From: Pararhizobium sp. IMCC3301
GTDB taxonomy: Bacteria; Pseudomonadota; Alphaproteobacteria; Rhizobiales; GCA-2746425
DNA: 64,000 nt
Direction: 5' to 3'
Assembly (NCBI RefSeq): GCF_030758315.1
Contig: NZ_CP132336.1
Span: 620,001 to 684,000, forward strand
Part shown: piece after piece, positions 1 to 64,000 of the stretch
Numbering within the stretch: position 1 is the stretch's first letter
How the letters are laid out: each line of letters starts with the position of its first letter
The notes under the pieces: generated by a model
The model's database searches: none
The model's input: the letters and a program-made list of their open reading frames with translations, nothing else
What the model was told of the DNA's origin: nothing
Position numbers and translations under genes: made by a program

Positions 1-86
1 CCCCCAATCTGTGCGTCACAAGCTTAACCTTGCTGACAAACTTGGCTAAAATCGCCGAGATACATTCAATTCATAAGGGCATTTCC

Positions 87-1010
87 ATGTTGTCTGTCCC
101 CTCTTCCCTTCGCAATCTGGCTGCTCTGCTGTTTGCCTGTCTTATCATCTCCATCAGTGCGCCGGCCTTTGCTCAAAGCAAGATTGTTGCACTGGTGAAT
201 GGCGATCCGATCACCAGCTACGAACTGGATCAGCGCTCAAAGCTTCTGAAACTCACCACCCGGGACGGTTCCCGAACCAAGGCTCTTGATGAACTGGTTG
301 AAGAGAAGCTGAAGCTGGGCGAAGCCAAGCGGCGCGGCATCAGCCCGTCTCCCCAGGAAGTTGACAGCGCTTTCGCGACCATCGCCACACGGACAAAAAT
401 GAGTGCGTCACAACTGGGTCAGGCGCTGAGTAAATCAGGCGTCAGCCCGGGCGCTCTGAAAAGCCGGCTGAGAGCTGAACTTGCCTGGTCTCGTGTGGTC
501 CGCGCCAGGTTCCGCAGCACTGTAAATGTGCAAGATGCCGACGTGATCGCCGCTGTCCGTGCAAAGGGCGAACAGAAGAAATTTGTTAAGGAATTCACCC
601 TCAAACAAGTCATTTTCATCGTTCCCAAAGGCTCCAACGATGCGACCGCAAATGCCGTCAAGAAGAGCGCAGAACGATTCAGACCGACCATAGCAGGATG
701 CGATTCGGTGCTTTCCCAGGCTTCTGGGTTGCGCGATGTGGTGGTCAAGAACATCGGGCGCCGCGACTCAACGCAATTACCCGAGGAGCTGGTGGCAAAG
801 CTCGAGACGCTTAAAATCAGCCAGGGAACCGAGCCCGGGCGCATCGCCGAGGGATTTGAAATCCTGGTGCTCTGCAATGTCCGCGAAGTCGCCAGCGACA
901 TCGCGGCAGTAGACGAAACCCGCTCGGAAATGATGGATCAGGAAGGCCAGTTGCTTGCGCGCCGCTATATTCGCGACCTGCGCCAGGATGCGGTCATTGA
1001 ATACCGCTGA
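87..1010 (+). CDS. surA: SurA-like periplasmic chaperone / peptidyl-prolyl isomerase
   Basis: A 307-residue secreted protein starting MLSVPSS with a hydrophobic signal segment ending near ALAFAQS-like residues (SAPAFAQ), followed by a SurA N-terminal chaperone domain (IVALVNGDPITSYELDQR). SurA escorts unfolded outer membrane proteins through the periplasm. The protein is short beside E. coli SurA (about 430 residues); a clear tandem pair of parvulin domains is not visible, only one weak parvulin-like region after residue 150. I chose the ATG at 87 because it has an AAGGG ribosome site and gives a proper signal peptide; an upstream in-frame start at 30 would bury it. pdxA and rsmA follow closely, the usual alphaproteobacterial surA-pdxA-rsmA group, where lptD normally lies upstream (outside this window). 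Confidence 0.85.
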   Translation: MLSVPSSLRNLAALLFACLIISISAPAFAQSKIVALVNGDPITSYELDQRSKLLKLTTRDGSRTKALDELVEEKLKLGEAKRRGISPSPQEVDSAFATIATRTKMSASQLGQALSKSGVSPGALKSRLRAELAWSRVVRARFRSTVNVQDADVIAAVRAKGEQKKFVKEFTLKQVIFIVPKGSNDATANAVKKSAERFRPTIAGCDSVLSQASGLRDVVVKNIGRRDSTQLPEELVAKLETLKISQGTEPGRIAEGFEILVLCNVREVASDIAAVDETRSEMMDQEGQLLARRYIRDLRQDAVIEYR

Positions 1011-1032
1011 CCCGTTCAGATAGGCACGAGCA

Positions 1033-2043
1033 GTGACCACTCCTCTTGCCCTGACTATGGGCGAGCCGGCGGGTATTGGCCCGGATCTGGTCATCGCCGC
1101 CTGGCAGCATCGCGAACGCCTGCAATTGCCTGAACTCATCGTGTTTGGCTGCGCGCAAACCCTGACATTGCGCGCCAAAATGCTGGGCGTTTCCCTGTCC
1201 ATCACACGGCTTGGACCGGACACCATTGCACAAAGCAGGCCCTCCGGAATGCTGCAGGTGGTGGATATTCCGGCAGCAGAGCCCGACTGCTGCGGCACTT
1301 TGATACCCGGCAATGGCACAGCCGTGATCGCCTCCATTGATCAGGCTGTGGCGGCCACCATCAACGGCATATGCGCCGGGTTGGTGACCTGCCCGATCCA
1401 CAAGAAAAATCTCTACGAAGCCGGATTCTCCTATCCGGGGCACACGGAATATCTCGGCTTTCTGGCAACACAACATACCGGACAGCCCTATACACCCGTA
1501 ATGCTGATTGCCTCCGAACTGCTGCGCACTGTGCCGGTGACCATTCATATTCCTCTGAGCGAGGTTCCCATGCAGCTCACCTCAGAAATGATCAAGACCA
1601 CAATTCGCATCTGTCATGCTGAGTTGAAGAGCCGCTTCGGGATCAGCCAGCCGCGCTTGGCCGTGGCCGGTCTCAATCCTCATGCCGGCGAAAATGGCAG
1701 CATTGGTCTGGAAGACAGGGACATTATCGCGCCGGCTCTGCAAGAATTGCGCGCCGAAGGATTCGATATCACGGGACCTTTGCCCGCCGATACAATGTTT
1801 CATCCGCGCGCCCGCTCCAATTATGATGTGGCAATCTGCATGTATCATGACCAGGCGCTGATACCGGCTAAAACGCTGGCTTTTGATGAAGGTGTGAACG
1901 TCACGCTGGGCCTGCCTTTTGTGCGCACCTCTCCGGACCATGGCACAGCCCTGGACCTTGCCGGAAAAGGGAGTGCGCGGCCCGACAGTCTGATTTGTGC
2001 CATTCGCATGGCAAACGACATGATTTCTGCAGGTCGTGCATGA
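1033..2043 (+). CDS. pdxA: 4-hydroxythreonine-4-phosphate dehydrogenase
   Basis: Oxidises 4-phosphohydroxy-L-threonine on the way to pyridoxal 5'-phosphate (vitamin B6), in the cytoplasm, with NAD and a divalent metal. The N-terminal GEPAGIGPD motif, the central PGHTEYL histidine and the C-terminal [11 protein letters not shown] and [10 protein letters not shown] motifs are characteristic of PdxA. The 336-residue length fits the family. The start is GTG at 1033, 22 bases after the surA stop. Its TGA stop overlaps the ATG of rsmA, implying translational coupling. Confidence 0.95.
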
Positions 2044-2888
2044 ACCACAGCTTTGACGCCCTTCCACCCTTGCGCGATGTTCTTGCGCAATTTGACCTCA
2101 GTCCAAAGAAATCGCTGGGCCAGAATTTTCTGCTCGATCTGAATCTGACCAGCCGTATTGCCCGCGCCGCGGGCCGGCTGGAAGGGGCTCATGTTCTTGA
2201 AATCGGGCCAGGTCCCGGCGGCTTGACACGGGCGATCCTGAAAGAGAACCCGGCAAGTCTGACGGTCATTGAACGCGATGAACGCTGTCTGGCCGCGCTG
2301 AGGCAGGTAGAGGCGCAATATCCTGGAAAACTGCACATCATTGCCGGAGATGCGTTGCAGAATCAGCCACTTTTGGACCCGGAGCTGAAAACCCGCATCA
2401 TTGCCAATTTGCCCTATAATATTGCAACACCGCTGCTGACAGGCTGGCTTGAGGCAGAGCCGTGGCCACCCTTCTACAGCTCGCTTACCCTGATGTTCCA
2501 GAAGGAGGTAGCCGAACGCATTGTTGCAGCCGCAGGCAGCAAATCCTACGGACGGCTCTCCGTTTTGGCACAATGGCGTTGCACGGCAGAGCTGTTGTTT
2601 GACATCTCGCCTCAGGCTTTCACTCCGCCGCCAAAAGTCACCTCCAGCGTGGTACACTTTGAACCGCGTCGCCAGCCGCTGGCCTGCCGCTTGACGAGCC
2701 TGTCAAAACTCACAGCTGCCGCGTTCGGCCAAAGGCGCAAGATGCTGCGACAGAGCCTCAAGCCCCTGGGAATCAGCAGTCAGGTTTTTGAAGAAACCGG
2801 CATTGCGGAGACCGAGCGCGCCGAACAAATTCCAGTCAGCGGATTTGTCGCCCTGGCCAATGCCTATGACGCGCTCACAACTCGTTGA
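2040..2888 (+). CDS. rsmA: 16S rRNA dimethyladenosine transferase
   Basis: KsgA/RsmA dimethylates two adjacent adenosines in the 3' hairpin of 16S rRNA during small-subunit maturation. The 282-residue protein has the SLGQNFLLD start of the family, the SAM-binding [10 protein letters not shown] loop, the acidic VIERDERC motif and the catalytic [10 protein letters not shown] motif. The ATG at 2040 overlaps the pdxA stop (ATGA), and is preferred over the upstream in-frame start at 1995, which lies wholly inside pdxA. The 3' end overlaps the convergent gmk by 14 bases. Confidence 0.95.
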
Positions 2889-3522
2889 GCAGCCCTTCCA
2901 CGAACATTTTCATGCCGATCAGCCGGTCACGGCGCATCCGTTCCGCATGCAAAATGGACTGCACCCGCTCAAATGACTGTTCCAGCTTTTCATTGATGAT
3001 GACATAGTCATATTCAGACCACTGCTCCATTTCCAGAGCAGCATTGGTCAGCCGTTTGGCAATCACGTCGTCACTGTCTTCCGCCCGCCGTTCCAGCCGA
3101 GATTTCAGCTCGCTGATCGATGGTGGCAATACAAAAATCCGCACCAGATCTTCAGGCATTTTTTCGTGCAATTGCCTGGTGCCCTGCCAGTCAATGTCAA
3201 ACAATACGTCGCGCCCGGCCGTCAGCGCCTCTTCGACCGGGTCCCGCGGGGTCCCGTAAAAATTGCCATGGACCTCAGCCCACTCCAGCAATTCATTGCG
3301 ATCGCGCATGGCGGCAAAGCGCCTGTGATCAATAAAATGGTAATGGGTTCCTTCAATTTCGCTGGGGCGCTGTGCTCTTGTTGTCACGGACACCGAAAGC
3401 TCAATCTCGGAATTCTTGCTGAGTATCTGCCGGGCAATGCTGGATTTTCCGGCTCCTGATGGAGAGGACAGGACAAGCATAACGCCGCGGCGATCCATCG
3501 TACTGATTGAGCTGTTACGCAT
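2875..3522 (-). CDS. gmk: Guanylate kinase
   Basis: Phosphorylates GMP to GDP with ATP. The 215-residue protein has the P-loop [10 protein letters not shown] near residue 18, the GMP-binding [17 protein letters not shown] segment and the [10 protein letters not shown] region. It is the last gene of a leftward run fabD-fabG-acpP-fabF-mltG-yicC-gmk, eight bases after yicC. Length and motifs are normal for the family. Confidence 0.96.
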
Positions 3523-3530
3523 GTCTCGTC

Positions 3531-4418
3531 CTATTCGATATTCTGTATCTGCTCGCGCAGCTGATCAACAACAGCCTTCAGCGCAAGACCGGTTTTGGTG
3601 AGGGCCGGATCATTGGATTTGGAACACAGCGTGTTGGCTTCACGATTGAATTCCTGGGTCAGAAAATCAAATTTTCGGCCAACCGGCTGCCCGGCAAACA
3701 GCAGATCATCCGCCGCCACGATATGCGCCCGGAGCCGGTCAAGTTCTTCCTGAATATCAGCCTTGGTCGCAAGCAGCATGGCCTCCTGATGAAGCCGTTC
3801 CTCGTCCAGTCTGGTCTGTCCGCCGGACAGCAGCGCAATCTGCTTTCTGATCCGGTCCTGAATGGCCCGGGGCGTACGTGCCGGATTGTCGGTTGCAAGT
3901 TGGACGAGATCTGTAATCTGCTGCAAAAGTCCAGCGACGATTGCCTTCAAATGCTCGCCTTCAGCTTCACGCGCCTTTGTGAGAGCTGCCAGTGCAACTT
4001 CAAAACTGGTATTCAGCGCCGCATTCAGGCTCTCCTGGTCTTCTGTGCTCCGGTCTTCGGAAAACCGCTCCAGGACCCCTGGCATGGCGAGAATACTGGT
4101 TGCCGGGGACGGCGCGGTTTCAACGCGTTGCGCAACGATTTCCAGATAGGATAGCGCCTGATCCAGTGCTGTTTGATTTATCTGAAATGACGGCTTGCCA
4201 TCACTCACACTAATCATCAGATTACACTGCACATTGCCACGGCCAAGAACCGTCTGCGCACGTTTTCTGCAGATCTGCTCGACCTTGTCAAAGCCAGGAG
4301 GCAAGCGGAATTTCAGATCCAGCCCCCTACCGTTTACCGAGCGCAATTCCCAGTACCAGTTGCGTTCCTCAAACGCTCCTTCTGACCGGCCATAACCAGT
4401 CATGCTGCTTATCGCCAT
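3531..4418 (-). CDS. yicC: YicC family endoribonuclease
   Basis: A 295-residue YicC-family protein with the signature N-terminus SSMTGYGRSEG and the C-terminal DUF1732 domain (FDFLTQEFNREANTLCSKS). YicC of E. coli has been reported as an endoribonuclease acting on small RNAs; the role here is by family only. The ATG at 4418 follows a GGAGC ribosome site; a TTG codon directly before it (4421) is also in frame. It sits between mltG and gmk, a pairing widespread in proteobacteria. Confidence 0.88.
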   Translation of the reverse strand: MAISSMTGYGRSEGAFEERNWYWELRSVNGRGLDLKFRLPPGFDKVEQICRKRAQTVLGRGNVQCNLMISVSDGKPSFQINQTALDQALSYLEIVAQRVETAPSPATSILAMPGVLERFSEDRSTEDQESLNAALNTSFEVALAALTKAREAEGEHLKAIVAGLLQQITDLVQLATDNPARTPRAIQDRIRKQIALLSGGQTRLDEERLHQEAMLLATKADIQEELDRLRAHIVAADDLLFAGQPVGRKFDFLTQEFNREANTLCSKSNDPALTKTGLALKAVVDQLREQIQNIE

Positions 4419-4450
4419 CAAATTTGCTCCGCTTTGGCGCGACCTCCATA

Positions 4451-5626
4451 CTAGTCGCTGATTTTGCTCGGGTCTTCAACGTCTTCCTGGTCAGACTTGT
4501 CACGTTCAACCTGTCGCCATTTTCGAACATTGGTCTGGTGTTCGGCAAATGTCTGAGCAAAGGCATGCCCGCCAGACCCGTCAGCCACGAAAAACAAGTC
4601 CTTGGTGCGGGCCGGATTGATAACCGCTTCCAGGGCCGCACGACCGGGATTGGCGATTGGCCCGGGTGGAAGTCCGTCGATGACATAGGTGTTGTAAGGG
4701 TTTTCAGCGCGCAAATCCGCGCGCGAAATTGGCCGGCCTAGAGTGCCCTGTCCCCCGACCAGCCCATAAATGACCGTCGGGTCGGTCTGCAACTTCATGC
4801 CCTCTTTCAACCGGTTGATGAACACGGACGCAACCCTTGGGCGCTCGTCCGCCAATGCGGTTTCCTTTTCAACGATGCTGGCCAGGATAACCATTTCTTC
4901 CGGGGTCGAAATAGGCAGATCCGGCGAGCGCCGCGACCAGACATCCGCCACCACACGATCACGGGCCGTACGCATGCGCTCCAGCAATTGTGACCGGCTG
5001 TCGCCGCGAGTGAATTTATAGGTCTCCGGCAGCAATGTGCCTTCCGGTGGAACCCCGACAATCTGACCGGTCAGGACCGGGTCCAATTCCAGAATATCGA
5101 CGATCTGCTTGGACGTGCGGCCTTCCGGAACGGTGACGGCATGCAAAATGGATTTGCCTTCAACCAGCCGGGCAACAACGTCCTCCATGGAAGCGTTCCG
5201 CTCGAACAGATACTCACCGGCCTTCAGTTTGCTGCGGTTGTCCGTCAAACGGACACTGGCCAGAAACAAAATCTTGTTGTTGATGATATTCTTTTCATCC
5301 AGCAGATTTGCAATGCCCTGCACATTCATGCCGCGCTCGATCATTACAGATTTGTCGACCTGAAGCGGACCGTCAGCCTCGTATACTGACTTGCCGTAAA
5401 ACAACAGTCCCCCGAAAACGAATGCCAGGATGACTGTCGCCATCAGCAGGAAATTCAGAACAAACACAATGGGATGGCGTCTGCGCTTGCGCCCGGTTGG
5501 TGGCGGCGCCGCGATTTCTGATTGCAGGGACTGTCTTGCGCTGCGCGGAGAATAGCGCCGATCGTCGCTTTCAATGTCCAGCCGGTCGCGCCCTGAATCC
5601 CTGGAACCGCGCCTGGAACGAATCAT
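4451..5626 (-). CDS. mltG: Endolytic murein transglycosylase
   Basis: MltG (YceG-like) cleaves nascent peptidoglycan strands and sets glycan chain length. The 391-residue protein has an arginine-rich cytoplasmic tail of about 50 residues, one membrane helix (FVLNFLLMATVILAFVFGG), then a LysM-like region and the catalytic domain with the conserved glutamate in SIVEKETAL and the downstream LQTDPTVIYG motif. The ATG at 5626 is preceded by GAGA; an in-frame TTG lies just before. Downstream of fabF in the same direction. Confidence 0.94.
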   Translation of the reverse strand: MIRSRRGSRDSGRDRLDIESDDRRYSPRSARQSLQSEIAAPPPTGRKRRRHPIVFVLNFLLMATVILAFVFGGLLFYGKSVYEADGPLQVDKSVMIERGMNVQGIANLLDEKNIINNKILFLASVRLTDNRSKLKAGEYLFERNASMEDVVARLVEGKSILHAVTVPEGRTSKQIVDILELDPVLTGQIVGVPPEGTLLPETYKFTRGDSRSQLLERMRTARDRVVADVWSRRSPDLPISTPEEMVILASIVEKETALADERPRVASVFINRLKEGMKLQTDPTVIYGLVGGQGTLGRPISRADLRAENPYNTYVIDGLPPGPIANPGRAALEAVINPARTKDLFFVADGSGGHAFAQTFAEHQTNVRKWRQVERDKSDQEDVEDPSKISD

Positions 5627-5671
5627 CAATTAATCTCCCAATAGAAGTACAACTCAAACTGCCGGCCCTGT

Positions 5672-6934
5672 TCAATCAACATTCCGAAAAATAAGTGATG
5701 CATTGGTCCCCCCAAACCCGAACGAGTTTGATAGTGCAACGGAAATGGGTTTTTTCTTCGCAGTTTTTGGCACCAGGTCAATTTTTGTTTCGACAGACGG
5801 ATTATCCAAATTCAGCGTCGGAGGAACAATATCATCGCGAATGGCCAAAAGCGAGAAGATCGCCTCAATGGCTCCGGCAGCACCCAGCAGATGTCCGGTC
5901 GCTGATTTTGTAGAGGACATTGTCAGTTGTGCGGCATTGCCATCAACCAGCCGTTCAACGGCGCGCAACTCAATTTCGTCTCCCAGCGGAGTGGACGTCC
6001 CGTGAGCATTCACGTAGTCGATGTCCGATGGGACCAGATCTGCCCGTTTCAGAGCAGCCTTCATGCAGCGATAGGCGCCATCACCATCAGCCGCTGGGGC
6101 AGTGATGTGGTAGGCATCACCGGACATTCCATAGCCGATCAGTTCACCATAAATCCTGGCACCGCGCGCCTTTGCGTGTTCATATTCTTCCAGAACCACT
6201 ATGCCGGCCCCTTCTCCCATGACAAATCCGTCGCGGTCCCTGTCATACGGGCGGGAGGCGCTCGTCGGGTCATCATTGAAATGGGTCGACAGGGCGCGGC
6301 AGGATGCAAAGCCGGCGAGCGACAGGCGGCAGACCGGCGATTCCGAGCCGCCGGCTACCATCACGTCTGCGTCACCGAGAGCAATAAGCCTGCCCGCATC
6401 TCCGATCGCATGCGCACCCGTGGAGCACGCTGTCACAACCGAATGATTGGGGCCTTTCAGGCCATGTTTGATCGAAACATATCCGGAGGCCAGATTGATC
6501 AGCCGGCCGGGAATAAAAAACGGGCTGAGCCGCCGCGGCCCGTTGTCACGCAGGATATGAGAGGCAGTTTCGATGCCTTCAAGACCGCCAATACCGGACC
6601 CGATAAGCACGCCTGAGACCGTCTGATCCTCATAACTGCTTGGATGCCAGTCGGCGTCATCAAGCGCCTGCTGAGCGGCAGCCATGGCGTAAACAATGAA
6701 ATTATCGACTTTACGCTGCTCTTTTGGAGCCATCCAGTCATTGGCATTATAAGTGCCGTCAGACCCGTCACCATGCGGAATGTGGCAAGCTATCTGGCAA
6801 GCCAGATCATCGACCTGAAACCGCTCGACACGAGACGCCCCGCTTTTTCCGGCAATCAGATTCGACCAGGAAACATCAACTCCGCAGCCAAGCGGATTGA
6901 CCGTGCCCAGGCCAGTAACAACCACACGTCTCAT
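5672..6934 (-). CDS. fabF: 3-oxoacyl-ACP synthase II
   Basis: Condenses malonyl-ACP with acyl-ACP during fatty acid elongation. The 420-residue protein carries the Cys-His-His triad: the nucleophile in VTACSTGAHA, one histidine in NAHGTSTPLGD and the other in SATGHLLGAAGA. The ATG at 6934 (MRRVVVTGLG) matches the usual FabF start; the in-frame start 15 bases upstream is less likely. Follows acpP in the standard order. Confidence 0.96.
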   Translation of the reverse strand: MRRVVVTGLGTVNPLGCGVDVSWSNLIAGKSGASRVERFQVDDLACQIACHIPHGDGSDGTYNANDWMAPKEQRKVDNFIVYAMAAAQQALDDADWHPSSYEDQTVSGVLIGSGIGGLEGIETASHILRDNGPRRLSPFFIPGRLINLASGYVSIKHGLKGPNHSVVTACSTGAHAIGDAGRLIALGDADVMVAGGSESPVCRLSLAGFASCRALSTHFNDDPTSASRPYDRDRDGFVMGEGAGIVVLEEYEHAKARGARIYGELIGYGMSGDAYHITAPAADGDGAYRCMKAALKRADLVPSDIDYVNAHGTSTPLGDEIELRAVERLVDGNAAQLTMSSTKSATGHLLGAAGAIEAIFSLLAIRDDIVPPTLNLDNPSVETKIDLVPKTAKKKPISVALSNSFGFGGTNASLIFRNVD

Positions 6935-7036
6935 AATCCACCCGACCACTGAGCTGAAAATTTATTCGCAGTTTGCCTGTTGGCAAACTGCGATCCATCA
7001 AGGAGCTGCTGCCTTTCTGCAGGCGAAAACCAGGTC

Positions 7037-7276
7037 CTATGCGTCTGCTTGAGACTCAATGAACTTGACCGCATCGCCAACAGTTACGATGGATTCGGCA
7101 GCTTCATCTGGAATGGTAATTTCGAACGCTTCTTCGAACTTCATGACCAGTTCAACGGTGTCAAGGCTGTCTGCGCCCAGATCTTCGATAAAACTGGCTT
7201 CTGGTGTCACCTTCTCAGGATCAGCGTCCAGGTGGCCAATTACGATTTCTTTCACCTTATCGGCAACATTGCTCAT
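7037..7276 (-). CDS. acpP: Acyl carrier protein
   Basis: A 79-residue acidic carrier with the phosphopantetheine attachment serine in [10 protein letters not shown]. It carries growing acyl chains for FabD, FabG and FabF encoded around it. An AGGAAAG ribosome site lies six bases before the ATG. The unusually long 387-base gap upstream suggests its own promoter, in keeping with the need for high ACP levels. Confidence 0.97.
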
Positions 7277-7663
7277 AAGTAACTTTCCTCATTCATCCAC
7301 CGCGATTTCGCGGTTGCTCAAATAACACTATACACCAGAGATCCTGTTGCACTAGACACGCGCGGATCGCGCACGCCAGTGTCACAGGATTTCATTTGAG
7401 CGCCTTCAATGCGCCGGTGATTCTACGTTTTCCCAGCTTAATGTTTGATGCCTCAAAACCCAAGCAGGATTATTCTACCGTCTGCGACCGCCAGAGGCGA
7501 TGGCAAGCCGGTCGCTACGGCCATCTTATGTCGATAACAGGCAGCACCTAATACCGCAATGATGCCGCGTCAACCTCGGAATCTGGCGCTTGCTAGCACA
7601 GTTCAATTTGAAACACCAGAAACGGCCCCGATGGTCTGATCGCATGTTAAGGGGGTTCAGGTC
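7277..7663. promoter_or_regulatory. 387-base acpP upstream region, no gene seen
   Basis: No open frame with recognisable content was found on either strand. Reading toward acpP, a TATAGT sequence (plus-strand complement near 7327-7332) could be a -10 box, but no convincing -35 box pairs with it. A perfect small palindrome, CCGCGA-TT-TCGCGG (7300-7313), lies in the expected acpP leader just upstream of the ribosome site. The rest, up to the fabG stop, shows no clear intrinsic terminator. Confidence 0.4.
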
Positions 7664-8401
7664 CTACACCATTGCCATGCCGCCATTGATCTGGATCGTT
7701 TCACCGGTGATATAGGCCGCTTCCTCACTGGCCAGAAAGACCACGGCAGCGGCGATTTCATCGGCAGTACCGAGGCGCCCGACCGGCACATTTGTCAAAA
7801 TGGTTTCCCGCTGCTTGTCTGTGAGCTTGTCGTTCATCGCGGAATCGATCAGCCCCGGCGCAACGCAATTCACCGTTATGCCGCGACTGGCCACTTCCTG
7901 CGCCAACGCCTTCGACATTCCGATAAGGCCGGCCTTGGTGGCAGCATAATTGCTCTGCCCGGCATTGCCGACCACACCGGCAACGGAGGTGATTCCGATA
8001 ATGCGGCCCTGACGCGCTTTCATCATTGGCCGCAGACAGGCCCGCGCCAGTTCAAAAGGCGCGTTGAGGTTGATGTCCACCACGCTGTCCCAATCCTCAT
8101 CCTTCATCCGCATCGCCAATCCATCGCGGGTAATCCCGGCATTGTTGACGAGAATATCAATCTGTCCCAGCGCCTCTACAACAGCAGGAACCAGGCCCGA
8201 CCTGGCTTCGCGGTCTGCCAGATTGCAGGGAAACACATGGGCCGCTTCGCCCAGTTCCGCCTGCAGGGCTTCCAGCGCATCGATCCGGGTGCCATGCAAT
8301 GCCACTGTCGCACCACTTGCACAGAGCGCTCTGGCAATAGCAGAACCCAGACTTCCGCTTGCACCGGTTACCAGCGCAATTTTTCCTGTCAGATCAAACA
8401 T
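7664..8401 (-). CDS. fabG: 3-oxoacyl-ACP reductase
   Basis: NADPH-dependent short-chain dehydrogenase reducing 3-oxoacyl-ACP. The 245-residue protein shows the cofactor motif TGASGSLGSAIA, the NNAGITRDGL motif, the catalytic YAATKAG (Tyr/Lys) and the C-terminal ITGETIQINGGMAMV typical of FabG. It lies between fabD and acpP on the same strand. Confidence 0.95.
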   Translation of the reverse strand: MFDLTGKIALVTGASGSLGSAIARALCASGATVALHGTRIDALEALQAELGEAAHVFPCNLADREARSGLVPAVVEALGQIDILVNNAGITRDGLAMRMKDEDWDSVVDINLNAPFELARACLRPMMKARQGRIIGITSVAGVVGNAGQSNYAATKAGLIGMSKALAQEVASRGITVNCVAPGLIDSAMNDKLTDKQRETILTNVPVGRLGTADEIAAAVVFLASEEAAYITGETIQINGGMAMV

Positions 8402-8443
8402 ATGTCGCTCCCTGGCTGACTGCGTTCAGATTCGCTCGGTAGA

Positions 8444-9373
8444 TCAGAGCATTTTTTGAATATCATCGGGTGTGTTGATTGACGAGGCATTGATGCCCGG
8501 CGCGATGCGCTTGATCAAGCCTGCCAGAACCTTGCCGGCACCGATTTCAAACGCTTCATCGACGCCATTATCAGCCAGCCACTGAATGGATTCCCGCCAC
8601 CGCACCCGGCCCGTTACCTGCTCGATCAGATGTTTGCGGATCTCATCCGGCTCACTGACCGGTGCGGCCAGCACATTGGCGATCAAGGGAACTTTCGGAG
8701 TTTTCAGATCGATCTCAGCCAGCGCTTGCGCCATGCGCTCCGCCGCCGGACGCATCAGCGAACAGTGAAAAGGCGCACTGACCGGCAGCATCAGCGCGCG
8801 GCGCGCGCCCTCAGCTTTCGCCAGTTCGGCGGCCTTTTCAACGGCTGCCCTGGCCCCGGATACCACAACCTGGCCCGGCGCATTATCATTGGCAACGTCA
8901 CAGGCGCCGCTGGCCGATGCCTGCTGCACAAGAGCCTCGACCTGCTCCAGTTCAAGACCCAGAATCGCCGCCATGGCACCCTCGCCAACCGGCACCGCAC
9001 TTTGCATGGCGTCGCCGCGTATCCGCAACAACCGCGCCGCATCCGCGACGCTCAGACTTCCCGCAGCCGCCAGCGCCGAATATTCGCCCAGCGAATGACC
9101 GGCGACATAGGCCGCCGACCCAGCCACTGTAATCCCGGCTTCTTCCATTGCCGCCATGGCCGCAAGGCTGACCGCCATCAGCGCCGGCTGTGCGTTGGCG
9201 GTCAGTGTCAGCTCTTCCAGCGGGCCATCCCAGATCAAGCGGCTGAGATTCTGCCCCAGAGCCTCATCAACCTCGGCAAAAACCTGTTTTGCGGCAGCGG
9301 AACTTTCGGCCAGCGCCTGACCCATGCCAACCGCCTGGCTACCCTGACCGGGAAAGGTGAACACACGTGTCAT
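8444..9373 (-). CDS. fabD: Malonyl-CoA:ACP transacylase
   Basis: Transfers malonate from CoA to ACP. The 309-residue protein begins TRVFTFPGQGSQAVGMG, has the catalytic serine in AGHSLGEYSAL and the downstream catalytic histidine in SAPFHCSLM. It heads the fatty acid/peptidoglycan gene run, divergent from rpsF. A perfect TTGACA (complement of TGTCAA at 9450-9455) lies upstream but no clear -10 box goes with it. Confidence 0.95.
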   Translation of the reverse strand: MTRVFTFPGQGSQAVGMGQALAESSAAAKQVFAEVDEALGQNLSRLIWDGPLEELTLTANAQPALMAVSLAAMAAMEEAGITVAGSAAYVAGHSLGEYSALAAAGSLSVADAARLLRIRGDAMQSAVPVGEGAMAAILGLELEQVEALVQQASASGACDVANDNAPGQVVVSGARAAVEKAAELAKAEGARRALMLPVSAPFHCSLMRPAAERMAQALAEIDLKTPKVPLIANVLAAPVSEPDEIRKHLIEQVTGRVRWRESIQWLADNGVDEAFEIGAGKVLAGLIKRIAPGINASSINTPDDIQKML

Positions 9374-9505
9374 TGAGTTGAAATATCCTGTATTGCAGAC
9401 TGAAATATCATCGCAAGTGAGGGCTGAGACACCCTATTCCACGCCTGTCTGTCAAGAAACTTTCCGATAATTTCCCCAAATGCGGGGCTTTTGGCCAGTT
9501 TCATC

Positions 9506-9533
9506 TTGCATTTGGCTGGCTCACGGCTATAAC
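9506..9533 (+). promoter_or_regulatory. Candidate promoter of the rpsF operon
   Basis: TTGCAT (9506-9511) and TATAAC (9528-9533) are separated by 16 bases on the plus strand. The -10 box is five of six, the -35 box three of six. It would leave a leader of about 190 bases before rpsF. Confidence 0.45.
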
Positions 9534-9549
9534 GCCGCCATCGCAACCG

Positions 9550-9568
9550 GTTCAGCCGGGGGCTGAAC
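9550..9568 (+). promoter_or_regulatory. Stem-loop in the rpsF leader
   Basis: GTTCAGCC (9550-9557) pairs perfectly with GGCTGAAC (9561-9568) across a GGG loop, inside the predicted rpsF leader. Leaders of rpsF operons in many bacteria bind S6:S18 for feedback control; whether this hairpin is that element cannot be decided by eye. Confidence 0.35.
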
Positions 9569-9732
9569 GGAAGGCTGTGTCTTGTCACATGTGGTGAGAA
9601 GCGACGGTAGGGTTTCGACCCGGCTTTCAGTGTCCCCGCTCTCGATGCGTCTTCGAACAGCCTTTCCAACGGCCAGCAGGCCAAAGGGCTTCGATGGGGC
9701 TTTGCGCTGAACCAAATATAAGGAAAGGCAAT

Positions 9733-10104
9733 ATGCCACTTTACGAGCATGTCGTGCTTGCGCGGCAGGACCTGTCCGGCCAGCAGGTTGAAACTCTGGT
9801 CGACTCCCTGAAAGAAATCGTCAGCGAAAACGGCGGAACCGTTCCGTTTGTGGAAAGCTGGGGTCTGAAATCCCTGACCTACCGCATTCAGCGTAACCGC
9901 AAGGCGCATTTCACCTTCATGAACATTGATGCTCCACACGCAGCTGTTGCTGAAATGGAGCGTCAGATGCGCATCAATGAAGATGTCCTGCGCTACATGA
10001 CCATTCGTGTAAAGCAGCACGAAGAAGGTCCGACTGCAATGATGCAAAAACGTGATCGTGATGACCGACGCCCCGGCGGCGGCGGTCGTGGTCGTGACCG
10101 GTAA
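9733..10104 (+). CDS. rpsF: 30S ribosomal protein S6
   Basis: A 123-residue S6 protein ([16 protein letters not shown] start; [11 protein letters not shown] and [10 protein letters not shown] segments) ending in a glycine/arginine-rich tail ([12 protein letters not shown]). S6 binds 16S rRNA as a dimer with S18, encoded next. The ATG at 9733 follows a strong AAGGAAAGG ribosome site; the longer in-frame start at 9694 lacks one and does not fit the family. First gene of rpsF-rpsR-DUF2232-rplI. Confidence 0.96.
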
Positions 10105-10121
10105 GAGCGAGGATATTTACA

Positions 10122-10370
10122 ATGGTTGATATTGCACAACTTCCGCAACGCCGCCCGTTTCACCGTCGTCGCAAAACCTGCCCTTTCTCCGGCGCGAACT
10201 CTCCGAAGATTGATTACAAGGACGTAAAGCTGCTGCAGCGCTATGTCTCGGAGCGCGGCAAAATCGTGCCTTCACGTATTACCGCAGTGTCCGCCAAGAA
10301 ACAGCGCGAACTGGCTCAGGCCATCAAACGCTCCCGTTTCCTTGGTCTGCTGCCATACGTTATTAAATAA
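10122..10370 (+). CDS. rpsR: 30S ribosomal protein S18
   Basis: An 82-residue basic protein with the S18 hallmarks [28 protein letters not shown] and the C-terminal [11 protein letters not shown]. It starts 17 bases after rpsF and is followed by a GC-rich stem-loop. Confidence 0.97.
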
Positions 10371-10378
10371 GTGACATT

Positions 10379-10403
10379 CGGGCGGCGGATGAGCCGCCGC
10401 CCG
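10379..10403 (+). terminator. Stem-loop between rpsR and the DUF2232 gene
   Basis: A perfect ten-base stem (CGGGCGGCGG with CCGCCGCCCG) closes a five-base loop just after the rpsR stop. No T-run follows, so it is more likely a partial attenuator or RNA-processing/stability element than a full terminator. A second short inverted repeat, CTGATCA-GT-TGATCAG, lies at 10424-10439. Confidence 0.5.
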
Positions 10404-10478
10404 GACTTCAGTTGAGGCCGTGCCTGATCAGTTGATCAGATTGACGTGCTTCTAACCGCCCGGAGCGGGACAGCGAAC

Positions 10479-11423
10479 ATGACGCAGATTATTCTGATCA
10501 GTATTGGTGCCGGGCTGTTATCCGCCCTTTTATTTGCAAGTGTCCTGACGGGCTCATTGCTGGCCATCGTGCTGCAGATTTTTGCCCAGCTGCCCATTCA
10601 AAGCGCTGCTCTGACATTTGGCCCGCGCGCCGGGCTGATAGCGGCCGTGGCGGCTGTTGCAGCACTGTTGCTGGTCTCGGGCCTGCCGGCCCAGACGGTT
10701 TCCTACAGTCTGAATTTTGCCGCTCCGGCCTTGTTGGCGAGTTATCTGGCGGGGCTCAGAAACACCGATCTGCCGGTCGATCAACTGGCTGGCTGGTATC
10801 CGCTCGGCAGACTTCTCAGTTTCGTTGGCGGCGCTGCAATTCTGATCTTCCTGCTGTTGGGCCTGTATTCCGATTTCACCCCGGAAAGCGCGGTGCTGGC
10901 CATTGAAACCCAGGCCAGTGTCCTGCTGGAAGGTGCCGTCGACACCACTGAAGTTCCCCCGCAGACAATTACCCAGATTGCCGTGTTCTTTGTCGCCCTG
11001 TTTCCCTTTGTCGCCACCGCCGGACTTGTGGCTGTCACCGGGCTGAACCTGGTTCTGGCGATACGGATTGCGCGGCGTTACGGCACATTTGCAAGACCGG
11101 CAACCAGCATCACGACACTTGTTATACCGCGTGCTGTTCACCTGACCGCAATGGCAGCGTTTCTGGCAATCTGGCTAACCGGTTCTACGCCTCCGCTCCT
11201 GACTTCGGTGGCCGGGGCATCTTCTGCACTGGTGATCCTGTCCGGATTTGCCGCGCTGCATGCGCTGACCCGCCGCCTTGCCTCACGCGGCATCATTCTG
11301 GTTGCTGTCTATGGCAGCATCATCCTGTTCACGTTTCCACTTCTGCTCATCCTGATTCTTGGCTGGATCGACGGGTTTCTCAACCTGCGCGGCCGGTTTC
11401 AGTCCAACACCTCCAATTCATAA
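10479..11423 (+). CDS. DUF2232 (YybS-like) integral membrane protein
   Basis: A 314-residue protein with roughly eight hydrophobic helices and few charges, of the DUF2232 family that sits between rpsR and rplI in many alphaproteobacteria. No catalytic motif is visible and the function is unknown. The start is taken as the ATG at 10479 ([10 protein letters not shown]), which begins directly with a membrane helix; a GTG at 10446 is an in-frame alternative. Confidence 0.75.
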
Positions 11424-11446
11424 CTTTCAAACCTAAGGAAAATCTC

Positions 11447-12085
11447 ATGAATATCATTCTTCTGGAACGCATTGCCCGTCTTGGACAAGTTGGCGACGTT
11501 GTCCGCGTCAAAGATGGTTATGCCCGCAATTTCCTGCTGCCAAACGGCAAGGCATTGCGCGCCACTGCCGCCAACAAAAAAGAATTTGAAAACCGCCGCA
11601 CTGAAATTGAAGCGCGCAACCTGGAAATGCAGTCCGAGGCCCAGCAGGTCGCGACAAAACTTGACGGCCAGTCAGTCATCATGATCCGCCGCGCCGGTCA
11701 GACGGGCCAGCTCTACGGTTCGGTCAACACCCGCGATATTGCGGCAGGTCTGGAAGGAGCTGGCTTTCATGTGTTGCGCTCACAGATTCAACTGAATGAG
11801 CCCATCAAGAAAATTGGCCTTCACGACATTACAGTTGCCCTGTTTGCCGACGTCAACGCCGCCGTATCGGTGAATGTTGCGCGCTCCGAGGACGAAGCGG
11901 AACGCCAGGCCATGGGCGAGGATGTCTCCGTGGCCGGGGATACTTTCGATGAAGAGGAAATTGTCGAAGAAGACGCACCGGACATGGAAGAAGTGTTCGA
12001 AGAAGGCGCTGGCGAAACCGCCAATGAGGACGACGCGGATGCTGATGCAGACGCCGACCCAGAAGACGAAGATACGACTGCCTGA
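11447..12085 (+). CDS. rplI: 50S ribosomal protein L9 with long acidic tail
   Basis: L9 binds 23S rRNA domain V and helps keep reading frame. The first ~150 residues are canonical ([31 protein letters not shown]-terminal domain with GSVNTRDIA and [11 protein letters not shown]). The remaining ~55 residues are almost entirely Asp, Glu and Ala, including an alternating DADADADAD run. The total of 212 residues exceeds the ~150 of E. coli L9; acidic extensions occur in alphaproteobacterial L9 but this one is long. Followed by a strong terminator. Confidence 0.95.
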
Positions 12086-12121
12086 TCAAATTGTCGGAAC
12101 GGATCAACCGTTCTGCTGATC

Positions 12122-12154
12122 CGGGAAGGCTGGACACACGCTCCAGCCTTCCCG
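12122..12154 (+). terminator. Intrinsic terminator after rplI
   Basis: A perfect 13-base stem (CGGGAAGGCTGGA / TCCAGCCTTCCCG) with a seven-base loop, followed by AAACTTTT. It ends the rpsF-rplI operon and marks the left boundary of the sugar-uptake island. Confidence 0.85.
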
Positions 12155-12195
12155 AAACTTTTATGATCCGCGTCAGACCTTTTCCTGGCTGTAAA

Positions 12196-13194
12196 TTATT
12201 TTTCCAGCAGCGCGATCATCCGCTCAAGGCGCTCCATGGCGCGCAGGCCATCTTCGATGGTGGGAACATTGCGGTCCTCGCCGCGCACGGTGGCGGCTGC
12301 ATCCGCAACCAGCGCCTTGTATCCCTTATGGTCCTCATTGGCCGCAGCCGTGAAATTCGGTGTCCAGCTTAATGTGTCAGAGGCCGCATCAAGTGTGGCC
12401 GCCGGATCATCGGCCTTGAAAGCCGGATCGCGGTACAATGCCACCTTGATAATGTTATCGATCTCCAGCCGGACATGGTCGCCCATGATGCGCAGCTCTT
12501 CCATCGGTGTGCCACGCGACTGAACGGTACCCATCACTACATTGCCGATCACGCCATTGTCCGCAGTAAAGCCAAGGTGAAACAGGATTTTACCGGGCGA
12601 AGGGCTTATCTTGCGTACACTCATGTCGCCGAAATCATCGCCTGTAAGCCAGGGGATGAGGTCCATGTAGTGAACACAATGGTGCAGATAGAAACCGCTG
12701 TAATCCGGTTCGCCCTGAAAATAGGTCGGTGCCGTCATATAGGTCCCGGTGACGCCCAGAATCTGGCCGAAATCGCCTTTATCCAGAATATTTTTGGCGA
12801 TCCGGTTTCCGGTTGAATAGCGTTTCATGAAACCAACTATCACCGGCTGCCCTGCTGCCCGCGATGCTTCAGCAACGGCGCGCGCGCCAGCTGCAGTTGC
12901 GGCCGGTGGTTTTTCCATGAAAACCGGCAAGCCCCTCTCCAGGGCTGCAATCGACGCATGCTGATGCAGATCCGGCCCCACAGCCATACCGATCAGATCC
13001 AGCCCCGGCTGGGCGACCAGATCACGATAGTCGGAATACAGGGATGTGACCCCGTATTCGTGGCCCACACGGGCCATGGCGGCTTCATCCCTGTCGCACA
13101 GCGCGGCAATGCGGATGTCGTTGATACCAAGCTGCGGCAGCAGCATTTGTCTTGCATGGCGTCCACAGCCGATCCAGCCGATATTCAGGGTCAT
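12196..13194 (-). CDS. Gfo/Idh/MocA family sugar dehydrogenase
   Basis: A 332-residue NAD(P)-dependent oxidoreductase. The Rossmann motif is [14 protein letters not shown] at the N-terminus; [11 protein letters not shown] carries the family's conserved lysine-proline; the C-terminal alpha/beta domain includes [13 protein letters not shown] with the expected catalytic-region histidine. The family oxidises sugars or cyclitols; the substrate is not predictable. Start overlaps the upstream isomerase stop by four bases, so the two are coupled and probably act in sequence on the sugar imported by the adjacent ABC system. Last gene of the leftward operon. Confidence 0.85.
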
Positions 13195-14078
13195 TGGTCG
13201 ACCTCCGCCAAGGCAAGCGCAGAGCGGATCACGCCCAGCCCGGCTTTCAGTTTGGCACTTTCATCCTCATGGGGCGCGCGCCACTGCGCAATCGGCAGGG
13301 CGACACGGTCATCATCGCGCCGAAACGGTTCCAGCGAGACCGGGCCGCGATAGTTGATTTGCGCCAGTGCGCGCATGATTGCTGTCCAGTCAAGATGGCC
13401 TGTGCCCGGATGGCCACGGTGGTTTTCATTGGCCTGAAAATGCACCAGACGACTGCCTGCGGCGCGAATTGCATCGGGTATGGAGCGCTCTTCCATATTC
13501 ATGTGAAAGGTATCCAGCATGACACCAAGCCCCGCATCATCAACCCTGTCGACGACTTCAATTGCCTGGCGCGTGGTTGAGATAATATCCGTTTCAAACC
13601 GGTTGAGCGGCTCGAGCCCGAAGACCACGCCTGCATTACGGGCGCGCGGCGCGACGTGCGCCAGCCCTTCAACCGTCCGCGCAGCACGGGCGGCAACGGC
13701 TTCATCGGAGCGCGGCACAGGCGGCCTGCCGGCAAATACCATCGGCTCACCGTAAAGCGGGCCACCGACAATCCCGGCGCCAAGCTGGTGAGCGACCTCC
13801 ACACAATGGGTGAGATAGTCCAGACCACCCTGCCGCGCGCCTGCATCATCTGACGCGATAGAGCGTTGCGCATTCACTCTTGCGGCCAAAACCAGGCTGA
13901 TGCCGCAGTCACTGGCGGCTTTACGGGCCAGATCCAGATCAATATTGTCCTCCGGCTCCGGGACCAGAAGTTCCATGAAGTCAAAACCGAGCTTTGCCGC
14001 ATAGTCGAAATAATGCAGATCGGCACCGGTAAACGGGCGTATGAACTGCATCGAGATAATACCGACCGGATTGTCCAA
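13191..14078 (-). CDS. TIM-barrel sugar isomerase/epimerase
   Basis: A 295-residue xylose-isomerase-like TIM barrel (AP endonuclease 2 superfamily, as in hydroxypyruvate isomerase, D-tagatose 3-epimerase and IolE). Family residues visible include the metal-binding glutamate in [10 protein letters not shown], the LDTFHMN aspartate/histidine, [19 protein letters not shown] and the final SLEPFR glutamate. The start is a TTG at 14078: an AAAGGA ribosome site lies eight bases upstream, whereas the first internal ATG (14051) has none. Located between the permease and the dehydrogenase genes. Confidence 0.8.
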
Positions 14079-14106
14079 GAGTATCGTCCTTTCTGGGATG
14101 GCGGGG

Positions 14107-14940
14107 TCAGCCTTTGACCGCGCCCTGAGTGAGACCCGATATCAGGCGTTTCTGCACCAGCAGAAACAGGACGGTGGCCGGCATTGCACCGACAATGCCG
14201 CCTGCGGTCAGAAGACCCCACTGAATTTCATATTCACCAATCAGGGTCTGAACCGCGACGGTGATCGGGCGGACATTGCGTCCGCCAAGGGTCAGTGCAT
14301 AAAGATATTCGTTCCATGAGGTGATGAAGATGTAGATCGCCGTGGCAATGATGCCGGGCACACACAGCGGCAGCACCACACGGCGCAGCGCACCCATGCG
14401 CGTACAGCCATCCGTCATCGCTGCTTCATCGAGCGATCTGGGTATCCCGTTCATATAGCTGATCATCATCCACACCGAAAACGGGATGGCGATCGTTGAG
14501 TTGGCGATGATCAGAGCCAGATGGGTGTCGAGAAGTCCCAGAACCCGCATCAGCACAAACAGCGGAAGGATAAGCAGCACCAGCGGGAACATATTGATCA
14601 GCAGGAATTGCAGCATCAGGATGCGTTTGCCCTTGAAGGAAAACCGCGAGAACGAATAGGCGGCGGTAACGCTCAGGGACAAGCCGACGACCACGGTGCC
14701 GCTGGCGACGATAAAACTGTCGAGCAGATTATCGCCAAAGCCCACGGTTCTGAAAAGCCGCGTGTAATTGTCAATGGTTGCCCCAATGATCGACGGACCT
14801 TCGGTGAACAGCCGGGACTCCTCCGTAACCGAGGTAATGAACATCCAGGCATAGGGTCCAAGCGCAAAGGCCAGGATCAGAAGCATCGGCAGTTCCACGA
14901 TCAGCAGCCGGCGTGATGTCGGCATTTTACCGAGCGCCAT
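14107..14940 (-). CDS. Carbohydrate ABC transporter permease, MalG/UgpE type
   Basis: A 277-residue inner-membrane subunit with six predicted helices and the EAA loop [26 protein letters not shown] that docks onto the ATPase. Belongs to the CUT1 importer family. Its ATG overlaps the stop of the other permease (TAATG), indicating coupling. Confidence 0.9.
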
Positions 14941-15875
14941 TATTGCACCGCCTTTCCGGTCCGCCTGAGATACAGCAGGACGAGCCCCATCAGCAGGAAG
15001 GTGAACAGCACGGCCAGCGCCGAACCATAGCCGAAATCAAGATTGGTGCGTGCTTTGATGAAGGCGTAAAGCGGCAAGGTATAGGTGGCATATCCGGGCC
15101 CGCCGCCGGTCATCACAAAGATGACGTCAAACGAATTTGCCACCCAGATGGTGCGCAGCAGGACGGCGGTCACCAGCACCCCGGAAATGCCGGGTAAGGT
15201 TATATGCCAGAATTGTCTCAAGCTGCTGGCGCCATCCAGCGAGGCGGCCTCGTAGTAGCTTCTGGGTATCGATTGCAGCCCGGCCAGGATCATCACCGCA
15301 AAAAACGGGAAGCCCTGCCATGTCAGCGTCAGAATGATCGCGCCCAGCGCCAGATCCGGATCGGCCAGCCAGGGAACGGCCTGCTCGACCAGGCCGAGGC
15401 GCAGCATGAAGTCGTTGAGGACGCCGTAATTGCTGTCGTAAATCCACACCCACATCAGCGCAATGACCACTGAGGGCAGCGCCCAGGGAATGATGATCAG
15501 GGCGCGCGCCAGGGCGCGCCAGCGAAATTCCTGGTTCAAAAGCAGCGCTGTGGCCAGTCCCAGGAGCATCTGCCCCGGTATCGTCACGCCGATCCAGATC
15601 ACGGTGTGTCTCAGCGATATCCAGAACACCTCATCCTGAAGCGCTGCGACAAAATTATCGAAACCAAGGAACTTGAATTCTTTGGGGCGGAACAGAACAT
15701 ATTCGTGCAGGCTCATCCAGGCGGTTTGCAGCATCGGCAGAAACACGATGGTCAACGTCACCAGCACAGCAGGCGACAACATCGCGTAAGGCAGGATGCG
15801 CTTGCCCAGCCTGCGACGGGTTTGCGAACCGGCATCGTCAATAGAGTCTGAGCCATTTTGGGTGTGCGTTGCCAT
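14940..15875 (-). CDS. Carbohydrate ABC transporter permease, MalF/UgpA type
   Basis: A 311-residue permease with about six membrane helices after a ~30-residue polar N-terminus, and the EAA loop YEAASLDGASSLRQFWHITLPG. It pairs with the MalG-type permease directly downstream to form the membrane channel. An 86-base gap holding a terminator-like stem-loop separates it from the binding-protein gene. Confidence 0.9.
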   Translation of the reverse strand: MATHTQNGSDSIDDAGSQTRRRLGKRILPYAMLSPAVLVTLTIVFLPMLQTAWMSLHEYVLFRPKEFKFLGFDNFVAALQDEVFWISLRHTVIWIGVTIPGQMLLGLATALLLNQEFRWRALARALIIIPWALPSVVIALMWVWIYDSNYGVLNDFMLRLGLVEQAVPWLADPDLALGAIILTLTWQGFPFFAVMILAGLQSIPRSYYEAASLDGASSLRQFWHITLPGISGVLVTAVLLRTIWVANSFDVIFVMTGGGPGYATYTLPLYAFIKARTNLDFGYGSALAVLFTFLLMGLVLLYLRRTGKAVQ

Positions 15876-15922
15876 CGGAAAACTTGCTTTGCGGAGTGCA
15901 GGTGCCGTGATGATCAGATGAA

Positions 15923-15953
15923 AATCAGGGGCAGCAATACGCTGCCCCTGATT
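15923..15953 (-). terminator. Stem-loop between binding-protein and permease genes
   Basis: A perfect 13-base stem (AATCAGGGGCAGC / GCTGCCCCTGATT) with a five-base loop. Read in the direction of transcription it is followed by TTTTC, so it can act as an intrinsic attenuator that reduces permease mRNA relative to the binding protein. Confidence 0.75.
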
Positions 15954-15961
15954 GAGAGCGA

Positions 15962-17179
15962 CTAGTTGCCGTACAGTTTGGCAATTTCGGCATTCATTTC
16001 AGCAGCCGTGATCTCGCCTGTCAGCGCGCGCTGCATGGCCACCGGCCAGACCGTATTCACGAAGTCCGAGGTTTCGGTGCGGTTTGGCAGCAGCTTGGCA
16101 AATGGCAGGGAATCCACTGTTGCCTGAACAAACCGCTGCGGATGCAAAGTCCAGCCGGCGCTGTCTGTTTTGGTCACTGGCAGCTGACCGGTTGCCTCAT
16201 TGAACTTGGCATTGTTTCCGGCGGTGGACAGGAAGGAAATCCATTTCCAGGCAGCGTCCTTGTCTTCAGCAGAGGACAGAATGGCAGTGCTTTCATCGCC
16301 GAAAGCCGTCCAGCGCCCGCCCCCGCATTCAGGAACGGTCGTGGCGGAAACCTTGTCGCCAAGCGCCTCAACCATGCCGTTTGCCGATCCGATATGGTGA
16401 ATGGTCATGGCTGTCTTGCCGGCCTTGAAGCCGCCGATGATTTCCTGAAACCCGTCATTGGGTGCAGATGGCGGAAACGACCCGTCTTCACGGAACATAT
16501 CAACCACGAACTGGGTGCCAGCAATGCCTGCGTCCGATTGAATGCCGTCGGTCAGGCTGACACCATCACGACCCAGCGTCAGACTGGCCCAATGGTCATG
16601 GCCGCCCTTGCTGCCGCGCAGGCCAAAGCCATAGACATCGGTGCGTCCATCGCCATCGGTGTCACGGGTCAGCGCCTTGGCGGCGGCACGGAACTCGTCG
16701 CAGGTTTTCGGAACTTCAAGGCCAAGTTCGGCAAACATGTCTGGGCGATAATAAAGATAGAGCACGACATATTGCACAGGCAGATAGTAGGATGTTCCGT
16801 CGTCTGCCTTGACCAGCTCAAACAGGTTTTCCTGCACGTCGGATTTTTCAGCCCATGCTTCAATCCGCTCGCCAATGGGCTCCAGAGCGCCCATTTCGAT
16901 CAACCGCGGCTGAGCAAACATTTTGACCATCGCTGCATCAGGGGCATTGCCGCCGATGATTGAAGTATAAAGCGTGTCGTAATAGCTGTTCCACGGAATG
17001 TTTTCCGCTTCGATTTTAATACCCGGATTCTGTGCTTCAAAGCTTTCAACCAGCTCGTTCATCGGATTGTCGGCATTGTCGAAATGGTACCAGAAACGAA
17101 CCGTGCTTTGTGCTGCGGCAAGGCTGGTACCTAACGCAACCATACTCACTGCCAGTCCAAGTTTTGCTAGTATATTCAT
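15962..17179 (-). CDS. Extracellular sugar-binding protein (CUT1, UgpB/MalE-like)
   Basis: A 405-residue periplasmic protein with a clear signal peptide (ILAKLGLAVSMVALGTSLAA, cleavage after AAAQ) and the bacterial extracellular solute-binding family 1 fold (FWYHFDNADNPMNELVESF; NIPWNSYYDTLYTSI). It captures the sugar for the two permeases downstream. Eleven bases follow the hydrolase gene, with a GGGAG ribosome site. The ligand is unknown. Confidence 0.9.
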   Translation of the reverse strand: MNILAKLGLAVSMVALGTSLAAAQSTVRFWYHFDNADNPMNELVESFEAQNPGIKIEAENIPWNSYYDTLYTSIIGGNAPDAAMVKMFAQPRLIEMGALEPIGERIEAWAEKSDVQENLFELVKADDGTSYYLPVQYVVLYLYYRPDMFAELGLEVPKTCDEFRAAAKALTRDTDGDGRTDVYGFGLRGSKGGHDHWASLTLGRDGVSLTDGIQSDAGIAGTQFVVDMFREDGSFPPSAPNDGFQEIIGGFKAGKTAMTIHHIGSANGMVEALGDKVSATTVPECGGGRWTAFGDESTAILSSAEDKDAAWKWISFLSTAGNNAKFNEATGQLPVTKTDSAGWTLHPQRFVQATVDSLPFAKLLPNRTETSDFVNTVWPVAMQRALTGEITAAEMNAEIAKLYGN

Positions 17180-17190
17180 TGTCTTACTCC

Positions 17191-18117
17191 CTATTTTGAA
17201 TGCTCGGTTTGAGCGGTTTGCTGTTTGAAATATTTTCCTGCCAAAGCGAAGGCGTTCTGCGCCTCCGGTAGAAGCGAACCCATTTGCATGAAGCCATGCA
17301 CAACCCCCTGAAACAGATCGAAAGGATCGTCTCGTCCCAGAGCACGCAGCCGCTCTGCCAATGCTTCGGTTTCACTGCGCAGCGGATCCAGTCCGGCGGC
17401 ATTCAGATATAGCGGCGGCAGGGCGCGCAATTGTGTATCGTCGGCCTGAAGCGGCGCCACACTGGGCAAGTGGCGAACCTCTTCAGGCGCATACCAATCC
17501 CAGAAGCGCTGCATCTTGGCACGGGTCAGGCCGGGACCATCGGCAAAATCCTGGTAAGAAGGCGTGGCAAAGTCAGCGCCATACACCCCGTAAAACAGCA
17601 GGCCGGATGCAGGCAACTCGCCGCCCTCCTCCTGCAGCCGCAACATGGCGGCCAGGGCAAGATTTGCTCCGGCGCTGTCACCAGCCATACTCCAGCGGCG
17701 CGTGCGGTCTCTGGCCTGCCAGACGTCCAGCACATCTTCCAGACCACAAGGATAGGGGTTTTCAGGCGCAAGCCGATATTCGAAGGTCAGCACGGGCGCA
17801 GCCGTTTCAATGGCAAGGCGGCGGGCCGCTCCTTCGTGGGTTGCGGCCGAACAGAACGCCCAGCCGCCGCCGTGAACATGCAAAATGGCGTCAGTGCCGC
17901 AATCATTATGCGGCACAATGTAGCGCGCCGGCATATCGTCAATCATGACGGTCCGGGCTTCCGCTACATCCGGCAGTTCCCTGTTCCAGCGCAAATTGGA
18001 CAGAGCCGCCAGGGCACGCCCCGCATCAGACGACAACATGGTTGGATCCAGCAATCCGGCATCCTCGACCATCAGCCGGTCCAATACGGCCTTCATTGAC
18101 GCACTCGGCTGGTTCAT
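17191..18117 (-). CDS. Alpha/beta hydrolase, hormone-sensitive lipase family
   Basis: A 308-residue cytoplasmic esterase of family IV: oxyanion-hole motif HVHGGGWAFCS, nucleophile elbow AGDSAGANLAL, then the acid region LNAAGLDPLRSE and the histidine in GVVHGFMQMG. No signal peptide. It lies between the regulator and the binding protein in one operon (four-base overlap with the regulator gene), so it may remove an ester or open a lactone on the imported compound; that is inference. Many such enzymes act on unrelated small esters. Confidence 0.85.
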   Translation of the reverse strand: MNQPSASMKAVLDRLMVEDAGLLDPTMLSSDAGRALAALSNLRWNRELPDVAEARTVMIDDMPARYIVPHNDCGTDAILHVHGGGWAFCSAATHEGAARRLAIETAAPVLTFEYRLAPENPYPCGLEDVLDVWQARDRTRRWSMAGDSAGANLALAAMLRLQEEGGELPASGLLFYGVYGADFATPSYQDFADGPGLTRAKMQRFWDWYAPEEVRHLPSVAPLQADDTQLRALPPLYLNAAGLDPLRSETEALAERLRALGRDDPFDLFQGVVHGFMQMGSLLPEAQNAFALAGKYFKQQTAQTEHSK

Positions 18118-18812
18118 GCTGCACCACCATTTGTAAGATCGGGTCCGAAATCGACAATGGTCGAAATGTGATGGCTTAGAAGTTTCTGCAAATTTTCGAG
18201 GTCGCGCGCTTCGAGCGCCGCCAAAATCGGAGCATGGCGTTCTGCGGTCTCGTCCAGCGCACGGCTGGGTTGCGAATTGAGAATTTTATAACGGTGATTA
18301 TGAATCAGGCAGCGCAGCAGTATCGGCGTGATCACCGGCAGGTCTGCAGCTGCAAACAGGCGCGTGTGAAACGCCCGGTCATGAACCGACAGCAAATATT
18401 CATCGCCGTCTCGCGCAGCGTTGCGCATTGCGTTCAGATCGCCCCGTAAATCTGCATTCAAATCGGCATCTGCACGCTCAAGAACACGCTCAAGATAATT
18501 GCATTCTATATCGCGCCGAAGTGCGATCAGAACGCGGGCATCGGCCGACCGGCAGGCTGCGACATGGGTGCCGCGATGCGGCAGCCGCTTCACGAGACCT
18601 TCTTCATTGAGCTGCATCAGGGCCTCGCGGATGGTGCCCTGGCTGCAGTTGAACCGCTCTGCAATCTCAAGCTCAAGCAACACGGCGTCCGGTGCCAACT
18701 GGCCCAGCACGATCTCTTTCTGCAGCGCCACGTAGACATTATGGCTGCGGCGGCTCGACTGCCGCGGCAACAGGCTGGTAATCGATGGCGTTGAAAAAGT
18801 CTCGACAGCCAT
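18114..18812 (-). CDS. GntR family (FadR/VanR-type) transcriptional regulator
   Basis: A 232-residue repressor-type protein. The N-terminal winged helix has LLELEIAERFNCSQGTIREALMQL and EGLVKRLPHRGTHVA; the C-terminal all-helical FCD domain follows (DRAFHTRLFAAADLP; HNHRYKIL) with metal- or acid-ligand histidines typical of this group. The ATG at 18812 is preferred over upstream in-frame starts that lie in the AT-rich control region. It overlaps the hydrolase gene by four bases and is divergent from the transporter ATPase, with palindromes in between. Confidence 0.85.
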   Translation of the reverse strand: MAVETFSTPSITSLLPRQSSRRSHNVYVALQKEIVLGQLAPDAVLLELEIAERFNCSQGTIREALMQLNEEGLVKRLPHRGTHVAACRSADARVLIALRRDIECNYLERVLERADADLNADLRGDLNAMRNAARDGDEYLLSVHDRAFHTRLFAAADLPVITPILLRCLIHNHRYKILNSQPSRALDETAERHAPILAALEARDLENLQKLLSHHISTIVDFGPDLTNGGAA

Positions 18813-18856
18813 TGTCGGCCATACCTCCCGCTTGTTGCCGTTTTGGCAGAAAACAC

Positions 18857-18897
18857 TTATCATTATTGATAATATCTGTATTATCGTTATTAATAAC
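18857..18897. promoter_or_regulatory. AT-rich palindromes, candidate GntR operator
   Basis: TTATCA-TTAT-TGATAA (18857-18872) and the perfect twelve-base palindrome GTTATTAATAAC (18886-18897) lie in the divergent space between the regulator and ATPase genes, in a notably AT-rich stretch. Their position fits an operator for both directions. Confidence 0.5.
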
Positions 18898-18972
18898 ATT
18901 GCCATTATCGATATTGCAAGATTTAATTTGGCCGTCGACCGTCAGTCCAGATAGTCAGGCCAGGAGGACAAA

Positions 18973-20052
18973 TTGGCAGACATCAAGATAGAAAACATCG
19001 TCAAGGACTACGGCACAATCCGCGCCGTGCACGGGGTCAGCCTTGAGGTGGAGGATGGTGATTTCGTTGCCTTTGTCGGACCTTCCGGCTGTGGAAAATC
19101 GACCATGCTGCGAATGATTGCCGGGCTCGAAGATATCACTGCCGGAACCTTGCGCATCGGCGGCCGGGTGGTGAACGACGCGGAGCCGCGTGATCGCGAT
19201 GTCGCCATGGTATTTCAGGATTATGCGCTTTATCCGCATATGACGAATGCCCAGAATATCGGGTTCGGCCTGAAAATGCGGGGCTGGAAGACGGCCGATA
19301 TTGCGCCGCGTGTCAAAAGCACGGCGCAGATGTTGCAGATCGAACCGCTTCTGGAGCGCCGGCCTGGCCAGTTATCAGGCGGGCAGCGCCAGCGTGTCGC
19401 CATGGGCCGGGCCATCATCCGCGAACCATCGGTGTTTCTGTTCGATGAGCCCCTGTCCAATCTTGATGCCAAGCTCAGGGTTGAAATGCGAACCCAGATC
19501 AAGCGCCTCCACGCCATGCTTGGCACCACCACAATATATGTCACCCATGATCAGACCGAAGCGTTGACGCTGGCTGACCGGGTTGTGGTGATGCGCGAAG
19601 GTCATATTGTACAGGCCGGACCGCCGCTTGAACTTTATAACAAGCCCAACTGCAGATTTGTCGGCGAATTCATCGGCTCCCCGCAGATGAATATCTTTGA
19701 AGGGATCGTTGACCGGTCAGGCGTTGCAACCCGATTGATCATTGGCGAGGATACTCTTGAGCTGGGAGAGATCAATGTTGCCGATGGATCGCGCGTCGAT
19801 GTCGGCATCCGACCGGAACATTTGCGCTGGTCTTCCCGTGACGCATGCAAACTCAGTCCGGTTGTGGAAGTGTTTGAGCCGCTGGGATCGGACACAATGG
19901 CCATCTGCCGGTTTGGTGGTCAGGACCTGACGGCGCGGCTTGAGCCGTCAATCCAGTTGCGCACCAATGAGCAGATTCACCTCAGTTTTGACACGGCGAA
20001 TCTTCATTTCTTTGACAGCCAAACTGGTGACAGACTGACAGTTGAGCACTGA
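18973..20052 (+). CDS. Sugar ABC transporter ATP-binding protein (UgpC/MalK type)
   Basis: A 359-residue ATPase: Walker A GPSGCGKST, signature LSGGQRQRVAMGRA, Walker B FLFDEPLSNLD, switch histidine in VTHDQTEA, and a C-terminal TOBE/OB regulatory domain (VGIRPEHLRW). It should energise the CUT1 importer encoded on the other strand, though MalK-like ATPases can serve several importers. The start is TTG at 18973, supported by an AGGAGG ribosome site; no nearby ATG fits. Confidence 0.92.
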   Translation: MADIKIENIVKDYGTIRAVHGVSLEVEDGDFVAFVGPSGCGKSTMLRMIAGLEDITAGTLRIGGRVVNDAEPRDRDVAMVFQDYALYPHMTNAQNIGFGLKMRGWKTADIAPRVKSTAQMLQIEPLLERRPGQLSGGQRQRVAMGRAIIREPSVFLFDEPLSNLDAKLRVEMRTQIKRLHAMLGTTTIYVTHDQTEALTLADRVVVMREGHIVQAGPPLELYNKPNCRFVGEFIGSPQMNIFEGIVDRSGVATRLIIGEDTLELGEINVADGSRVDVGIRPEHLRWSSRDACKLSPVVEVFEPLGSDTMAICRFGGQDLTARLEPSIQLRTNEQIHLSFDTANLHFFDSQTGDRLTVEH

Positions 20053-20233
20053 TTCCTCTGACCCGGTGACTGCCCACAATGCATGGACTGGCCCTGTATC
20101 GGGCTTGATCCGGCCGAGTTCGACGTCGCCAACGGCCCTTTTCACATTGCTGATGTGTTTAACGGGGAAAAGGCCATGCTCCCTTCCGCTCTGGTTACGG
20201 AATGGTTAAAACCCGCTGGAAGCGGAGAGCGTG

Positions 20234-21742
20234 ATGAATACGACGGCACTGACCAGCATTGACACCAAAAGCGAACACCAGGAGCCGTCCGATGACAGCT
20301 ACCGGCTGGCACCGCACAATCTTGAGGCGGAACAAGCCTTGCTGGGCGCCATTCTGGTCAATAATGAAGCGTTTTACCGGGTCTCCGACTTTCTCGAACC
20401 GGAGCATTTTTACGAAGGGCTGCATCGCCAGATCTATGAAACTGCGGCGCAACTGATTCGCGTCGGCAAGGTGGCAACCCCAATTACCCTGAAAACATTT
20501 TTGCCCGCCGATGAACAGGTCGGCGAGATAACCGTCAGCCAGTATCTGGTCCGGCTTGCGACCCAGGCCACAACCATCATCAATGCCGTCGATTACGGCC
20601 GCTCGATCTATGATCTTGCGATCCGTCGCTCGCTCATCGGAATTGGTGAGGATCTGGTCAATGTAGCGTTTGACTCCGCCGTCGATCACGCGCCGCGCGA
20701 CCAGATTGAAGATGCCGAAAAACGGCTTTATGAACTGGCCGAACAGGGCCGCTACGATGGTGGCTTTCACAGCTTTACCGATGCCCTGAAAGACGCGATT
20801 GACATGGCCAGCGCGGCCTATCAGCGTGATGGCCATCTGTCGGGTATCGCCACCGGTCTGCGCGATCTGGACCGGCAGATGGGCGGGCTGCAATCCTCCG
20901 ATCTGGTGGTGCTGGCGGGCCGCCCGGCCATGGGCAAGACCGCGCTGGCGACCAACATCGCCTTCAATATTGCCAAGGCCTATATGGGGGAAACCCAGCC
21001 GGACGGCACCACCAAAGCAGTGAATGGCGGCATTGTCGGTTTCTTCTCGCTGGAAATGTCGTCCGAGCAACTGGCAACACGTATCATTGCCGAACAGTCC
21101 GGCGTGTCATCGTCGGAAATCCGGCGCGGCACTATCGATGAGCGGCAATTCAACCAGATTGTCATCGCCAGCCAGGAAATGCAGAGCATTCCGTTCTATA
21201 TCGACCACACCGGCGGCATCTCCATATCGCAGCTCACCGCCCGGGCGCGCCGGCTGAAGCGTCAGCGCGGTCTGGATATGCTGATTATCGATTATCTTCA
21301 ACTGCTGCAGGGCTCCGGCAAACGCTCTGACAACCGCGTCCAGGAACTGACCGAAATCACCACCGGATTGAAAGCCCTGGCCAAGGAACTGAATGTACCT
21401 ATCCTCGCCCTGTCGCAATTATCGCGGCAGGTTGAAAACCGCGATGACAAGCGGCCGCAACTGTCCGATCTGCGTGAATCGGGATCGATTGAGCAGGACG
21501 CCGATGTGGTGATGTTCGTCTATCGCGAGGAATATTACCTGCAGCGCCAGATGCCCAAGGAAGGCACCGAGGAATTCTTCAAGTGGCAGGCGGAAATGGA
21601 AGATATCGCCGGCGTCGCCGAAGTCATCATCGGCAAGCAGCGCCACGGTCCCACCGGAACCGTCAAACTGCTGTTCGAAGGCGAATTCACCCGCTTCAGC
21701 AATCTGGCGCAGGAAGACCGGCTGCCGGAACAATATGAATAA
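20234..21742 (+). CDS. dnaB: Replicative DNA helicase DnaB
   Basis: The hexameric helicase of the replication fork. The 502-residue protein has the N-terminal DnaG-interaction domain (LAPHNLEAEQALLGAIL), the RecA-like core with Walker A AGRPAMGKTALA, Walker B DMLIIDYLQLL, and the LSQLSRQVENRDDKRPQLSDLRESG region. ATG at 20234, directly preceded by an in-frame GTG. It overlaps alr by eight bases. No intein is present. Confidence 0.97.
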   Translation: MNTTALTSIDTKSEHQEPSDDSYRLAPHNLEAEQALLGAILVNNEAFYRVSDFLEPEHFYEGLHRQIYETAAQLIRVGKVATPITLKTFLPADEQVGEITVSQYLVRLATQATTIINAVDYGRSIYDLAIRRSLIGIGEDLVNVAFDSAVDHAPRDQIEDAEKRLYELAEQGRYDGGFHSFTDALKDAIDMASAAYQRDGHLSGIATGLRDLDRQMGGLQSSDLVVLAGRPAMGKTALATNIAFNIAKAYMGETQPDGTTKAVNGGIVGFFSLEMSSEQLATRIIAEQSGVSSSEIRRGTIDERQFNQIVIASQEMQSIPFYIDHTGGISISQLTARARRLKRQRGLDMLIIDYLQLLQGSGKRSDNRVQELTEITTGLKALAKELNVPILALSQLSRQVENRDDKRPQLSDLRESGSIEQDADVVMFVYREEYYLQRQMPKEGTEEFFKWQAEMEDIAGVAEVIIGKQRHGPTGTVKLLFEGEFTRFSNLAQEDRLPEQYE

Positions 21743-22892
21743 TCCACCCCTGGATCAGGCTCCCGCCGGAGCAAGACTGACCATCGACCTTGGCGCGATT
21801 GCCGATAACTGGCGGCAACTGGACGCGATGGCTGGCGCTGCCGAATGCGCCGCGGTGGTCAAGGCCGATGCTTACGGCCTCGGGATTGAGCAAGTTGTTC
21901 CAACTTTGTGGAAGGCCGGTTGCAGAACGTTTTTCGTTGCCCTGCCGGGCGAAGGCATCCGCGTCCGCAAAGCCGCACCGGAGGCAATTATATACATATT
22001 GGCTGGCTATTTTGCTGACGCGCTGGATATTTATCGGCACTATGCGCTGCGCCCGGTTATCAATATGGAATTTGACGCCTGGGTGAAGGCGGGCCGCAAT
22101 GACAGGCTTGCATATGCAGTGCAACTGGAAACCGGCATGAACCGGCTGGGTATGCCGATTTCCGATTATGACAAACTCCAGGCATCCGGTCTGCTCGACG
22201 ACTATCAGCCGAGCCTGCTGATCAGTCATCTGGCCTGCGCCGACACACCCGGCCACGCCCTCAACGCCTTGCAGCAGCAGCGCTTTAGCAGCGCCGTGGA
22301 AAACCACCCCTGCAATTGCACCTCGCTGGCAAATTCGGCCGGCATTTTTCTTGGGTCTGATTATCATTACGATCTGGTGCGGCCCGGAATTGCGCTCTAT
22401 GGCGGCGCCTGCACAAGTGCCCTCGGGGCGGATAATCCGATGCGGCCTGTGATCAGCCTTGCAGCGCGCATTCTGCAACTGAAAGCGGTAGCCCCCGGCG
22501 AGACCATCGGCTATGGCGGCGCTGAAACCGTGCGCCCCTCGCCGCATTCAGGTTCGAATGAACGGTTTGTCGCCACCATTGCCGCCGGATATGCAGATGG
22601 TTATCTGCGCTCTGCCGGCAGCAGCGACCAGCGCCGCGGCGGCTGTGCTGCCTGGCGCGGAACGCGCATCCCCATCATTGGCCGCGTGTCGATGGATCTC
22701 ATCAGCGTTGATCTGACGGATCACCCGGATGTTGCGCAATTACAGGATGGCCGCTGGTATGATGAATGGATCGAATTGATCGGGCCTGCGGTACCGCTTG
22801 ACGACGTTGCCGGGGCCGCCGGGACCATCAGCTATGAGCTACTGACCGGCCTTGGCAACCGCTACCAACGAACCTACATCAACGGTCTTTGA
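21735..22892 (+). CDS. alr: Alanine racemase
   Basis: PLP enzyme converting L- to D-alanine for peptidoglycan. The 385-residue protein has the PLP lysine in VVKADAYGLG near residue 38, the N-terminal TIM barrel, and the catalytic tyrosine region AGYADGYLR with the C-terminal GRVSMDLISVD domain. It overlaps the end of dnaB by eight bases. Confidence 0.95.
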   Translation: MNNPPLDQAPAGARLTIDLGAIADNWRQLDAMAGAAECAAVVKADAYGLGIEQVVPTLWKAGCRTFFVALPGEGIRVRKAAPEAIIYILAGYFADALDIYRHYALRPVINMEFDAWVKAGRNDRLAYAVQLETGMNRLGMPISDYDKLQASGLLDDYQPSLLISHLACADTPGHALNALQQQRFSSAVENHPCNCTSLANSAGIFLGSDYHYDLVRPGIALYGGACTSALGADNPMRPVISLAARILQLKAVAPGETIGYGGAETVRPSPHSGSNERFVATIAAGYADGYLRSAGSSDQRRGGCAAWRGTRIPIIGRVSMDLISVDLTDHPDVAQLQDGRWYDEWIELIGPAVPLDDVAGAAGTISYELLTGLGNRYQRTYINGL

Positions 22893-22903
22893 CAGGAACC
22901 ACC

Positions 22904-24295
22904 TTGGCCAAGCAAAAACTGCAATATGTCTGCCAGAACTGCGGGGCTGTATCGCCGCGCTGGAACGGCAAATGCGAATCCTGCAATGCCTGGAACACCA
23001 TTGTTGAAGAAAATCCGGGATCAGGCATCGGCGGCGCCGCCAAACGGCTGATCGGCAAGGGCCGGGTCATGGAGCTGGTGCCGATGCAAGGCGACTCTCC
23101 CGAGGCCCCACGCATCCTGTGCGGCATTGCCGAGTTGGACCGGGTGACCGGTGGTGGATTTGTGCCAGGATCGGCATTGCTGGTGGGCGGTGATCCGGGC
23201 ATCGGCAAATCGACGATCCTGTTGCAGGCAGCCGCCCGCATGGCCCAGGCAGGTCGCAGGGTTGTCTATATTTCCGGCGAAGAGGCGATTGCCCAGGTGC
23301 GGATGCGCGCTCAGCGTCTCGGTTTGGGCGATGCGCCGGTCAGCCTTGCGGCAGAAACCAGCGTTGAAGATATTCTGACCACGCTGGAAGCTGGCACACC
23401 GCCGCATCTGCTGGTGCTGGATTCCATTCAGACCCTGTGGACCTCCCAGGTTGATTCGGCACCCGGCACTGTGACCCAGGTCCGCACGGCGGCGCAGGCG
23501 ATGATTCGCTATGCCAAAAAAACCGGTACAACCATCATTCTGGTTGGCCATGTAACCAAAGACGGGCAGATTGCCGGCCCCCGTGTGGTCGAGCACATGG
23601 TGGATGCGGTGTTCTATTTCGAGGGCGAAGGTGGACATCAGTTCCGCATCATGCGGGCTGTCAAGAACCGCTTCGGTCCGACCGACGAAATCGGTGTTTT
23701 CGAGATGACCGGCGGCGGATTGCGTGAAGTTTCCAACCCGTCCGAGCTGTTTCTGGGGGAGCGCAAAGCCAACAATCCCGGCACTGCGGTGTTTGCCGGC
23801 ATGGAAGGAACCAGGCCGGTTCTGGTGGAAATCCAGGCTCTGGTGGCACCCTCCTCGCTGGGCACGCCAAGACGCGCCGTCGTTGGCTGGGACAATAGCC
23901 GCCTGGCTATGGTTATAGCCGTTCTGGAGACCCATTGCGGGGTCAAGATCGGGGCGAATGATGTCTATCTGAACATTGCCGGAGGCTTGCGGATTGCCGA
24001 GCCTGCGGCGGATCTGGCAGTCGCCGCCGCACTGGTCTCATCGCTGACCGGTGCCCCATTGCCGCTGAACAGCGTTTATTTTGGTGAGGTCAGCCTGTCC
24101 GGTGCAATACGCTCCGTGACCCATACCCAGGCGCGGCTGAAGGAAGCGGAAAAATTGGGTTTCACGCTGGCAACGGTGCCGGAAGCAACCCGTGACGCAA
24201 CTTCCGGCCAGAAGGGCATTGATGTCAACTCCATTGCCGATCTGACCAGCATGGTGGCACGCATTGCCGCCTCCGCGCCGCAAAGGGAGGCTTGA
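22904..24295 (+). CDS. radA: DNA repair protein RadA
   Basis: RecA-family branch migration factor. The 463-residue protein has the N-terminal zinc finger (CQNCG ... CESCNAW), Walker A GGDPGIGKSTIL, the RadA-specific KNRFGPTDEIG motif and a Lon-like C-terminal domain (GGLRIAEPAADLAVAAAL). Start assigned to TTG at 22904, with an AGGAA ribosome site, giving the usual MAKxKxxYVCQNCG N-terminus; a TTG at 22889 overlaps the alr stop. Confidence 0.94.
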   Translation: MAKQKLQYVCQNCGAVSPRWNGKCESCNAWNTIVEENPGSGIGGAAKRLIGKGRVMELVPMQGDSPEAPRILCGIAELDRVTGGGFVPGSALLVGGDPGIGKSTILLQAAARMAQAGRRVVYISGEEAIAQVRMRAQRLGLGDAPVSLAAETSVEDILTTLEAGTPPHLLVLDSIQTLWTSQVDSAPGTVTQVRTAAQAMIRYAKKTGTTIILVGHVTKDGQIAGPRVVEHMVDAVFYFEGEGGHQFRIMRAVKNRFGPTDEIGVFEMTGGGLREVSNPSELFLGERKANNPGTAVFAGMEGTRPVLVEIQALVAPSSLGTPRRAVVGWDNSRLAMVIAVLETHCGVKIGANDVYLNIAGGLRIAEPAADLAVAAALVSSLTGAPLPLNSVYFGEVSLSGAIRSVTHTQARLKEAEKLGFTLATVPEATRDATSGQKGIDVNSIADLTSMVARIAASAPQREA

Positions 24296-24393
24296 AACAT
24301 GCCTCTGGAAAACTCTGCGTGGAAACATTTGGCAATGCAGCATAATCAGGCTAAGAAGCGGAACGTCAATTAAGAAAGCCAGGAGCCTGCCCC

Positions 24394-25089
24394 ATGTCCA
24401 TTACAATTCTGGACGGAATTCTTCTGGGCGTGATGCTGATTTCGGCCTTTTTGGCGATGATGCGCGGTTTTGTCCGTGAGGTCTTCTCCATAGGGACGTG
24501 GATTGCCGCTGCTGCCGCAGCGCTGTTTTTTCACCCGCTTCTGCTGCCCTATATCGAACCTTATGTCAGCAATGATCTGCTGTCGGTGGCGCTTGCTGCG
24601 GCTGCGGTGTTTTTCGTCACATTGATCCTCATCTCCTTCATCACCATCAGGATTTCAGATTTCATTCTGGACAGTGGCGTCGGCCCGATCGACCGCACAC
24701 TTGGGTTTATGTATGGAGCCCTGCGCGGCCTGCTTATTGTGGTCGTCGCAATGATGATCTTCAATGGCCTTGTGCAGCGCGAAAAACGGCCTGAATGGGT
24801 GAGCAATGCCCAGTCGCTTCCGGTGCTGCTGGAAATCGGCCGGCGTATCACAGCGGCACTGCCGCAGGATATTCAGGAAACCATCACCAACTTCTTTGGC
24901 AAAAAATCATCCGAGCCGGACAACAGCATTCTGCCGAATGACGAACCCGACGTGGCTCCGCCAACAATAGATCCAGCTGGCACTAACTCGTCGACAGGTG
25001 GTTCCACCATGGATGACAGCGAACAATTGCCACAACAAGATGATACAAGGAATGTAGAACGCATTATCAACGCCACTCCGGAAAACTGA
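24394..25089 (+). CDS. cvpA: CvpA family membrane protein
   Basis: A 231-residue protein with about four membrane helices and the CvpA signatures ILDGILLGVMLISAFL, MRGFVREVFSIGTW and RTLGFMYGALRGLL, followed by a polar ~70-residue cytoplasmic tail rich in Asp, Pro and Ser. CvpA homologues lie beside purF in many bacteria, as here (one base apart). The molecular role is not established. Confidence 0.88.
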   Translation: MSITILDGILLGVMLISAFLAMMRGFVREVFSIGTWIAAAAAALFFHPLLLPYIEPYVSNDLLSVALAAAAVFFVTLILISFITIRISDFILDSGVGPIDRTLGFMYGALRGLLIVVVAMMIFNGLVQREKRPEWVSNAQSLPVLLEIGRRITAALPQDIQETITNFFGKKSSEPDNSILPNDEPDVAPPTIDPAGTNSSTGGSTMDDSEQLPQQDDTRNVERIINATPEN

Positions 25090-25090
25090 A

Positions 25091-26533
25091 ATGGAATCGA
25101 ACGACGATAAATTTCATGAGGAATGCGGTGTCTTCGGCGTGTTCGGCCATTCCGATGCCGGTGCGATTGCAACGCTCGGCCTTCATGCGCTGCAGCATCG
25201 CGGCCAGGAGGCCGCAGGCATTGTGTCCTTTGACGGACGCCAGTTCTACTCTGAACGCCATATCGGACTGGTCGGCGATAATTTCACCAAACCTTCGGTC
25301 ATCAAAAGGCTGTCCGGTGACCGGGCTATCGGGCACAATCGCTACGCCACAACAGGCGGTGCCGGGCTTCGCAACGTACAGCCGCTGTTCGCCGAGTTTG
25401 CCGGTGGTGGCTTTGCCGTGGCCCATAACGGCAATCTGACCAATGCGCATACGCTGAAACGTGAATTGCAGCTGCGCGGCTCGATCTTTCAATCCACATC
25501 GGATACCGAAGTCATCATTCACCTGATCGCCACCAGCGAGAAAGGCCCGCTGGTCGATCGGATTGTGGATTCTCTCAATCAGATCGAAGGCGCTTATTCT
25601 CTGGTCGCGCTGTCACGCAAGAAGATGATCGGCTGCCGCGATCCGCTCGGTGTCCGCCCACTGGTGCTGGGTGATCTTGACGGAGCCTATGTACTGGCCT
25701 CCGAAACCTGTGCGCTCGACATTATCGGTGCCCGTTTTGTCCGCGAAATCGATCCGGGTGAAATGGTCGTGATCACCGACGGCGGGATTGAAAGTCTGCG
25801 CCCATTCGAGGCCGCCAAATCCCGCTTCTGTATATTTGAACATGTCTATTTTGCCCGGCCGGATTCGATCATTGAAGGCACCAGCGTTTACGATGTGCGC
25901 AAACGCATTGGTATGGAACTGGCAATTGAATCTCCTGCAGAGGCGGACATAGTCGTTCCGGTTCCCGATTCAGGCACTCCAGGCGCTATCGGTTATGCCG
26001 AGCAAAGCGGCCTGCGCTTTGACCTTGGCATCATCCGCAATCATTATGTCGGCCGGACCTTCATCCAGCCATCCGATTCAATCCGCCATATGGGCGTAAA
26101 ACTGAAGCACAATGCCAACAGTTCGGTCCTGAAAGGGCGGCGTGTGGTGCTGGTTGACGATTCCATTGTCCGCGGCACCACGTCCAGCAAGATCGTGCAG
26201 ATGGTCAGGGATGCCGGCGCATCGGAAATTCATATGCGTATTGCAAGTCCGCCGACCAGAAGTCCCTGTTATTATGGCGTTGATACGCCGGAAAAATCAA
26301 AACTGCTGGCCTCGCGCATGACGGTTGAGGAAATGGCCAACTACATCAAGGTTGATTCCCTGGCCTTTCTCACTCTGGATGGGCTCTACCGGGCCGTTGG
26401 TCAGGAACAACGCAATATGGAACAACCGCAATTCTGCGATGCCTGTTTTACAAGTGACTATCCTACCTTTCTCACCGACAAGGAAAATGAGCGCGCAAGC
26501 AGCCAGATTGCAACGCTGGTAGGAGCCAGCTAG
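25091..26533 (+). CDS. purF: Amidophosphoribosyltransferase
   Basis: First committed step of purine synthesis: PRPP plus glutamine to phosphoribosylamine. The 480-residue protein has a short propeptide before the N-terminal nucleophile cysteine in HEECGVFGVFG, the Ntn glutaminase domain (HNRYATTGG; AHNGNLTNA), and the PRPP site VVLVDDSIVRGTTS. C-terminal cysteines (CDACFTSDYP) resemble those of the B. subtilis class. The stop overlaps the GTG start of the next gene. Confidence 0.96.
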   Translation: MESNDDKFHEECGVFGVFGHSDAGAIATLGLHALQHRGQEAAGIVSFDGRQFYSERHIGLVGDNFTKPSVIKRLSGDRAIGHNRYATTGGAGLRNVQPLFAEFAGGGFAVAHNGNLTNAHTLKRELQLRGSIFQSTSDTEVIIHLIATSEKGPLVDRIVDSLNQIEGAYSLVALSRKKMIGCRDPLGVRPLVLGDLDGAYVLASETCALDIIGARFVREIDPGEMVVITDGGIESLRPFEAAKSRFCIFEHVYFARPDSIIEGTSVYDVRKRIGMELAIESPAEADIVVPVPDSGTPGAIGYAEQSGLRFDLGIIRNHYVGRTFIQPSDSIRHMGVKLKHNANSSVLKGRRVVLVDDSIVRGTTSSKIVQMVRDAGASEIHMRIASPPTRSPCYYGVDTPEKSKLLASRMTVEEMANYIKVDSLAFLTLDGLYRAVGQEQRNMEQPQFCDACFTSDYPTFLTDKENERASSQIATLVGAS

Positions 26534-27300
26534 TGAGCATTGCCAATTCAGAAGAACAGCCTCTCAAGGGGCAGGTCATCGTTGTCACCGGCGCATCGCG
26601 CGGCATCGGTTATTTCACCGCATCCCAGCTTGCCGGACTTGGCGCTCACATCATCGCGGTGGCACGAACTGTTGGCGGCCTGGAAGACCTTGATGACGCC
26701 ATCAAGGCACAGGGCGGTTCAGCGACGCTGGTTCCTTTCGATCTGAAGGATTTTGAGGCAATCGACCGTCTCGGTGCCGCAATTTATGAGCGCTGGGGCA
26801 AGCTGGACGGTCTCGTGGCCAATGGCGGCATTCTGGGCATCCTGTCGCCGCTTGGTCATATCAAACCCAGCGAATGGGAAAATGTCATGGCTGTCAATGT
26901 GACGGCCAATTGGCGTTTGATCCGTTCCCTCGATCCGCTGCTGCGACAGGCGGATGCTGCCCATGTCGCTTTCCTATCGTCAGGCGCGGCCTGGAAATGC
27001 AAACCCTATTGGGGCGTCTATTCGGTATCGAAAGCCGCCGTTGAAGCGCTTGCGAAAACCTATGCCGGCGAAACCCGGCAGACCGCCATGTCGGTCAATG
27101 CGATCAATCCCGGCGCCACGCGCACCGCAATGCGCGCCAAGGCAATGCCCGGTGAAGATCCGGACACATTGCCAACCCCGGCCACCATCGCAGCAAAGAT
27201 AGTTGCCACCATGCTTCCCGGCTTTACCGCAAGCGGCAAGCTGATTGATATCCCGACGGATGCGATGTTTGACCTGTTACCCGGATATCATGCCGGTTAA
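26533..27300 (+). CDS. Short-chain dehydrogenase/reductase
   Basis: A 255-residue SDR with the cofactor loop TGASRGIGYFTA, NGGILG in place of the usual NNAG, and the catalytic GVYSVSKAAVEAL (Tyr/Lys). It starts at GTG overlapping the purF stop, so is coupled to purF. This SDR follows purF in many rhizobial genomes; the substrate is unknown. Convergent with der ten bases downstream. Confidence 0.85.
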   Translation: MSIANSEEQPLKGQVIVVTGASRGIGYFTASQLAGLGAHIIAVARTVGGLEDLDDAIKAQGGSATLVPFDLKDFEAIDRLGAAIYERWGKLDGLVANGGILGILSPLGHIKPSEWENVMAVNVTANWRLIRSLDPLLRQADAAHVAFLSSGAAWKCKPYWGVYSVSKAAVEALAKTYAGETRQTAMSVNAINPGATRTAMRAKAMPGEDPDTLPTPATIAAKIVATMLPGFTASGKLIDIPTDAMFDLLPGYHAG

Positions 27301-27310
27301 GCGCAGGCTG

Positions 27311-28726
27311 CTATGATTTCCGTTTGGCACGGCTGGCATAAGGATTTTCACCCTTGCGCATCATCAGCCGGAGCGGAACGCCCATCAGACCGAAATCATC
27401 CCGCAACGCATTGATCAGGTAGCGCTCATAGGCCGAAGGCAGCGCGTCGGGTCGCGAACACGACACAAAAAACGTCGGGGGCCGGGTCTTCGCCTGGGTC
27501 ATGTAACGCAATTTGATCCGCCTGCCGCTGACAGCGGGCGGCGGATGGTGGTTCAGGATACCATCAAGCCAGCGGTTGAGACGGGCCGTGGAAATGCGTG
27601 CATTCCAGGTTTTGTAAACCTCGAAAACCGCCTTCATCAATTGATCAATGCCACTGCCGGCCAGACCCGAAATCGGCACCACCGGAACACCGCGCATTTG
27701 CGGCAGCAGCCGGGTCGCCTCAAGACGCAATTCTTTCAGGGCCTCATCGGGATCTTCGATCAGATCCCACTTGTTGAGCGCGATGACGCAGCCGCGCCCT
27801 TCGCGGGCAATCAGCGCTGCAATCTGCAGATCCTGCTTCTCAAACGGCATCGTCGCGTCCAGCATGACGACGACGATCTGTGCGAACTGGATGGCACGCA
27901 AACTGTCTGATACGGAGAGTTTCTCAAGTTTCTCCTGAACCTTTGCCTTGCGGCGCATACCGGCAGTGTCGAACAGGCGGATCGGATTGTCCTGCCACAT
28001 CCAGTCAACCGAAATCGTATCCCGTGTGATGCCGGCCTCAGGGCCGGTCAGCAGCCTGTCTTCACCGATCAAATAGTTGATAAAGGTGGATTTTCCGACA
28101 TTCGGACGGCCGACCACCGCCAGTTGAAGCGGACCGCGCGGCTTTTCTTCAGCAGGTGCATCCGGATCGAATATCTCGGCAAGCTCCGGCGCGGCGGCCT
28201 CCTCGACAGCAATCCCCTCACTGTCCGCATCATCGCCTTCCGAAATGATTCGAATGGCCTGATAAAGATCGGCCATGCCCTCGCCATGTTCTGCGGAAAT
28301 CGGAACCGGCTCGCCGAACCCCAGACTGTAGGCTTCATAATAGCCGGCTTCGCCCTTCTTGCCCTCGGCCTTGTTTGCGACCGGAATGATGGGCTTGCCG
28401 CTGATGCGCAGAAGATCCGCGAAATGTTCATCAGTCGGCGTCACGCCGATCCGCGCATCGATCAGGAACAGGCAGATATCCGCTTCCAGAATGGCCGCTT
28501 CGGTCTGCGCCCGCATGCGGCCTTCCAGACTATCGACATTGGCGACTTCCAGTCCGGCGGTATCGATCACATTGAAAGAAATATCGCCGATCTTGCCATC
28601 CCCGGAGCGGCGGTCACGGGTGACGCCCGGCGTGTCATCCACCAGCGCGAGTCGTTTTCCGACAAGGCGATTAAACAGGGTGGACTTGCCCACATTGGGG
28701 CGTCCGATAATAGCGACAGTAAACAT
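27311..28726 (-). CDS. der: Ribosome biogenesis GTPase Der (EngA)
   Basis: Essential double-GTPase acting in 50S subunit assembly. The 471-residue protein has two G domains, each with GRPNVGKST (near residues 8 and 210), DTPGV/DTAGM motifs and NKAE/NKWD base-recognition motifs, then the C-terminal KH-like domain ending [15 protein letters not shown]. Confidence 0.96.
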
Positions 28727-28769
28727 TTAATGGTGTCCTGAGGACGTGCCCGGCGGATAGCGCAGGGAT

Positions 28770-28876
28770 ATTAGAGCACGTTTTACGAATATCGAGTCAT
28801 TTGACCGTGTTGGGGCTCTTTACCGGAGGTCACGACATTCTGCAATCCAGAACCCGATTCACTCCCGTGCTCTAAT
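28770..28876. repeat. Imperfect intergenic repeat-like element with 11-base inverted ends
   Basis: ATTAGAGCACG (28770-28780) and its exact complement CGTGCTCTAAT (28866-28876) bracket an 85-base interior between der and bamB; the right end overlaps the bamB stop. Similar 'TAGAGCA...' termini occur on dispersed intergenic elements of rhizobial genomes as I recall them. Only one clear copy is in this window. Confidence 0.35.
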
Positions 28877-30269
28877 TATAGGCGATCATCGTTCCATCGC
28901 CGGCCAGAAGAAGCAGTTTGCCCCCGGCAGCAATGGGCCTCATATAGACATTTTTGTTGATATCGCGTGTCCCAAGCAACCGTCCCGTTGTCGCATCGAC
29001 CGAGGCCAGTTGGCCATCACTGGAAGCCGACCAAAGTGCTCCACCGGCCAGAACCGGTCCGGCCCAGGCGGTACGGGAGCGTTTTTTGCGCACGACAGGC
29101 AATTCAGCAATCCACAAAGCTTCTCCGCTTGCGCGGTCCAGCGCTACAATGCGGTCCTGCAAATCCTGAATGAAGACCGTATTTCCCGACACGACAGGCG
29201 TGAAACTGGAGCCGATATTACGCTCCCAGACCCGCTCGCCAGTTGCCAGTTTGACGGCGATTGTCCGGCCCGCCACCCCGGTGGCGTACACTGTGCCATC
29301 TGCAATGACAGGAGACCCGGACACGTCGGTCAGGCCCGATACCGCCAGGTTGCGGCTGGCACGAACCACCGCATCGCTCCATTTCGGATCACCACTTTTC
29401 ACGTCAAAGGCAACAATCTCGCCGGAAGAATACGGCACAACAACCGTTGAGCCGGAAACTGCAGGATTTGAGGCCGCCAGAAGGCCTGCCGTTTCTGGAA
29501 TACCATTGAAGGACCACAGCAATGCTCCGTCAGCCGCTGACAGGGCTACCACTTCGTTGCTGGCAGTGACGACGAACACCCGTCCGTCGGCGAAGGAAGG
29601 TGCCCCGCGTGCGGGTTCTTTCAGTACATAACGCCAGACTTCCTGGCCCGATTGGCCGATCAGCCCGACAACTTCACTGTAGCCGGTTGCTGCGTAGACA
29701 AACCCGCCGCCGGAGGCGATACCACCGCCGGGCGCTGCCTGTTTTTCACCTTTCGGCTTCAACGAGACCCGCCACAGACGCGATCCGCCGGATAAGGCGG
29801 ACGCGGTTACATTTCCTTCCGGATCGTAGACATAGACCCGGCCCTCTCCCACCACCGGGCCTGATGACCCGCGAATTCCACGACGTCCCGGACGATCTGC
29901 AACCTGTGCCGACCAGGCCCGTCCGTTGCCGCCGCCTGACAGTGCAACGTGGCCAGGATTGTTTGCATTGTTGCCGGATGCATTGTTCCAATTGGAAAAT
30001 GAAGCAGCAGGTGCAATCGAAGCGGTCTTGCCGCCTGTTACAACCATCGGATCAGATGAGGGTAATGCTTCGCGCCTTGCACCGGGAAGCAATTGCTCCT
30101 CCTCAGCAAACGGATTGATGCTTTTAACGCCATCTGCCAATGCATCGATGCCGGCGCAACCGGCCAGCGAAACGAGCAAGCTGCCAAGCACCCCGAATTG
30201 GAGCCATCTGCGCGGCGCTGCCGCCTGCGCTGATCTTTGTGGGTTTGGATACGCGATGGTGTTGCTCAT
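28872..30269 (-). CDS. bamB: Outer membrane assembly lipoprotein BamB
   Basis: A 465-residue lipoprotein of the Bam complex that inserts outer membrane proteins. The signal peptide ends in a lipobox (VSLAGC, Cys near residue 38) and the body is a PQQ-type eight-bladed beta-propeller with repeated GxVYVYDxxG, ALSAADGALLWSF and ALDRASGEALW blades. The YfgM-like gene lies directly upstream and der downstream, the conserved yfgM-bamB-der order. Confidence 0.9.
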   Translation of the reverse strand: MSNTIAYPNPQRSAQAAAPRRWLQFGVLGSLLVSLAGCAGIDALADGVKSINPFAEEEQLLPGARREALPSSDPMVVTGGKTASIAPAASFSNWNNASGNNANNPGHVALSGGGNGRAWSAQVADRPGRRGIRGSSGPVVGEGRVYVYDPEGNVTASALSGGSRLWRVSLKPKGEKQAAPGGGIASGGGFVYAATGYSEVVGLIGQSGQEVWRYVLKEPARGAPSFADGRVFVVTASNEVVALSAADGALLWSFNGIPETAGLLAASNPAVSGSTVVVPYSSGEIVAFDVKSGDPKWSDAVVRASRNLAVSGLTDVSGSPVIADGTVYATGVAGRTIAVKLATGERVWERNIGSSFTPVVSGNTVFIQDLQDRIVALDRASGEALWIAELPVVRKKRSRTAWAGPVLAGGALWSASSDGQLASVDATTGRLLGTRDINKNVYMRPIAAGGKLLLLAGDGTMIAYN

Positions 30270-30303
30270 AAATCAACTCTTTTGTCTGGCGGGGACCGGA
30301 AAC

Positions 30304-30960
30304 TTACCCGGCATTCCCGCCCTCAATCAGCGTTTTCAGAATTTGTGCCCTGGACCGGACACTTTGCAGCGATTCCGGGTCTTCCAGAATCAAATCCAAT
30401 GTAGTTGTGGCGGTTTCAAGGTCACCGGCACGATAAGCCGCGAGCGCAATATATTCCCGCGCGCTGTGGCGCCATGCGCTGTTTGGATTGGCCAGCACAG
30501 CAAGGCGGCTTTGAACTTCTTCCAAAGTGCCATCGTCGACCAGCAGCAGGCCCGCCCTCAATTCAGCAAGTGATTTCAGCTCTTTGCTTTTGGTTGTGTC
30601 AGCAATCCGGTCAAATTCGGCGACCGCACCTTCCACATCACCCTTATCTGCAAGTTCAGTCGCAATCCGGAACCGCGCCAATGCTGCATATCCGGCGTGT
30701 TTGCTGTCGGCAATTCCCTGCAACGACTTCATTGCTTCAGCATCCTCGCCGTCTTCGGCCAGTTGCAGCGCCTCCATATAGGCATCGCCCGCAGTCTGGG
30801 CGGCCTCCTCCTTGAAATAGCTCCAGCCACGGTAACCCGCAGTGGCAGCGACAATAATGACCGCTGTGGCAATGATGAAAATCCCAAAACGATCCCAGAT
30901 CTGTTTCAGGAATTCACTGCGGAGGTCTTCATCGACCTCTCTTGCAAATTGATCAGACAT
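30304..30960 (-). CDS. YfgM-like tetratricopeptide membrane protein
   Basis: A 218-residue protein with a short cytoplasmic N-terminus, one membrane helix (FGIFIIATAVIIVAATAGY) and a periplasmic region of TPR-like helices (AYMEALQLAEDGEDAEAM; GYAALARFRIATELADKGD). E. coli YfgM is an ancillary SecYEG/chaperone-network protein; the family match and position before bamB support that role. Confidence 0.8.
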   Translation of the reverse strand: MSDQFAREVDEDLRSEFLKQIWDRFGIFIIATAVIIVAATAGYRGWSYFKEEAAQTAGDAYMEALQLAEDGEDAEAMKSLQGIADSKHAGYAALARFRIATELADKGDVEGAVAEFDRIADTTKSKELKSLAELRAGLLLVDDGTLEEVQSRLAVLANPNSAWRHSAREYIALAAYRAGDLETATTTLDLILEDPESLQSVRSRAQILKTLIEGGNAG

Positions 30961-31082
30961 TAACGGCCTTACTTATTAAACGGGAAACAGCCGGTCGCGC
31001 AGTCCTGTGCGCCCGGCATCACAATTTTGCGGACAATATCCGCTGCGCCTGCCTTAAGCAATCGTCAAACGAATTTAATCCG

Positions 31083-31661
31083 TCACGCCAATGGTGCGAC
31101 GCCAAACAGCCACTCATGGGCATAGAAAACGAATAACAACCACACCGCTGTACCAAGGCCAATACTGACAAGATCATTGCGTATCGGGCCCGCCAGATAG
31201 GCCAGTTTCATCTGCCGGTCGCGGCGGCGAGCGCCGAAATAGACCAGAATCGACCATACCAGAAACGAGCCGAACAGAACAACTTCATGCTCCATGCCAT
31301 TGACCAGCAGATGCGCTGCTGCCCAGATCATCACACCGATTGTCATCGGGTGTTTCAATCGGGCCCTGATCTGTCCGGCAGGAACATAGGCAGCTGCGAC
31401 CAGAATGAAGGCCAGCAGCAGCAGAGTTGCCGAGACATGCAGCAGTGACAAGGGAGGAACCCACAATGGTTCAGCGCCCACTGCAGCCGGTGTGAACCCC
31501 AGCACAATCAGCACCAGACCAGCGACACTGATCAAGGTATAGACCGCTCTCCAGCTTGCCGCACCGAATGTATTGATGGCCCAGAGGCGGACCGGTTCGA
31601 AAAAAATGCGGACCGAATGGACCCCCAAAAACAGTGCGAGGCCGATTATCAGTAACGTCAT
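31083..31661 (-). CDS. NnrU family membrane protein
   Basis: A 192-residue protein with about five or six membrane helices and the NnrU-family features (LGVHSVRIFFEPVR; KHPMTIGVMIWAAAHLLVNG with conserved His/Pro/Asn). NnrU is linked to nitric oxide and nitrite reduction in denitrifiers, and related proteins (15-cis-zeta-carotene isomerase) bind heme. The exact role is unknown and no denitrification gene is beside it. Divergent from the DksA-like gene. Confidence 0.75.
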   Translation of the reverse strand: MTLLIIGLALFLGVHSVRIFFEPVRLWAINTFGAASWRAVYTLISVAGLVLIVLGFTPAAVGAEPLWVPPLSLLHVSATLLLLAFILVAAAYVPAGQIRARLKHPMTIGVMIWAAAHLLVNGMEHEVVLFGSFLVWSILVYFGARRRDRQMKLAYLAGPIRNDLVSIGLGTAVWLLFVFYAHEWLFGVAPLA

Positions 31662-31898
31662 GCTGCAGCGTCCCGGATTTGTAAGTGAAAAACGTGTTCC
31701 CTCATATCGTCACGAGTTTCCCTTTTCAACGCTTTCCGACCTGCAACTGCAGGTTTGGGGCCATAAGGGTGTGTACAACACAGATCAGGCGATTTCGGGG
31801 CGCATCCAGGCCTGCAATCTAGCAATTGCCCGCTGGGCAAGTTCCGGTCTAATCTGGCAGTGCCGACCCTGAATTGCCCGACCCGGACCGCAAACGCC

Positions 31899-32255
31899 AT
31901 GGCCCTTACAATCGAACAGGTTGCGACTTTCAAGACGGACCTTGTGGCGCGCCGTCAGTCATTGCAGCAGGCGTCCGATCAGACCGAGACGGACCGAGCG
32001 CCGGTTGAACTGGACCAACAATCCGTCGGGCGGCTCTCGCGAATGAATGCCATGCAGGTCCAGGCCATGTCTCAGGCACAACAGCGCCAGAGGGAAGCGG
32101 ATTTACGCCGCATTGCCGCGGCACTCAGCCGGATCGAGGATGGTGAGTTCGGCTATTGTAACGAATGCGGTGAACTGATTGCAGAAAAACGGCTGCAGGT
32201 TGATCCTGCAGCCAGCCAGTGCATTACCTGTGCTGCCCGTGGTGAGAAACGCTGA
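31899..32255 (+). CDS. DksA/TraR family C4 zinc finger protein
   Basis: A 118-residue protein with a long helical N-terminal hairpin (EQVATFKTDLVARRQSLQQ) and a complete C4 zinc finger (CNECG ... CITCA) in the FGYCNECGELIAEKRLQV context. Members bind the secondary channel of RNA polymerase. It is shorter than E. coli DksA (151), like the short DksA-type proteins of alphaproteobacteria. The ATG at 31899 is assumed; an in-frame GTG lies at 31860. Confidence 0.82.
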   Translation: MALTIEQVATFKTDLVARRQSLQQASDQTETDRAPVELDQQSVGRLSRMNAMQVQAMSQAQQRQREADLRRIAAALSRIEDGEFGYCNECGELIAEKRLQVDPAASQCITCAARGEKR

Positions 32256-32288
32256 ACAGGCGCATGACTGAATCTGCGCCGCAGCCGG

Positions 32289-32960
32289 TCAGTTGAGCCC
32301 GATCGCACTTAGGGACGATTGCGAAACGATGCCGGAATCATCTGAATCCGACGAGACCGCCAGCCCCACCAGGACCCCGGGGGCCCCGCCGAAGGCGCGG
32401 CGGTAGTCGGCAGCAAGATCAACATTCTCCGAAAATGTGCCCGCAATGGCCCCACGCTTGACAATGCTTGTTCCGCGCCCGGAAAAATACGGACTCGGCA
32501 CAAAACTGCCGGGGCTTTGCTGGCCGCCATAGACATAGATCAACATGCGGCTGCTGCGTTTTGTCAGCAGGCTCTTGATATTCGGATTTTTGCCCGCACG
32601 CCTGGCAGTCGCTTCATCGGTGAAGACGAAATACAAAGCGATGTTGCGGTCATCGCTACCCTTCTTTGCCAGGTTTGTCGGAGGTACTGTGGTCTGAACC
32701 GACCAGTTCCAGCTGGCTTTGGTTGCCGCCCGCGCACCCTGTGGAACGGCCTTGTAAATGACGGACGAGCTTTTCGGTGCCGTTATGCCCAGAGTTCCGC
32801 CACCGAAACTGTATTCGGTTTTCGGGATCGACCGGAAATCAATCGATTTCCAGCCACTGCCAAAGTCGACAGTTTCCGCGCTGGCCGGTGAGAGCTGTAC
32901 GACGGCAGAAAATGCCAGGACCAGGATAACTGAAGCAAATTTGCTAAGTCTGTATGTCAT
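32289..32960 (-). CDS. DUF3047 secreted protein
   Basis: A 223-residue exported protein: signal peptide (FASVILVLAFSAVVQLSPASA), then a DUF3047-like beta-rich domain (GSGWKSIDFRSIPKTEYSF; WNWSVQTTVPP; DDRNIALYFVF). The family is of unknown function, perhaps carbohydrate-binding in fold. Ends 33 bases from the convergent DksA-like gene. Two perfect hairpins lie upstream. Confidence 0.65.
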   Translation of the reverse strand: MTYRLSKFASVILVLAFSAVVQLSPASAETVDFGSGWKSIDFRSIPKTEYSFGGGTLGITAPKSSSVIYKAVPQGARAATKASWNWSVQTTVPPTNLAKKGSDDRNIALYFVFTDEATARRAGKNPNIKSLLTKRSSRMLIYVYGGQQSPGSFVPSPYFSGRGTSIVKRGAIAGTFSENVDLAADYRRAFGGAPGVLVGLAVSSDSDDSGIVSQSSLSAIGLN

Positions 32961-33020
32961 TTAAAATTCCTCAAGGTACATGACTTCATAGAGGAGCTAC
33001 GCATCACGTGCGTTCATGGA

Positions 33021-33073
33021 TGCTTCACAGTTTTGTGAAGCACACGTCCGATCTGCCCCATAGCAGTATGGGG
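33021..33073. promoter_or_regulatory. Two adjacent perfect stem-loops
   Basis: TGCTTCACA-GTTT-TGTGAAGCA (33021-33042) and CCCCATA-GCAG-TATGGGG (33056-33073) lie between the start of the DUF3047 gene and the end of rhaK, both read leftward. They may end the rhamnose operon transcript or be part of the DUF3047 leader; neither has a strong T-run. Confidence 0.4.
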
Positions 33074-33226
33074 TCGGGCAATGGCGCATTGGGGTGTTCG
33101 ATTGTGCACTATTTTAAGAATTCAAAATTGCGGCAAACGGAACCCTGACCGTTGAAGACGACGCGCTTGATTACGACATAACGTTTGCATGACCGTGCGA
33201 TGGAGTCCGGCAGCAGCAATCTCAGT

Positions 33227-34612
33227 TCAACCGCTGGAAACCCGGTCACGCCACAAATTGGCATAGTTGCTGAAGGCTCTATTCGGTGTGTTGGGCTGTA
33301 CATCTGAACCAGTTTCCGATGGTCCCGTCCGATTCTTCCCGGCCAGCATCGCCGCACCAATGCTGGTTCCGGTCGCGCTTGAATTTGACCGAATGACCGG
33401 TCGGCTGGCTGCGCCTGCAAGCATCGTCAGATAGGCATCATTCTGCGAAAACGGCCCCTCGACGATGATCGGGCCGTCAGCGCCGCACAGATTGAGACAA
33501 GTGTTGGTCATCAGTGCCAGATAAAATGACACCGTGGCATAAAAAGCGCCGTCGCTCAGAGTTTGCGGCTCAACAGTCCAACTTGCATCACGTCCCTGAA
33601 ATGGGCCGGAGCGATTTTCGACCGATGGCAGAAGCATGATGGAATTGTCCAGCACCTGCGCAATGTCCGCCGCTGTGGCTTCAGCCTTGCGCCCTTCCAT
33701 CAGCAGATCGAATTCCCGGCCCCCCATGAAACGGGCGGACGGCACAGGATCGCCGAAGGCATTGACATTGACCAGCGTATCCCGTGCCGGGTCCGGATCA
33801 ACAGGTTTGCCGCCGACGGCCATGCAGATTACCCAGGTTCCCGTCGACACGGCACTTAAGGGCGTCTGCCGGCGGACAAGATGGGGAAACAGGGATGCAT
33901 TGGAATCGTGAATGCCGCAGGTTACTTTTACATCTGTGGCCAGCCCCGTGGCCTGCGCAATTTCCGGCCGCACAGAACCCAGAATGTCATCCGCCTTGCG
34001 CACCGGTGCCATCAGCTTTGTCCAGCCCTGAGCGCTGACCATCGCTGAAAAACTGCCCTCCCACGGATTCCACAAATCCGTATGGCAGCCGAGCGACGTC
34101 ACTTCGTTGGCCATCATTCCGCTCAGTCGAAACGCCCAATATTGCGGATAGGTCAGCATGTGGCGCACCTTTGCGCCCTGCTGCGGAAAGCTCTGCATCT
34201 GCCAGAAAAACTGCGCGCCCAGATTGAGCCCCATCGGCAGGCGCGGCGATCCGGTTTCAGCAAAATCCGGCCGCACTGTATCATATGCATCAGCCATTTT
34301 GTCGGGACCGTCAAATTCATAGTCGAGCACCGGCATGGCCAGATCGCCATTCCCGTCAAGCAGCACGCCGGACGCGCCATGGGCGGTGATGGAAATCCCT
34401 GCCACCGGATACAGCCGGTTCAGTTCACACAGCGCATCAAGCAGAAAGCCCCAGATAGTTTCGACATCGAAATGCGGGTAAGGCGGACCGGGCAACACCC
34501 GGTTTGCCATGGTCCGCACCGCCGTTTCCTGCCAGTTCTGCGGATCTACAATGGCCAGTTTTGCATTGGTCTTGCCGATATCAACAACGGCAATATGGCG
34601 CGCGGCACTCAT
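33227..34612 (-). CDS. rhaK: Rhamnose-locus FGGY-family sugar kinase
   Basis: A 461-residue FGGY kinase with the ATP-binding start VVDIGKTNAKLAIVD, a central SITAHGASGVLLDGNGD segment and C-terminal EGPFSQNDAYLTML / GTSIGAAMLAG motifs. In Rhizobium leguminosarum RhaK phosphorylates the sugar ketose and is also needed for rhamnose transport by the RhaSTPQ importer. Last gene of the rhaSTPQUK operon, three bases after rhaU. Confidence 0.88.
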   Translation of the reverse strand: MSAARHIAVVDIGKTNAKLAIVDPQNWQETAVRTMANRVLPGPPYPHFDVETIWGFLLDALCELNRLYPVAGISITAHGASGVLLDGNGDLAMPVLDYEFDGPDKMADAYDTVRPDFAETGSPRLPMGLNLGAQFFWQMQSFPQQGAKVRHMLTYPQYWAFRLSGMMANEVTSLGCHTDLWNPWEGSFSAMVSAQGWTKLMAPVRKADDILGSVRPEIAQATGLATDVKVTCGIHDSNASLFPHLVRRQTPLSAVSTGTWVICMAVGGKPVDPDPARDTLVNVNAFGDPVPSARFMGGREFDLLMEGRKAEATAADIAQVLDNSIMLLPSVENRSGPFQGRDASWTVEPQTLSDGAFYATVSFYLALMTNTCLNLCGADGPIIVEGPFSQNDAYLTMLAGAASRPVIRSNSSATGTSIGAAMLAGKNRTGPSETGSDVQPNTPNRAFSNYANLWRDRVSSG

Positions 34613-34615
34613 CTG

Positions 34616-34930
34616 TCAGTCCATCTGAAAGACGGTTTCAAGCGGCACGGCGACCGGCTCATTATCCGCCTTTGTCTCCATGATATCCGCCATATGCGCC
34701 CACCATTTGCGCATCACCCGGTGCTCGGCAAGCTCGCTCATGCGGTGATCGTCACGGCGCCAGAGCACTCCGAACAGAATATCTGTTTCAGGGTCGAGAT
34801 GAATGGAATAATCAGAAACGCCAGCCTCCTTGAGCAGCGTCACAAGCTCGGGCCAGATCTCGTCATGGCGCTTTTTGTATTCGGCTTCCATGCCCTCCAG
34901 GAGCTTCATCTTGAAGGCATATTTCTGCAT
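34616..34930 (-). CDS. rhaU: L-rhamnose mutarotase
   Basis: A 104-residue RhaM/RhaU protein interconverting rhamnose anomers. Family residues include the histidine in [25 protein letters not shown] and [12 protein letters not shown]. The ATG at 34930 overlaps the rhaQ stop (TGATG); a GTG one codon earlier is possible. Located between the permease and kinase genes as in rhizobial rha loci. Confidence 0.92.
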
Positions 34931-35925
34931 CACACCCGACCCCGTCTTACCATGCCGTAAATCCGCGGCAACGCAATCGCACCGATCAGCAAAAGGCCAA
35001 TGAAAATCGACATCACAATGCCCGGCACATTCAGCAGGCCAAAGCCGAATGTCACCAATCCCATGATAATGGCCGCCAGCACAACGCCGGGAATAGTGCC
35101 GGCTCCGCCCAGAATATTAACCCCGCCAAGCACCACCATGGTCACAATCTCTAATTCCCAGCCAAAGGCAATCGAGGGCCGCGTCGAGCCAAGCCGCGAG
35201 GTCAGGCAGACCGCAGCCACACCCGACATCAGACCGGTCAGCAGGAACAGGATGAATTTCACACGTGCCGTGCGGACGCCGGAAAATTGCGCGCCAAGCT
35301 GGTTGTTGCCGATGGCATAGACCGCGCGGCCGAAATTCGTTTTATGCAGGACGATACCGTAGATGACGGCCAGAACGGCAAACAGCACAAGCTCAAAGGA
35401 AAACACCCACCAGACATAGCCCTGACCGAAAAACGCGAAGTCGGGCGGATAGCCGGTATAGGCTTTGTCACCCAGCACGATATATGAAATGCCGCGAAAC
35501 AGGCTCATTGTGCCGATTGTCACGACAATCGATGGCAGGCCCAGCCGTGTCACAAGCACGCCGTTAAAAGCGCCACAGGCCAGACCAACACCAAGCCCGG
35601 CGAGCACCAGCACCGGCGTGCCGAAACCAAGTTGCATGAAAAAGCCCATGGCGGTCGATGCAAGGGCAATGATGGAAGCCACCGACAGATCAATCTCGCC
35701 GGAGATGATCAGCATCGCCATGGCAAAGGCAATCATCGCCTTTTCTGTGAAATTGAAGGTTGCGTCCGACAGGTTCCAGGCATTGAGGAAATACGGCGAG
35801 GCGAAGGAGTTTGTGATGAACACCGCAATGGCGATCACCAGCAGCAGGGTTTCCCAGCTTTTCAACACACGCTGTGCCCGCGAGGTCAGACGGTCAGGGA
35901 TATTGCGCACAAGTGTATCACTCAT
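34930..35925 (-). CDS. rhaQ: Rhamnose ABC transporter permease
   Basis: A 331-residue CUT2 (RbsC-like) permease with eight to ten helices, the [16 protein letters not shown] signature and the loop [24 protein letters not shown]. It forms the channel with RhaP. Start overlaps the rhaP stop by four bases. Confidence 0.9.
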
Positions 35926-36905
35926 GATGTCTGCTCCGCCTTCTTCAAAATAACGCGGCCCTTCTTGCTTTCCGAGCGCGCATTGAACGCCACAGCAATA
36001 ATGATCGCTGATCCGGAAATCGCCAATTGCCAGAACGGTGAAATATTGATCACCGGCAGCGCATTCTTGATGATGCCGAGGAACAGCGCCCCAAGCAGAG
36101 CCCCACCGACGGAGCCGATACCGCCGGCAATTGAAATACCGCCGATCACGCAGGCGGCGATCACCTCAAGCTCGAATCCGGCGGCAATGTCGACATAGGC
36201 GACAGCGTAGCGTGCCACCCACAGATAACCGCAAAGGCCGGAAACGCCGCCGGCAATCACAAAGGCCATAAAGCGGGTAAAACCCACATCAATGCCGGTA
36301 TAGACCGCTGCGTGCGGATTGCCGCCGACCGCATAAAATGCGCGTCCAAGCGGTGTTCGGGTAACGATGATGGCAAAGAAGATCACCGTCACAACGGCCA
36401 TCCAGGACAGCACCGGCAGGCCAAGAATGTCGAATCGCGGAAACGCCTTGAACGATGCGCTCATTTCATGGGCGTTGATCCACTCGCCGTTGGAAATCAG
36501 GAATATGATGCCGCGGAAAATGGTCAGCGTGCCAAGCGTCACCACAATTGGCGGAATATCGAGCTTCCAGACCAGAATGCCGTTAAACGCGCCCATCACC
36601 ATGCCAAGGCTGATGGCAATCAGCAGCAGGATCGGGATCGGAAGGCCTGGCACCACGGTGTTGATCAACGCCACCACCATTCCGCTCAGCGCCAGGTTGG
36701 AGGCGACCGACAGATCAATGCAGCGTGTCAGGATAACCACCATTTGTCCCAGGGCGAGCATGATCAGGATCGATGTGTCATTAAAAATGTTTGCCGCATT
36801 GCCGGGGGCGGCAAAGCCCGGAAAACGGGTGGAAACCAGAGCGACCACACCTGCTATCGCCAGAACCAGCAGCGACTCGCGTGATTTGATGATCTGAGTG
36901 ATCAT
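35922..36905 (-). CDS. rhaP: Rhamnose ABC transporter permease
   Basis: A 327-residue CUT2 permease, paralogous to RhaQ, with the CIDLSVASNLALSG signature and DIPPIVVTLGTLTIFRG loop. Four-base overlaps on both sides (with rhaT and rhaQ) show tight coupling of the importer genes. Confidence 0.9.
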   Translation of the reverse strand: MITQIIKSRESLLVLAIAGVVALVSTRFPGFAAPGNAANIFNDTSILIMLALGQMVVILTRCIDLSVASNLALSGMVVALINTVVPGLPIPILLLIAISLGMVMGAFNGILVWKLDIPPIVVTLGTLTIFRGIIFLISNGEWINAHEMSASFKAFPRFDILGLPVLSWMAVVTVIFFAIIVTRTPLGRAFYAVGGNPHAAVYTGIDVGFTRFMAFVIAGGVSGLCGYLWVARYAVAYVDIAAGFELEVIAACVIGGISIAGGIGSVGGALLGALFLGIIKNALPVINISPFWQLAISGSAIIIAVAFNARSESKKGRVILKKAEQTS

Positions 36906-38449
36906 GCGGCCGCCTCCCCTATGCCTGCAGCAACCCGCACAAGTGCTTCCGCACTCATGCTCTCCCGGTCAAACTCTGCAGCGATACGGCCCTCGCGCAT
37001 GACGATCACACGGTCGGTCATGCCCAGAATTTCCGGCAGTTCCGACGATACCATGATGATCGCCAGCCCATTAGCCGTCAGTTCACCCATAAATTCATGA
37101 ACGGCAGCTTTCGAGCCGATATCAATGCCCTTGGTCGGCTCGTCAAGAATGATCACCCGTGGCTGCGTTGCCAGCCATTTGGCGATCACCACCTTCTGCT
37201 GGTTCCCGCCCGACAGATTGCCGATATCCTGATCCAGCGACGCGGCACGAAGATCAAGACGCTCGGTATATTCACGTGCCAGGCGGAATTCTTCCGCCAG
37301 TTGCAGAAAGCCGTTACGTGATGTTTTGCCGAGCGATGGCAGAGTGATGTTCTGGAAAATCGGCAGTCCGATTACCGCGCCCTGTTTGCCGCGGTCCTCC
37401 GGCACATAGACAATGCCTTTCTCGATGGCTTCGGCGGGCGAGCGCACAATGGCGATTTCGCCATCAATCCGCATGGCACCCTTTGAGGGTTTGGTAATGC
37501 CAAAAAGCGACTGCATGAATTCGCTGCGCCCGGCCCCGACCAGTCCGTAAAAACCAAGAATCTCACCCTTGCGCAGCGAAAATCCGATATTTTCAAATTC
37601 CGTCGGGTGGCTGTAACCGGCAACGGTCAGCACCGTTTCACCAAGTTCAACAGCGCGCTTGGGGAAAATCTGATCAACAGTCCGGCCGACCATCATTTTG
37701 ACCAGCTCGTCCTCCTCGACATCTTCAATCAGGCCCTCACCTGCCATCTGGCCATCGCGAAACACCGTATAGCGGTCTGCAATACGGAAAATTTCATCGA
37801 ATTTGTGGCTGATGAACAGGATGGCCTTACCTTCCGCTTTCAACCGTTCGACGAGAGCATATAGCTCGCCGATTTCCTTATGCGACAGCGCGGCTGTCGG
37901 TTCATCCATAATGACTATCTGGGCATCAATCGAAAGCGCACGCGAGATTGCAACCAGATGTTTATTGGCGATGCCAAGGTCCCGCAGCCGTGCCGAGGGG
38001 CTGATGTCAGCGCCGATCCGCTTGAGAATCAAAGCAGCCGCAGCATTCATTTGAGCCCTGTCGATGAGCCCAAAGCGGCCGCGCGGCGCATGGCCAATAA
38101 AAATATTTTCCGCGACAGTCAGATCGTCAAACAGCACGGTCTCTTGATGGATTGCGGTAACACCGGCTGCGGAGGCTGCCAGGGCATTGGGAAAGTCGGT
38201 CTCCTTGCCATCGACTGAAATCGTCCCGCCATCAGGCTGGTAAATGCCGGTCAGCACCTTAACGATTGTGGATTTTCCGGCACCATTTTCGCCGACCAGC
38301 GCCGTGACCTGCCCCGGATAGAGATCGAGCGACACATTGCTCAATGCCTTGACCCCGGGAAATTCCTTGGAAATTTGGCGCAGGGAAAGTATCGCCCGTC
38401 CCGCAGCCTGCACGGTGGCGTTTTTCCCCTGCTGTTCGCTAACGAGCAT
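36902..38449 (-). CDS. rhaT: Rhamnose ABC transporter ATP-binding protein (two nucleotide-binding domains)
   Basis: A 515-residue RbsA-like tandem ATPase. The first domain has Walker A GENGAGKST and Walker B IVIMDEPTAALS; the second has a degenerate Walker A (GLVGAGRSE), signature LSGGNQQKVVIAKWL and Walker B VIILDEPTKGID, the normal asymmetry of the family. The ATG at 38449 has a GAAGGA ribosome site; the longer in-frame start reads through the rhaS-rhaT stem-loop and is rejected. Confidence 0.92.
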   Translation of the reverse strand: MLVSEQQGKNATVQAAGRAILSLRQISKEFPGVKALSNVSLDLYPGQVTALVGENGAGKSTIVKVLTGIYQPDGGTISVDGKETDFPNALAASAAGVTAIHQETVLFDDLTVAENIFIGHAPRGRFGLIDRAQMNAAAALILKRIGADISPSARLRDLGIANKHLVAISRALSIDAQIVIMDEPTAALSHKEIGELYALVERLKAEGKAILFISHKFDEIFRIADRYTVFRDGQMAGEGLIEDVEEDELVKMMVGRTVDQIFPKRAVELGETVLTVAGYSHPTEFENIGFSLRKGEILGFYGLVGAGRSEFMQSLFGITKPSKGAMRIDGEIAIVRSPAEAIEKGIVYVPEDRGKQGAVIGLPIFQNITLPSLGKTSRNGFLQLAEEFRLAREYTERLDLRAASLDQDIGNLSGGNQQKVVIAKWLATQPRVIILDEPTKGIDIGSKAAVHEFMGELTANGLAIIMVSSELPEILGMTDRVIVMREGRIAAEFDRESMSAEALVRVAAGIGEAAA

Positions 38450-38481
38450 GACAGCATCCTTCAAAACAAAGCAGTTGAAAA

Positions 38482-38507
38482 TGGCGCCGCTGGCAACAGC
38501 GGCGCCA
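38482..38507 (-). terminator. Stem-loop between rhaS and rhaT
   Basis: A perfect eleven-base stem (TGGCGCCGCTG / CAGCGGCGCCA) with a four-base loop in the 75-base gap after rhaS. In the direction of transcription it is followed by TTTTC, so it can act as an attenuator or 3' stabiliser giving excess binding protein. Confidence 0.75.
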
Positions 38508-38524
38508 CACAAGACGGCTTCAGC

Positions 38525-39520
38525 TCAGAAGATATCTTTGAACGCATCGATGTTTGACGCATCATAGACAAAGGGGTCAGCCATCGCGCCTTCATTGTTG
38601 TCATCCAGCGTGACCGAACCCATACGGCCCATCGGAATGGCTGCGCCCGGTTTTGCTTCCGCTTTGCCGGTCGCCAGATTGTAGGCAATCATCGTCGCCG
38701 AATAACCAAGATCGATCGGATTCCAGATTGCGAAGGATTTGGAAGCGCCGGAAGCGACGTGGCCCGCCATTTCAGAGGGAAGGCCAAGGCCGGTTACATT
38801 GATCTGGCCGGTCTTGCCCGCGTCACTCACAGCCTGCGCAGCGGCGACGATGCCGACAGATGTCGGAGCGATGATCGCCTTCAGGTTGGGATAGGACTGC
38901 ATCAGTCCCTTGGCTTCGGTGTAGGACTTGTCAGCCTTGTCATCGCCATAGACGGTGGTGACAACATTGATGCCGGGATAGTTGCCCTTCACCTTGTTCA
39001 TCTCCGCGATCCATGTGTTCTGGTTCGTGGAGGTGGTTGTCGCTGAAAGCACCGCAACATCGCCACCTTCCGGCAGATGATCGGCGGCAAGTTTGATGAT
39101 CATGTTGCCAATCAGCGGATTGGATGACGGATTGAGATGCATCTGCCGGCCTTCAGCAGCGATCCCGGAATCCCAGGAAATCACCGTGATGCCACGGCTC
39201 ATCGCCTTTTTCAGCGTCGGCACCAAAGCGTCCGTGTCATTGGCCGAAACCGCAATCGCATCAACCTGCTGGGCGATCAGCGAGTTGATGACTTCAATCT
39301 GTCCTTCCGCAGTGGTATCTGTCGGGCCGGTATAGATGATCTCGACATCGCCAAGTTCTGCGGCGGCTTCCTCTGCACCCTTGGCGGCAGCTTCGAAAAA
39401 GCCGATGCCAAGCGCTTTCACGACAAGCGCAATGCGTTTTGTCTCCTGCGCCTGGGCCGGTGTGGCCATGATGGCCGCCGTAACTGCGGCGGTGACCAGT
39501 AGTTTCTTAAGTATGCTCAT
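38525..39520 (-). CDS. rhaS: Rhamnose-binding periplasmic protein
   Basis: A 331-residue RbsB-type sugar-binding protein. Signal peptide ILKKLLVTAAVTAAIMATPA with cleavage after AQA, then a two-lobed Peripla_BP fold (RIALVVKALGIGFFEAAAKG; AISVSANDTDALVPTLKKA; VTGLGLPSEMAGHV). The ATG at 39520 has a GGGAGG ribosome site. First structural gene after the regulator rhaR. Confidence 0.9.
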   Translation of the reverse strand: MSILKKLLVTAAVTAAIMATPAQAQETKRIALVVKALGIGFFEAAAKGAEEAAAELGDVEIIYTGPTDTTAEGQIEVINSLIAQQVDAIAVSANDTDALVPTLKKAMSRGITVISWDSGIAAEGRQMHLNPSSNPLIGNMIIKLAADHLPEGGDVAVLSATTTSTNQNTWIAEMNKVKGNYPGINVVTTVYGDDKADKSYTEAKGLMQSYPNLKAIIAPTSVGIVAAAQAVSDAGKTGQINVTGLGLPSEMAGHVASGASKSFAIWNPIDLGYSATMIAYNLATGKAEAKPGAAIPMGRMGSVTLDDNNEGAMADPFVYDASNIDAFKDIF

Positions 39521-39548
39521 AGGGTCCTCCCTTGGTGTGATAGTTTTT

Positions 39549-40367
39549 TCAACCGGCAGCGAGCGGCTCCGGTGAAACTCTGGCGGCACCGCGTCCGCGT
39601 TCCGCAATGATCAGTTCAATACCCGCCGCCTCCAGCATCGCGGCGGATTTGTCGTCGATCCCGTCATCAGTGATCACCTTGGTAATCCGCGACAAGGGAC
39701 ACAGGATGAGGCTCGAACGCTTCTTCAGTTTCGATGCATCGACAAGAACGACCAACTCGTCGGCCTGATTAATCAGCTTCTGCTCGGCCTGGATCAATAG
39801 TGGATCAGCCTCCATCAGACCCAGCGGACTGAGCCCCTGCGCGCCCATGAACATGCGTTTGGCGTAGAAATTACGGGTGACATCATTGTCAAACGGGCTG
39901 AGAATGATGTTCTGCTCGCGATAGATCGTTCCGCCGGACAGCGTTATGGTGTTTTTCGAATGCTTCAGCAGATGTTCAGCGATGGGAAAGGAATTGGTAA
40001 AAACCTGGCAGCGCTTCATCGCCAGCGGATGCACCATCTGGAATGTCGTGGTGCCGCCATTGATGATGATCGGGTCGCCATCGTCGCACAATTCGGCCGC
40101 CTTCACGGCGATCGCCCGCTTCTGCGCCATATTGATCGTTTCATTGACGCTGAACGGCCGACCGGCAAGACCGACGAATTGGGGCGGGCTGATGGATTCA
40201 GCACCACCGCGAACACGCCGGAGCTTCTTCTGAACGTGCAGAGTAGCAATGTCGCGGCGGATCGTTGCCTCGGAAGAATCCGTCAGTTCCACCATTTCCT
40301 GAACAGTGGCGACGGGCTTTCCCTGAATGGCGGACAGGATAATCCTGTGGCGTTCCTTCTCGTGCAT
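39549..40367 (-). CDS. rhaR: DeoR family regulator of rhamnose catabolism
   Basis: A 272-residue DeoR-type repressor/activator. The N-terminal winged helix (TVQEMVELTDSSEATIRRDIATL) is followed by the sugar-phosphate sensing domain (NGGTTTFQMVHPLA; EADPLLIQAEQKLI; VVLVDASKLKKRS). ATG at 40367 with a GGGAGGA ribosome site. It faces the rhaD gene across a control region full of phased repeats that is its likely target. Confidence 0.88.
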   Translation of the reverse strand: MHEKERHRIILSAIQGKPVATVQEMVELTDSSEATIRRDIATLHVQKKLRRVRGGAESISPPQFVGLAGRPFSVNETINMAQKRAIAVKAAELCDDGDPIIINGGTTTFQMVHPLAMKRCQVFTNSFPIAEHLLKHSKNTITLSGGTIYREQNIILSPFDNDVTRNFYAKRMFMGAQGLSPLGLMEADPLLIQAEQKLINQADELVVLVDASKLKKRSSLILCPLSRITKVITDDGIDDKSAAMLEAAGIELIIAERGRGAARVSPEPLAAG

Positions 40368-40409
40368 GGCGTCCTCCCTGCCCTGAACAATTCCACCACC
40401 TGAGCGCCT

Positions 40410-40481
40410 TGTCAATCACAAACAATCAAAACTACGCAAATATGCTAATATTTGATTGTTTGTGATTGAACTTGATTGACA
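40410..40481. promoter_or_regulatory. Divergent rha control region with phased TGATTG repeats
   Basis: A 19-base perfect inverted repeat (40412-40430 and 40451-40469; arm core CAATCACAAACAATCAAA) surrounds a 20-base centre. Inside it TGATTG recurs at exact ten-base steps: complements at 40413 and 40423, direct copies at 40453, 40463 and 40473. A TTGACA -35 box overlaps each outer edge, at 40410-40415 (leftward) and 40476-40481 (rightward). This is the expected operator for RhaR controlling both directions. Confidence 0.75.
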
Positions 40482-40546
40482 ACGGAACATTTCAGAGGCA
40501 AAACTTATCAAACAATAAACGTCACCGGACGTGTGGGAGGGAAGAC

Positions 40547-42649
40547 ATGCTCAGACAGGATAAAGGCTCGCGCCTGGAAAACCTTTGGGATGAACAACGT
40601 GCCGCAGGCATGAGCGAGCCGGAACTGTTGCTGTACCGCTCAAATCTGCTCGGCTCCGACAAGCGCGTCACCAATTATGGCGGCGGCAACACCTCCGCAA
40701 AGGTCCTGCAGAAGGATCCGCTGACAGGCGCCATGGTCGAAGTGCTGTGGGTCAAGGGATCGGGCGGTGATGTCGGCACCATCAAAATGGATGGCTTTGC
40801 AACCTTGTATATGGATAAGCTCAACGCGCTGAAGTCGATCTATCGCGGCGTCGAATTTGAAGACGAGATGGTCGGCTACCTACCCCACTGTACCTTCAAT
40901 CTGAACTCCAGAGCCGCATCCATCGACACGCCGCTTCATGCTTATGTGCCGCAGAAACATGTTGATCACATGCATCCCGATGCCATCATCGCGATTGCCG
41001 CAGCAGATAACAGCGAGGAATTGACGCGAACGATATTCGGCGACGAGATCGGTTGGCTGCCATGGAAGCGCCCGGGTTACGAGCTGGGTCTCTGGCTGGA
41101 AAAATTCTGCCTCGACAATCCAGATTCCAAGGGCGTTGTACTGGAAAGCCACGGCCTGTTTACCTGGGCCGATACGGCGCGCGAATGCTATGATCTGACC
41201 ATCGACATCATCAATCGGGCAATCGGCTGGTTCGAGCGCGAGACATCCGGCAAGCCGGTCTTCGGCGGCGAAAAATACCAGGCGCTGCCTGCCGGCAGGC
41301 GGCGCGAGATCGCCGCTGCACTGATGCCCGCGATCCGTGGCATGGTTTCAAAAGATGTGCCGATGGTCGGTCATTTCGATGATGCTGACTCTGTGCTGCA
41401 ATTTGTCTGTGCAAATGATATGGTAGCGCTCGCCGCGCTTGGCACCTCCTGTCCGGATCATTTCCTGCGCACCAAAATCCGCCCGCTTCTGGTGGATTTC
41501 GACCCGTCCCATTCTGATGTCGACAAGGCACTTGAGACGCTTGCCGGAGCAGTGGCCGACTACCGCGCCGAATATGCCGCCTATTATGAGCGCTGCAAAC
41601 ACGATGACAGCCCGGCCATGCGCGATGCCAATGCGGTCGTCTACCTCATTCCCGGTGTCGGAATGATCACCTTCGCCAAGGACAAGGCGACTGCCCGTAT
41701 TTCCGGAGAATTTTACACCAATGCCATCAATGTGATGCGCGGTGCCTCGACCGTCTCGCGCTATTGCGGTCTGCCCGAGCAGGAAGCTTTCGACATTGAA
41801 TACTGGCTGCTCGAGGAAGCAAAGCTGCAACGCATGCCGAAGTCGAAAAGCCTGGCCGGACGCATTGCCATTGTCACTGGCGGGGCTGGCGGCATCGGTT
41901 CGGCGACAGCTGAACGCCTGCTGACGGAAGGCGCCTGCGTCGTCCTTGCCGACATTGATGAAGCTGCGCTGGCAAGGACGCAGGAAAACCTTGCCGCGCG
42001 CTATTCCTTTGATGTGGTGCGCACCGTTTCGATGAATGTTACAAACGAAGACGCCGTGATTGCGTCTTATACGCAAATGGCAGTCGAATATGGCGGTGTC
42101 GATATCATCGTCTCCAATGCCGGTATTGCCTCATCGGCTGCAGTGGAAGACACTTCATTAGAGTTGTGGAACCGCAACATGTCGATCCTCTCGACCGGCT
42201 ATTTTCTGGTCGCTCGCGAAGCCTTCAAAATGCTCAAGAAGCAGGATATCGGCGGCTCGATTATTTTCATCGGATCAAAGAATGGACTGGCTGCATCGCC
42301 GGGTGCATCGGCCTATTGCACGGCAAAGGCATCGGAACTGCATCTTGCGCGCTGTCTGGCGCTGGAGGGCGGACCTCATGGCATCCGTGTCAATGTCGTC
42401 AACCCGGACGCGGTGCTGCGCGGCTCCACGATCTGGTCGGGCGACTGGCTGAAAGAACGTGCGGATGCCTATGGCAAGGACACATCCGAGTTGGAAGAAC
42501 ATTACCGCCAGCGCTCGCTACTGAAACGCTCGGTACTGCCTGAAGATATTGCCGAGGCCACGTATTTTTTCGCATCAGAATTGTCGGCGAAATCAACCGG
42601 CAACATCATAAATGTGGATGCGGGCAACATCCAGGCTTTCACGCGCTGA
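40547..42649 (+). CDS. rhaD: Bifunctional rhamnulose-1-phosphate aldolase / short-chain dehydrogenase
   Basis: A 700-residue fusion. The N-terminal ~430 residues form a class II aldolase (zinc histidines in MHPDAIIAIA-type and ESHGLFTWAD segments) that splits rhamnulose-1-phosphate to lactaldehyde and dihydroxyacetone phosphate; the C-terminal ~260 are an SDR (TGGAGGIGSATA; SNAGIASS; catalytic AYCTAKASEL) that would oxidise lactaldehyde. This two-domain RhaD is typical of rhizobia. ATG at 40547 with GGGAGG; the in-frame TTG at 40466 lies inside the operator and is rejected. Confidence 0.93.
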   Translation: MLRQDKGSRLENLWDEQRAAGMSEPELLLYRSNLLGSDKRVTNYGGGNTSAKVLQKDPLTGAMVEVLWVKGSGGDVGTIKMDGFATLYMDKLNALKSIYRGVEFEDEMVGYLPHCTFNLNSRAASIDTPLHAYVPQKHVDHMHPDAIIAIAAADNSEELTRTIFGDEIGWLPWKRPGYELGLWLEKFCLDNPDSKGVVLESHGLFTWADTARECYDLTIDIINRAIGWFERETSGKPVFGGEKYQALPAGRRREIAAALMPAIRGMVSKDVPMVGHFDDADSVLQFVCANDMVALAALGTSCPDHFLRTKIRPLLVDFDPSHSDVDKALETLAGAVADYRAEYAAYYERCKHDDSPAMRDANAVVYLIPGVGMITFAKDKATARISGEFYTNAINVMRGASTVSRYCGLPEQEAFDIEYWLLEEAKLQRMPKSKSLAGRIAIVTGGAGGIGSATAERLLTEGACVVLADIDEAALARTQENLAARYSFDVVRTVSMNVTNEDAVIASYTQMAVEYGGVDIIVSNAGIASSAAVEDTSLELWNRNMSILSTGYFLVAREAFKMLKKQDIGGSIIFIGSKNGLAASPGASAYCTAKASELHLARCLALEGGPHGIRVNVVNPDAVLRGSTIWSGDWLKERADAYGKDTSELEEHYRQRSLLKRSVLPEDIAEATYFFASELSAKSTGNIINVDAGNIQAFTR

Positions 42650-42692
42650 CGTGGCCAGGGAACGTTCAGAAAAATTCGGGAGGAAACCGTCG

Positions 42693-43973
42693 ATGATTTC
42701 ACAGGATGTGATCGCACAGGCGAACGAAAAAAACAGCATAGCACTGCAGGCCGATTACGCCGCACTTGGCGAACATCTTGATCGACGCGGTATCGACATC
42801 AACGCCATCAAGGCAAAGGTTGCAGGCTACGGCGTCGCGATTCCGTCCTGGGGCGTCGGCACAGGCGGCACCCGTTTTGCCCGATTCCCCGGCGATGGCG
42901 AACCGCGCGACGTCTTTGACAAGCTTGATGATTGCGGCGTCATTCACCAATTGACTGGCGCGACACCTGCTGTTTCCCTGCACATTCCCTGGGACCGCCA
43001 GAATCCGGATGATCTCAACGCCAAGGCGGAAGAACTTGGCCTTCGCTTCGATGCGATGAATTCCAATACATTTCAGGATCAACCGGACCAGGCCCATTCC
43101 TACAAATTCGGCTCCCTGTCACACACCGATCCGGCCACCCGGCAACAGGCTGTCGAGCACAATCTGGAATGCATAGAGATCGGCAAGGCCATCGGCTCAA
43201 AGGCACTGACGATCTGGGTCGGAGACGGCTCCAATTTTCCCGGTCAGACCAATTTCACCGCTCAGTTCGAGCGTTATATTGATGCGGTGAAACAGGTCTA
43301 CAGCGCCCTGCCCGGCGACTGGCGGTTGTTCACCGAACACAAGATGTTCGAGCCGGCCTTCTATTCCACCGTGGTTCAGGACTGGGGCAGCAATTACATG
43401 ATCGCGAAGGAACTTGGTGATCAGGCCTACTGTCTGGTGGACCTTGGCCATCATGCGCCCAATGTGAATATTGAGATGATTGTCGCCCGTCTCATCCAGT
43501 TCGGAAAGCTCGGCGGCTTCCACTTCAACGATTCAAAATATGGCGATGATGATCTGGATACCGGTTCAATTGATCCGTTCCGGCTGTTCCTGGTTTTCAA
43601 TGAATTGGTTGATGCAGAGCACCGCAACGCCAAAGGCTTCGATCCGGCACACATGCTCGATCAGTCGCACAATGTCACCGACCCGATTGAAAGCCTCATC
43701 ATGTCGGCCATGGAGGTTCAGCGCGCCTATGCCCTGGCCCTTCTGGTTGATCGTGATGCGCTTGGCAGCTTTCAGGCCGACAATGATGCTCTGATGGCCA
43801 CCACAACGCTGAAGACGGCTTTTCGCACGGATGTGGAGCCCATTCTGGCGATGGCCCGGTACGAAAAGGCCACCGCAATCGATCCGGTTGCTGTCTTCCG
43901 CGCCTCCGGCTACCGGGCAAAAGTCAGTGCGCAGCGCCCAGCTGTATCCGGCGCAGGCGGAGGAATTGTCTGA
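42693..43973 (+). CDS. rhaI: L-rhamnose isomerase (rhizobial RhaI type)
   Basis: A 426-residue TIM-barrel sugar isomerase of the L-rhamnose catabolism isomerase family, distinct from E. coli RhaA. Metal-site residues are visible in FTEHKMFEPAFYST, VDLGHHAPNVNIE and GFHFNDSKYGDDDLD. Converts rhamnose to rhamnulose. ATG at 42693 with a GGGAGGAA ribosome site, 43 bases after rhaD and in the same operon. Confidence 0.92.
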   Translation: MISQDVIAQANEKNSIALQADYAALGEHLDRRGIDINAIKAKVAGYGVAIPSWGVGTGGTRFARFPGDGEPRDVFDKLDDCGVIHQLTGATPAVSLHIPWDRQNPDDLNAKAEELGLRFDAMNSNTFQDQPDQAHSYKFGSLSHTDPATRQQAVEHNLECIEIGKAIGSKALTIWVGDGSNFPGQTNFTAQFERYIDAVKQVYSALPGDWRLFTEHKMFEPAFYSTVVQDWGSNYMIAKELGDQAYCLVDLGHHAPNVNIEMIVARLIQFGKLGGFHFNDSKYGDDDLDTGSIDPFRLFLVFNELVDAEHRNAKGFDPAHMLDQSHNVTDPIESLIMSAMEVQRAYALALLVDRDALGSFQADNDALMATTTLKTAFRTDVEPILAMARYEKATAIDPVAVFRASGYRAKVSAQRPAVSGAGGGIV

Positions 43974-44057
43974 TTTCGGAGGCCCAGGGAGCGTGGCGCC
44001 GGTCAGATACTGCAGACCACTTCGCCATCCTTCCGGCAGCTGCGCGCCACAGTGGTC

Positions 44058-44396
44058 TCAAACTTCGGTTCGGCGAAGCCAGTTTTCGGCGATCTGTTTG
44101 GAAACTTCATTCAGGGCCTTCAACATCTCCGCATCAGAGCCATTTTCACGCGCCTTTTCAAATTGTTCAACGTATTTCTTAAAGGTAAGAAACTCATCAT
44201 CTGCCCGTGGCGCAAGCAAGGGTTGATCATCATAGGTGTCGACGAACCGGTCGGTCGCCACAGCGAGCAGAAAGTAGGCCGCGGCCTGATCCGGATTCCC
44301 GGCAATGCGGTCGCGAGCTTGACGGCCGCACTCGCCAAATGCGCGGACACCTTTGCCATTGGCTTCGATGGTGGTCACAAGCTCGGTCATTTTCAT
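44058..44396 (-). CDS. Small unknown protein downstream of pyrE
   Basis: A 112-residue, mostly alpha-helical, acidic protein that I do not recognise. Features: VTTIEANGKGVRAFGECG, RDRIAGNPDQAAAYFLLAVA and a charged C-terminal helix (KYVEQFEKARENGSDAEML). No signal peptide or membrane helix. ATG at 44396, with a GGA ribosome site that lies inside the pyrE end, four bases after the pyrE stop, so probably the last gene of the pyr operon. Confidence 0.65.
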   Translation of the reverse strand: MKMTELVTTIEANGKGVRAFGECGRQARDRIAGNPDQAAAYFLLAVATDRFVDTYDDQPLLAPRADDEFLTFKKYVEQFEKARENGSDAEMLKALNEVSKQIAENWLRRTEV

Positions 44397-44400
44397 TGTA

Positions 44401-45111
44401 CTAGTCCTTTTTGTTCCAGGCGGAAATTTCAGTGGCACCACCATTTTTTCCCGACCACGTCAGCGGGTCATCGAGAAAGCTCTCCACCTGAATGAGCGTC
44501 TCGGGATCGAAATAGCCTTGCTTTTTGCAAACAGCCAGCACATCCCGCCAGGTAGCGAGATAGTGTAGATTGAGGCCGATCCCGGACAGGTTTTCGCGGG
44601 CTTCCGGGAAGATGTCATAGAAAAACACCACCACCGTATCCGATATTTCAGCGCCGGCCTTTCGGATCGCTTCGCAGAACTTGATCTTGCTGCCACCATC
44701 GGTGGTCAGATCCTCCACCAGCAGCACCCGCTTGCCATCAACGGAATTTCCCTCGATCTGCGCATCCCGGCCAAACCCTTTGGGCTTCTTGCGCACATAA
44801 TGCATCGGCAGGTTCAACTTCTCAGCAAGCCATGCACCGAACGGGATACCGGCGGTCTCGCCGCCAATCACCGAATCAATCTGCTCAAAGCCGATATCTT
44901 CCATCACCACACAGGCAGCGAAATCCATCAGCGTATTTCTGATACGCGGGTAGGAAATGATCTTCCTGCAATCGATATAGACCGGGCTGGCGATACCGGA
45001 GGTGAACATATAGGGCTTGTCGGTTCGGAAATGAACAGCATCAATCTCCAACAGCATTTTCGCTGTCATTTCGGAAATAAGCTTGCGGTCCGGGAATGAG
45101 CTGGAGTGCAT
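44401..45111 (-). CDS. pyrE: Orotate phosphoribosyltransferase
   Basis: Joins orotate and PRPP to make orotidine 5'-phosphate. The 236-residue protein has the PRPP loop [30 protein letters not shown] and the flexible-loop [14 protein letters not shown] lysine. It follows pyrC by 29 bases on the same strand. Depending on whether other copies exist in the genome, it serves de novo pyrimidine synthesis, salvage of imported orotate, or both. Confidence 0.94.
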
Positions 45112-45140
45112 TTTTTTATCCTTTGAGAGATTTTACCAGG

Positions 45141-46205
45141 CTAAATCTCCCCAGCCTTAGTTAGTTCGTGTCGCCAAAGCAATGCAAAGCCAGGGTCGAA
45201 AACCGTTATCGTCTCGTTTTGAACGGATATCTTTCCGGGCATCTCTACAGGGTCACTCTGTTTGATGAATTTCAACCGCTGCTCATTCGGCAAAAGGCCG
45301 TAAAAGGCCGGACCGCTCAGCGATGCAAAGGCCTCGAACTGATCCAGCGCACCATCATCTTCAAAGACATGAGCCAGGCAATTGAGGGTGTTGATGGACG
45401 TATAAATACCGGCGCAGCCGCACGCGCTTTCCTTGGCTCCATCGAAATGCGGCGCAGAATCCGTGCCGAGGAAAAAACGGGGATTGCCGGAAGTCGCTGC
45501 GGCGCGGACGGCCAGCCTGTGTGTCTCGCGCTTGGCCACGGGCAGGCAGTAATAATGCGGCTTGATCCCGCCAACCAGATAGGCGTTGCGGTTGATAATC
45601 AGATGATGCGTTGTCAGGGTCGCCGCGATGCCCTTTGGCGACGTCATCACATAGTTGACGCCTTCTTTGGTGGTGACATGTTCCATGACAATGCGCAGCG
45701 TTGGAAAGCGCTGCCGCAGCGGATCAAGCACTCGGTCAATGAATACCGCCTCGCGGTCGAATATATCAATTTCCGGATCGGTCACTTCACCATGAACCAG
45801 CAAGGGCAGATCGATTTCGCTCATACGTTCCAGAACAGGATAGATTTTTTCGATATCACGCACGCCGCTCTCTGAGTTGGTCGTTGCGCCCGCCGGATAA
45901 AGTTTGACCGCCTTGATCAGACCGCTGGCAGCACTTTGCGCGACATCCTCCGGGTCCGTTGTTTCGGTCAGATAAAGCGTCATCAACGGCTCAAAATCAT
46001 CACCCTCGGGCAACGCTGCGCGGATCTGCTCAAGATACGAAGCCGCCTGGTCTGCGGTGACCACCGGAGGCACCAGATTGGGCATGATGATGGCTCTGGC
46101 AAAATTGGCACTGGTGTGCCCGATGACCGAACGCAACATGGCGCCGTCACGCAAATGCAAATGCCAGTCATCCGGCCGGCGGATGGTAAATTGCGTGACA
46201 CTCAT
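45141..46205 (-). CDS. pyrC: Dihydroorotase (class II)
   Basis: Interconverts N-carbamoyl-L-aspartate and dihydroorotate. The 354-residue E. coli-like enzyme has the zinc ligands in HLHLRDG, the carbamylated lysine in [12 protein letters not shown], histidines in LVHGEVTD and MEHVTTKEG, and the catalytic aspartate in [13 protein letters not shown]. The start overlaps the stop of the M20 hydrolase gene by four bases. The reaction is reversible, so it fits either synthesis or breakdown. Confidence 0.95.
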
Positions 46206-47512
46206 GTGGACGGCCCCTTCAAATATTCATAAATGATGTCTGTTCCGGCCATCAGGTCGGAAATTTCCATCGCCTCTTGCGGATTGTGCGAGCCGTTGCG
46301 GTTACGCACAAAAATCATCGCCGAAGCAATGCCCTCATTGGCAAACACCGCCGCATCATGCCCGCCGCCGGAAGGCATGACAAAGGGTTCCTGATCGACC
46401 CGGGACATTGCTGCCGACAGATCTGCGACCATTGCCGCATCGCAAAGCGCCGGCGGTGTATAAATCTCGGCATCCAGTTCAAACCGGACCTTGCGCTCCC
46501 GTGCCACCGTGTCGATTTCCTGGCGCAGCAATTCGCGCATTTCATCAAGCGCCTCAGCACTCTGGCTTCTGATGTCGATGCTGAAATCCACCAGATCCGG
46601 AATCCGGGTCAGCGCATGTTTAGCCGGATCAGTGGCAACCATGCCGCAGGTCAGAACAAGGTCTTCGCCCTTCTGCAAGATGGTCAGCCAGCTTTCATCG
46701 AGCCGTGTCAGCAAATCGGCCATCGCCAGCACCGGATCTTTGCGGTAAGCCCGCGGAACAGCGCCGGAATGACCGGCCTCGCCGATGCATCTGATTTTCC
46801 GGTAACGGATATTTCCGCGAATCCCGGAGACGACAGCTGCGGGCAGATCCTTTTCCACCAGAAGCGGACCCTGCTCGATGTGAAGTTCGATATAGGCGTG
46901 AATTGAAGCTGGATCGAGTAATGGCGTTTTTTCCCGCACGCGTTTCATGTCGATGCCAAGGGCATCCATGTGTGCGTCAAGATCTTTGCCATCATCCTTG
47001 TGCTTGGATTGCAGCTCGTCCGTGCCCAGTATTCCAAGCAGCGCCTTGGAGGCAATATAGCAGGGTCCGAACCAGGCGCTCTCCTCACCGCGCATGGCGA
47101 TGACTTTAACCGGTCGTGAAAACCGCACTGCGTTTCTTTTCGCCCGCACCAGGCAGATCAGCCCAGCAATGACGCCTGCCAGCCCGTCAAAATTGCCGCC
47201 ATTGGGGACACTGTCAACATGGGAGCCGACCAGCACATAATCTTTTGCCCCGGCATCTTGCGGCAGCGAGAATACAGCGTTCTGTCCCGCATCATATGCA
47301 ACCTTCAAGCCCTGTTCGAGCGCGAAAGCTTCGAGATATTTCAGCGTTCTGGTTTCCATGTCTGAAAATGCCGGTCGGCTGACACCGGCGCTATCGGCTG
47401 AAAAGGCAGCAATTTCGGCAAACAGCAGAGCGGCCAGATCCGCGTCGGAGCGGTCGCGGTGTGAATTTGAAAAAGCTGTTGTGGCTGTCGTCGCTGAACG
47501 GCTTGTGTTCAC
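46202..47512 (-). CDS. M20 family N-carbamoyl-L-amino-acid hydrolase (candidate ureidosuccinase)
   Basis: A 436-residue zinc amidohydrolase of the hydantoinase/carbamoylase (M20C) type: [19 protein letters not shown], the catalytic glutamate in [21 protein letters not shown], and the late [12 protein letters not shown] and [11 protein letters not shown] metal/substrate motifs. Relatives cleave N-carbamoyl amino acids, beta-ureidopropionate or allantoate. Here it is locked by four-base overlaps between pyrD and pyrC, whose shared intermediate is N-carbamoyl-L-aspartate; that makes carbamoyl-aspartate hydrolysis to aspartate, ammonia and CO2 the simplest inferred reaction. Not provable from sequence. 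Confidence 0.85.
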
Positions 47513-48453
47513 GGAGCGGCCTCCATGAACACCAGACTTTCGGCTGCCTGTTCGTCGTGGACGGACCCGATAAGATCCTGCAGGCCGGAAAGGTTCTGGC
47601 TTTCCAGATAGGCGGATAATTCCCCGATCATCCGCACCATGATGCCAGGTTCAATGAAGGTGGCAGTGCCGATCTGAACGGCCGAGGCACCGGCGATCAG
47701 ATATTCAATGATATCTTCCGTCGTCGAGATACCGCCACAGCCAATCACCGGAATATCAACGGATTTGGCGCATTGATACGCCATCCGCAGAGCAATCGGT
47801 TTAAACGCCGGGCCGGACAGGCCACCCATCAGATTACCAAGCTTGGGCTTGCGGGTTTCAATATCGATAGCCATCGCCAACAGCGTGTTTGACACCACCA
47901 AAGCGTCAGCCCCCGCCGCCTCGGCAGCTTTGGCAACTTCAGTGGTTTCCCCGGTGTTCGGCGTCAGCTTGGCCCATAAGGGCAGATCGGTCGCATCGCG
48001 CAGCTTCTTTATCACCATCTCGGTGGTGGAGGGCCGCATGGCAAACGCCTTGCCGTCTTCCTCGATATTGGGACAGGATATATTGACCTCGATTGCGGCG
48101 ACGCCTGGCACACTGACATCGCGGCAAAGACTGGCAAATTCATCTGCGCTGCCGGCGGAAATGCTGATGATAAGCGGCGCATCATAATCGGCATAAAACG
48201 GGATGACATTGGCCTTGAATGCATCAAGCCCCTTGCTCGGAATGCCGATGGAATTCAGCATCGAGCCGCGCACTTCACACACTCTGGGTGTCGGGTTGCC
48301 GCTGCGTTTTTCCCGTGTGATGGTTTTAGTGACATGAGCGCCCAGCAAATCGAGATCGAACAGCTGCGCCAGTTCCTCCGAAAAGGTTCCTGAAGCCGGC
48401 ATGATCGGGTTTTTGAGCGTCAGCGAACCGATCTTTGTCGTCAGGTCTACCAT
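47509..48453 (-). CDS. pyrD: Dihydroorotate dehydrogenase, class 1B catalytic subunit
   Basis: A 314-residue FMN enzyme of the soluble class 1B type: TLKNPIMPASGTF, GIPSKGLDAF and the catalytic cysteine in VNISCPNIEEDG, then GGLSGPAFKPIALRM and GCGGISTTED. It works with the FAD/2Fe-2S subunit PyrK (next gene, seven-base overlap) to exchange electrons with NAD. Most alphaproteobacteria use the membrane, quinone-linked class 2 enzyme for synthesis, so this class here is notable. Confidence 0.92.
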   Translation of the reverse strand: MVDLTTKIGSLTLKNPIMPASGTFSEELAQLFDLDLLGAHVTKTITREKRSGNPTPRVCEVRGSMLNSIGIPSKGLDAFKANVIPFYADYDAPLIISISAGSADEFASLCRDVSVPGVAAIEVNISCPNIEEDGKAFAMRPSTTEMVIKKLRDATDLPLWAKLTPNTGETTEVAKAAEAAGADALVVSNTLLAMAIDIETRKPKLGNLMGGLSGPAFKPIALRMAYQCAKSVDIPVIGCGGISTTEDIIEYLIAGASAVQIGTATFIEPGIMVRMIGELSAYLESQNLSGLQDLIGSVHDEQAAESLVFMEAAP

Positions 48454-49295
48454 CCGATAGCCTCCTGAAGATCGAACACAGGGCCCTCTCTGCAGACGCG
48501 TTCCTGGACGATTTTACCATCGCGCAGAAACGGGCGCACGCAGCACTGGCACATGCCGATGCCGCAGGCCATTTGCTGTTCAAGCGCAATCTGGCCGGGA
48601 ATATTGTGCTCTTTGCCGATGCTCTGAAGCAGTTTCAAAAGCCGGTTTGACCCGCAGGTATACATCGCGTCGATACCGCTTGTGGCAATCTGCTCTTCGA
48701 TCAGATAGCGCAGATTGTCGACCGAGGAACTGCCATCGGCGTCCGTCACCGTGATGATATTGGCGCCCAATCCGCGAAAATAGTCGATTGACATCAGCAC
48801 GTCAGCGGAACGCGCGCTGCAGATCGCTGTCAGATTGCGCTCCAGCCGCCTTGCTTCCAAAGCCACAGGCGCCAGGGTTGCCAGGCCGACACCGCGAGCC
48901 ACCAACAGCAGGTTCTTCCAATGCGGCTTGATGTCAAAGCCAATGCCCAGCGGCCCCAGCACATCCAGCGAATGCCCTGGCTCAAGCGTCGCCAAGGCAG
49001 AAGTACCCTCGCCGGTAACCTTGTACAAAAAGTGCAACTCGCCCTGCTCAGGATAATAGCCATAGATGCTCATCGGCCGCCGCAGATAGGGCTGATGACT
49101 GCCTGCCACAGGGCAAAGCAGATGGAAGAACTGGCCGGGTTCGCAATTCAGAATATGCTGCGGCGCATCCAGGATCAAAAGGCGGTATTCGCCATTGACC
49201 GGGTGGTTGCTCTTGACACTGCAGGCAACGTCAAAGATCTGATGCCTGCCTGTGGGCGGCAATTCTGCCTGTTTGATGGCTGCCAAGTCTGACAA
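48447..49295 (-). CDS. pyrK: Dihydroorotate dehydrogenase electron transfer subunit
   Basis: A 282-residue flavoprotein of the ferredoxin reductase family. FAD-binding motif YLRRPMSIYGY, NAD-domain LLLVARGVGLATLAPVA, and the C-terminal 2Fe-2S ligands in ACGIGMCQCC plus the later VCREGPVFD cysteine (C-x4-C-x2-C...C). It links PyrD to NAD(H), so the complex can run as an NADH-driven orotate reductase. Located between the TRAP genes and pyrD. Confidence 0.92.
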   Translation of the reverse strand: MSDLAAIKQAELPPTGRHQIFDVACSVKSNHPVNGEYRLLILDAPQHILNCEPGQFFHLLCPVAGSHQPYLRRPMSIYGYYPEQGELHFLYKVTGEGTSALATLEPGHSLDVLGPLGIGFDIKPHWKNLLLVARGVGLATLAPVALEARRLERNLTAICSARSADVLMSIDYFRGLGANIITVTDADGSSSVDNLRYLIEEQIATSGIDAMYTCGSNRLLKLLQSIGKEHNIPGQIALEQQMACGIGMCQCCVRPFLRDGKIVQERVCREGPVFDLQEAIGW

Positions 49296-49306
49296 ACGAA
49301 GTCTCC

Positions 49307-50590
49307 CTACTGGCCGAATATGAGATTTGGAATGAAGAGCGAGATCGACGGCACATATGTGATGATCAGAAGCACGGCAATATTTGCCACAACGAACGGC
49401 CAGACCCCCTTGATGATACTCATCACCGGTCTGTTCAAAGTCGAAGAGGCGACAAAAATGTCCAGTCCGAACGGCGGCGTGATCATGCCCATCCCGATAT
49501 TCAGTGTAACGATCATTCCGAAGTGAATCGGATCAATGCCGAGCGCCATGGCCACAGGAAACAAAGGTGGCACCAGTATCAGCAATGCGGAATTGGGATC
49601 TATGAACATGCCGGCGATCAGGAAACAGATATTGACGACCAGCAGGAAGGTGATGGGTCCGGCATTGACCATGGCCAGAAAATCAGTGATCTGGTTCGGC
49701 ACCTGAGCCAGCGTGACAAAGAACGACAGCACGCCGCCCATCGCCAGCAGAATGAATATGGTGGCTGTTGAAATGGCGCTTTTCTCGGTCAGCTCGACCA
49801 GTTTCGCAAAGCTGAGATTTTTGTAGACAAAGGCTTCGACAAGAATGGCATAGACAACGCTTACGGCTGCCGCTTCTGTCGGCGTGAACACGCCGCCATA
49901 AATACCACCGAGAATGATCGCCGGCATGCCCAGAGCCCAGCCAGCGGCTCGGACGGCCTGCAGCTTTTCACGAAAAGAGGTTTTTTCAAAAGACCTTACG
50001 CCGCTGCGTTTTGCTTCCAGTTTGACCAGAATTGCAAAGGCCAGGCCAAGCACCAGCCCGACGGCCAAGCCGCCAGCGAACAGACGCGCAATCGAAGACC
50101 CGGTCATCCAGCCATAAATGATGAAGGTGATGGAGGGCGGGATCAGCAAGGCGGTTTCCGCACTTGCCACCAGCAGACCCAGGCTGAAGCGGTCGGAAAA
50201 CCCCACCGCCCGCATTTCCGGATAGACCATGCGGCCCATTGCGGCGACCGTTGCAGGCGCAGAGCCGGAGACCGAGCCGAATGCCATCGAGCCGCCGATT
50301 ACGGTATATCCCATGCCGCCGCGGGCGTGCCCCACCAGAACTTTCACCAGACCGGTCAAACGGCTGGCAATCTGGCCGGAGCCCATCAGCTGGGCGGCAA
50401 AGATGAAAAATGGTATCGCCAGCAAGGTCGTATGATTGATACCGCCAACAGCCTTTTGAATGAAGGCCAGATCCGGTATCGATCCATAGAAGATCATCTT
50501 CGTTGCCAGCGCCGGAATGCCCAGCACGAGAAGCATTTCAAATCCGGCAATCAGCAGAACAACAGCCAGCAGGATGACGAGAAACAGCAT
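49307..50590 (-). CDS. TRAP transporter large permease (DctM)
   Basis: A 427-residue protein with about twelve hydrophobic helices and DctM signatures (GSMAFGSVSGSAPATVAAMG; GGVFTPTEAAAVSVVYA; ITPPFGLDIFVASS). It moves an organic anion inward with sodium. Overlaps dctQ by one base and is followed by pyrK eleven bases on, so transporter and enzymes look co-transcribed. Confidence 0.92.
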   Translation of the reverse strand: MLFLVILLAVVLLIAGFEMLLVLGIPALATKMIFYGSIPDLAFIQKAVGGINHTTLLAIPFFIFAAQLMGSGQIASRLTGLVKVLVGHARGGMGYTVIGGSMAFGSVSGSAPATVAAMGRMVYPEMRAVGFSDRFSLGLLVASAETALLIPPSITFIIYGWMTGSSIARLFAGGLAVGLVLGLAFAILVKLEAKRSGVRSFEKTSFREKLQAVRAAGWALGMPAIILGGIYGGVFTPTEAAAVSVVYAILVEAFVYKNLSFAKLVELTEKSAISTATIFILLAMGGVLSFFVTLAQVPNQITDFLAMVNAGPITFLLVVNICFLIAGMFIDPNSALLILVPPLFPVAMALGIDPIHFGMIVTLNIGMGMITPPFGLDIFVASSTLNRPVMSIIKGVWPFVVANIAVLLIITYVPSISLFIPNLIFGQ

Positions 50591-51105
50591 CAGATTGTTT
50601 CTCCGTCAGGGCTTTCCGCATCAACCTCGTCATAGGTGACAAACCGGTCGACCGAACCGAAGAAACTCAGCGCATAGCGCAGTGACAAAAGCGCAAAGCC
50701 GACGACGGGCGCGGCATAGACCCAGCCCATCGGCACATCCAGCGTCGGGCTGCGTTGCCCGGTGCTGAGAACGAAGCTCACCAATTGCCAGCTGAGATAG
50801 GCCATATAGGCCGCGAACACGCAGCCGACAGCATCGATCAGTTTGCGCAGCGCGTTGCGATAAATCTCCGGAAGCATTTCGCGCAGCGTATCAATCCCGA
50901 CATGCCGTCCTCTTTCCAGAGCAAGGCCAATGGCACCGAACACCAGGAAGATGTTCATCAGCCGGACCGCTTCTTCGATCCAGGCAAGCTGGCTGGCAAA
51001 TGTTCCACCAATTTCGCGGGACACCACATTGAGCGCAAACAGCAGCACCATTGCAAGGAAGACGGAAACCAGAAACACCCGCTCCACACGTCTGAGATAG
51101 ACCAT
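50590..51105 (-). CDS. TRAP transporter small permease (DctQ)
   Basis: A 171-residue protein with four membrane helices and the DctQ features NVVSREIGGTFASQLAWIEEAVR and GRHVGIDTL. Forms the membrane unit with the DctM protein encoded next. A strong terminator-like hairpin separates it from the binding-protein gene. Confidence 0.9.
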   Translation of the reverse strand: MVYLRRVERVFLVSVFLAMVLLFALNVVSREIGGTFASQLAWIEEAVRLMNIFLVFGAIGLALERGRHVGIDTLREMLPEIYRNALRKLIDAVGCVFAAYMAYLSWQLVSFVLSTGQRSPTLDVPMGWVYAAPVVGFALLSLRYALSFFGSVDRFVTYDEVDAESPDGETI

Positions 51106-51153
51106 CGTGACACGCTCATTGTTGGAAATGTCGTCGGGCAGCCTTAAATTGAA

Positions 51154-51188
51154 AAACGGGTAGCGACAGGCTGTTGCGCTACCCGTTT
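51154..51188 (-). terminator. Intrinsic terminator/attenuator between dctP and dctQ
   Basis: A perfect twelve-base stem (AAACGGGTAGCG / CGCTACCCGTTT) with an eleven-base loop, followed in the leftward direction by TTTTTC. Strong enough to stop part of the transcripts after the binding-protein gene. Confidence 0.8.
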
Positions 51189-51204
51189 CAAGCTTTCGTC
51201 GAAC

Positions 51205-52233
51205 TCAGTTGAGCTCGGAGAAGGCTTTTTCGTATGCAGCGATCAGCGCCTCGCCGTCTTCACCGGCCCGTTCGATGTAAGCCGCACGAGACTTGTCATA
51301 CATTTTGGCGCGCAATTCGGCCTTTTCTGCATCCGAGGCGACACGGACATTGATGTCGCTTTGCTTGATGGTCTCAAGCGCCTGTTCGATCGCTGCTGCC
51401 TTGTGAGCGCGCAGTTCCGGCACGACTTCCTCGAAGGCAGTGGTGATGATGTCGCGGTAATTCTCCGGCAGGCTGTCCCACCAGGCCGGATTGAACAGAA
51501 CCACGTCTTCCATCGCCCCATGTTCAGATACAACAAGGTATTTCTGAACTTCGTAGAACTTCATGCGCTGGATTGTGTCGAGCGGGTTTTCCTGGCCATC
51601 GACAACACCGGTCTGCAGCGAGGTGTACAATTCACTGAACGGCAGCGCGATTGCCGATGCGCCGAGCGCATCAAACTGCTCGATCAGGATTTTGGAATCC
51701 ATCACGCGGAATTTCTGGCCGCCAAGGTCGCTGAGATTATCGAGCGGCTTGTTGGAGGTAAAATTCTTCAGACCGTTCGGCCACAATGCCACGCCGACCA
51801 CGCCCTTGGACTTGAACGTTTCCAGAAGCGCCCGTCCGAACGGACCTTCGCGCAGTTCCTGGGCCTTATCAGCATCAGCGGGAAGAAGAAACGGAATGTC
51901 CAGGATGGAAACAGCCGGGTTAAAACCACCCAGAAAGGCTGCGGGCGCCACGGTTCCCTGTATCGTGCCAAGCTGGACACCTTCGGTCATTTCACGCTGA
52001 TTGCCCAATTGCCCCTGTGGGAAAATCTGGAACTCGACGTCGCCGCCGCTGCGCTCTTTGACAAGATCGGCGACTTTCTCAAGAAGGATGTGCCGGGATT
52101 GCTGATCCGATTCCAAATGGCCGATCTTGGCGACAAATTCAGCAGCAAACGCCATTGGCGATGTCAGCGTCATGATGCTGCCAAGCGCCAGAGCTGTAAG
52201 AGATAGTCTGGTAACTTTCGAAAGGGTTTTCAT
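51205..52233 (-). CDS. TRAP transporter solute-binding protein (DctP)
   Basis: A 342-residue periplasmic protein: signal peptide (LSLTALALGSIMTLTSP, cleavage after AFA), then the DctP fold with the conserved ligand arginine region GGQKFRVMDSK and GVVDGQENPLDTIQ. TRAP binding proteins hold a carboxylate with that arginine, which fits orotate, dihydroorotate or carbamoyl-aspartate, but many other acids too. First gene of the leftward operon. Confidence 0.92.
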   Translation of the reverse strand: MKTLSKVTRLSLTALALGSIMTLTSPMAFAAEFVAKIGHLESDQQSRHILLEKVADLVKERSGGDVEFQIFPQGQLGNQREMTEGVQLGTIQGTVAPAAFLGGFNPAVSILDIPFLLPADADKAQELREGPFGRALLETFKSKGVVGVALWPNGLKNFTSNKPLDNLSDLGGQKFRVMDSKILIEQFDALGASAIALPFSELYTSLQTGVVDGQENPLDTIQRMKFYEVQKYLVVSEHGAMEDVVLFNPAWWDSLPENYRDIITTAFEEVVPELRAHKAAAIEQALETIKQSDINVRVASDAEKAELRAKMYDKSRAAYIERAGEDGEALIAAYEKAFSELN

Positions 52234-52283
52234 CGGTTCTCCCCGAGTGGTGGTGCTTAAATTACGTGGTTATTAGACTATCA

Positions 52284-52312
52284 AAGCTATTTTTCAATTG
52301 TCGCTTTGTCAA
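52284..52312 (-). promoter_or_regulatory. Candidate promoter of the TRAP-pyr operon
   Basis: On the minus strand a perfect TTGACA (52307-52312) is followed after 17 bases by TAGCTT (52284-52289). The -10 match is weak, in line with a regulated promoter. Confidence 0.5.
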
Positions 52313-52318
52313 GAATTA

Positions 52319-52332
52319 TCTCAAAAATGAGA
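52319..52332. promoter_or_regulatory. TCTCA-N4-TGAGA inverted repeat, candidate XRE operator
   Basis: A perfect five-base inverted repeat with a four-base A spacer, seven bases upstream of the dctP -35 box and inside the divergent region before the XRE-type gene. Confidence 0.4.
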
Positions 52333-52424
52333 AATTTTCCAATTTAATTTCCTTTTTTGCGAGAGATGTGCAAAATCTGAAATGGCCGCCATGTCAAAGG
52401 CAGCTGTTTTACAAAGGCGCATCT

Positions 52425-53324
52425 GTGGATCAAAGCATATCGATAGAAGAAATTGGCGAGCGGATGAAGGCTTTCCGTTTAGGGGCCGGCCTCACCCCGG
52501 AGCAACTGGCAAACAAGGCCGGTGTCTCGCGTGCCGCCATTTACCGCTACGAATCCGGTCAGCCGGCCAAAATCGATACACTGGTGAAAATCGCAGACCT
52601 GCTGGATGTGTCTTTGCCGACCCTGCTCGGAGCCGGTGTGGAATATATCGCCTCTGCTGTCAGTTTTTTTGAAAGAATGCGCCAGCTTGAGGAAAACGTC
52701 GATCAGATAAGTGTGCTGTTCGGGCCGGTCTCCTATCTGCTGACCACCGATCTTTACGATGAATATCTGCCTCAGGTCCTGAAGGAGAGCATCCCGGACA
52801 ATGTCGAGCGGCGCGACCAGGCACTGCGCGATGTCGACACGCTTATCGATATTCTTACCGCCCGAAAAACCAACTACCGCAAACGCGCACCCAGTATCAT
52901 CAGCCTGATCTCGGCCGCAGAACTGAACCAGTTTCTGCGGGTCGGCTTCGTGGGAGCGCACAATCCGCCGGATGTCGATCTGGGGCGGCGCCGCGAGATC
53001 GCCCGCATTGAAATTGAAAACATGGTTCGGATTTTGCGGGACCATCCGATTGGCGTTCAACTGGGCGTGGTTGTGGATTCCATGCCGGGCGCGAGCCTGC
53101 AGATCTTCCGGCAGGCCAACCGCATGTCGGTTGCCGTCAGCCCGTTTCGGCTGGGCGCCTTCGCCAATGTCCGGCTTGGCGTTGCCACTATCAGCGCCGC
53201 GCCCGATGCCACACAACTTTACAAGACCATGACCAGCCAGCTCTGGGCACGCAGCCTGAAAGGCGAGCACGCCGCCCGCTTCATCGAGCAGAATGTCCTG
53301 ACAAGAGCCCAGCCACCTGCATAG
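52425..53324 (+). CDS. XRE family transcriptional regulator with large unknown C-terminal domain
   Basis: A 299-residue protein. Residues ~8-60 are a helix-turn-helix (MKAFRLGAGLTPEQLANKAGVSRAAIYRYESG); the remaining ~235 residues form a domain I cannot name, with charged helices (RRDQALRDVDTLIDIL) followed by a mixed region (IGVQLGVVVDSMPGASLQIF) that could sense a ligand. No cupin motif is visible. GTG at 52425 with an AAAGG ribosome site is preferred to the longer frame reading through the promoter. Divergent from the TRAP-pyr operon, so its likely controller. Confidence 0.78.
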   Translation: MDQSISIEEIGERMKAFRLGAGLTPEQLANKAGVSRAAIYRYESGQPAKIDTLVKIADLLDVSLPTLLGAGVEYIASAVSFFERMRQLEENVDQISVLFGPVSYLLTTDLYDEYLPQVLKESIPDNVERRDQALRDVDTLIDILTARKTNYRKRAPSIISLISAAELNQFLRVGFVGAHNPPDVDLGRRREIARIEIENMVRILRDHPIGVQLGVVVDSMPGASLQIFRQANRMSVAVSPFRLGAFANVRLGVATISAAPDATQLYKTMTSQLWARSLKGEHAARFIEQNVLTRAQPPA

Positions 53325-53334
53325 AGCGTTGCAC

Positions 53335-53347
53335 GGTTCATTGAACC
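53335..53347. repeat. Short palindrome GGTTCA-T-TGAACC
   Basis: Thirteen-base near-palindrome in the 95-base gap between the convergent XRE and isomerase genes, flanked by GAGC ... GCTC. Could be a weak bidirectional terminator. Confidence 0.3.
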
Positions 53348-53419
53348 AATTGATGCTCCGGATCAGTTCATCCGGCACCGCAGATAACGCTGCGCAATGA
53401 TCGGATTGAATACCGGGCG

Positions 53420-54274
53420 TCACCCCAGCTGCAAGCCGGCTCTTTCCGCCGCCTGGCGCAGAAACGGCAGCCCTGCGTCAATTACATCATCGGGATTGTC
53501 GGCCACGGGTCGCCAGATCGCCAGACCGCCTGCAATATCCTTGTCGACATGATTCATGCTTTCAAGGGTCAGCGGGCCGTTATACCCGATCCTGGCGATA
53601 GCCGCGAAAGCCGCGTCCCAGTTGATCTGACCCCGGCCGGGGACGCCCCGATTGGCCTCGGAGACATGGACGTAACCCAGATAAGGCGCCGCAGCTCTGA
53701 AGCCTGCATCGAAGCTCTCCTCTTCCAGATTCATGTGATAGGTATCGAGATGGATGAAAATATTGTCGGCTCCAACGCGCTCGATGATGGCCACAGCGTC
53801 GCTGCCGCGATTCATCAGATGGGTTTCATACCGGTTGCACGGCTCGATGCCGAGCTTCAGACCGTGGGCGGCGGCTTGCTTTGCAGCACGTTCGAGAAAC
53901 CGGCACATCCCATCAAGTTCCCGTTCGCTGGGCGCAGATCCGCTGGTGCGTCCGATGGTTCCGTAGGTGACGCCTGACAGGGATGCACTGCCGACAGAGC
54001 GCGTGACCTCGAACGCCGGTGTCAGAAAGGCCAGCACATCGTCAGGCCGATCCACCACATCTGCCCAGCCGGGCAGACCAAGCGAGCATATAACTTCGAC
54101 GCCGTGGCGCTGGCTGAAGGCCAACGTCCCTGCGACATCAATCTCTTCCGGGCGCAGCAGCGGGATTTCGAACAGACCGACTCCATGGCTGCGAATCCGC
54201 TCCATCTCCGCCTCGATCAGGGCGATGTCCCAGACCGGGGCAATTGCAAAAGTATGCAGTCCAAGCGTATTCAT
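53420..54274 (-). CDS. TIM-barrel sugar isomerase/epimerase
   Basis: A 284-residue member of the xylose-isomerase-like superfamily (D-tagatose 3-epimerase / hydroxypyruvate isomerase relatives). Metal residues appear in LGIEPCNRYETHL, HLDTYHMNLEEE, HVSEANRGVPGRGQINW and LTLESMNH, the spacing of the epimerase group. It ends the CUT2 transporter operon, overlapping the ATPase gene region. Start placed at ATG 54274 (MNTLGLHTFA); a GTG at 54286 is possible. Probably converts the imported ketose. Confidence 0.82.
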   Translation of the reverse strand: MNTLGLHTFAIAPVWDIALIEAEMERIRSHGVGLFEIPLLRPEEIDVAGTLAFSQRHGVEVICSLGLPGWADVVDRPDDVLAFLTPAFEVTRSVGSASLSGVTYGTIGRTSGSAPSERELDGMCRFLERAAKQAAAHGLKLGIEPCNRYETHLMNRGSDAVAIIERVGADNIFIHLDTYHMNLEEESFDAGFRAAAPYLGYVHVSEANRGVPGRGQINWDAAFAAIARIGYNGPLTLESMNHVDKDIAGGLAIWRPVADNPDDVIDAGLPFLRQAAERAGLQLG

Positions 54275-54278
54275 TGGT

Positions 54279-55052
54279 TCATCCACTCATTTCATGTTCT
54301 GCGGCAGCGGCATCGCGCGCTCCCACTATATGCGCCACCACCTCGTTCATGTCAGTGTCGGCTGTGGTCAGTTCAGCTGCGGCGGTGCCGTGCCGCAACA
54401 CGACAATCCTGTCTGTCACCGACAACACATCGTTGAGGCGATGCGAAATCAGGATCACCGCGATGCCTTCCGATTTCAGGCGGCGGATCAGGTCGAGAAC
54501 GCTCTGAACCTCGCGTACTGCCAATGCGGCAGTCGGCTCGTCCATGATCACCAGTTTCGGATTGAAAGTCAGCGCCCGCGCAATGGCCACCGTCTGCTGC
54601 TGCCCGCCTGAAAAGGTTCCGACCGGGCGATTGATAGAGGGAAGATGCGCGCCGAGCCTGGCAATCATTTCCCCCGCCTCGCGGTTCATCCGCGCCCGGT
54701 CGACGATCCCGGGAAGCAAGCCGAGCCATTTTTTGACCGGCTCGCGGCCAAGAAAGATATTGCTGGCGACGTCCTGCTGTTTGGCCAAAGACAGATCCTG
54801 ATAGATCATTTCAATTCCGATACGGCGGCGTTGGCCGGGATCGAGATGCAATATGCTTGCGCCATCAAGTTCGATTGTTCCCGAATCGGCCTGATAGATG
54901 CCGGTGATGGTCTTCATCAGCGTTGATTTGCCAGCACCATTGTCTCCCACCAGCCCAACGACCTCCCCGGCCGCGACAGTAAGATCAACGCCGTGCAGCA
55001 CGTCAACCGCGCCAAAGCTCTTGGTAATTCCGGTCAGTTTCAGCAGGGTCAT
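54279..55052 (-). CDS. Sugar ABC transporter ATP-binding protein, single domain (FrcA-like)
   Basis: A 257-residue ATPase with Walker A GDNGAGKST, signature FSGGQQQTVAIARAL, Walker B LVIMDEPTAALA and switch ISHRLNDVL. It has one nucleotide-binding domain, unlike tandem RbsA/RhaT proteins, and resembles the fructose importer ATPase FrcA of Sinorhizobium. Overlaps the permease gene by four bases. Confidence 0.9.
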   Translation of the reverse strand: MTLLKLTGITKSFGAVDVLHGVDLTVAAGEVVGLVGDNGAGKSTLMKTITGIYQADSGTIELDGASILHLDPGQRRRIGIEMIYQDLSLAKQQDVASNIFLGREPVKKWLGLLPGIVDRARMNREAGEMIARLGAHLPSINRPVGTFSGGQQQTVAIARALTFNPKLVIMDEPTAALAVREVQSVLDLIRRLKSEGIAVILISHRLNDVLSVTDRIVVLRHGTAAAELTTADTDMNEVVAHIVGARDAAAAEHEMSG

Positions 55053-56038
55053 GTCCGGGTCTCCTTGCGCAACTGATATTGGTCGATGAACACCGCCAGA
55101 ATGAGGACGCCGCCAATGGCCATCTGCTGGTAGTAGGATTGCACCGCCAGCAGATTGAGCCCGTTCTGCAATACGCCCATGATCAGTGCGCCGATCATTG
55201 TGCCAAGGATCGAACCGCGACCGCCGAACAGATTGGTGCCGCCGATAATCGCCGCAGTGATCGCCGTGAGCTCGTAATTGAGACCGGCTGTAGGGTCACC
55301 GGAATTGATGCGAGCCATGAAGATCATGCCGGCGAGCCCCGCCAGTGCGCCCGACAAAGTGTAGAGAATACGGCGCTGTCGCTCGACGCGGATGCCGGCG
55401 GCGCGCGCCGCACCCTCTGAATCTCCGAGCGCCAGAGTGTGCCGGCCGAAGCGTGTATAGGCCAGCACACAATGCGCGCAGACTGCGGTGATGATGAAAA
55501 TGATCACCGGAACCGGTATTCCATAGGGCCTGCCCTGACCCAGATAGAGCAAGGCATCCGGCAGGCCGTAGATAACCCGTCCTCCGGAAATCACCAGCGC
55601 CAAGCCGCGGGCGATGCCGAGCATGCCCAGGGTGACGATAAAGGCCGGCACGAAAGCGCGGGTGACAATCTGACCGTTGACATATCCCGCCAGCGCTCCG
55701 GCAGCGATGCAGGCGGCAACCCCGAGCAGCGATGGAGCGCCGAGAATGACAGCGACATAGGCACCAACCACGCCGGACAGGCCCATTACAGAGCCGAGCG
55801 ACAGGTCAAGCCCGCCGGAACTGATGACAAATGTTGCAGCGATTGCCAGCACGCCGATGGTCGACGTCGCCAGCAAGATATTGAGAAAGTTGCTGACCGA
55901 TAGAAAATAGGGCGACAGGATGGCCATGATGAAGCCCAGCACCACCAGCACGACGAATGATTCCAGGCGGATGTGAAGCCGGTCGACGGAGGCGCGCTGT
56001 GCGCGCGTCCAAAGGCCGGACAATGCGGTCGTGGTCAT
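55049..56038 (-). CDS. Sugar ABC transporter permease (RbsC/FrcC-like)
   Basis: A 329-residue CUT2 permease with eight to ten helices, the SSGGLDLSLGSVMGLSG signature and FVPAFIVTLGMLGIARG loop. ATG at 56038 (MTTTALSG) with an AGGGA ribosome site; an upstream in-frame extension would run through the hairpin after the binding-protein gene and is rejected. Confidence 0.9.
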   Translation of the reverse strand: MTTTALSGLWTRAQRASVDRLHIRLESFVVLVVLGFIMAILSPYFLSVSNFLNILLATSTIGVLAIAATFVISSGGLDLSLGSVMGLSGVVGAYVAVILGAPSLLGVAACIAAGALAGYVNGQIVTRAFVPAFIVTLGMLGIARGLALVISGGRVIYGLPDALLYLGQGRPYGIPVPVIIFIITAVCAHCVLAYTRFGRHTLALGDSEGAARAAGIRVERQRRILYTLSGALAGLAGMIFMARINSGDPTAGLNYELTAITAAIIGGTNLFGGRGSILGTMIGALIMGVLQNGLNLLAVQSYYQQMAIGGVLILAVFIDQYQLRKETRT

Positions 56039-56069
56039 GCCAGTATCCCTGTAATGTTCTGGAAGGGGC

Positions 56070-56097
56070 TCATGCCGCCGCCCCTGCGGCGGCATGA
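56070..56097 (-). promoter_or_regulatory. Stem-loop between binding-protein and permease genes
   Basis: A perfect eleven-base stem (TCATGCCGCCG / CGGCGGCATGA) with a six-base loop in the 94-base gap. No T-run follows, so it is better read as an mRNA-protecting hairpin than a terminator. Confidence 0.6.
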
Positions 56098-56132
56098 AGA
56101 TTGACAGGAGTGTCTGCGCAACGTCCGGTCCG

Positions 56133-57107
56133 TTACTTGACGTATTCAAGCATCGGCTCGGTGCCGGCGTCGATGACATCCTTGGTGAGGACCAGTGTCG
56201 GCACGAATATGGCGGTCTCGACACTCTCGCCTGCGATCACCTTCTTCATGTTCTCGACGGCCTGCTTGCCGACCAGATAAGGCAATTGGGCGACCGACGC
56301 ATTGAGGCGACCGTCCTTGATCGACTTGACGGCGTCGGAATTGCCGTCCACCCCGATGATCGTTACCTGATCACCCTTGCCGGCGGCATAGACCGATTCC
56401 ACAGCGCCCAGCGCCATACCGTCATTGGCGGCAAATATGCCCACCAGGTCAGGATTGCGGGTCAGGATATCGTTGGTGATGTTGGCAGCCTTGCCGCGGT
56501 CCCAGTCGCCTGGAAGCGACGCCACGATTTCAAGACCCGGAGCCATCTTTTCCAGCGTCTCACGGAAACCACGGGCTCGCTTCTCGCCGGTGATATTGCC
56601 CGACAGACCTTCGATAATCAGAACTGATCCGGTAGCGTCAGCACCAAGCTTTGAGACCAGATATTCAGCTCCCTGTCCACCGGCGGCCACATTATCCGAT
56701 CCGATCTGGAAAGCGATATTGATGCCTTCCTTTTTCAGAATTTCCGGGTCGAGATTACCATCCAAATCGGCCACCGGGATGCCGGAATCCTGTGCTTTCT
56801 TCAGGCAAGGCAGCAGGTTGGTGGAATTGATTGCGGCTGTGATCATGGCAACAGGGTTGCGCTCAAGCATGGTGTTGCAGACATTGAGCTGAGGTTCGGC
56901 GGCCTGGTCGCTCTCCACGGCCTGCGAGAAAAACTTCACGCCGGCTTCAGTGGCACCGTCCTCGACGCCGGTTCCCATGGCGCCCCAGAATGGATTGGAA
57001 AGCGTTTTCATCAAAATGCCATATTCGCCTTCCTGGGCATGGGCCATCGGCATGGCGGCGAGACTCGCCGCGGCAGTCAGTACAAGTGCAATTGACTTCA
57101 GTTTCAT
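56133..57107 (-). CDS. Periplasmic sugar-binding protein (RbsB/FrcB-like)
   Basis: A 324-residue exported protein: signal peptide (SIALVLTAAASLAAMPMA, cleavage after AHA), then the Peripla_BP_4 fold (YGILMKTLSNPFWGAMGTG; ADLDGNLDPEILKKEG; GIFAANDGMALGAVES; VTIIGVDGNSDAVKSI). First gene of the CUT2 importer operon, 48 bases after lacI. Confidence 0.9.
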   Translation of the reverse strand: MKLKSIALVLTAAASLAAMPMAHAQEGEYGILMKTLSNPFWGAMGTGVEDGATEAGVKFFSQAVESDQAAEPQLNVCNTMLERNPVAMITAAINSTNLLPCLKKAQDSGIPVADLDGNLDPEILKKEGINIAFQIGSDNVAAGGQGAEYLVSKLGADATGSVLIIEGLSGNITGEKRARGFRETLEKMAPGLEIVASLPGDWDRGKAANITNDILTRNPDLVGIFAANDGMALGAVESVYAAGKGDQVTIIGVDGNSDAVKSIKDGRLNASVAQLPYLVGKQAVENMKKVIAGESVETAIFVPTLVLTKDVIDAGTEPMLEYVK

Positions 57108-57155
57108 GATATTCTCCTCCTAATGGTCCGCTCCTGTTGATCAAGTGCGGCAAAA

Positions 57156-58235
57156 TTAATCGGCAACGGGGGGTGTTGCCTGCTCTTCTCCCCCTGTCGG
57201 TTGTCCGTGGCGCGACACGCCCACGGATTCCCGCAACAAGATATCGCATCGCTGCAGGCGGGCTGTCGGTTGCCCCTCGCGGCCTTCGATACGTTCAAAC
57301 AGCATGTCCATGGCATTGCCGGCGATGGCCTCGACCGGCTGCACCACAGCGGCAATCGATGGCCAGGTCACCTGCATCCATTCTGCATCATCAAAGCCGA
57401 TCAGGGACACGTCTTCGGGACAGCGCCATCCGCGTCGCCGGAATTCTGACAGTGCCACCAGCGTTCCCTTGGCAAACAGCGAATAGACCGCAGTCGGATG
57501 TTCGCCACGGTCAAAATACGCCCGCACCGCTTCGCGCAGTGCCCCGATCTGGCTCTCTGCGACCAGGACGTCGATCCTGCAATCAGGTGCCAAGTCCAGA
57601 GCCTCGGCCCGAAAACCATCGATCCGCGCTTTGGAGGTTGCGGCATGGGAGCCCAGACCGATGACCAGCATGTGGCGATGCCCCTTGCCGACCAATTGGC
57701 GCGCAACTTCTATGCTGGCCGTCGAACTGTCTGCAGATACGGTGTCGAATATATCGTCGGAGAGCACGCGGTCGATGATCACGCCGCTCATGGAATGCTG
57801 CTTCATGTAGCTTGCGGCGGGTCCGTGTTCATCGCGCACCGGTGCCAGCACCACGCCAGCCACCCGCCAGTCATGCATGCGACGGATAATGTCTTCTTCG
57901 CGGTCGACGGATTCGCGGCACGTTGCGGTGACAAGCGAATACCCGCGATCTTCCGCGAGCCGCTCAAGTTCAGTCACCATGGTGCCGAAAAACTCACTTT
58001 CCAGTTCGGGAACAATAACGCCGATGATCCGGCGCTTGGCGCGTCGCAAATCGGACGCCAGCGGATCAGCGCGATAGCCCAGCGCCGCGACCGCAGTTTG
58101 TACCCGGCGCACATTTTCCGGCTTTACCGTTCGAACACCATGCATCACCTTGGAGACCGTCGCAGCCGACACGCCGGCACGGCTCGCAACATCATGAATA
58201 GATGGACGGCGCGCAAGCGCGACGCGACTGGTCAT
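57156..58235 (-). CDS. LacI family transcriptional regulator
   Basis: A 359-residue repressor. N-terminal helix-turn-helix and hinge (SIHDVASRAGVSAATVSKVMHG; RVQTAVAALGYRADPLA) followed by a sugar-sensing core (IGVIVPELESEFFGTMVTEL; SLIGFDDAEWMQVTWPSI). It leads the importer operon and is divergent from the 2-hydroxyacid dehydrogenase gene; two operator-like sites overlap its own promoter, implying autoregulation. Confidence 0.92.
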   Translation of the reverse strand: MTSRVALARRPSIHDVASRAGVSAATVSKVMHGVRTVKPENVRRVQTAVAALGYRADPLASDLRRAKRRIIGVIVPELESEFFGTMVTELERLAEDRGYSLVTATCRESVDREEDIIRRMHDWRVAGVVLAPVRDEHGPAASYMKQHSMSGVIIDRVLSDDIFDTVSADSSTASIEVARQLVGKGHRHMLVIGLGSHAATSKARIDGFRAEALDLAPDCRIDVLVAESQIGALREAVRAYFDRGEHPTAVYSLFAKGTLVALSEFRRRGWRCPEDVSLIGFDDAEWMQVTWPSIAAVVQPVEAIAGNAMDMLFERIEGREGQPTARLQRCDILLRESVGVSRHGQPTGGEEQATPPVAD

Positions 58236-58288
58236 TGAAAATCCTCCCGTCGCCCGGATTTTGGTCTGATTATGGGGTCGACAAAAAT

Positions 58289-58328
58289 ACGATAAATCGA
58301 TTTTTTTCTGTTGTAAATCGATTTATCG
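58289..58328. promoter_or_regulatory. Paired LacI-type operators overlapping the lacI promoter
   Basis: CGATAAATCGATTT (58290-58303) and its exact complement AAATCGATTTATCG (58315-58328) each contain the palindrome AAATCGATTT; their centres are 21 bases apart, two helical turns. The lacI -35 (TTTACA, 58312-58317 on the minus strand) and -10 (TATCGT, 58289-58294), 17 bases apart, overlap the two sites. Confidence 0.7.
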
Positions 58329-58382
58329 CAGTTAGTTTAGCTGAAATCGCATTTTCGGAAATTGCGGTAGGGAGAAAATTCA

Positions 58383-59414
58383 ATGTCTACAATTGGTAAG
58401 CCTCTGGTGCTCAGCGCACCCGATCCGCGCAGTCTGGATCTGATTTTTACCGACGCGGCGCGCCGCGAGCTTCATGCCCGTTATGATGTGCTGGAGTGCG
58501 AGCCAAGCGCGCTCGCCGAGCAATCTGATGAGACCCTTGCTGCGGTGCGCTACATTATCGGTCAGCCGCCGATCACGCCCGAAACCCTGGCTGCAATGAA
58601 ATCGCTGCGCTGCATATTCAACGTCGAATCCAACCTGATCAACAACATGCCTTATGAGACGCTGTTCGAACGCGGCATCCATGTGGTGACCACCGGAGCG
58701 GTCTTTGCTGGCCCGGTGGCGGAGTTGGGCCTGGCCATGGCGCTTAATCTGGCACGCGGCATCGTCGATGCGGATGTCGATTTTCGTGAAGGGCGCGAAC
58801 TCTGGGGCGGAGACGGCAACAGCACTGCCCGGCTATTGACGGGTTCGGAAATCGGCATTGTCGGATTCGGCGATCTCGGCAAGGCTCTGAACCGCCTCCT
58901 GAGCGGCTTCGATGCCACGATCCGCGTGTTCGATCCCTGGCTGCCGCCGTCGATTCTACGTGAACACAATGTCGAACCCGCATCGCTTGAAACGGTGCTT
59001 TCCCAGAGCGATACCGTCTTCGTGGTAGCGGCGGTTACCAGTGACAATACCGGATTCCTGGATCGCAAAGCTTTCGCCCGGATGCGCAGGAACGCGGCCT
59101 TCGTCCTGCTCAGTCGTGCCGGCGTAGTGGATTTTGATGCGCTGATGCAGGCGGTCCGCTCCGGCCATATCGTTGCCGCCAGCGATGTCTTTCCCGACGA
59201 GCCGTTAGCCGCCGATCATCCAGTCCGCAAACTGCCCGGCTTTCTGCGTTCGGCCCATCGTGCCGGTGCGCTGGACATCGCTTTCAAACGAATGGGCGAT
59301 ATGGTGCTTGAGGACATGGATCTGATGGACCGGGGCCTGCCGCCAATGCGCAGCAAGCGGGCCGAACGGGAAACCGTTTCGCGGATGCGGTCAAAACCGG
59401 TGACGAACAACTGA
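58383..59414 (+). CDS. D-isomer-specific 2-hydroxyacid dehydrogenase
   Basis: A 343-residue NAD(P)-dependent dehydrogenase. Rossmann loop GIVGFGDLGKAL, catalytic arginine in LLSRAGVVD, glutamate in DVFPDEPLAAD and histidine in RSAHRAGA. The histidine is not in the usual PHxG context (AHRAG here) but the triad order is intact. Divergent from the LacI regulator, sharing its operators, so likely oxidises or reduces a 2-hydroxy acid derived from the imported sugar. Confidence 0.85.
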   Translation: MSTIGKPLVLSAPDPRSLDLIFTDAARRELHARYDVLECEPSALAEQSDETLAAVRYIIGQPPITPETLAAMKSLRCIFNVESNLINNMPYETLFERGIHVVTTGAVFAGPVAELGLAMALNLARGIVDADVDFREGRELWGGDGNSTARLLTGSEIGIVGFGDLGKALNRLLSGFDATIRVFDPWLPPSILREHNVEPASLETVLSQSDTVFVVAAVTSDNTGFLDRKAFARMRRNAAFVLLSRAGVVDFDALMQAVRSGHIVAASDVFPDEPLAADHPVRKLPGFLRSAHRAGALDIAFKRMGDMVLEDMDLMDRGLPPMRSKRAERETVSRMRSKPVTNN

Positions 59415-59606
59415 ACCGCTCCGCAATATCGATGGCATTACTGAATTCACTGGCGCCGCGCCGTGAAGTATCCAGGAAAATGCCGGCTCAAACATCCGCT
59501 TTATGTCACGGCGCAGCATTGCCACATCACCTCACACGCGGGCTTCCACAGACTGTTTTGGCATCATTCGGTTGTGGATGATGGGGCTTTACGAGATGCA
59601 GAGGCA

Positions 59607-59993
59607 TCAGGCCTGGCTGGAACCGAGAGCCAGTCTGCGCATGGCAGTGGCTCCCAGATGTGCTGAACTGGCTACATCATCGAACAGATAAGCCAACTCC
59701 ATGAAGACGCTGGTATCAACTTCATTGACATTGAGATCCTCAAGTTCTGCCATCAGGCTGAGGATGGACGCGATCCTCAGCCGCTGGTCACGGGCTGTCG
59801 TCAAGGCCCGGCGCTGAACCCGGTTGATTTCAAGATCGGCAAACCTGCGCAAGGCATCATGCAGCCTCTCCTGGCAAACGCAATTCACTGCCGCACTGTC
59901 AAGAATGTGCTCAATACGCTGTGTCAGGCGATCAATATCCTCGCCTTCAAAATCAGAAAAATCGGTTGGCGTTTGTGATGCCATGATGCTCAC
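59607..59993 (-). CDS. Unknown helical protein coupled to ubiV
   Basis: A 128-residue protein I do not recognise: an acidic start (DFSDFEGEDIDRL), then predicted helices (RIEHILDSAAVNCVCQERLHD; RIASILSLMAELEDLNV; VFMELAYLFDDVASSAH). Two cysteines form a CVC motif; no signal peptide or membrane helix. A GTG at 59993 overlaps the ubiV stop (GTGA), with ATG at 59984 as alternative, so it looks like the fourth gene of the ubiTUV operon. Confidence 0.65.
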   Translation of the reverse strand: MSIMASQTPTDFSDFEGEDIDRLTQRIEHILDSAAVNCVCQERLHDALRRFADLEINRVQRRALTTARDQRLRIASILSLMAELEDLNVNEVDTSVFMELAYLFDDVASSAHLGATAMRRLALGSSQA

Positions 59994-60907
59994 TGTCCGA
60001 CAGGTGCGCGGATAAGGTCAGCCCCGACATTTGCATGTAAAAACCCGTTGGAGAATGGCACATCCGGGTAAACCTGCCGCAACGCCGCTTCTGCCTGGTC
60101 AGCTTCCAATGTGCCCGACAGTAGCTGCCGGTAGAGAGTGGCGACTGCCACCATATCGCAATGCTGCGGCGACAGCCGAAACCCGGTCAGGCCATGCGCC
60201 AGCAGCTCGGGGATTTCTGCAATCAGCGTCTGGCAGGTGTGCGACATGGTCTGAACGCCATTGAGGGCCAGAAATGGCTGGCCATCGAGCGTGGTAACCG
60301 GCAGGCCATCAGGATCCTCGGCACAAACGAACTGGCAATTATCCTTGATATTGCCCTTGACCCGCGCATGGGCACAGCGGGCAGAAATCGCCAGCGGCAC
60401 CCGCCCGAAGGCGAAAACCTCGAATTCCATATCCGGTACACTGCGCACAATTTCGCATATTGCATCGAACGGCAATTCGGGAGGCAGACAGATCGAACTC
60501 ACACCCTGGCTGGCGAGAAAACGTACCGTCGCAGCATTATAGACATTGACCAGTGGTCCCACCGTGGTTTCGCGCCCGACCAGTGCCGGCAGCGCCGACA
60601 GATCGCTGATCTCGACGGTTGTATCGAGATGTCGCAATTCACGGGTTGCCCGCTCTTCGCGCGATAGTGTCACAAGGGCCAGAGAGGCATGCCGCACCCG
60701 CTTGCCTCCCCGCTGCAGCCGGTCTGTGACCGCGTCCATGTGAGGCGCCATGAAATGCGAGCGTTTTGAGCATACCACCTCGCCCAGAACGACATTATCC
60801 ACCGGGGCTTCGTCGGCGATGCGGAAATAGAAATCGCGCCACGCCTCTGCCTGCCAAAGATAAAGCAGCGGCCCCAATGTCAACTGTGATACTGAATCCT
60901 GTTGCAT
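59990..60907 (-). CDS. ubiV: Ubiquinone anaerobic biosynthesis protein UbiV
   Basis: A 305-residue U32-peptidase-family protein that pairs with UbiU for oxygen-independent ring hydroxylation of ubiquinone precursors. Four cysteines match the known 4Fe-4S pattern: one in EVVCSKR near residue 46 and three in SARCAHARVKGNIKDNCQFV / CAED (near 180-200). Eight bases after ubiU. Confidence 0.9.
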   Translation of the reverse strand: MQQDSVSQLTLGPLLYLWQAEAWRDFYFRIADEAPVDNVVLGEVVCSKRSHFMAPHMDAVTDRLQRGGKRVRHASLALVTLSREERATRELRHLDTTVEISDLSALPALVGRETTVGPLVNVYNAATVRFLASQGVSSICLPPELPFDAICEIVRSVPDMEFEVFAFGRVPLAISARCAHARVKGNIKDNCQFVCAEDPDGLPVTTLDGQPFLALNGVQTMSHTCQTLIAEIPELLAHGLTGFRLSPQHCDMVAVATLYRQLLSGTLEADQAEAALRQVYPDVPFSNGFLHANVGADLIRAPVGQ

Positions 60908-60915
60908 GCCCGCAC

Positions 60916-61893
60916 CTAACGCCAGCGTTTTTCATAGGCACCGGAGGTGGTGCGTTGGCCCTCGCTCAGGGCGCTCAAGCTGCCAATATGGCCAGCCCGG
61001 TGTTCCGGTTTGGCACCAAGCGTCGCCTGGATGGTTCTGACCACCTCGGCGATATAGGCCCGGCCGCGCTGGCGTCCCTCGATCTTGAGGGCGCTGACGC
61101 CTGCGGCCTCCAGCGCATCAAGATGTACCAGCGCATCAAGACTGACCGGATCTTCAAAAATATAGCCGCTCTGCTCCCCGGCCTGAAACCGCCCCTTGCA
61201 CAAGGTCGGATAGCCGGCACTCTCACCCTCGGCAAAGCGGTTGATGGTAAAGGCCCCCAGTTCGGAAACCAGCGCCCCGCCCTCGCGCCGGTAGCGGACG
61301 TGGCTGGCGGGCGAACACACACCCTGCATATTGGGCGATTTACCGGTCGCATAAGACGACAGTGAGCAGCGCCCTTCGGCCATCACGCAGAGCCCGCCAA
61401 AAACGAATACTTCGGTCTCGCACCGCACCTTGCGGGTAATTTCGGCGACTTCGGCAATGGTCAATACGCGTGGAAGCACGGCACGCTTGATGCCAAACGT
61501 ATCAACCATGAAATTAATGGTATCCGCATTGGAAGCCGAGGCCTGCACCGACAGATGCAACCGTTGCTCGGGATGCTTTTCAGCCGCATAGGCGAGAAGC
61601 CCCAGATCGGCCAGAATAAGGGCCGCTGCGCCCAATTCCACCGCATCGTCAACGGCGCGATACCAAAGCTCCTCATTGCCGGCATGCATAAAGGTATTGA
61701 TAGCCACCAGCGTTTTCACATTTTTTGATCTGGCAAACACAATGGCTTCGGCCAATTCCTGGCGGGAAAAATTCAACCCGGGGAAATTGCGGGCATTGGT
61801 CTCATTGCGAAAACCGCAGTACACCGCATCGGCACCGGCCGCGATAGCGTCCCTGAACGCTGTTGGCGTTCCGGCCGGACAAATCAGTTCCAT
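60916..61893 (-). CDS. ubiU: Ubiquinone anaerobic biosynthesis protein UbiU
   Basis: A 325-residue U32-family protein. It starts ELICPAGTPTAFRDAI and has the Fe-S cysteines in GGLCVMAEGRCSLSSY, MQGVCSPAS and PTLCKGRF. UbiU and UbiV form the O2-independent hydroxylase complex, using prephenate as hydroxyl donor in E. coli. Overlaps ubiT by ten bases. Confidence 0.92.
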   Translation of the reverse strand: MELICPAGTPTAFRDAIAAGADAVYCGFRNETNARNFPGLNFSRQELAEAIVFARSKNVKTLVAINTFMHAGNEELWYRAVDDAVELGAAALILADLGLLAYAAEKHPEQRLHLSVQASASNADTINFMVDTFGIKRAVLPRVLTIAEVAEITRKVRCETEVFVFGGLCVMAEGRCSLSSYATGKSPNMQGVCSPASHVRYRREGGALVSELGAFTINRFAEGESAGYPTLCKGRFQAGEQSGYIFEDPVSLDALVHLDALEAAGVSALKIEGRQRGRAYIAEVVRTIQATLGAKPEHRAGHIGSLSALSEGQRTTSGAYEKRWR

Positions 61894-62399
61894 ACCCTGT
61901 CCTTCTCAGCAAGTAACCATTCACGCATAAACTCGAAGAAACGCTGAACTGGCAATCGAAATGGCCCGGCAATCGCAGCAATGTCGGTCGGCAGGTCGAG
62001 AACGCAATCGTCAAGCGCATTGCGCAGCGCCAGAATCGCTTCGGTATCTCCCGAGACTTCCAGTTCGCGCGAAAAGAACACTGCATCGCCGTCAAGCCGA
62101 CCTTCCAGCAACGCCAGCAACATGATGAACGGTCCTGTGACCATCGCGTCCGGCGTGCTCACCACACCTTTGCGCAGCACCCGGATCGTTGGACCATCAG
62201 GCAGGACTTCAAAGACAAACGGCAAATCGACGGGATCAAAACCGTAGCGCTTTTCCGCATAGGGTCCCAAGCGGTCAAAAAGCGTCGGATGCCGCGCCAA
62301 CACAGCATCAAAGACTTTCTGTGTTACCAGCTGGACGACCCGGATCGGAATCGGCGTCAGACCCACAGTTGCGAATTTCGGCAGCAGCATGCCAGTCAT
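61884..62399 (-). CDS. ubiT: Ubiquinone anaerobic biosynthesis accessory factor UbiT (SCP2 domain)
   Basis: A 171-residue protein with an SCP2 sterol-carrier-like lipid-binding domain (TIRVLRKGVVSTPDAMVTG; GDAVFFSRELEVSGDTEAI). UbiT binds hydrophobic ubiquinone intermediates in the anaerobic pathway. First gene of the leftward ubiT-ubiU-ubiV operon. Confidence 0.88.
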   Translation of the reverse strand: MTGMLLPKFATVGLTPIPIRVVQLVTQKVFDAVLARHPTLFDRLGPYAEKRYGFDPVDLPFVFEVLPDGPTIRVLRKGVVSTPDAMVTGPFIMLLALLEGRLDGDAVFFSRELEVSGDTEAILALRNALDDCVLDLPTDIAAIAGPFRLPVQRFFEFMREWLLAEKDRVWN

Positions 62400-62473
62400 T
62401 TCTTCACCGTCATTTCTTCCCAGTCATTATTCGGTGTGCAGCTAAACAATAGCGCCTCCGGTGATGCCACACT

Positions 62474-62487
62474 TTGATCTAGCGCAA
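62474..62487. promoter_or_regulatory. FNR/FixK-like site between ubiT and ubiD
   Basis: TTGATCTAGCGCAA matches the core TTGA-N6-TCAA with one mismatch. It lies 75 bases upstream of ubiT and 82 bases before ubiD in the divergent space, a sensible place for oxygen-responsive control. Confidence 0.4.
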
Positions 62488-62568
62488 TGACAGCCAGGAT
62501 CGTTGCAGCGCTTAATCCAGCGAGAATCGGCCATCCATCAGCAATCCATCAGTCTCGACGTCACCGGT

Positions 62569-64000
62569 ATGAGCAAATATCCCGATCTGCGATCATTTAT
62601 TGTGGCGCTTGAGCAACGCCAATGGCTGCAGCGCGTAAGCTGCCCGGTCTCGATTGTCCATGAAATGACCGAAATCCATCGCCGGGTCCTGCTTGCAAAC
62701 GGACCGGCGCTGTTGTTCGAGAACCCGGTCGATGCCGAAGGACGCCCCTGCAAAATGCCGGTCCTGACCAATGTGTTCGGCACTGCGGAACGCATTGCCC
62801 TCGGGCTTGGTGTTGCGGTTGAACAACTGGATGAACTTGGAGAAATGCTGGCGTTTTTGCGGCAACCGACGCCGCCTGCCAACATGCAGCAGGCCTTTGA
62901 AACGATCCCCTCTCTGAAGGCTGCCCTGTCCATGGGAACACGCCGGACCCGGCGCGCGCCAGTTCAGGCGCAGATATTCACCGGCGACCAGGTTGATCTC
63001 GCAAAACTGCCCATCCAGTGGTGCTGGCCGGGCGAACCTGCACCGCTCATCACCTGGCCGCTGGTGATCACCCGTGCTCCTGACGATCCGGATGATGTCA
63101 ATGTCGGTGTTTACCGTATGCAGGTTCTGGGACCCAACAGGCTGATTGTGCGCTGGCTCGGCAACCGCGGCGGTGCGCGCCATCATCGCCTCTGGGCGAC
63201 GCGCAACGAACCGATGCCGGTCGCTGTTGCCATCGGCGCTGATCCGGCCACCATTCTGGCCGCTGTCATGCCCGTGCCCGAGGACATGAATGAACTGGGA
63301 TTTGCCGGCATTTTGCGCCGCAGCAAAACCAGGGTGACCCCGGCGCTTTCCCTACCGATGGCCGTTCCAGCCGAAGCTGAAATCGTGCTGGAAGGCTTTA
63401 TCGCCCCTGATGAGCGCGCGCCGGAGGGCCCCTATGGCGACCATACCGGCTATTACAATGCTGTCGAACCCTTCCCGGTGCTGACCCTGAGCGCCCTGAC
63501 CATGCGCAAAAATCCGCTCTATTTATCCACCTTCACCGGACGACCGCCCGATGAGCCGTCCCGCCTCGGCGAGACCATGACCCGCCTGTTCGCGCCAATC
63601 ATCAAACGCCAGTTTCCCGAAATAAAGGATTACTGGCTGCCGCCGGAAGCCTGCTCCTACCGTGCCCTCGTGGTCGCCATCGACAAACGCTATCCCGGTC
63701 AGGCCAAACGCATCATGATGGGCATGTGGTCGGTTCTGCCGCAATTCCTCTATACCAAACTGATTATTGTCGTCGACGCAGACATCAATGTCCGCGATTG
63801 GTCCGATGTGATGTGGTCAATTGCCACCCGTTTTGATGCCTCGCGCGACCTGACGGTCATTGCCGACACCCCCATCGACTATCTTGATTTCGCATCTCCG
63901 CGCCCCGGCCTCGGCGGCAAGATGGGTATAGACGCCACGCGCAAGATCGGCGCGGAAACCGACCGTGAATGGGGTGAGGTATTGAAAATGTCGCCGCAGA
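62569..64000 (+). CDS. ubiD: UbiD family decarboxylase (3' end beyond window)
   Basis: At least 477 residues, open to the window edge. UbiD removes the carboxyl group from the polyprenyl-hydroxybenzoate ring using prenylated FMN. Visible family features: MSKYPDLRSFIVALEQR start, NVGVYRMQVLG, the catalytic-region glutamates in EIVLEGFI and RAPEGPYGDHTGYY, and the C-terminal GMWSVLPQFLYTK-IIVVDADINV segment. ATG at 62569 is chosen; TTG at 62503 is possible. Divergent from ubiTUV, placing two steps of ubiquinone synthesis back to back. Family members also act on aromatic acids other than the ubiquinone precursor. Confidence 0.9.
   Translation, partial: MSKYPDLRSFIVALEQRQWLQRVSCPVSIVHEMTEIHRRVLLANGPALLFENPVDAEGRPCKMPVLTNVFGTAERIALGLGVAVEQLDELGEMLAFLRQPTPPANMQQAFETIPSLKAALSMGTRRTRRAPVQAQIFTGDQVDLAKLPIQWCWPGEPAPLITWPLVITRAPDDPDDVNVGVYRMQVLGPNRLIVRWLGNRGGARHHRLWATRNEPMPVAVAIGADPATILAAVMPVPEDMNELGFAGILRRSKTRVTPALSLPMAVPAEAEIVLEGFIAPDERAPEGPYGDHTGYYNAVEPFPVLTLSALTMRKNPLYLSTFTGRPPDEPSRLGETMTRLFAPIIKRQFPEIKDYWLPPEACSYRALVVAIDKRYPGQAKRIMMGMWSVLPQFLYTKLIIVVDADINVRDWSDVMWSIATRFDASRDLTVIADTPIDYLDFASPRPGLGGKMGIDATRKIGAETDREWGEVLKMSPQ

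Follow-up and report, generated by a model that had tools for sequence, protein, structure and literature searches.

A predicted RhaR operator of mirrored TGATTG boxes between rhaR and rhaD, with a central PhaR-type palindrome in most relatives

The gap between the divergent genes rhaR and rhaD in the stretch of DNA analyzed here (64,000 nucleotides of Pararhizobium sp. IMCC3301, hereafter called the window) carries an array of TGATTG boxes which, judged from sequence comparison, is very probably the operator at which RhaR controls the divergent rha locus. In most relatives examined, a palindrome of the type recognized by the regulator PhaR lies within this array and would add a second input; in the window's species this element appears to have decayed. 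Coordinates of the genes, boxes and putative promoter elements are given in Table 1.

Table 1. Features of the rhaR-rhaD region, in window coordinates; boxes and promoter elements are predictions.
Feature	Coordinates	Strand	Basis and remarks
rhaR, DeoR/GlpR-family repressor gene, ATG at 40367	39549..40367	-	Pfam HTH_DeoR and DeoRC over cut-off
rhaR promoter -10, AATTGT with upstream TGn, 17-bp spacer	40387..40395	-	40387 invariant, 40394-40395 nearly invariant
rhaR promoter -35, TTGACA	40410..40415	-	TGTCAA on + (exact match); conserved in 14-row alignment; agrees with S. meliloti transcription start site within one base
Left outer RhaR box (predicted), TGATTG	40413..40418	-	CAATCA on + (exact match); overlaps rhaR -35; TGA core in 97% of weighted left halves, inflated by anchoring there
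Left middle RhaR box (predicted), TGATTG	40423..40428	-	CAATCA on + (exact match); TGA core at -10 in 63% of weighted left halves
Degenerate left inner box, TACGCA on +	40433..40438	-	..TCA in most of 14 aligned rows; TGA core at -20 in 34% of weighted left halves
Dyad centre; position of PhaR palindrome in relatives, palindrome absent in window, one base fewer	40439..40452	.	Alignment
Right inner RhaR box (predicted), TGATTG	40453..40458	+	Exact match; TGA core at -20 in 81% of weighted right halves
Right middle RhaR box (predicted), TGATTG	40463..40468	+	Exact match; TGA core at -10 in 96% of weighted right halves
Right outer RhaR box (predicted), TGATTG	40473..40478	+	Exact match; overlaps rhaD -35; alignment and anchored gaps
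rhaD promoter -35, TTGACA	40476..40481	+	Exact match; TTGAC conserved, final base varies in relatives
Candidate weak rhaD -10, CAAAAC, 17-bp spacer	40499..40504	+	A at 40500 nearly invariant; weak consensus across relatives
rhaD, bifunctional rhamnulose-1-phosphate aldolase/dehydrogenase gene, ATG at 40547	40547..42649	+	NF006189, 1228 bits, over cut-off

The product of rhaR has an N-terminal HTH_DeoR domain (PF08220, 50.6 bits; cut-off 21) and a C-terminal DeoRC domain (PF00455, 137.6 bits; cut-off 31.8), which bears out the assignment of the neighboring regulator to the DeoR type in the first-pass annotation of this DNA. Its top NCBIfam model is UlaR, known from Escherichia coli and its relatives, yet the score of 196.6 is under the curated cut-off of 244 and places the protein outside the UlaR equivalog; a search of solved structures with RhaR gave 0 matches at E 0.001. 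To the left of rhaR are matches to the rhamnose-transporter binding protein RhaS, a sugar ABC ATPase, L-rhamnose mutarotase and, weakly, a sugar kinase, and to the right of the array rhaD is followed by rhaI. A divergent rhaD start was present in 144 of the 157 loci examined. The rha locus of R. leguminosarum has the same gene layout as the window (PMC3870299, PMC9025865) and is under negative control by RhaR (PMC9025865). Adjoining the rha genes, window positions 44401-46205 hold frames that, by eye, resemble pyrE and pyrC (orotate phosphoribosyltransferase and dihydroorotase).

In the window, the five TGATTG elements described in the first-pass annotation, two inverted and three direct at ten-base steps within each cluster, were reproduced at their exact positions, as were the TTGACA hexamers overlapping both outer edges. 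Its ten-base phasing holds within the clusters; the 30-base step between them is atypical, with an outer-box distance of 60 versus 61 in relatives. The 19-base inverted repeat that it reported also exists and is perfect (40412-40430 with 40451-40469), but it pairs the left outer and middle boxes with the right inner and middle boxes, ten bases off the conserved dyad register. It joins non-equivalent boxes and is a by-product of the recurrence of one element. Set against the six-box dyad unit of relatives, the window has five of the six boxes and both -35 overlaps, and is without one inner box (the left, which reads TACGCA) and one central base. The left inner box is also degenerate in the aligned gap of the same-genus genome G003. 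We read the five-box arrangement of the window as a decayed six-box, mirror-symmetric dyad.

The anatomy of the array in relatives was derived from 195 RhaR loci, from which 14 identical gaps were removed to leave 181, 166 of them with a divergent rhaD start. A class-wide search, in which 4 of 385 genomes passed E 1e-80, contributed three loci. Alignment of the gaps, which had been proposed as a check on the array, showed the boxes kept in 10-bp steps across orthologues. Among the 82 gaps compared first, 80 carry an exact TGATTG outer box at either end of the array, and the remaining two (L056 and L119) read CGATTG on the right. The outer-box distance was 61 in 78 of 83 gaps, the window included; two of the five gaps not at 61 were unmeasurable in this way, their right outer box being CGATTG. 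From this set we derived a half-operator consensus, TGAT..-N4-TGATYG-N4-TGATTGACA, which is mirrored on the two sides; weighted frequencies of the TGA core at 10 and 20 bases inside the outer box are listed for each side in Table 1. We read the ancestral unit as six boxes, of which the left inner is the least conserved. Both half-operators scored above 99% of the null in 87/87 orthologues at 78% identity or more, a figure that is partly by construction because the matrix was trained on close relatives, in 59/75 at 60-78% identity and in 7/19 at 40-60%; thus, under 60% identity, 12 of 19 orthologues are without at least one half-operator. Five RhaR orthologues of one genus (L168-L172, 66-67% identity) have no adjacent divergent rhaD and neither half above the null; the central palindrome is also absent from the upstream stretch examined in these loci, and their genomes carry phaR.

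The promoter calls rest on conservation and on a published S. meliloti transcription start site, since a consensus promoter scan reported one minus-strand site inside the array and recovered neither the rhaR nor the rhaD promoter. In the 14-row alignment, the invariant position 40387 is the last base of the putative rhaR -10 element and the nearly invariant 40500 is the second base of the putative rhaD -10 element, which in the window is a poor match. The -10 columns are weakly conserved across the 151 gaps in which both outer -35 anchors, GTCAATC and GATTGAC, are present; the other 30 of the 181 gaps were left out of the anchored set. In S. meliloti, the PhaR site is given as 90 from the rhaR ATG and 77 from the transcription start site (PMC12542648, Table 3), which places this start 13 nt before the ATG. 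The outer-box TTGACA of S. meliloti Ak57 predicts a start 14 nt before the ATG, and this agreement of 13 with 14 supports the rhaR -35 assignment. Counted by eye, the PhaR site of Ak57 also starts 90 from the ATG, and its 21-mer differs from that of PMC12542648 in the last base. Because the outer boxes take in both TTGACA elements, RhaR bound along the array would lie over the -35 elements of the two promoters.

The two half-operators are held at a characteristic distance. The anchors were 65 bp apart in 123 of the 151 gaps, a count that is favored by our choice of the pair nearest 65 where a gap held several; distances of 64 and 66 add 9 loci, and 19 loci differ by more than 4, the full range being 44 to 146. 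There were 12 distinct larger changes (-21, -19, -11, -10, 10, 21, 22, 30, 31, 32, 52 and 81), and these cluster near whole helical turns, with a mean cosine of 0.78 at 10.5 bp (V-test p 7e-5; equaled in 0/20,000 random sets). These changes are partly non-independent, and a parsimony test was hence made with the 8 reconstructed changes of more than 4 bp, which gave p 0.002; the tree was midpoint-rooted, and as its root sets 97 and 87 ahead of 65, two of these events are of uncertain direction. One locus (L150, +81) is clearly out of phase and another (L221, -19) is 0.2 turn off. Spacing taken from best matches to a position weight matrix was dropped for this test, as the box repeats allow a half to shift by 10, and the exact -35 anchors were used instead.

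Two other accounts of this spacing have to be weighed. The half-arrays could be independent, that is, two RhaR operators, one per promoter, that lie together only through the divergence of the genes and form no joint complex. The width of the range of anchor distances agrees with such an arrangement, as do some loci of the phaR-less family whose left boxes seem to be placed beyond the -35 element on its outer side; the prevalence of a single distance and the clustering of the changes near whole turns, in both tests, argue against it, and we consider independent halves rather unlikely. Loci of the latter kind include L236, L246, L223 and similar ones (in the phaR-less family where tested), whose left boxes appear displaced towards the rhaR start, so that in these loci it is possibly the promoter spacer that is covered by the rhaR-side half. 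Alternatively, whole-turn changes might reflect mutation by units, such as slippage of 10-bp boxes or duplication of the palindrome, rather than selection for helical phase. Several changes measure precisely -10 or +10, a period of 10 bp gives nearly as strong a phase signal as one of 10.5 bp (0.73 against 0.78, with 0.86 at 10.25 bp), and some expanded loci have extra palindromes 20-21 or 30-32 bp apart. However, the changes of -11, -19, +21, +22, +32 and +52 are not multiples of 10, and yet at 10.5 bp they are within about 0.2 turn of a whole number, so that this explanation also appears doubtful to us. The earlier suggestion that the boxes share one face of the DNA is consequently upheld in part: changes in half-array spacing are mostly near whole turns, though 10-bp slippage could also have produced them.

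Among the loci in which the anchor distance has changed, every expanded one other than L150 has at least one palindrome inside the array. Where there are two or three (L147, L149, L176-L178, L180, L206, L210 and L215), the leftmost copy stands 35-36 bp from the left anchor and the rightmost copy within the array 35-36 bp from the other anchor; where there is one (L145 and L216), the 35-bp distance is kept on one side only. A second TGATTGAC was seen past the right anchor in L145, and an extra palindrome outside the array in L176. Seven loci are contracted; six of these come from phaR-less genomes, and L240, the remaining one, belongs to the same family. As contracted loci occur in genomes that lack phaR, the phase trend cannot be put down to PhaR alone.

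The palindrome YGCRNYGCR was found between the anchors in 110 of the 151 anchored gaps. Of these 110, 103 have the first copy centred exactly 35 bp from the left anchor, and 103 have the last copy centred at that distance from the right anchor. Within these loci, the palindrome is 12 times as dense in the array as outside it. With looser 6-mer anchors, an earlier count took in 156 of the 181 gaps, of which 114 had the palindrome and 92 had it exactly central, against a shuffle expectation of 0.5%. PhaR (AniA) binds polyhydroxybutyrate, and YGCRNYGCR matches its consensus (PMC6201568, PMC12542648). Counting by eye in S. meliloti Ak57 puts the palindrome between the two anchors, at 35 bp from either.

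It might be proposed that the palindrome is a further element of the RhaR operator rather than a PhaR site, as its fixed position in the RhaR array would allow. We regard this as very unlikely, because its sequence fits the consensus that Bradyrhizobium footprints gave for PhaR (PMC6201568), the PhaR protein of S. meliloti binds the same rhaD-rhaR gap in vitro, in a gel shift rated weak (PMC12542648), and the palindrome is missing from all 23 anchored loci of phaR-less genomes. The phaR gene was found in 50 of the 77 genomes tested. Among anchored loci, 34 of 39 in phaR-carrying genomes have the palindrome versus 0 of 23 in phaR-less genomes; among loci without anchors, 3 have it and 6 do not in phaR carriers, and 0 have it and 4 do not in phaR-less genomes, duplicate gaps having been kept in these counts. 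The 23 anchored phaR-less loci are all from one family (the phaR-less genomes seen were 24 of that family and 3 of another), and the joint absence of palindrome and gene, though strong in count, thus amounts to few events. In the published S. meliloti proteome, RhaD is recorded as 'not regulated' (PMC12542648).

The window itself departs from this pattern. Its gap has no YGCRNYGCR palindrome, the same-genus G003 has one, and its genome carries phaR (TIGR01848, 150 bits). Five anchored loci of phaR carriers are without the palindrome, the window's among them; G001 likewise has the gene without the palindrome. All four loci with an anchor distance of 64 are without it, and 96 of the 123 at 65 have it. 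The window's species thus appears to have lost the central PhaR site while keeping phaR. Among the more distant rhaR gaps, 15 of 19 have at least one PhaR-type palindrome, though 12 of the 19 miss at least one half-operator; in one locus (L211, whose RhaR homologue is 53% identical), three PhaR-type palindromes stand at exact 21-bp steps with few recognizable TGATTG boxes.

When an exact outer-pair pattern with a 46-56-base centre was searched for in the 297 genomes of the order, it was found in 22, all of them within the 72 that have a RhaR match at E 1e-60, and in 0 of the other 225; a reversed control pattern was found in 0 of the 297. A scan of the window's own genome for TGATYG-N4-TGATYG pairs, prompted by the idea that further TGATTG pairs would mark more RhaR sites, gave ten, of which three make up the array. 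Five of the other seven were inspected (those near 3304853 and 3893025 being outside the five), and each was inside a stop-to-stop frame of more than 80 codons. We hence propose no wider RhaR regulon in this genome. Finally, a chance origin of the repeats in an AT-rich gap (43.6% G+C in a window of 56.8%) has next to no probability, as at least five TGATTG copies in the 179-bp gap arose in 0/20,000 dinucleotide shuffles (mean 0.22), any 6-mer reached five copies in 29/5,000 shuffles, TGATTG does not exceed two copies per 72-base stretch elsewhere in the window, and the array is conserved across genera.

Parts of this system are already in print. The RhaR of Chloroflexus aurantiacus is, like that studied here, a DeoR-family protein with tandem sites upstream of rha genes; a 38-bp fragment with four TCGAAA sites was shifted in EMSA, and L-rhamnulose abolishes binding (PMC3870299). 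That protein differs in box sequence and belongs to a non-orthologous RhaR group, and the available text of the report describes neither a mirror array nor a PhaR palindrome. For the Rhizobiales, with the same regulator group and gene pair, the same 2013 paper predicted a RhaR motif of two imperfect direct repeats with 10-11-bp periodicity. The window array likewise has direct repeats with this period ahead of rha genes, and the idea of a periodic RhaR operator is thus not new. The portion of that paper available to us describes no six-box unit or dyad, no overlap with -35 elements, no palindrome fixed at the centre and no phasing of half-operators (PMC3870299). Genetic work in R. leguminosarum and S. 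meliloti found that RhaR negatively regulates two divergent operons, as proposed here, and its accessible sections map no operator (PMC9025865). The PhaR (AniA) site of S. meliloti is in the same intergenic region as the array, in a position that is vacant in the window itself; it is listed and gel-shifted in PMC12542648, and in the text available it is not placed within a RhaR array. What is new here is the palindrome inside the RhaR array at a fixed 35-bp geometry, a combination for which no description was found in the mainly open-access literature searched.

In the mechanism that we infer, the array would be the shared operator of a divergent locus, with rhaR and the transporter genes read one way and rhaD-rhaI the other. 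RhaR subunits would occupy the TGATTG boxes in 10-bp steps along one helix face, presumably as an oligomer, in two mirror half-arrays. Since each half is predicted to end on the -35 element of one promoter, one RhaR complex would shut both, until a rhamnose-derived metabolite released it. In most relatives examined PhaR would bind between the halves at the fixed 35-bp distance and supply a second, carbon-storage input; in the window's species, with the palindrome and one inner box decayed, the operator would answer to RhaR only. More tentatively, it is possible that the ancestral array was a composite switch, in which mirror RhaR half-arrays shared one PhaR dimer, 35 bp from each side and in helical register, so that one complex would read both rhamnose and stored polyhydroxybutyrate and lock two divergent promoters. 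Lineages with duplicated sites would then have kept one at about 35 bp from each half, the lineage that lost phaR would have lost the site and kept the phasing, and the window's species would be a natural mutant, still in possession of phaR but no longer taking its input at the array.

Rhamnose use affects competition for nodules in rhizobia (PMC9025865). If the proposed arrangement is correct, a sugar-specific repressor and a sensor of a storage polymer on one rigid operator would tie rhamnose use to the carbon reserve in these alphaproteobacteria. Effects of PhaR on rhaD could then escape notice in the absence of rhamnose, being hidden by RhaR. The expanded, contracted and PhaR-less arrays would form a natural series for the study of phasing and cooperativity.
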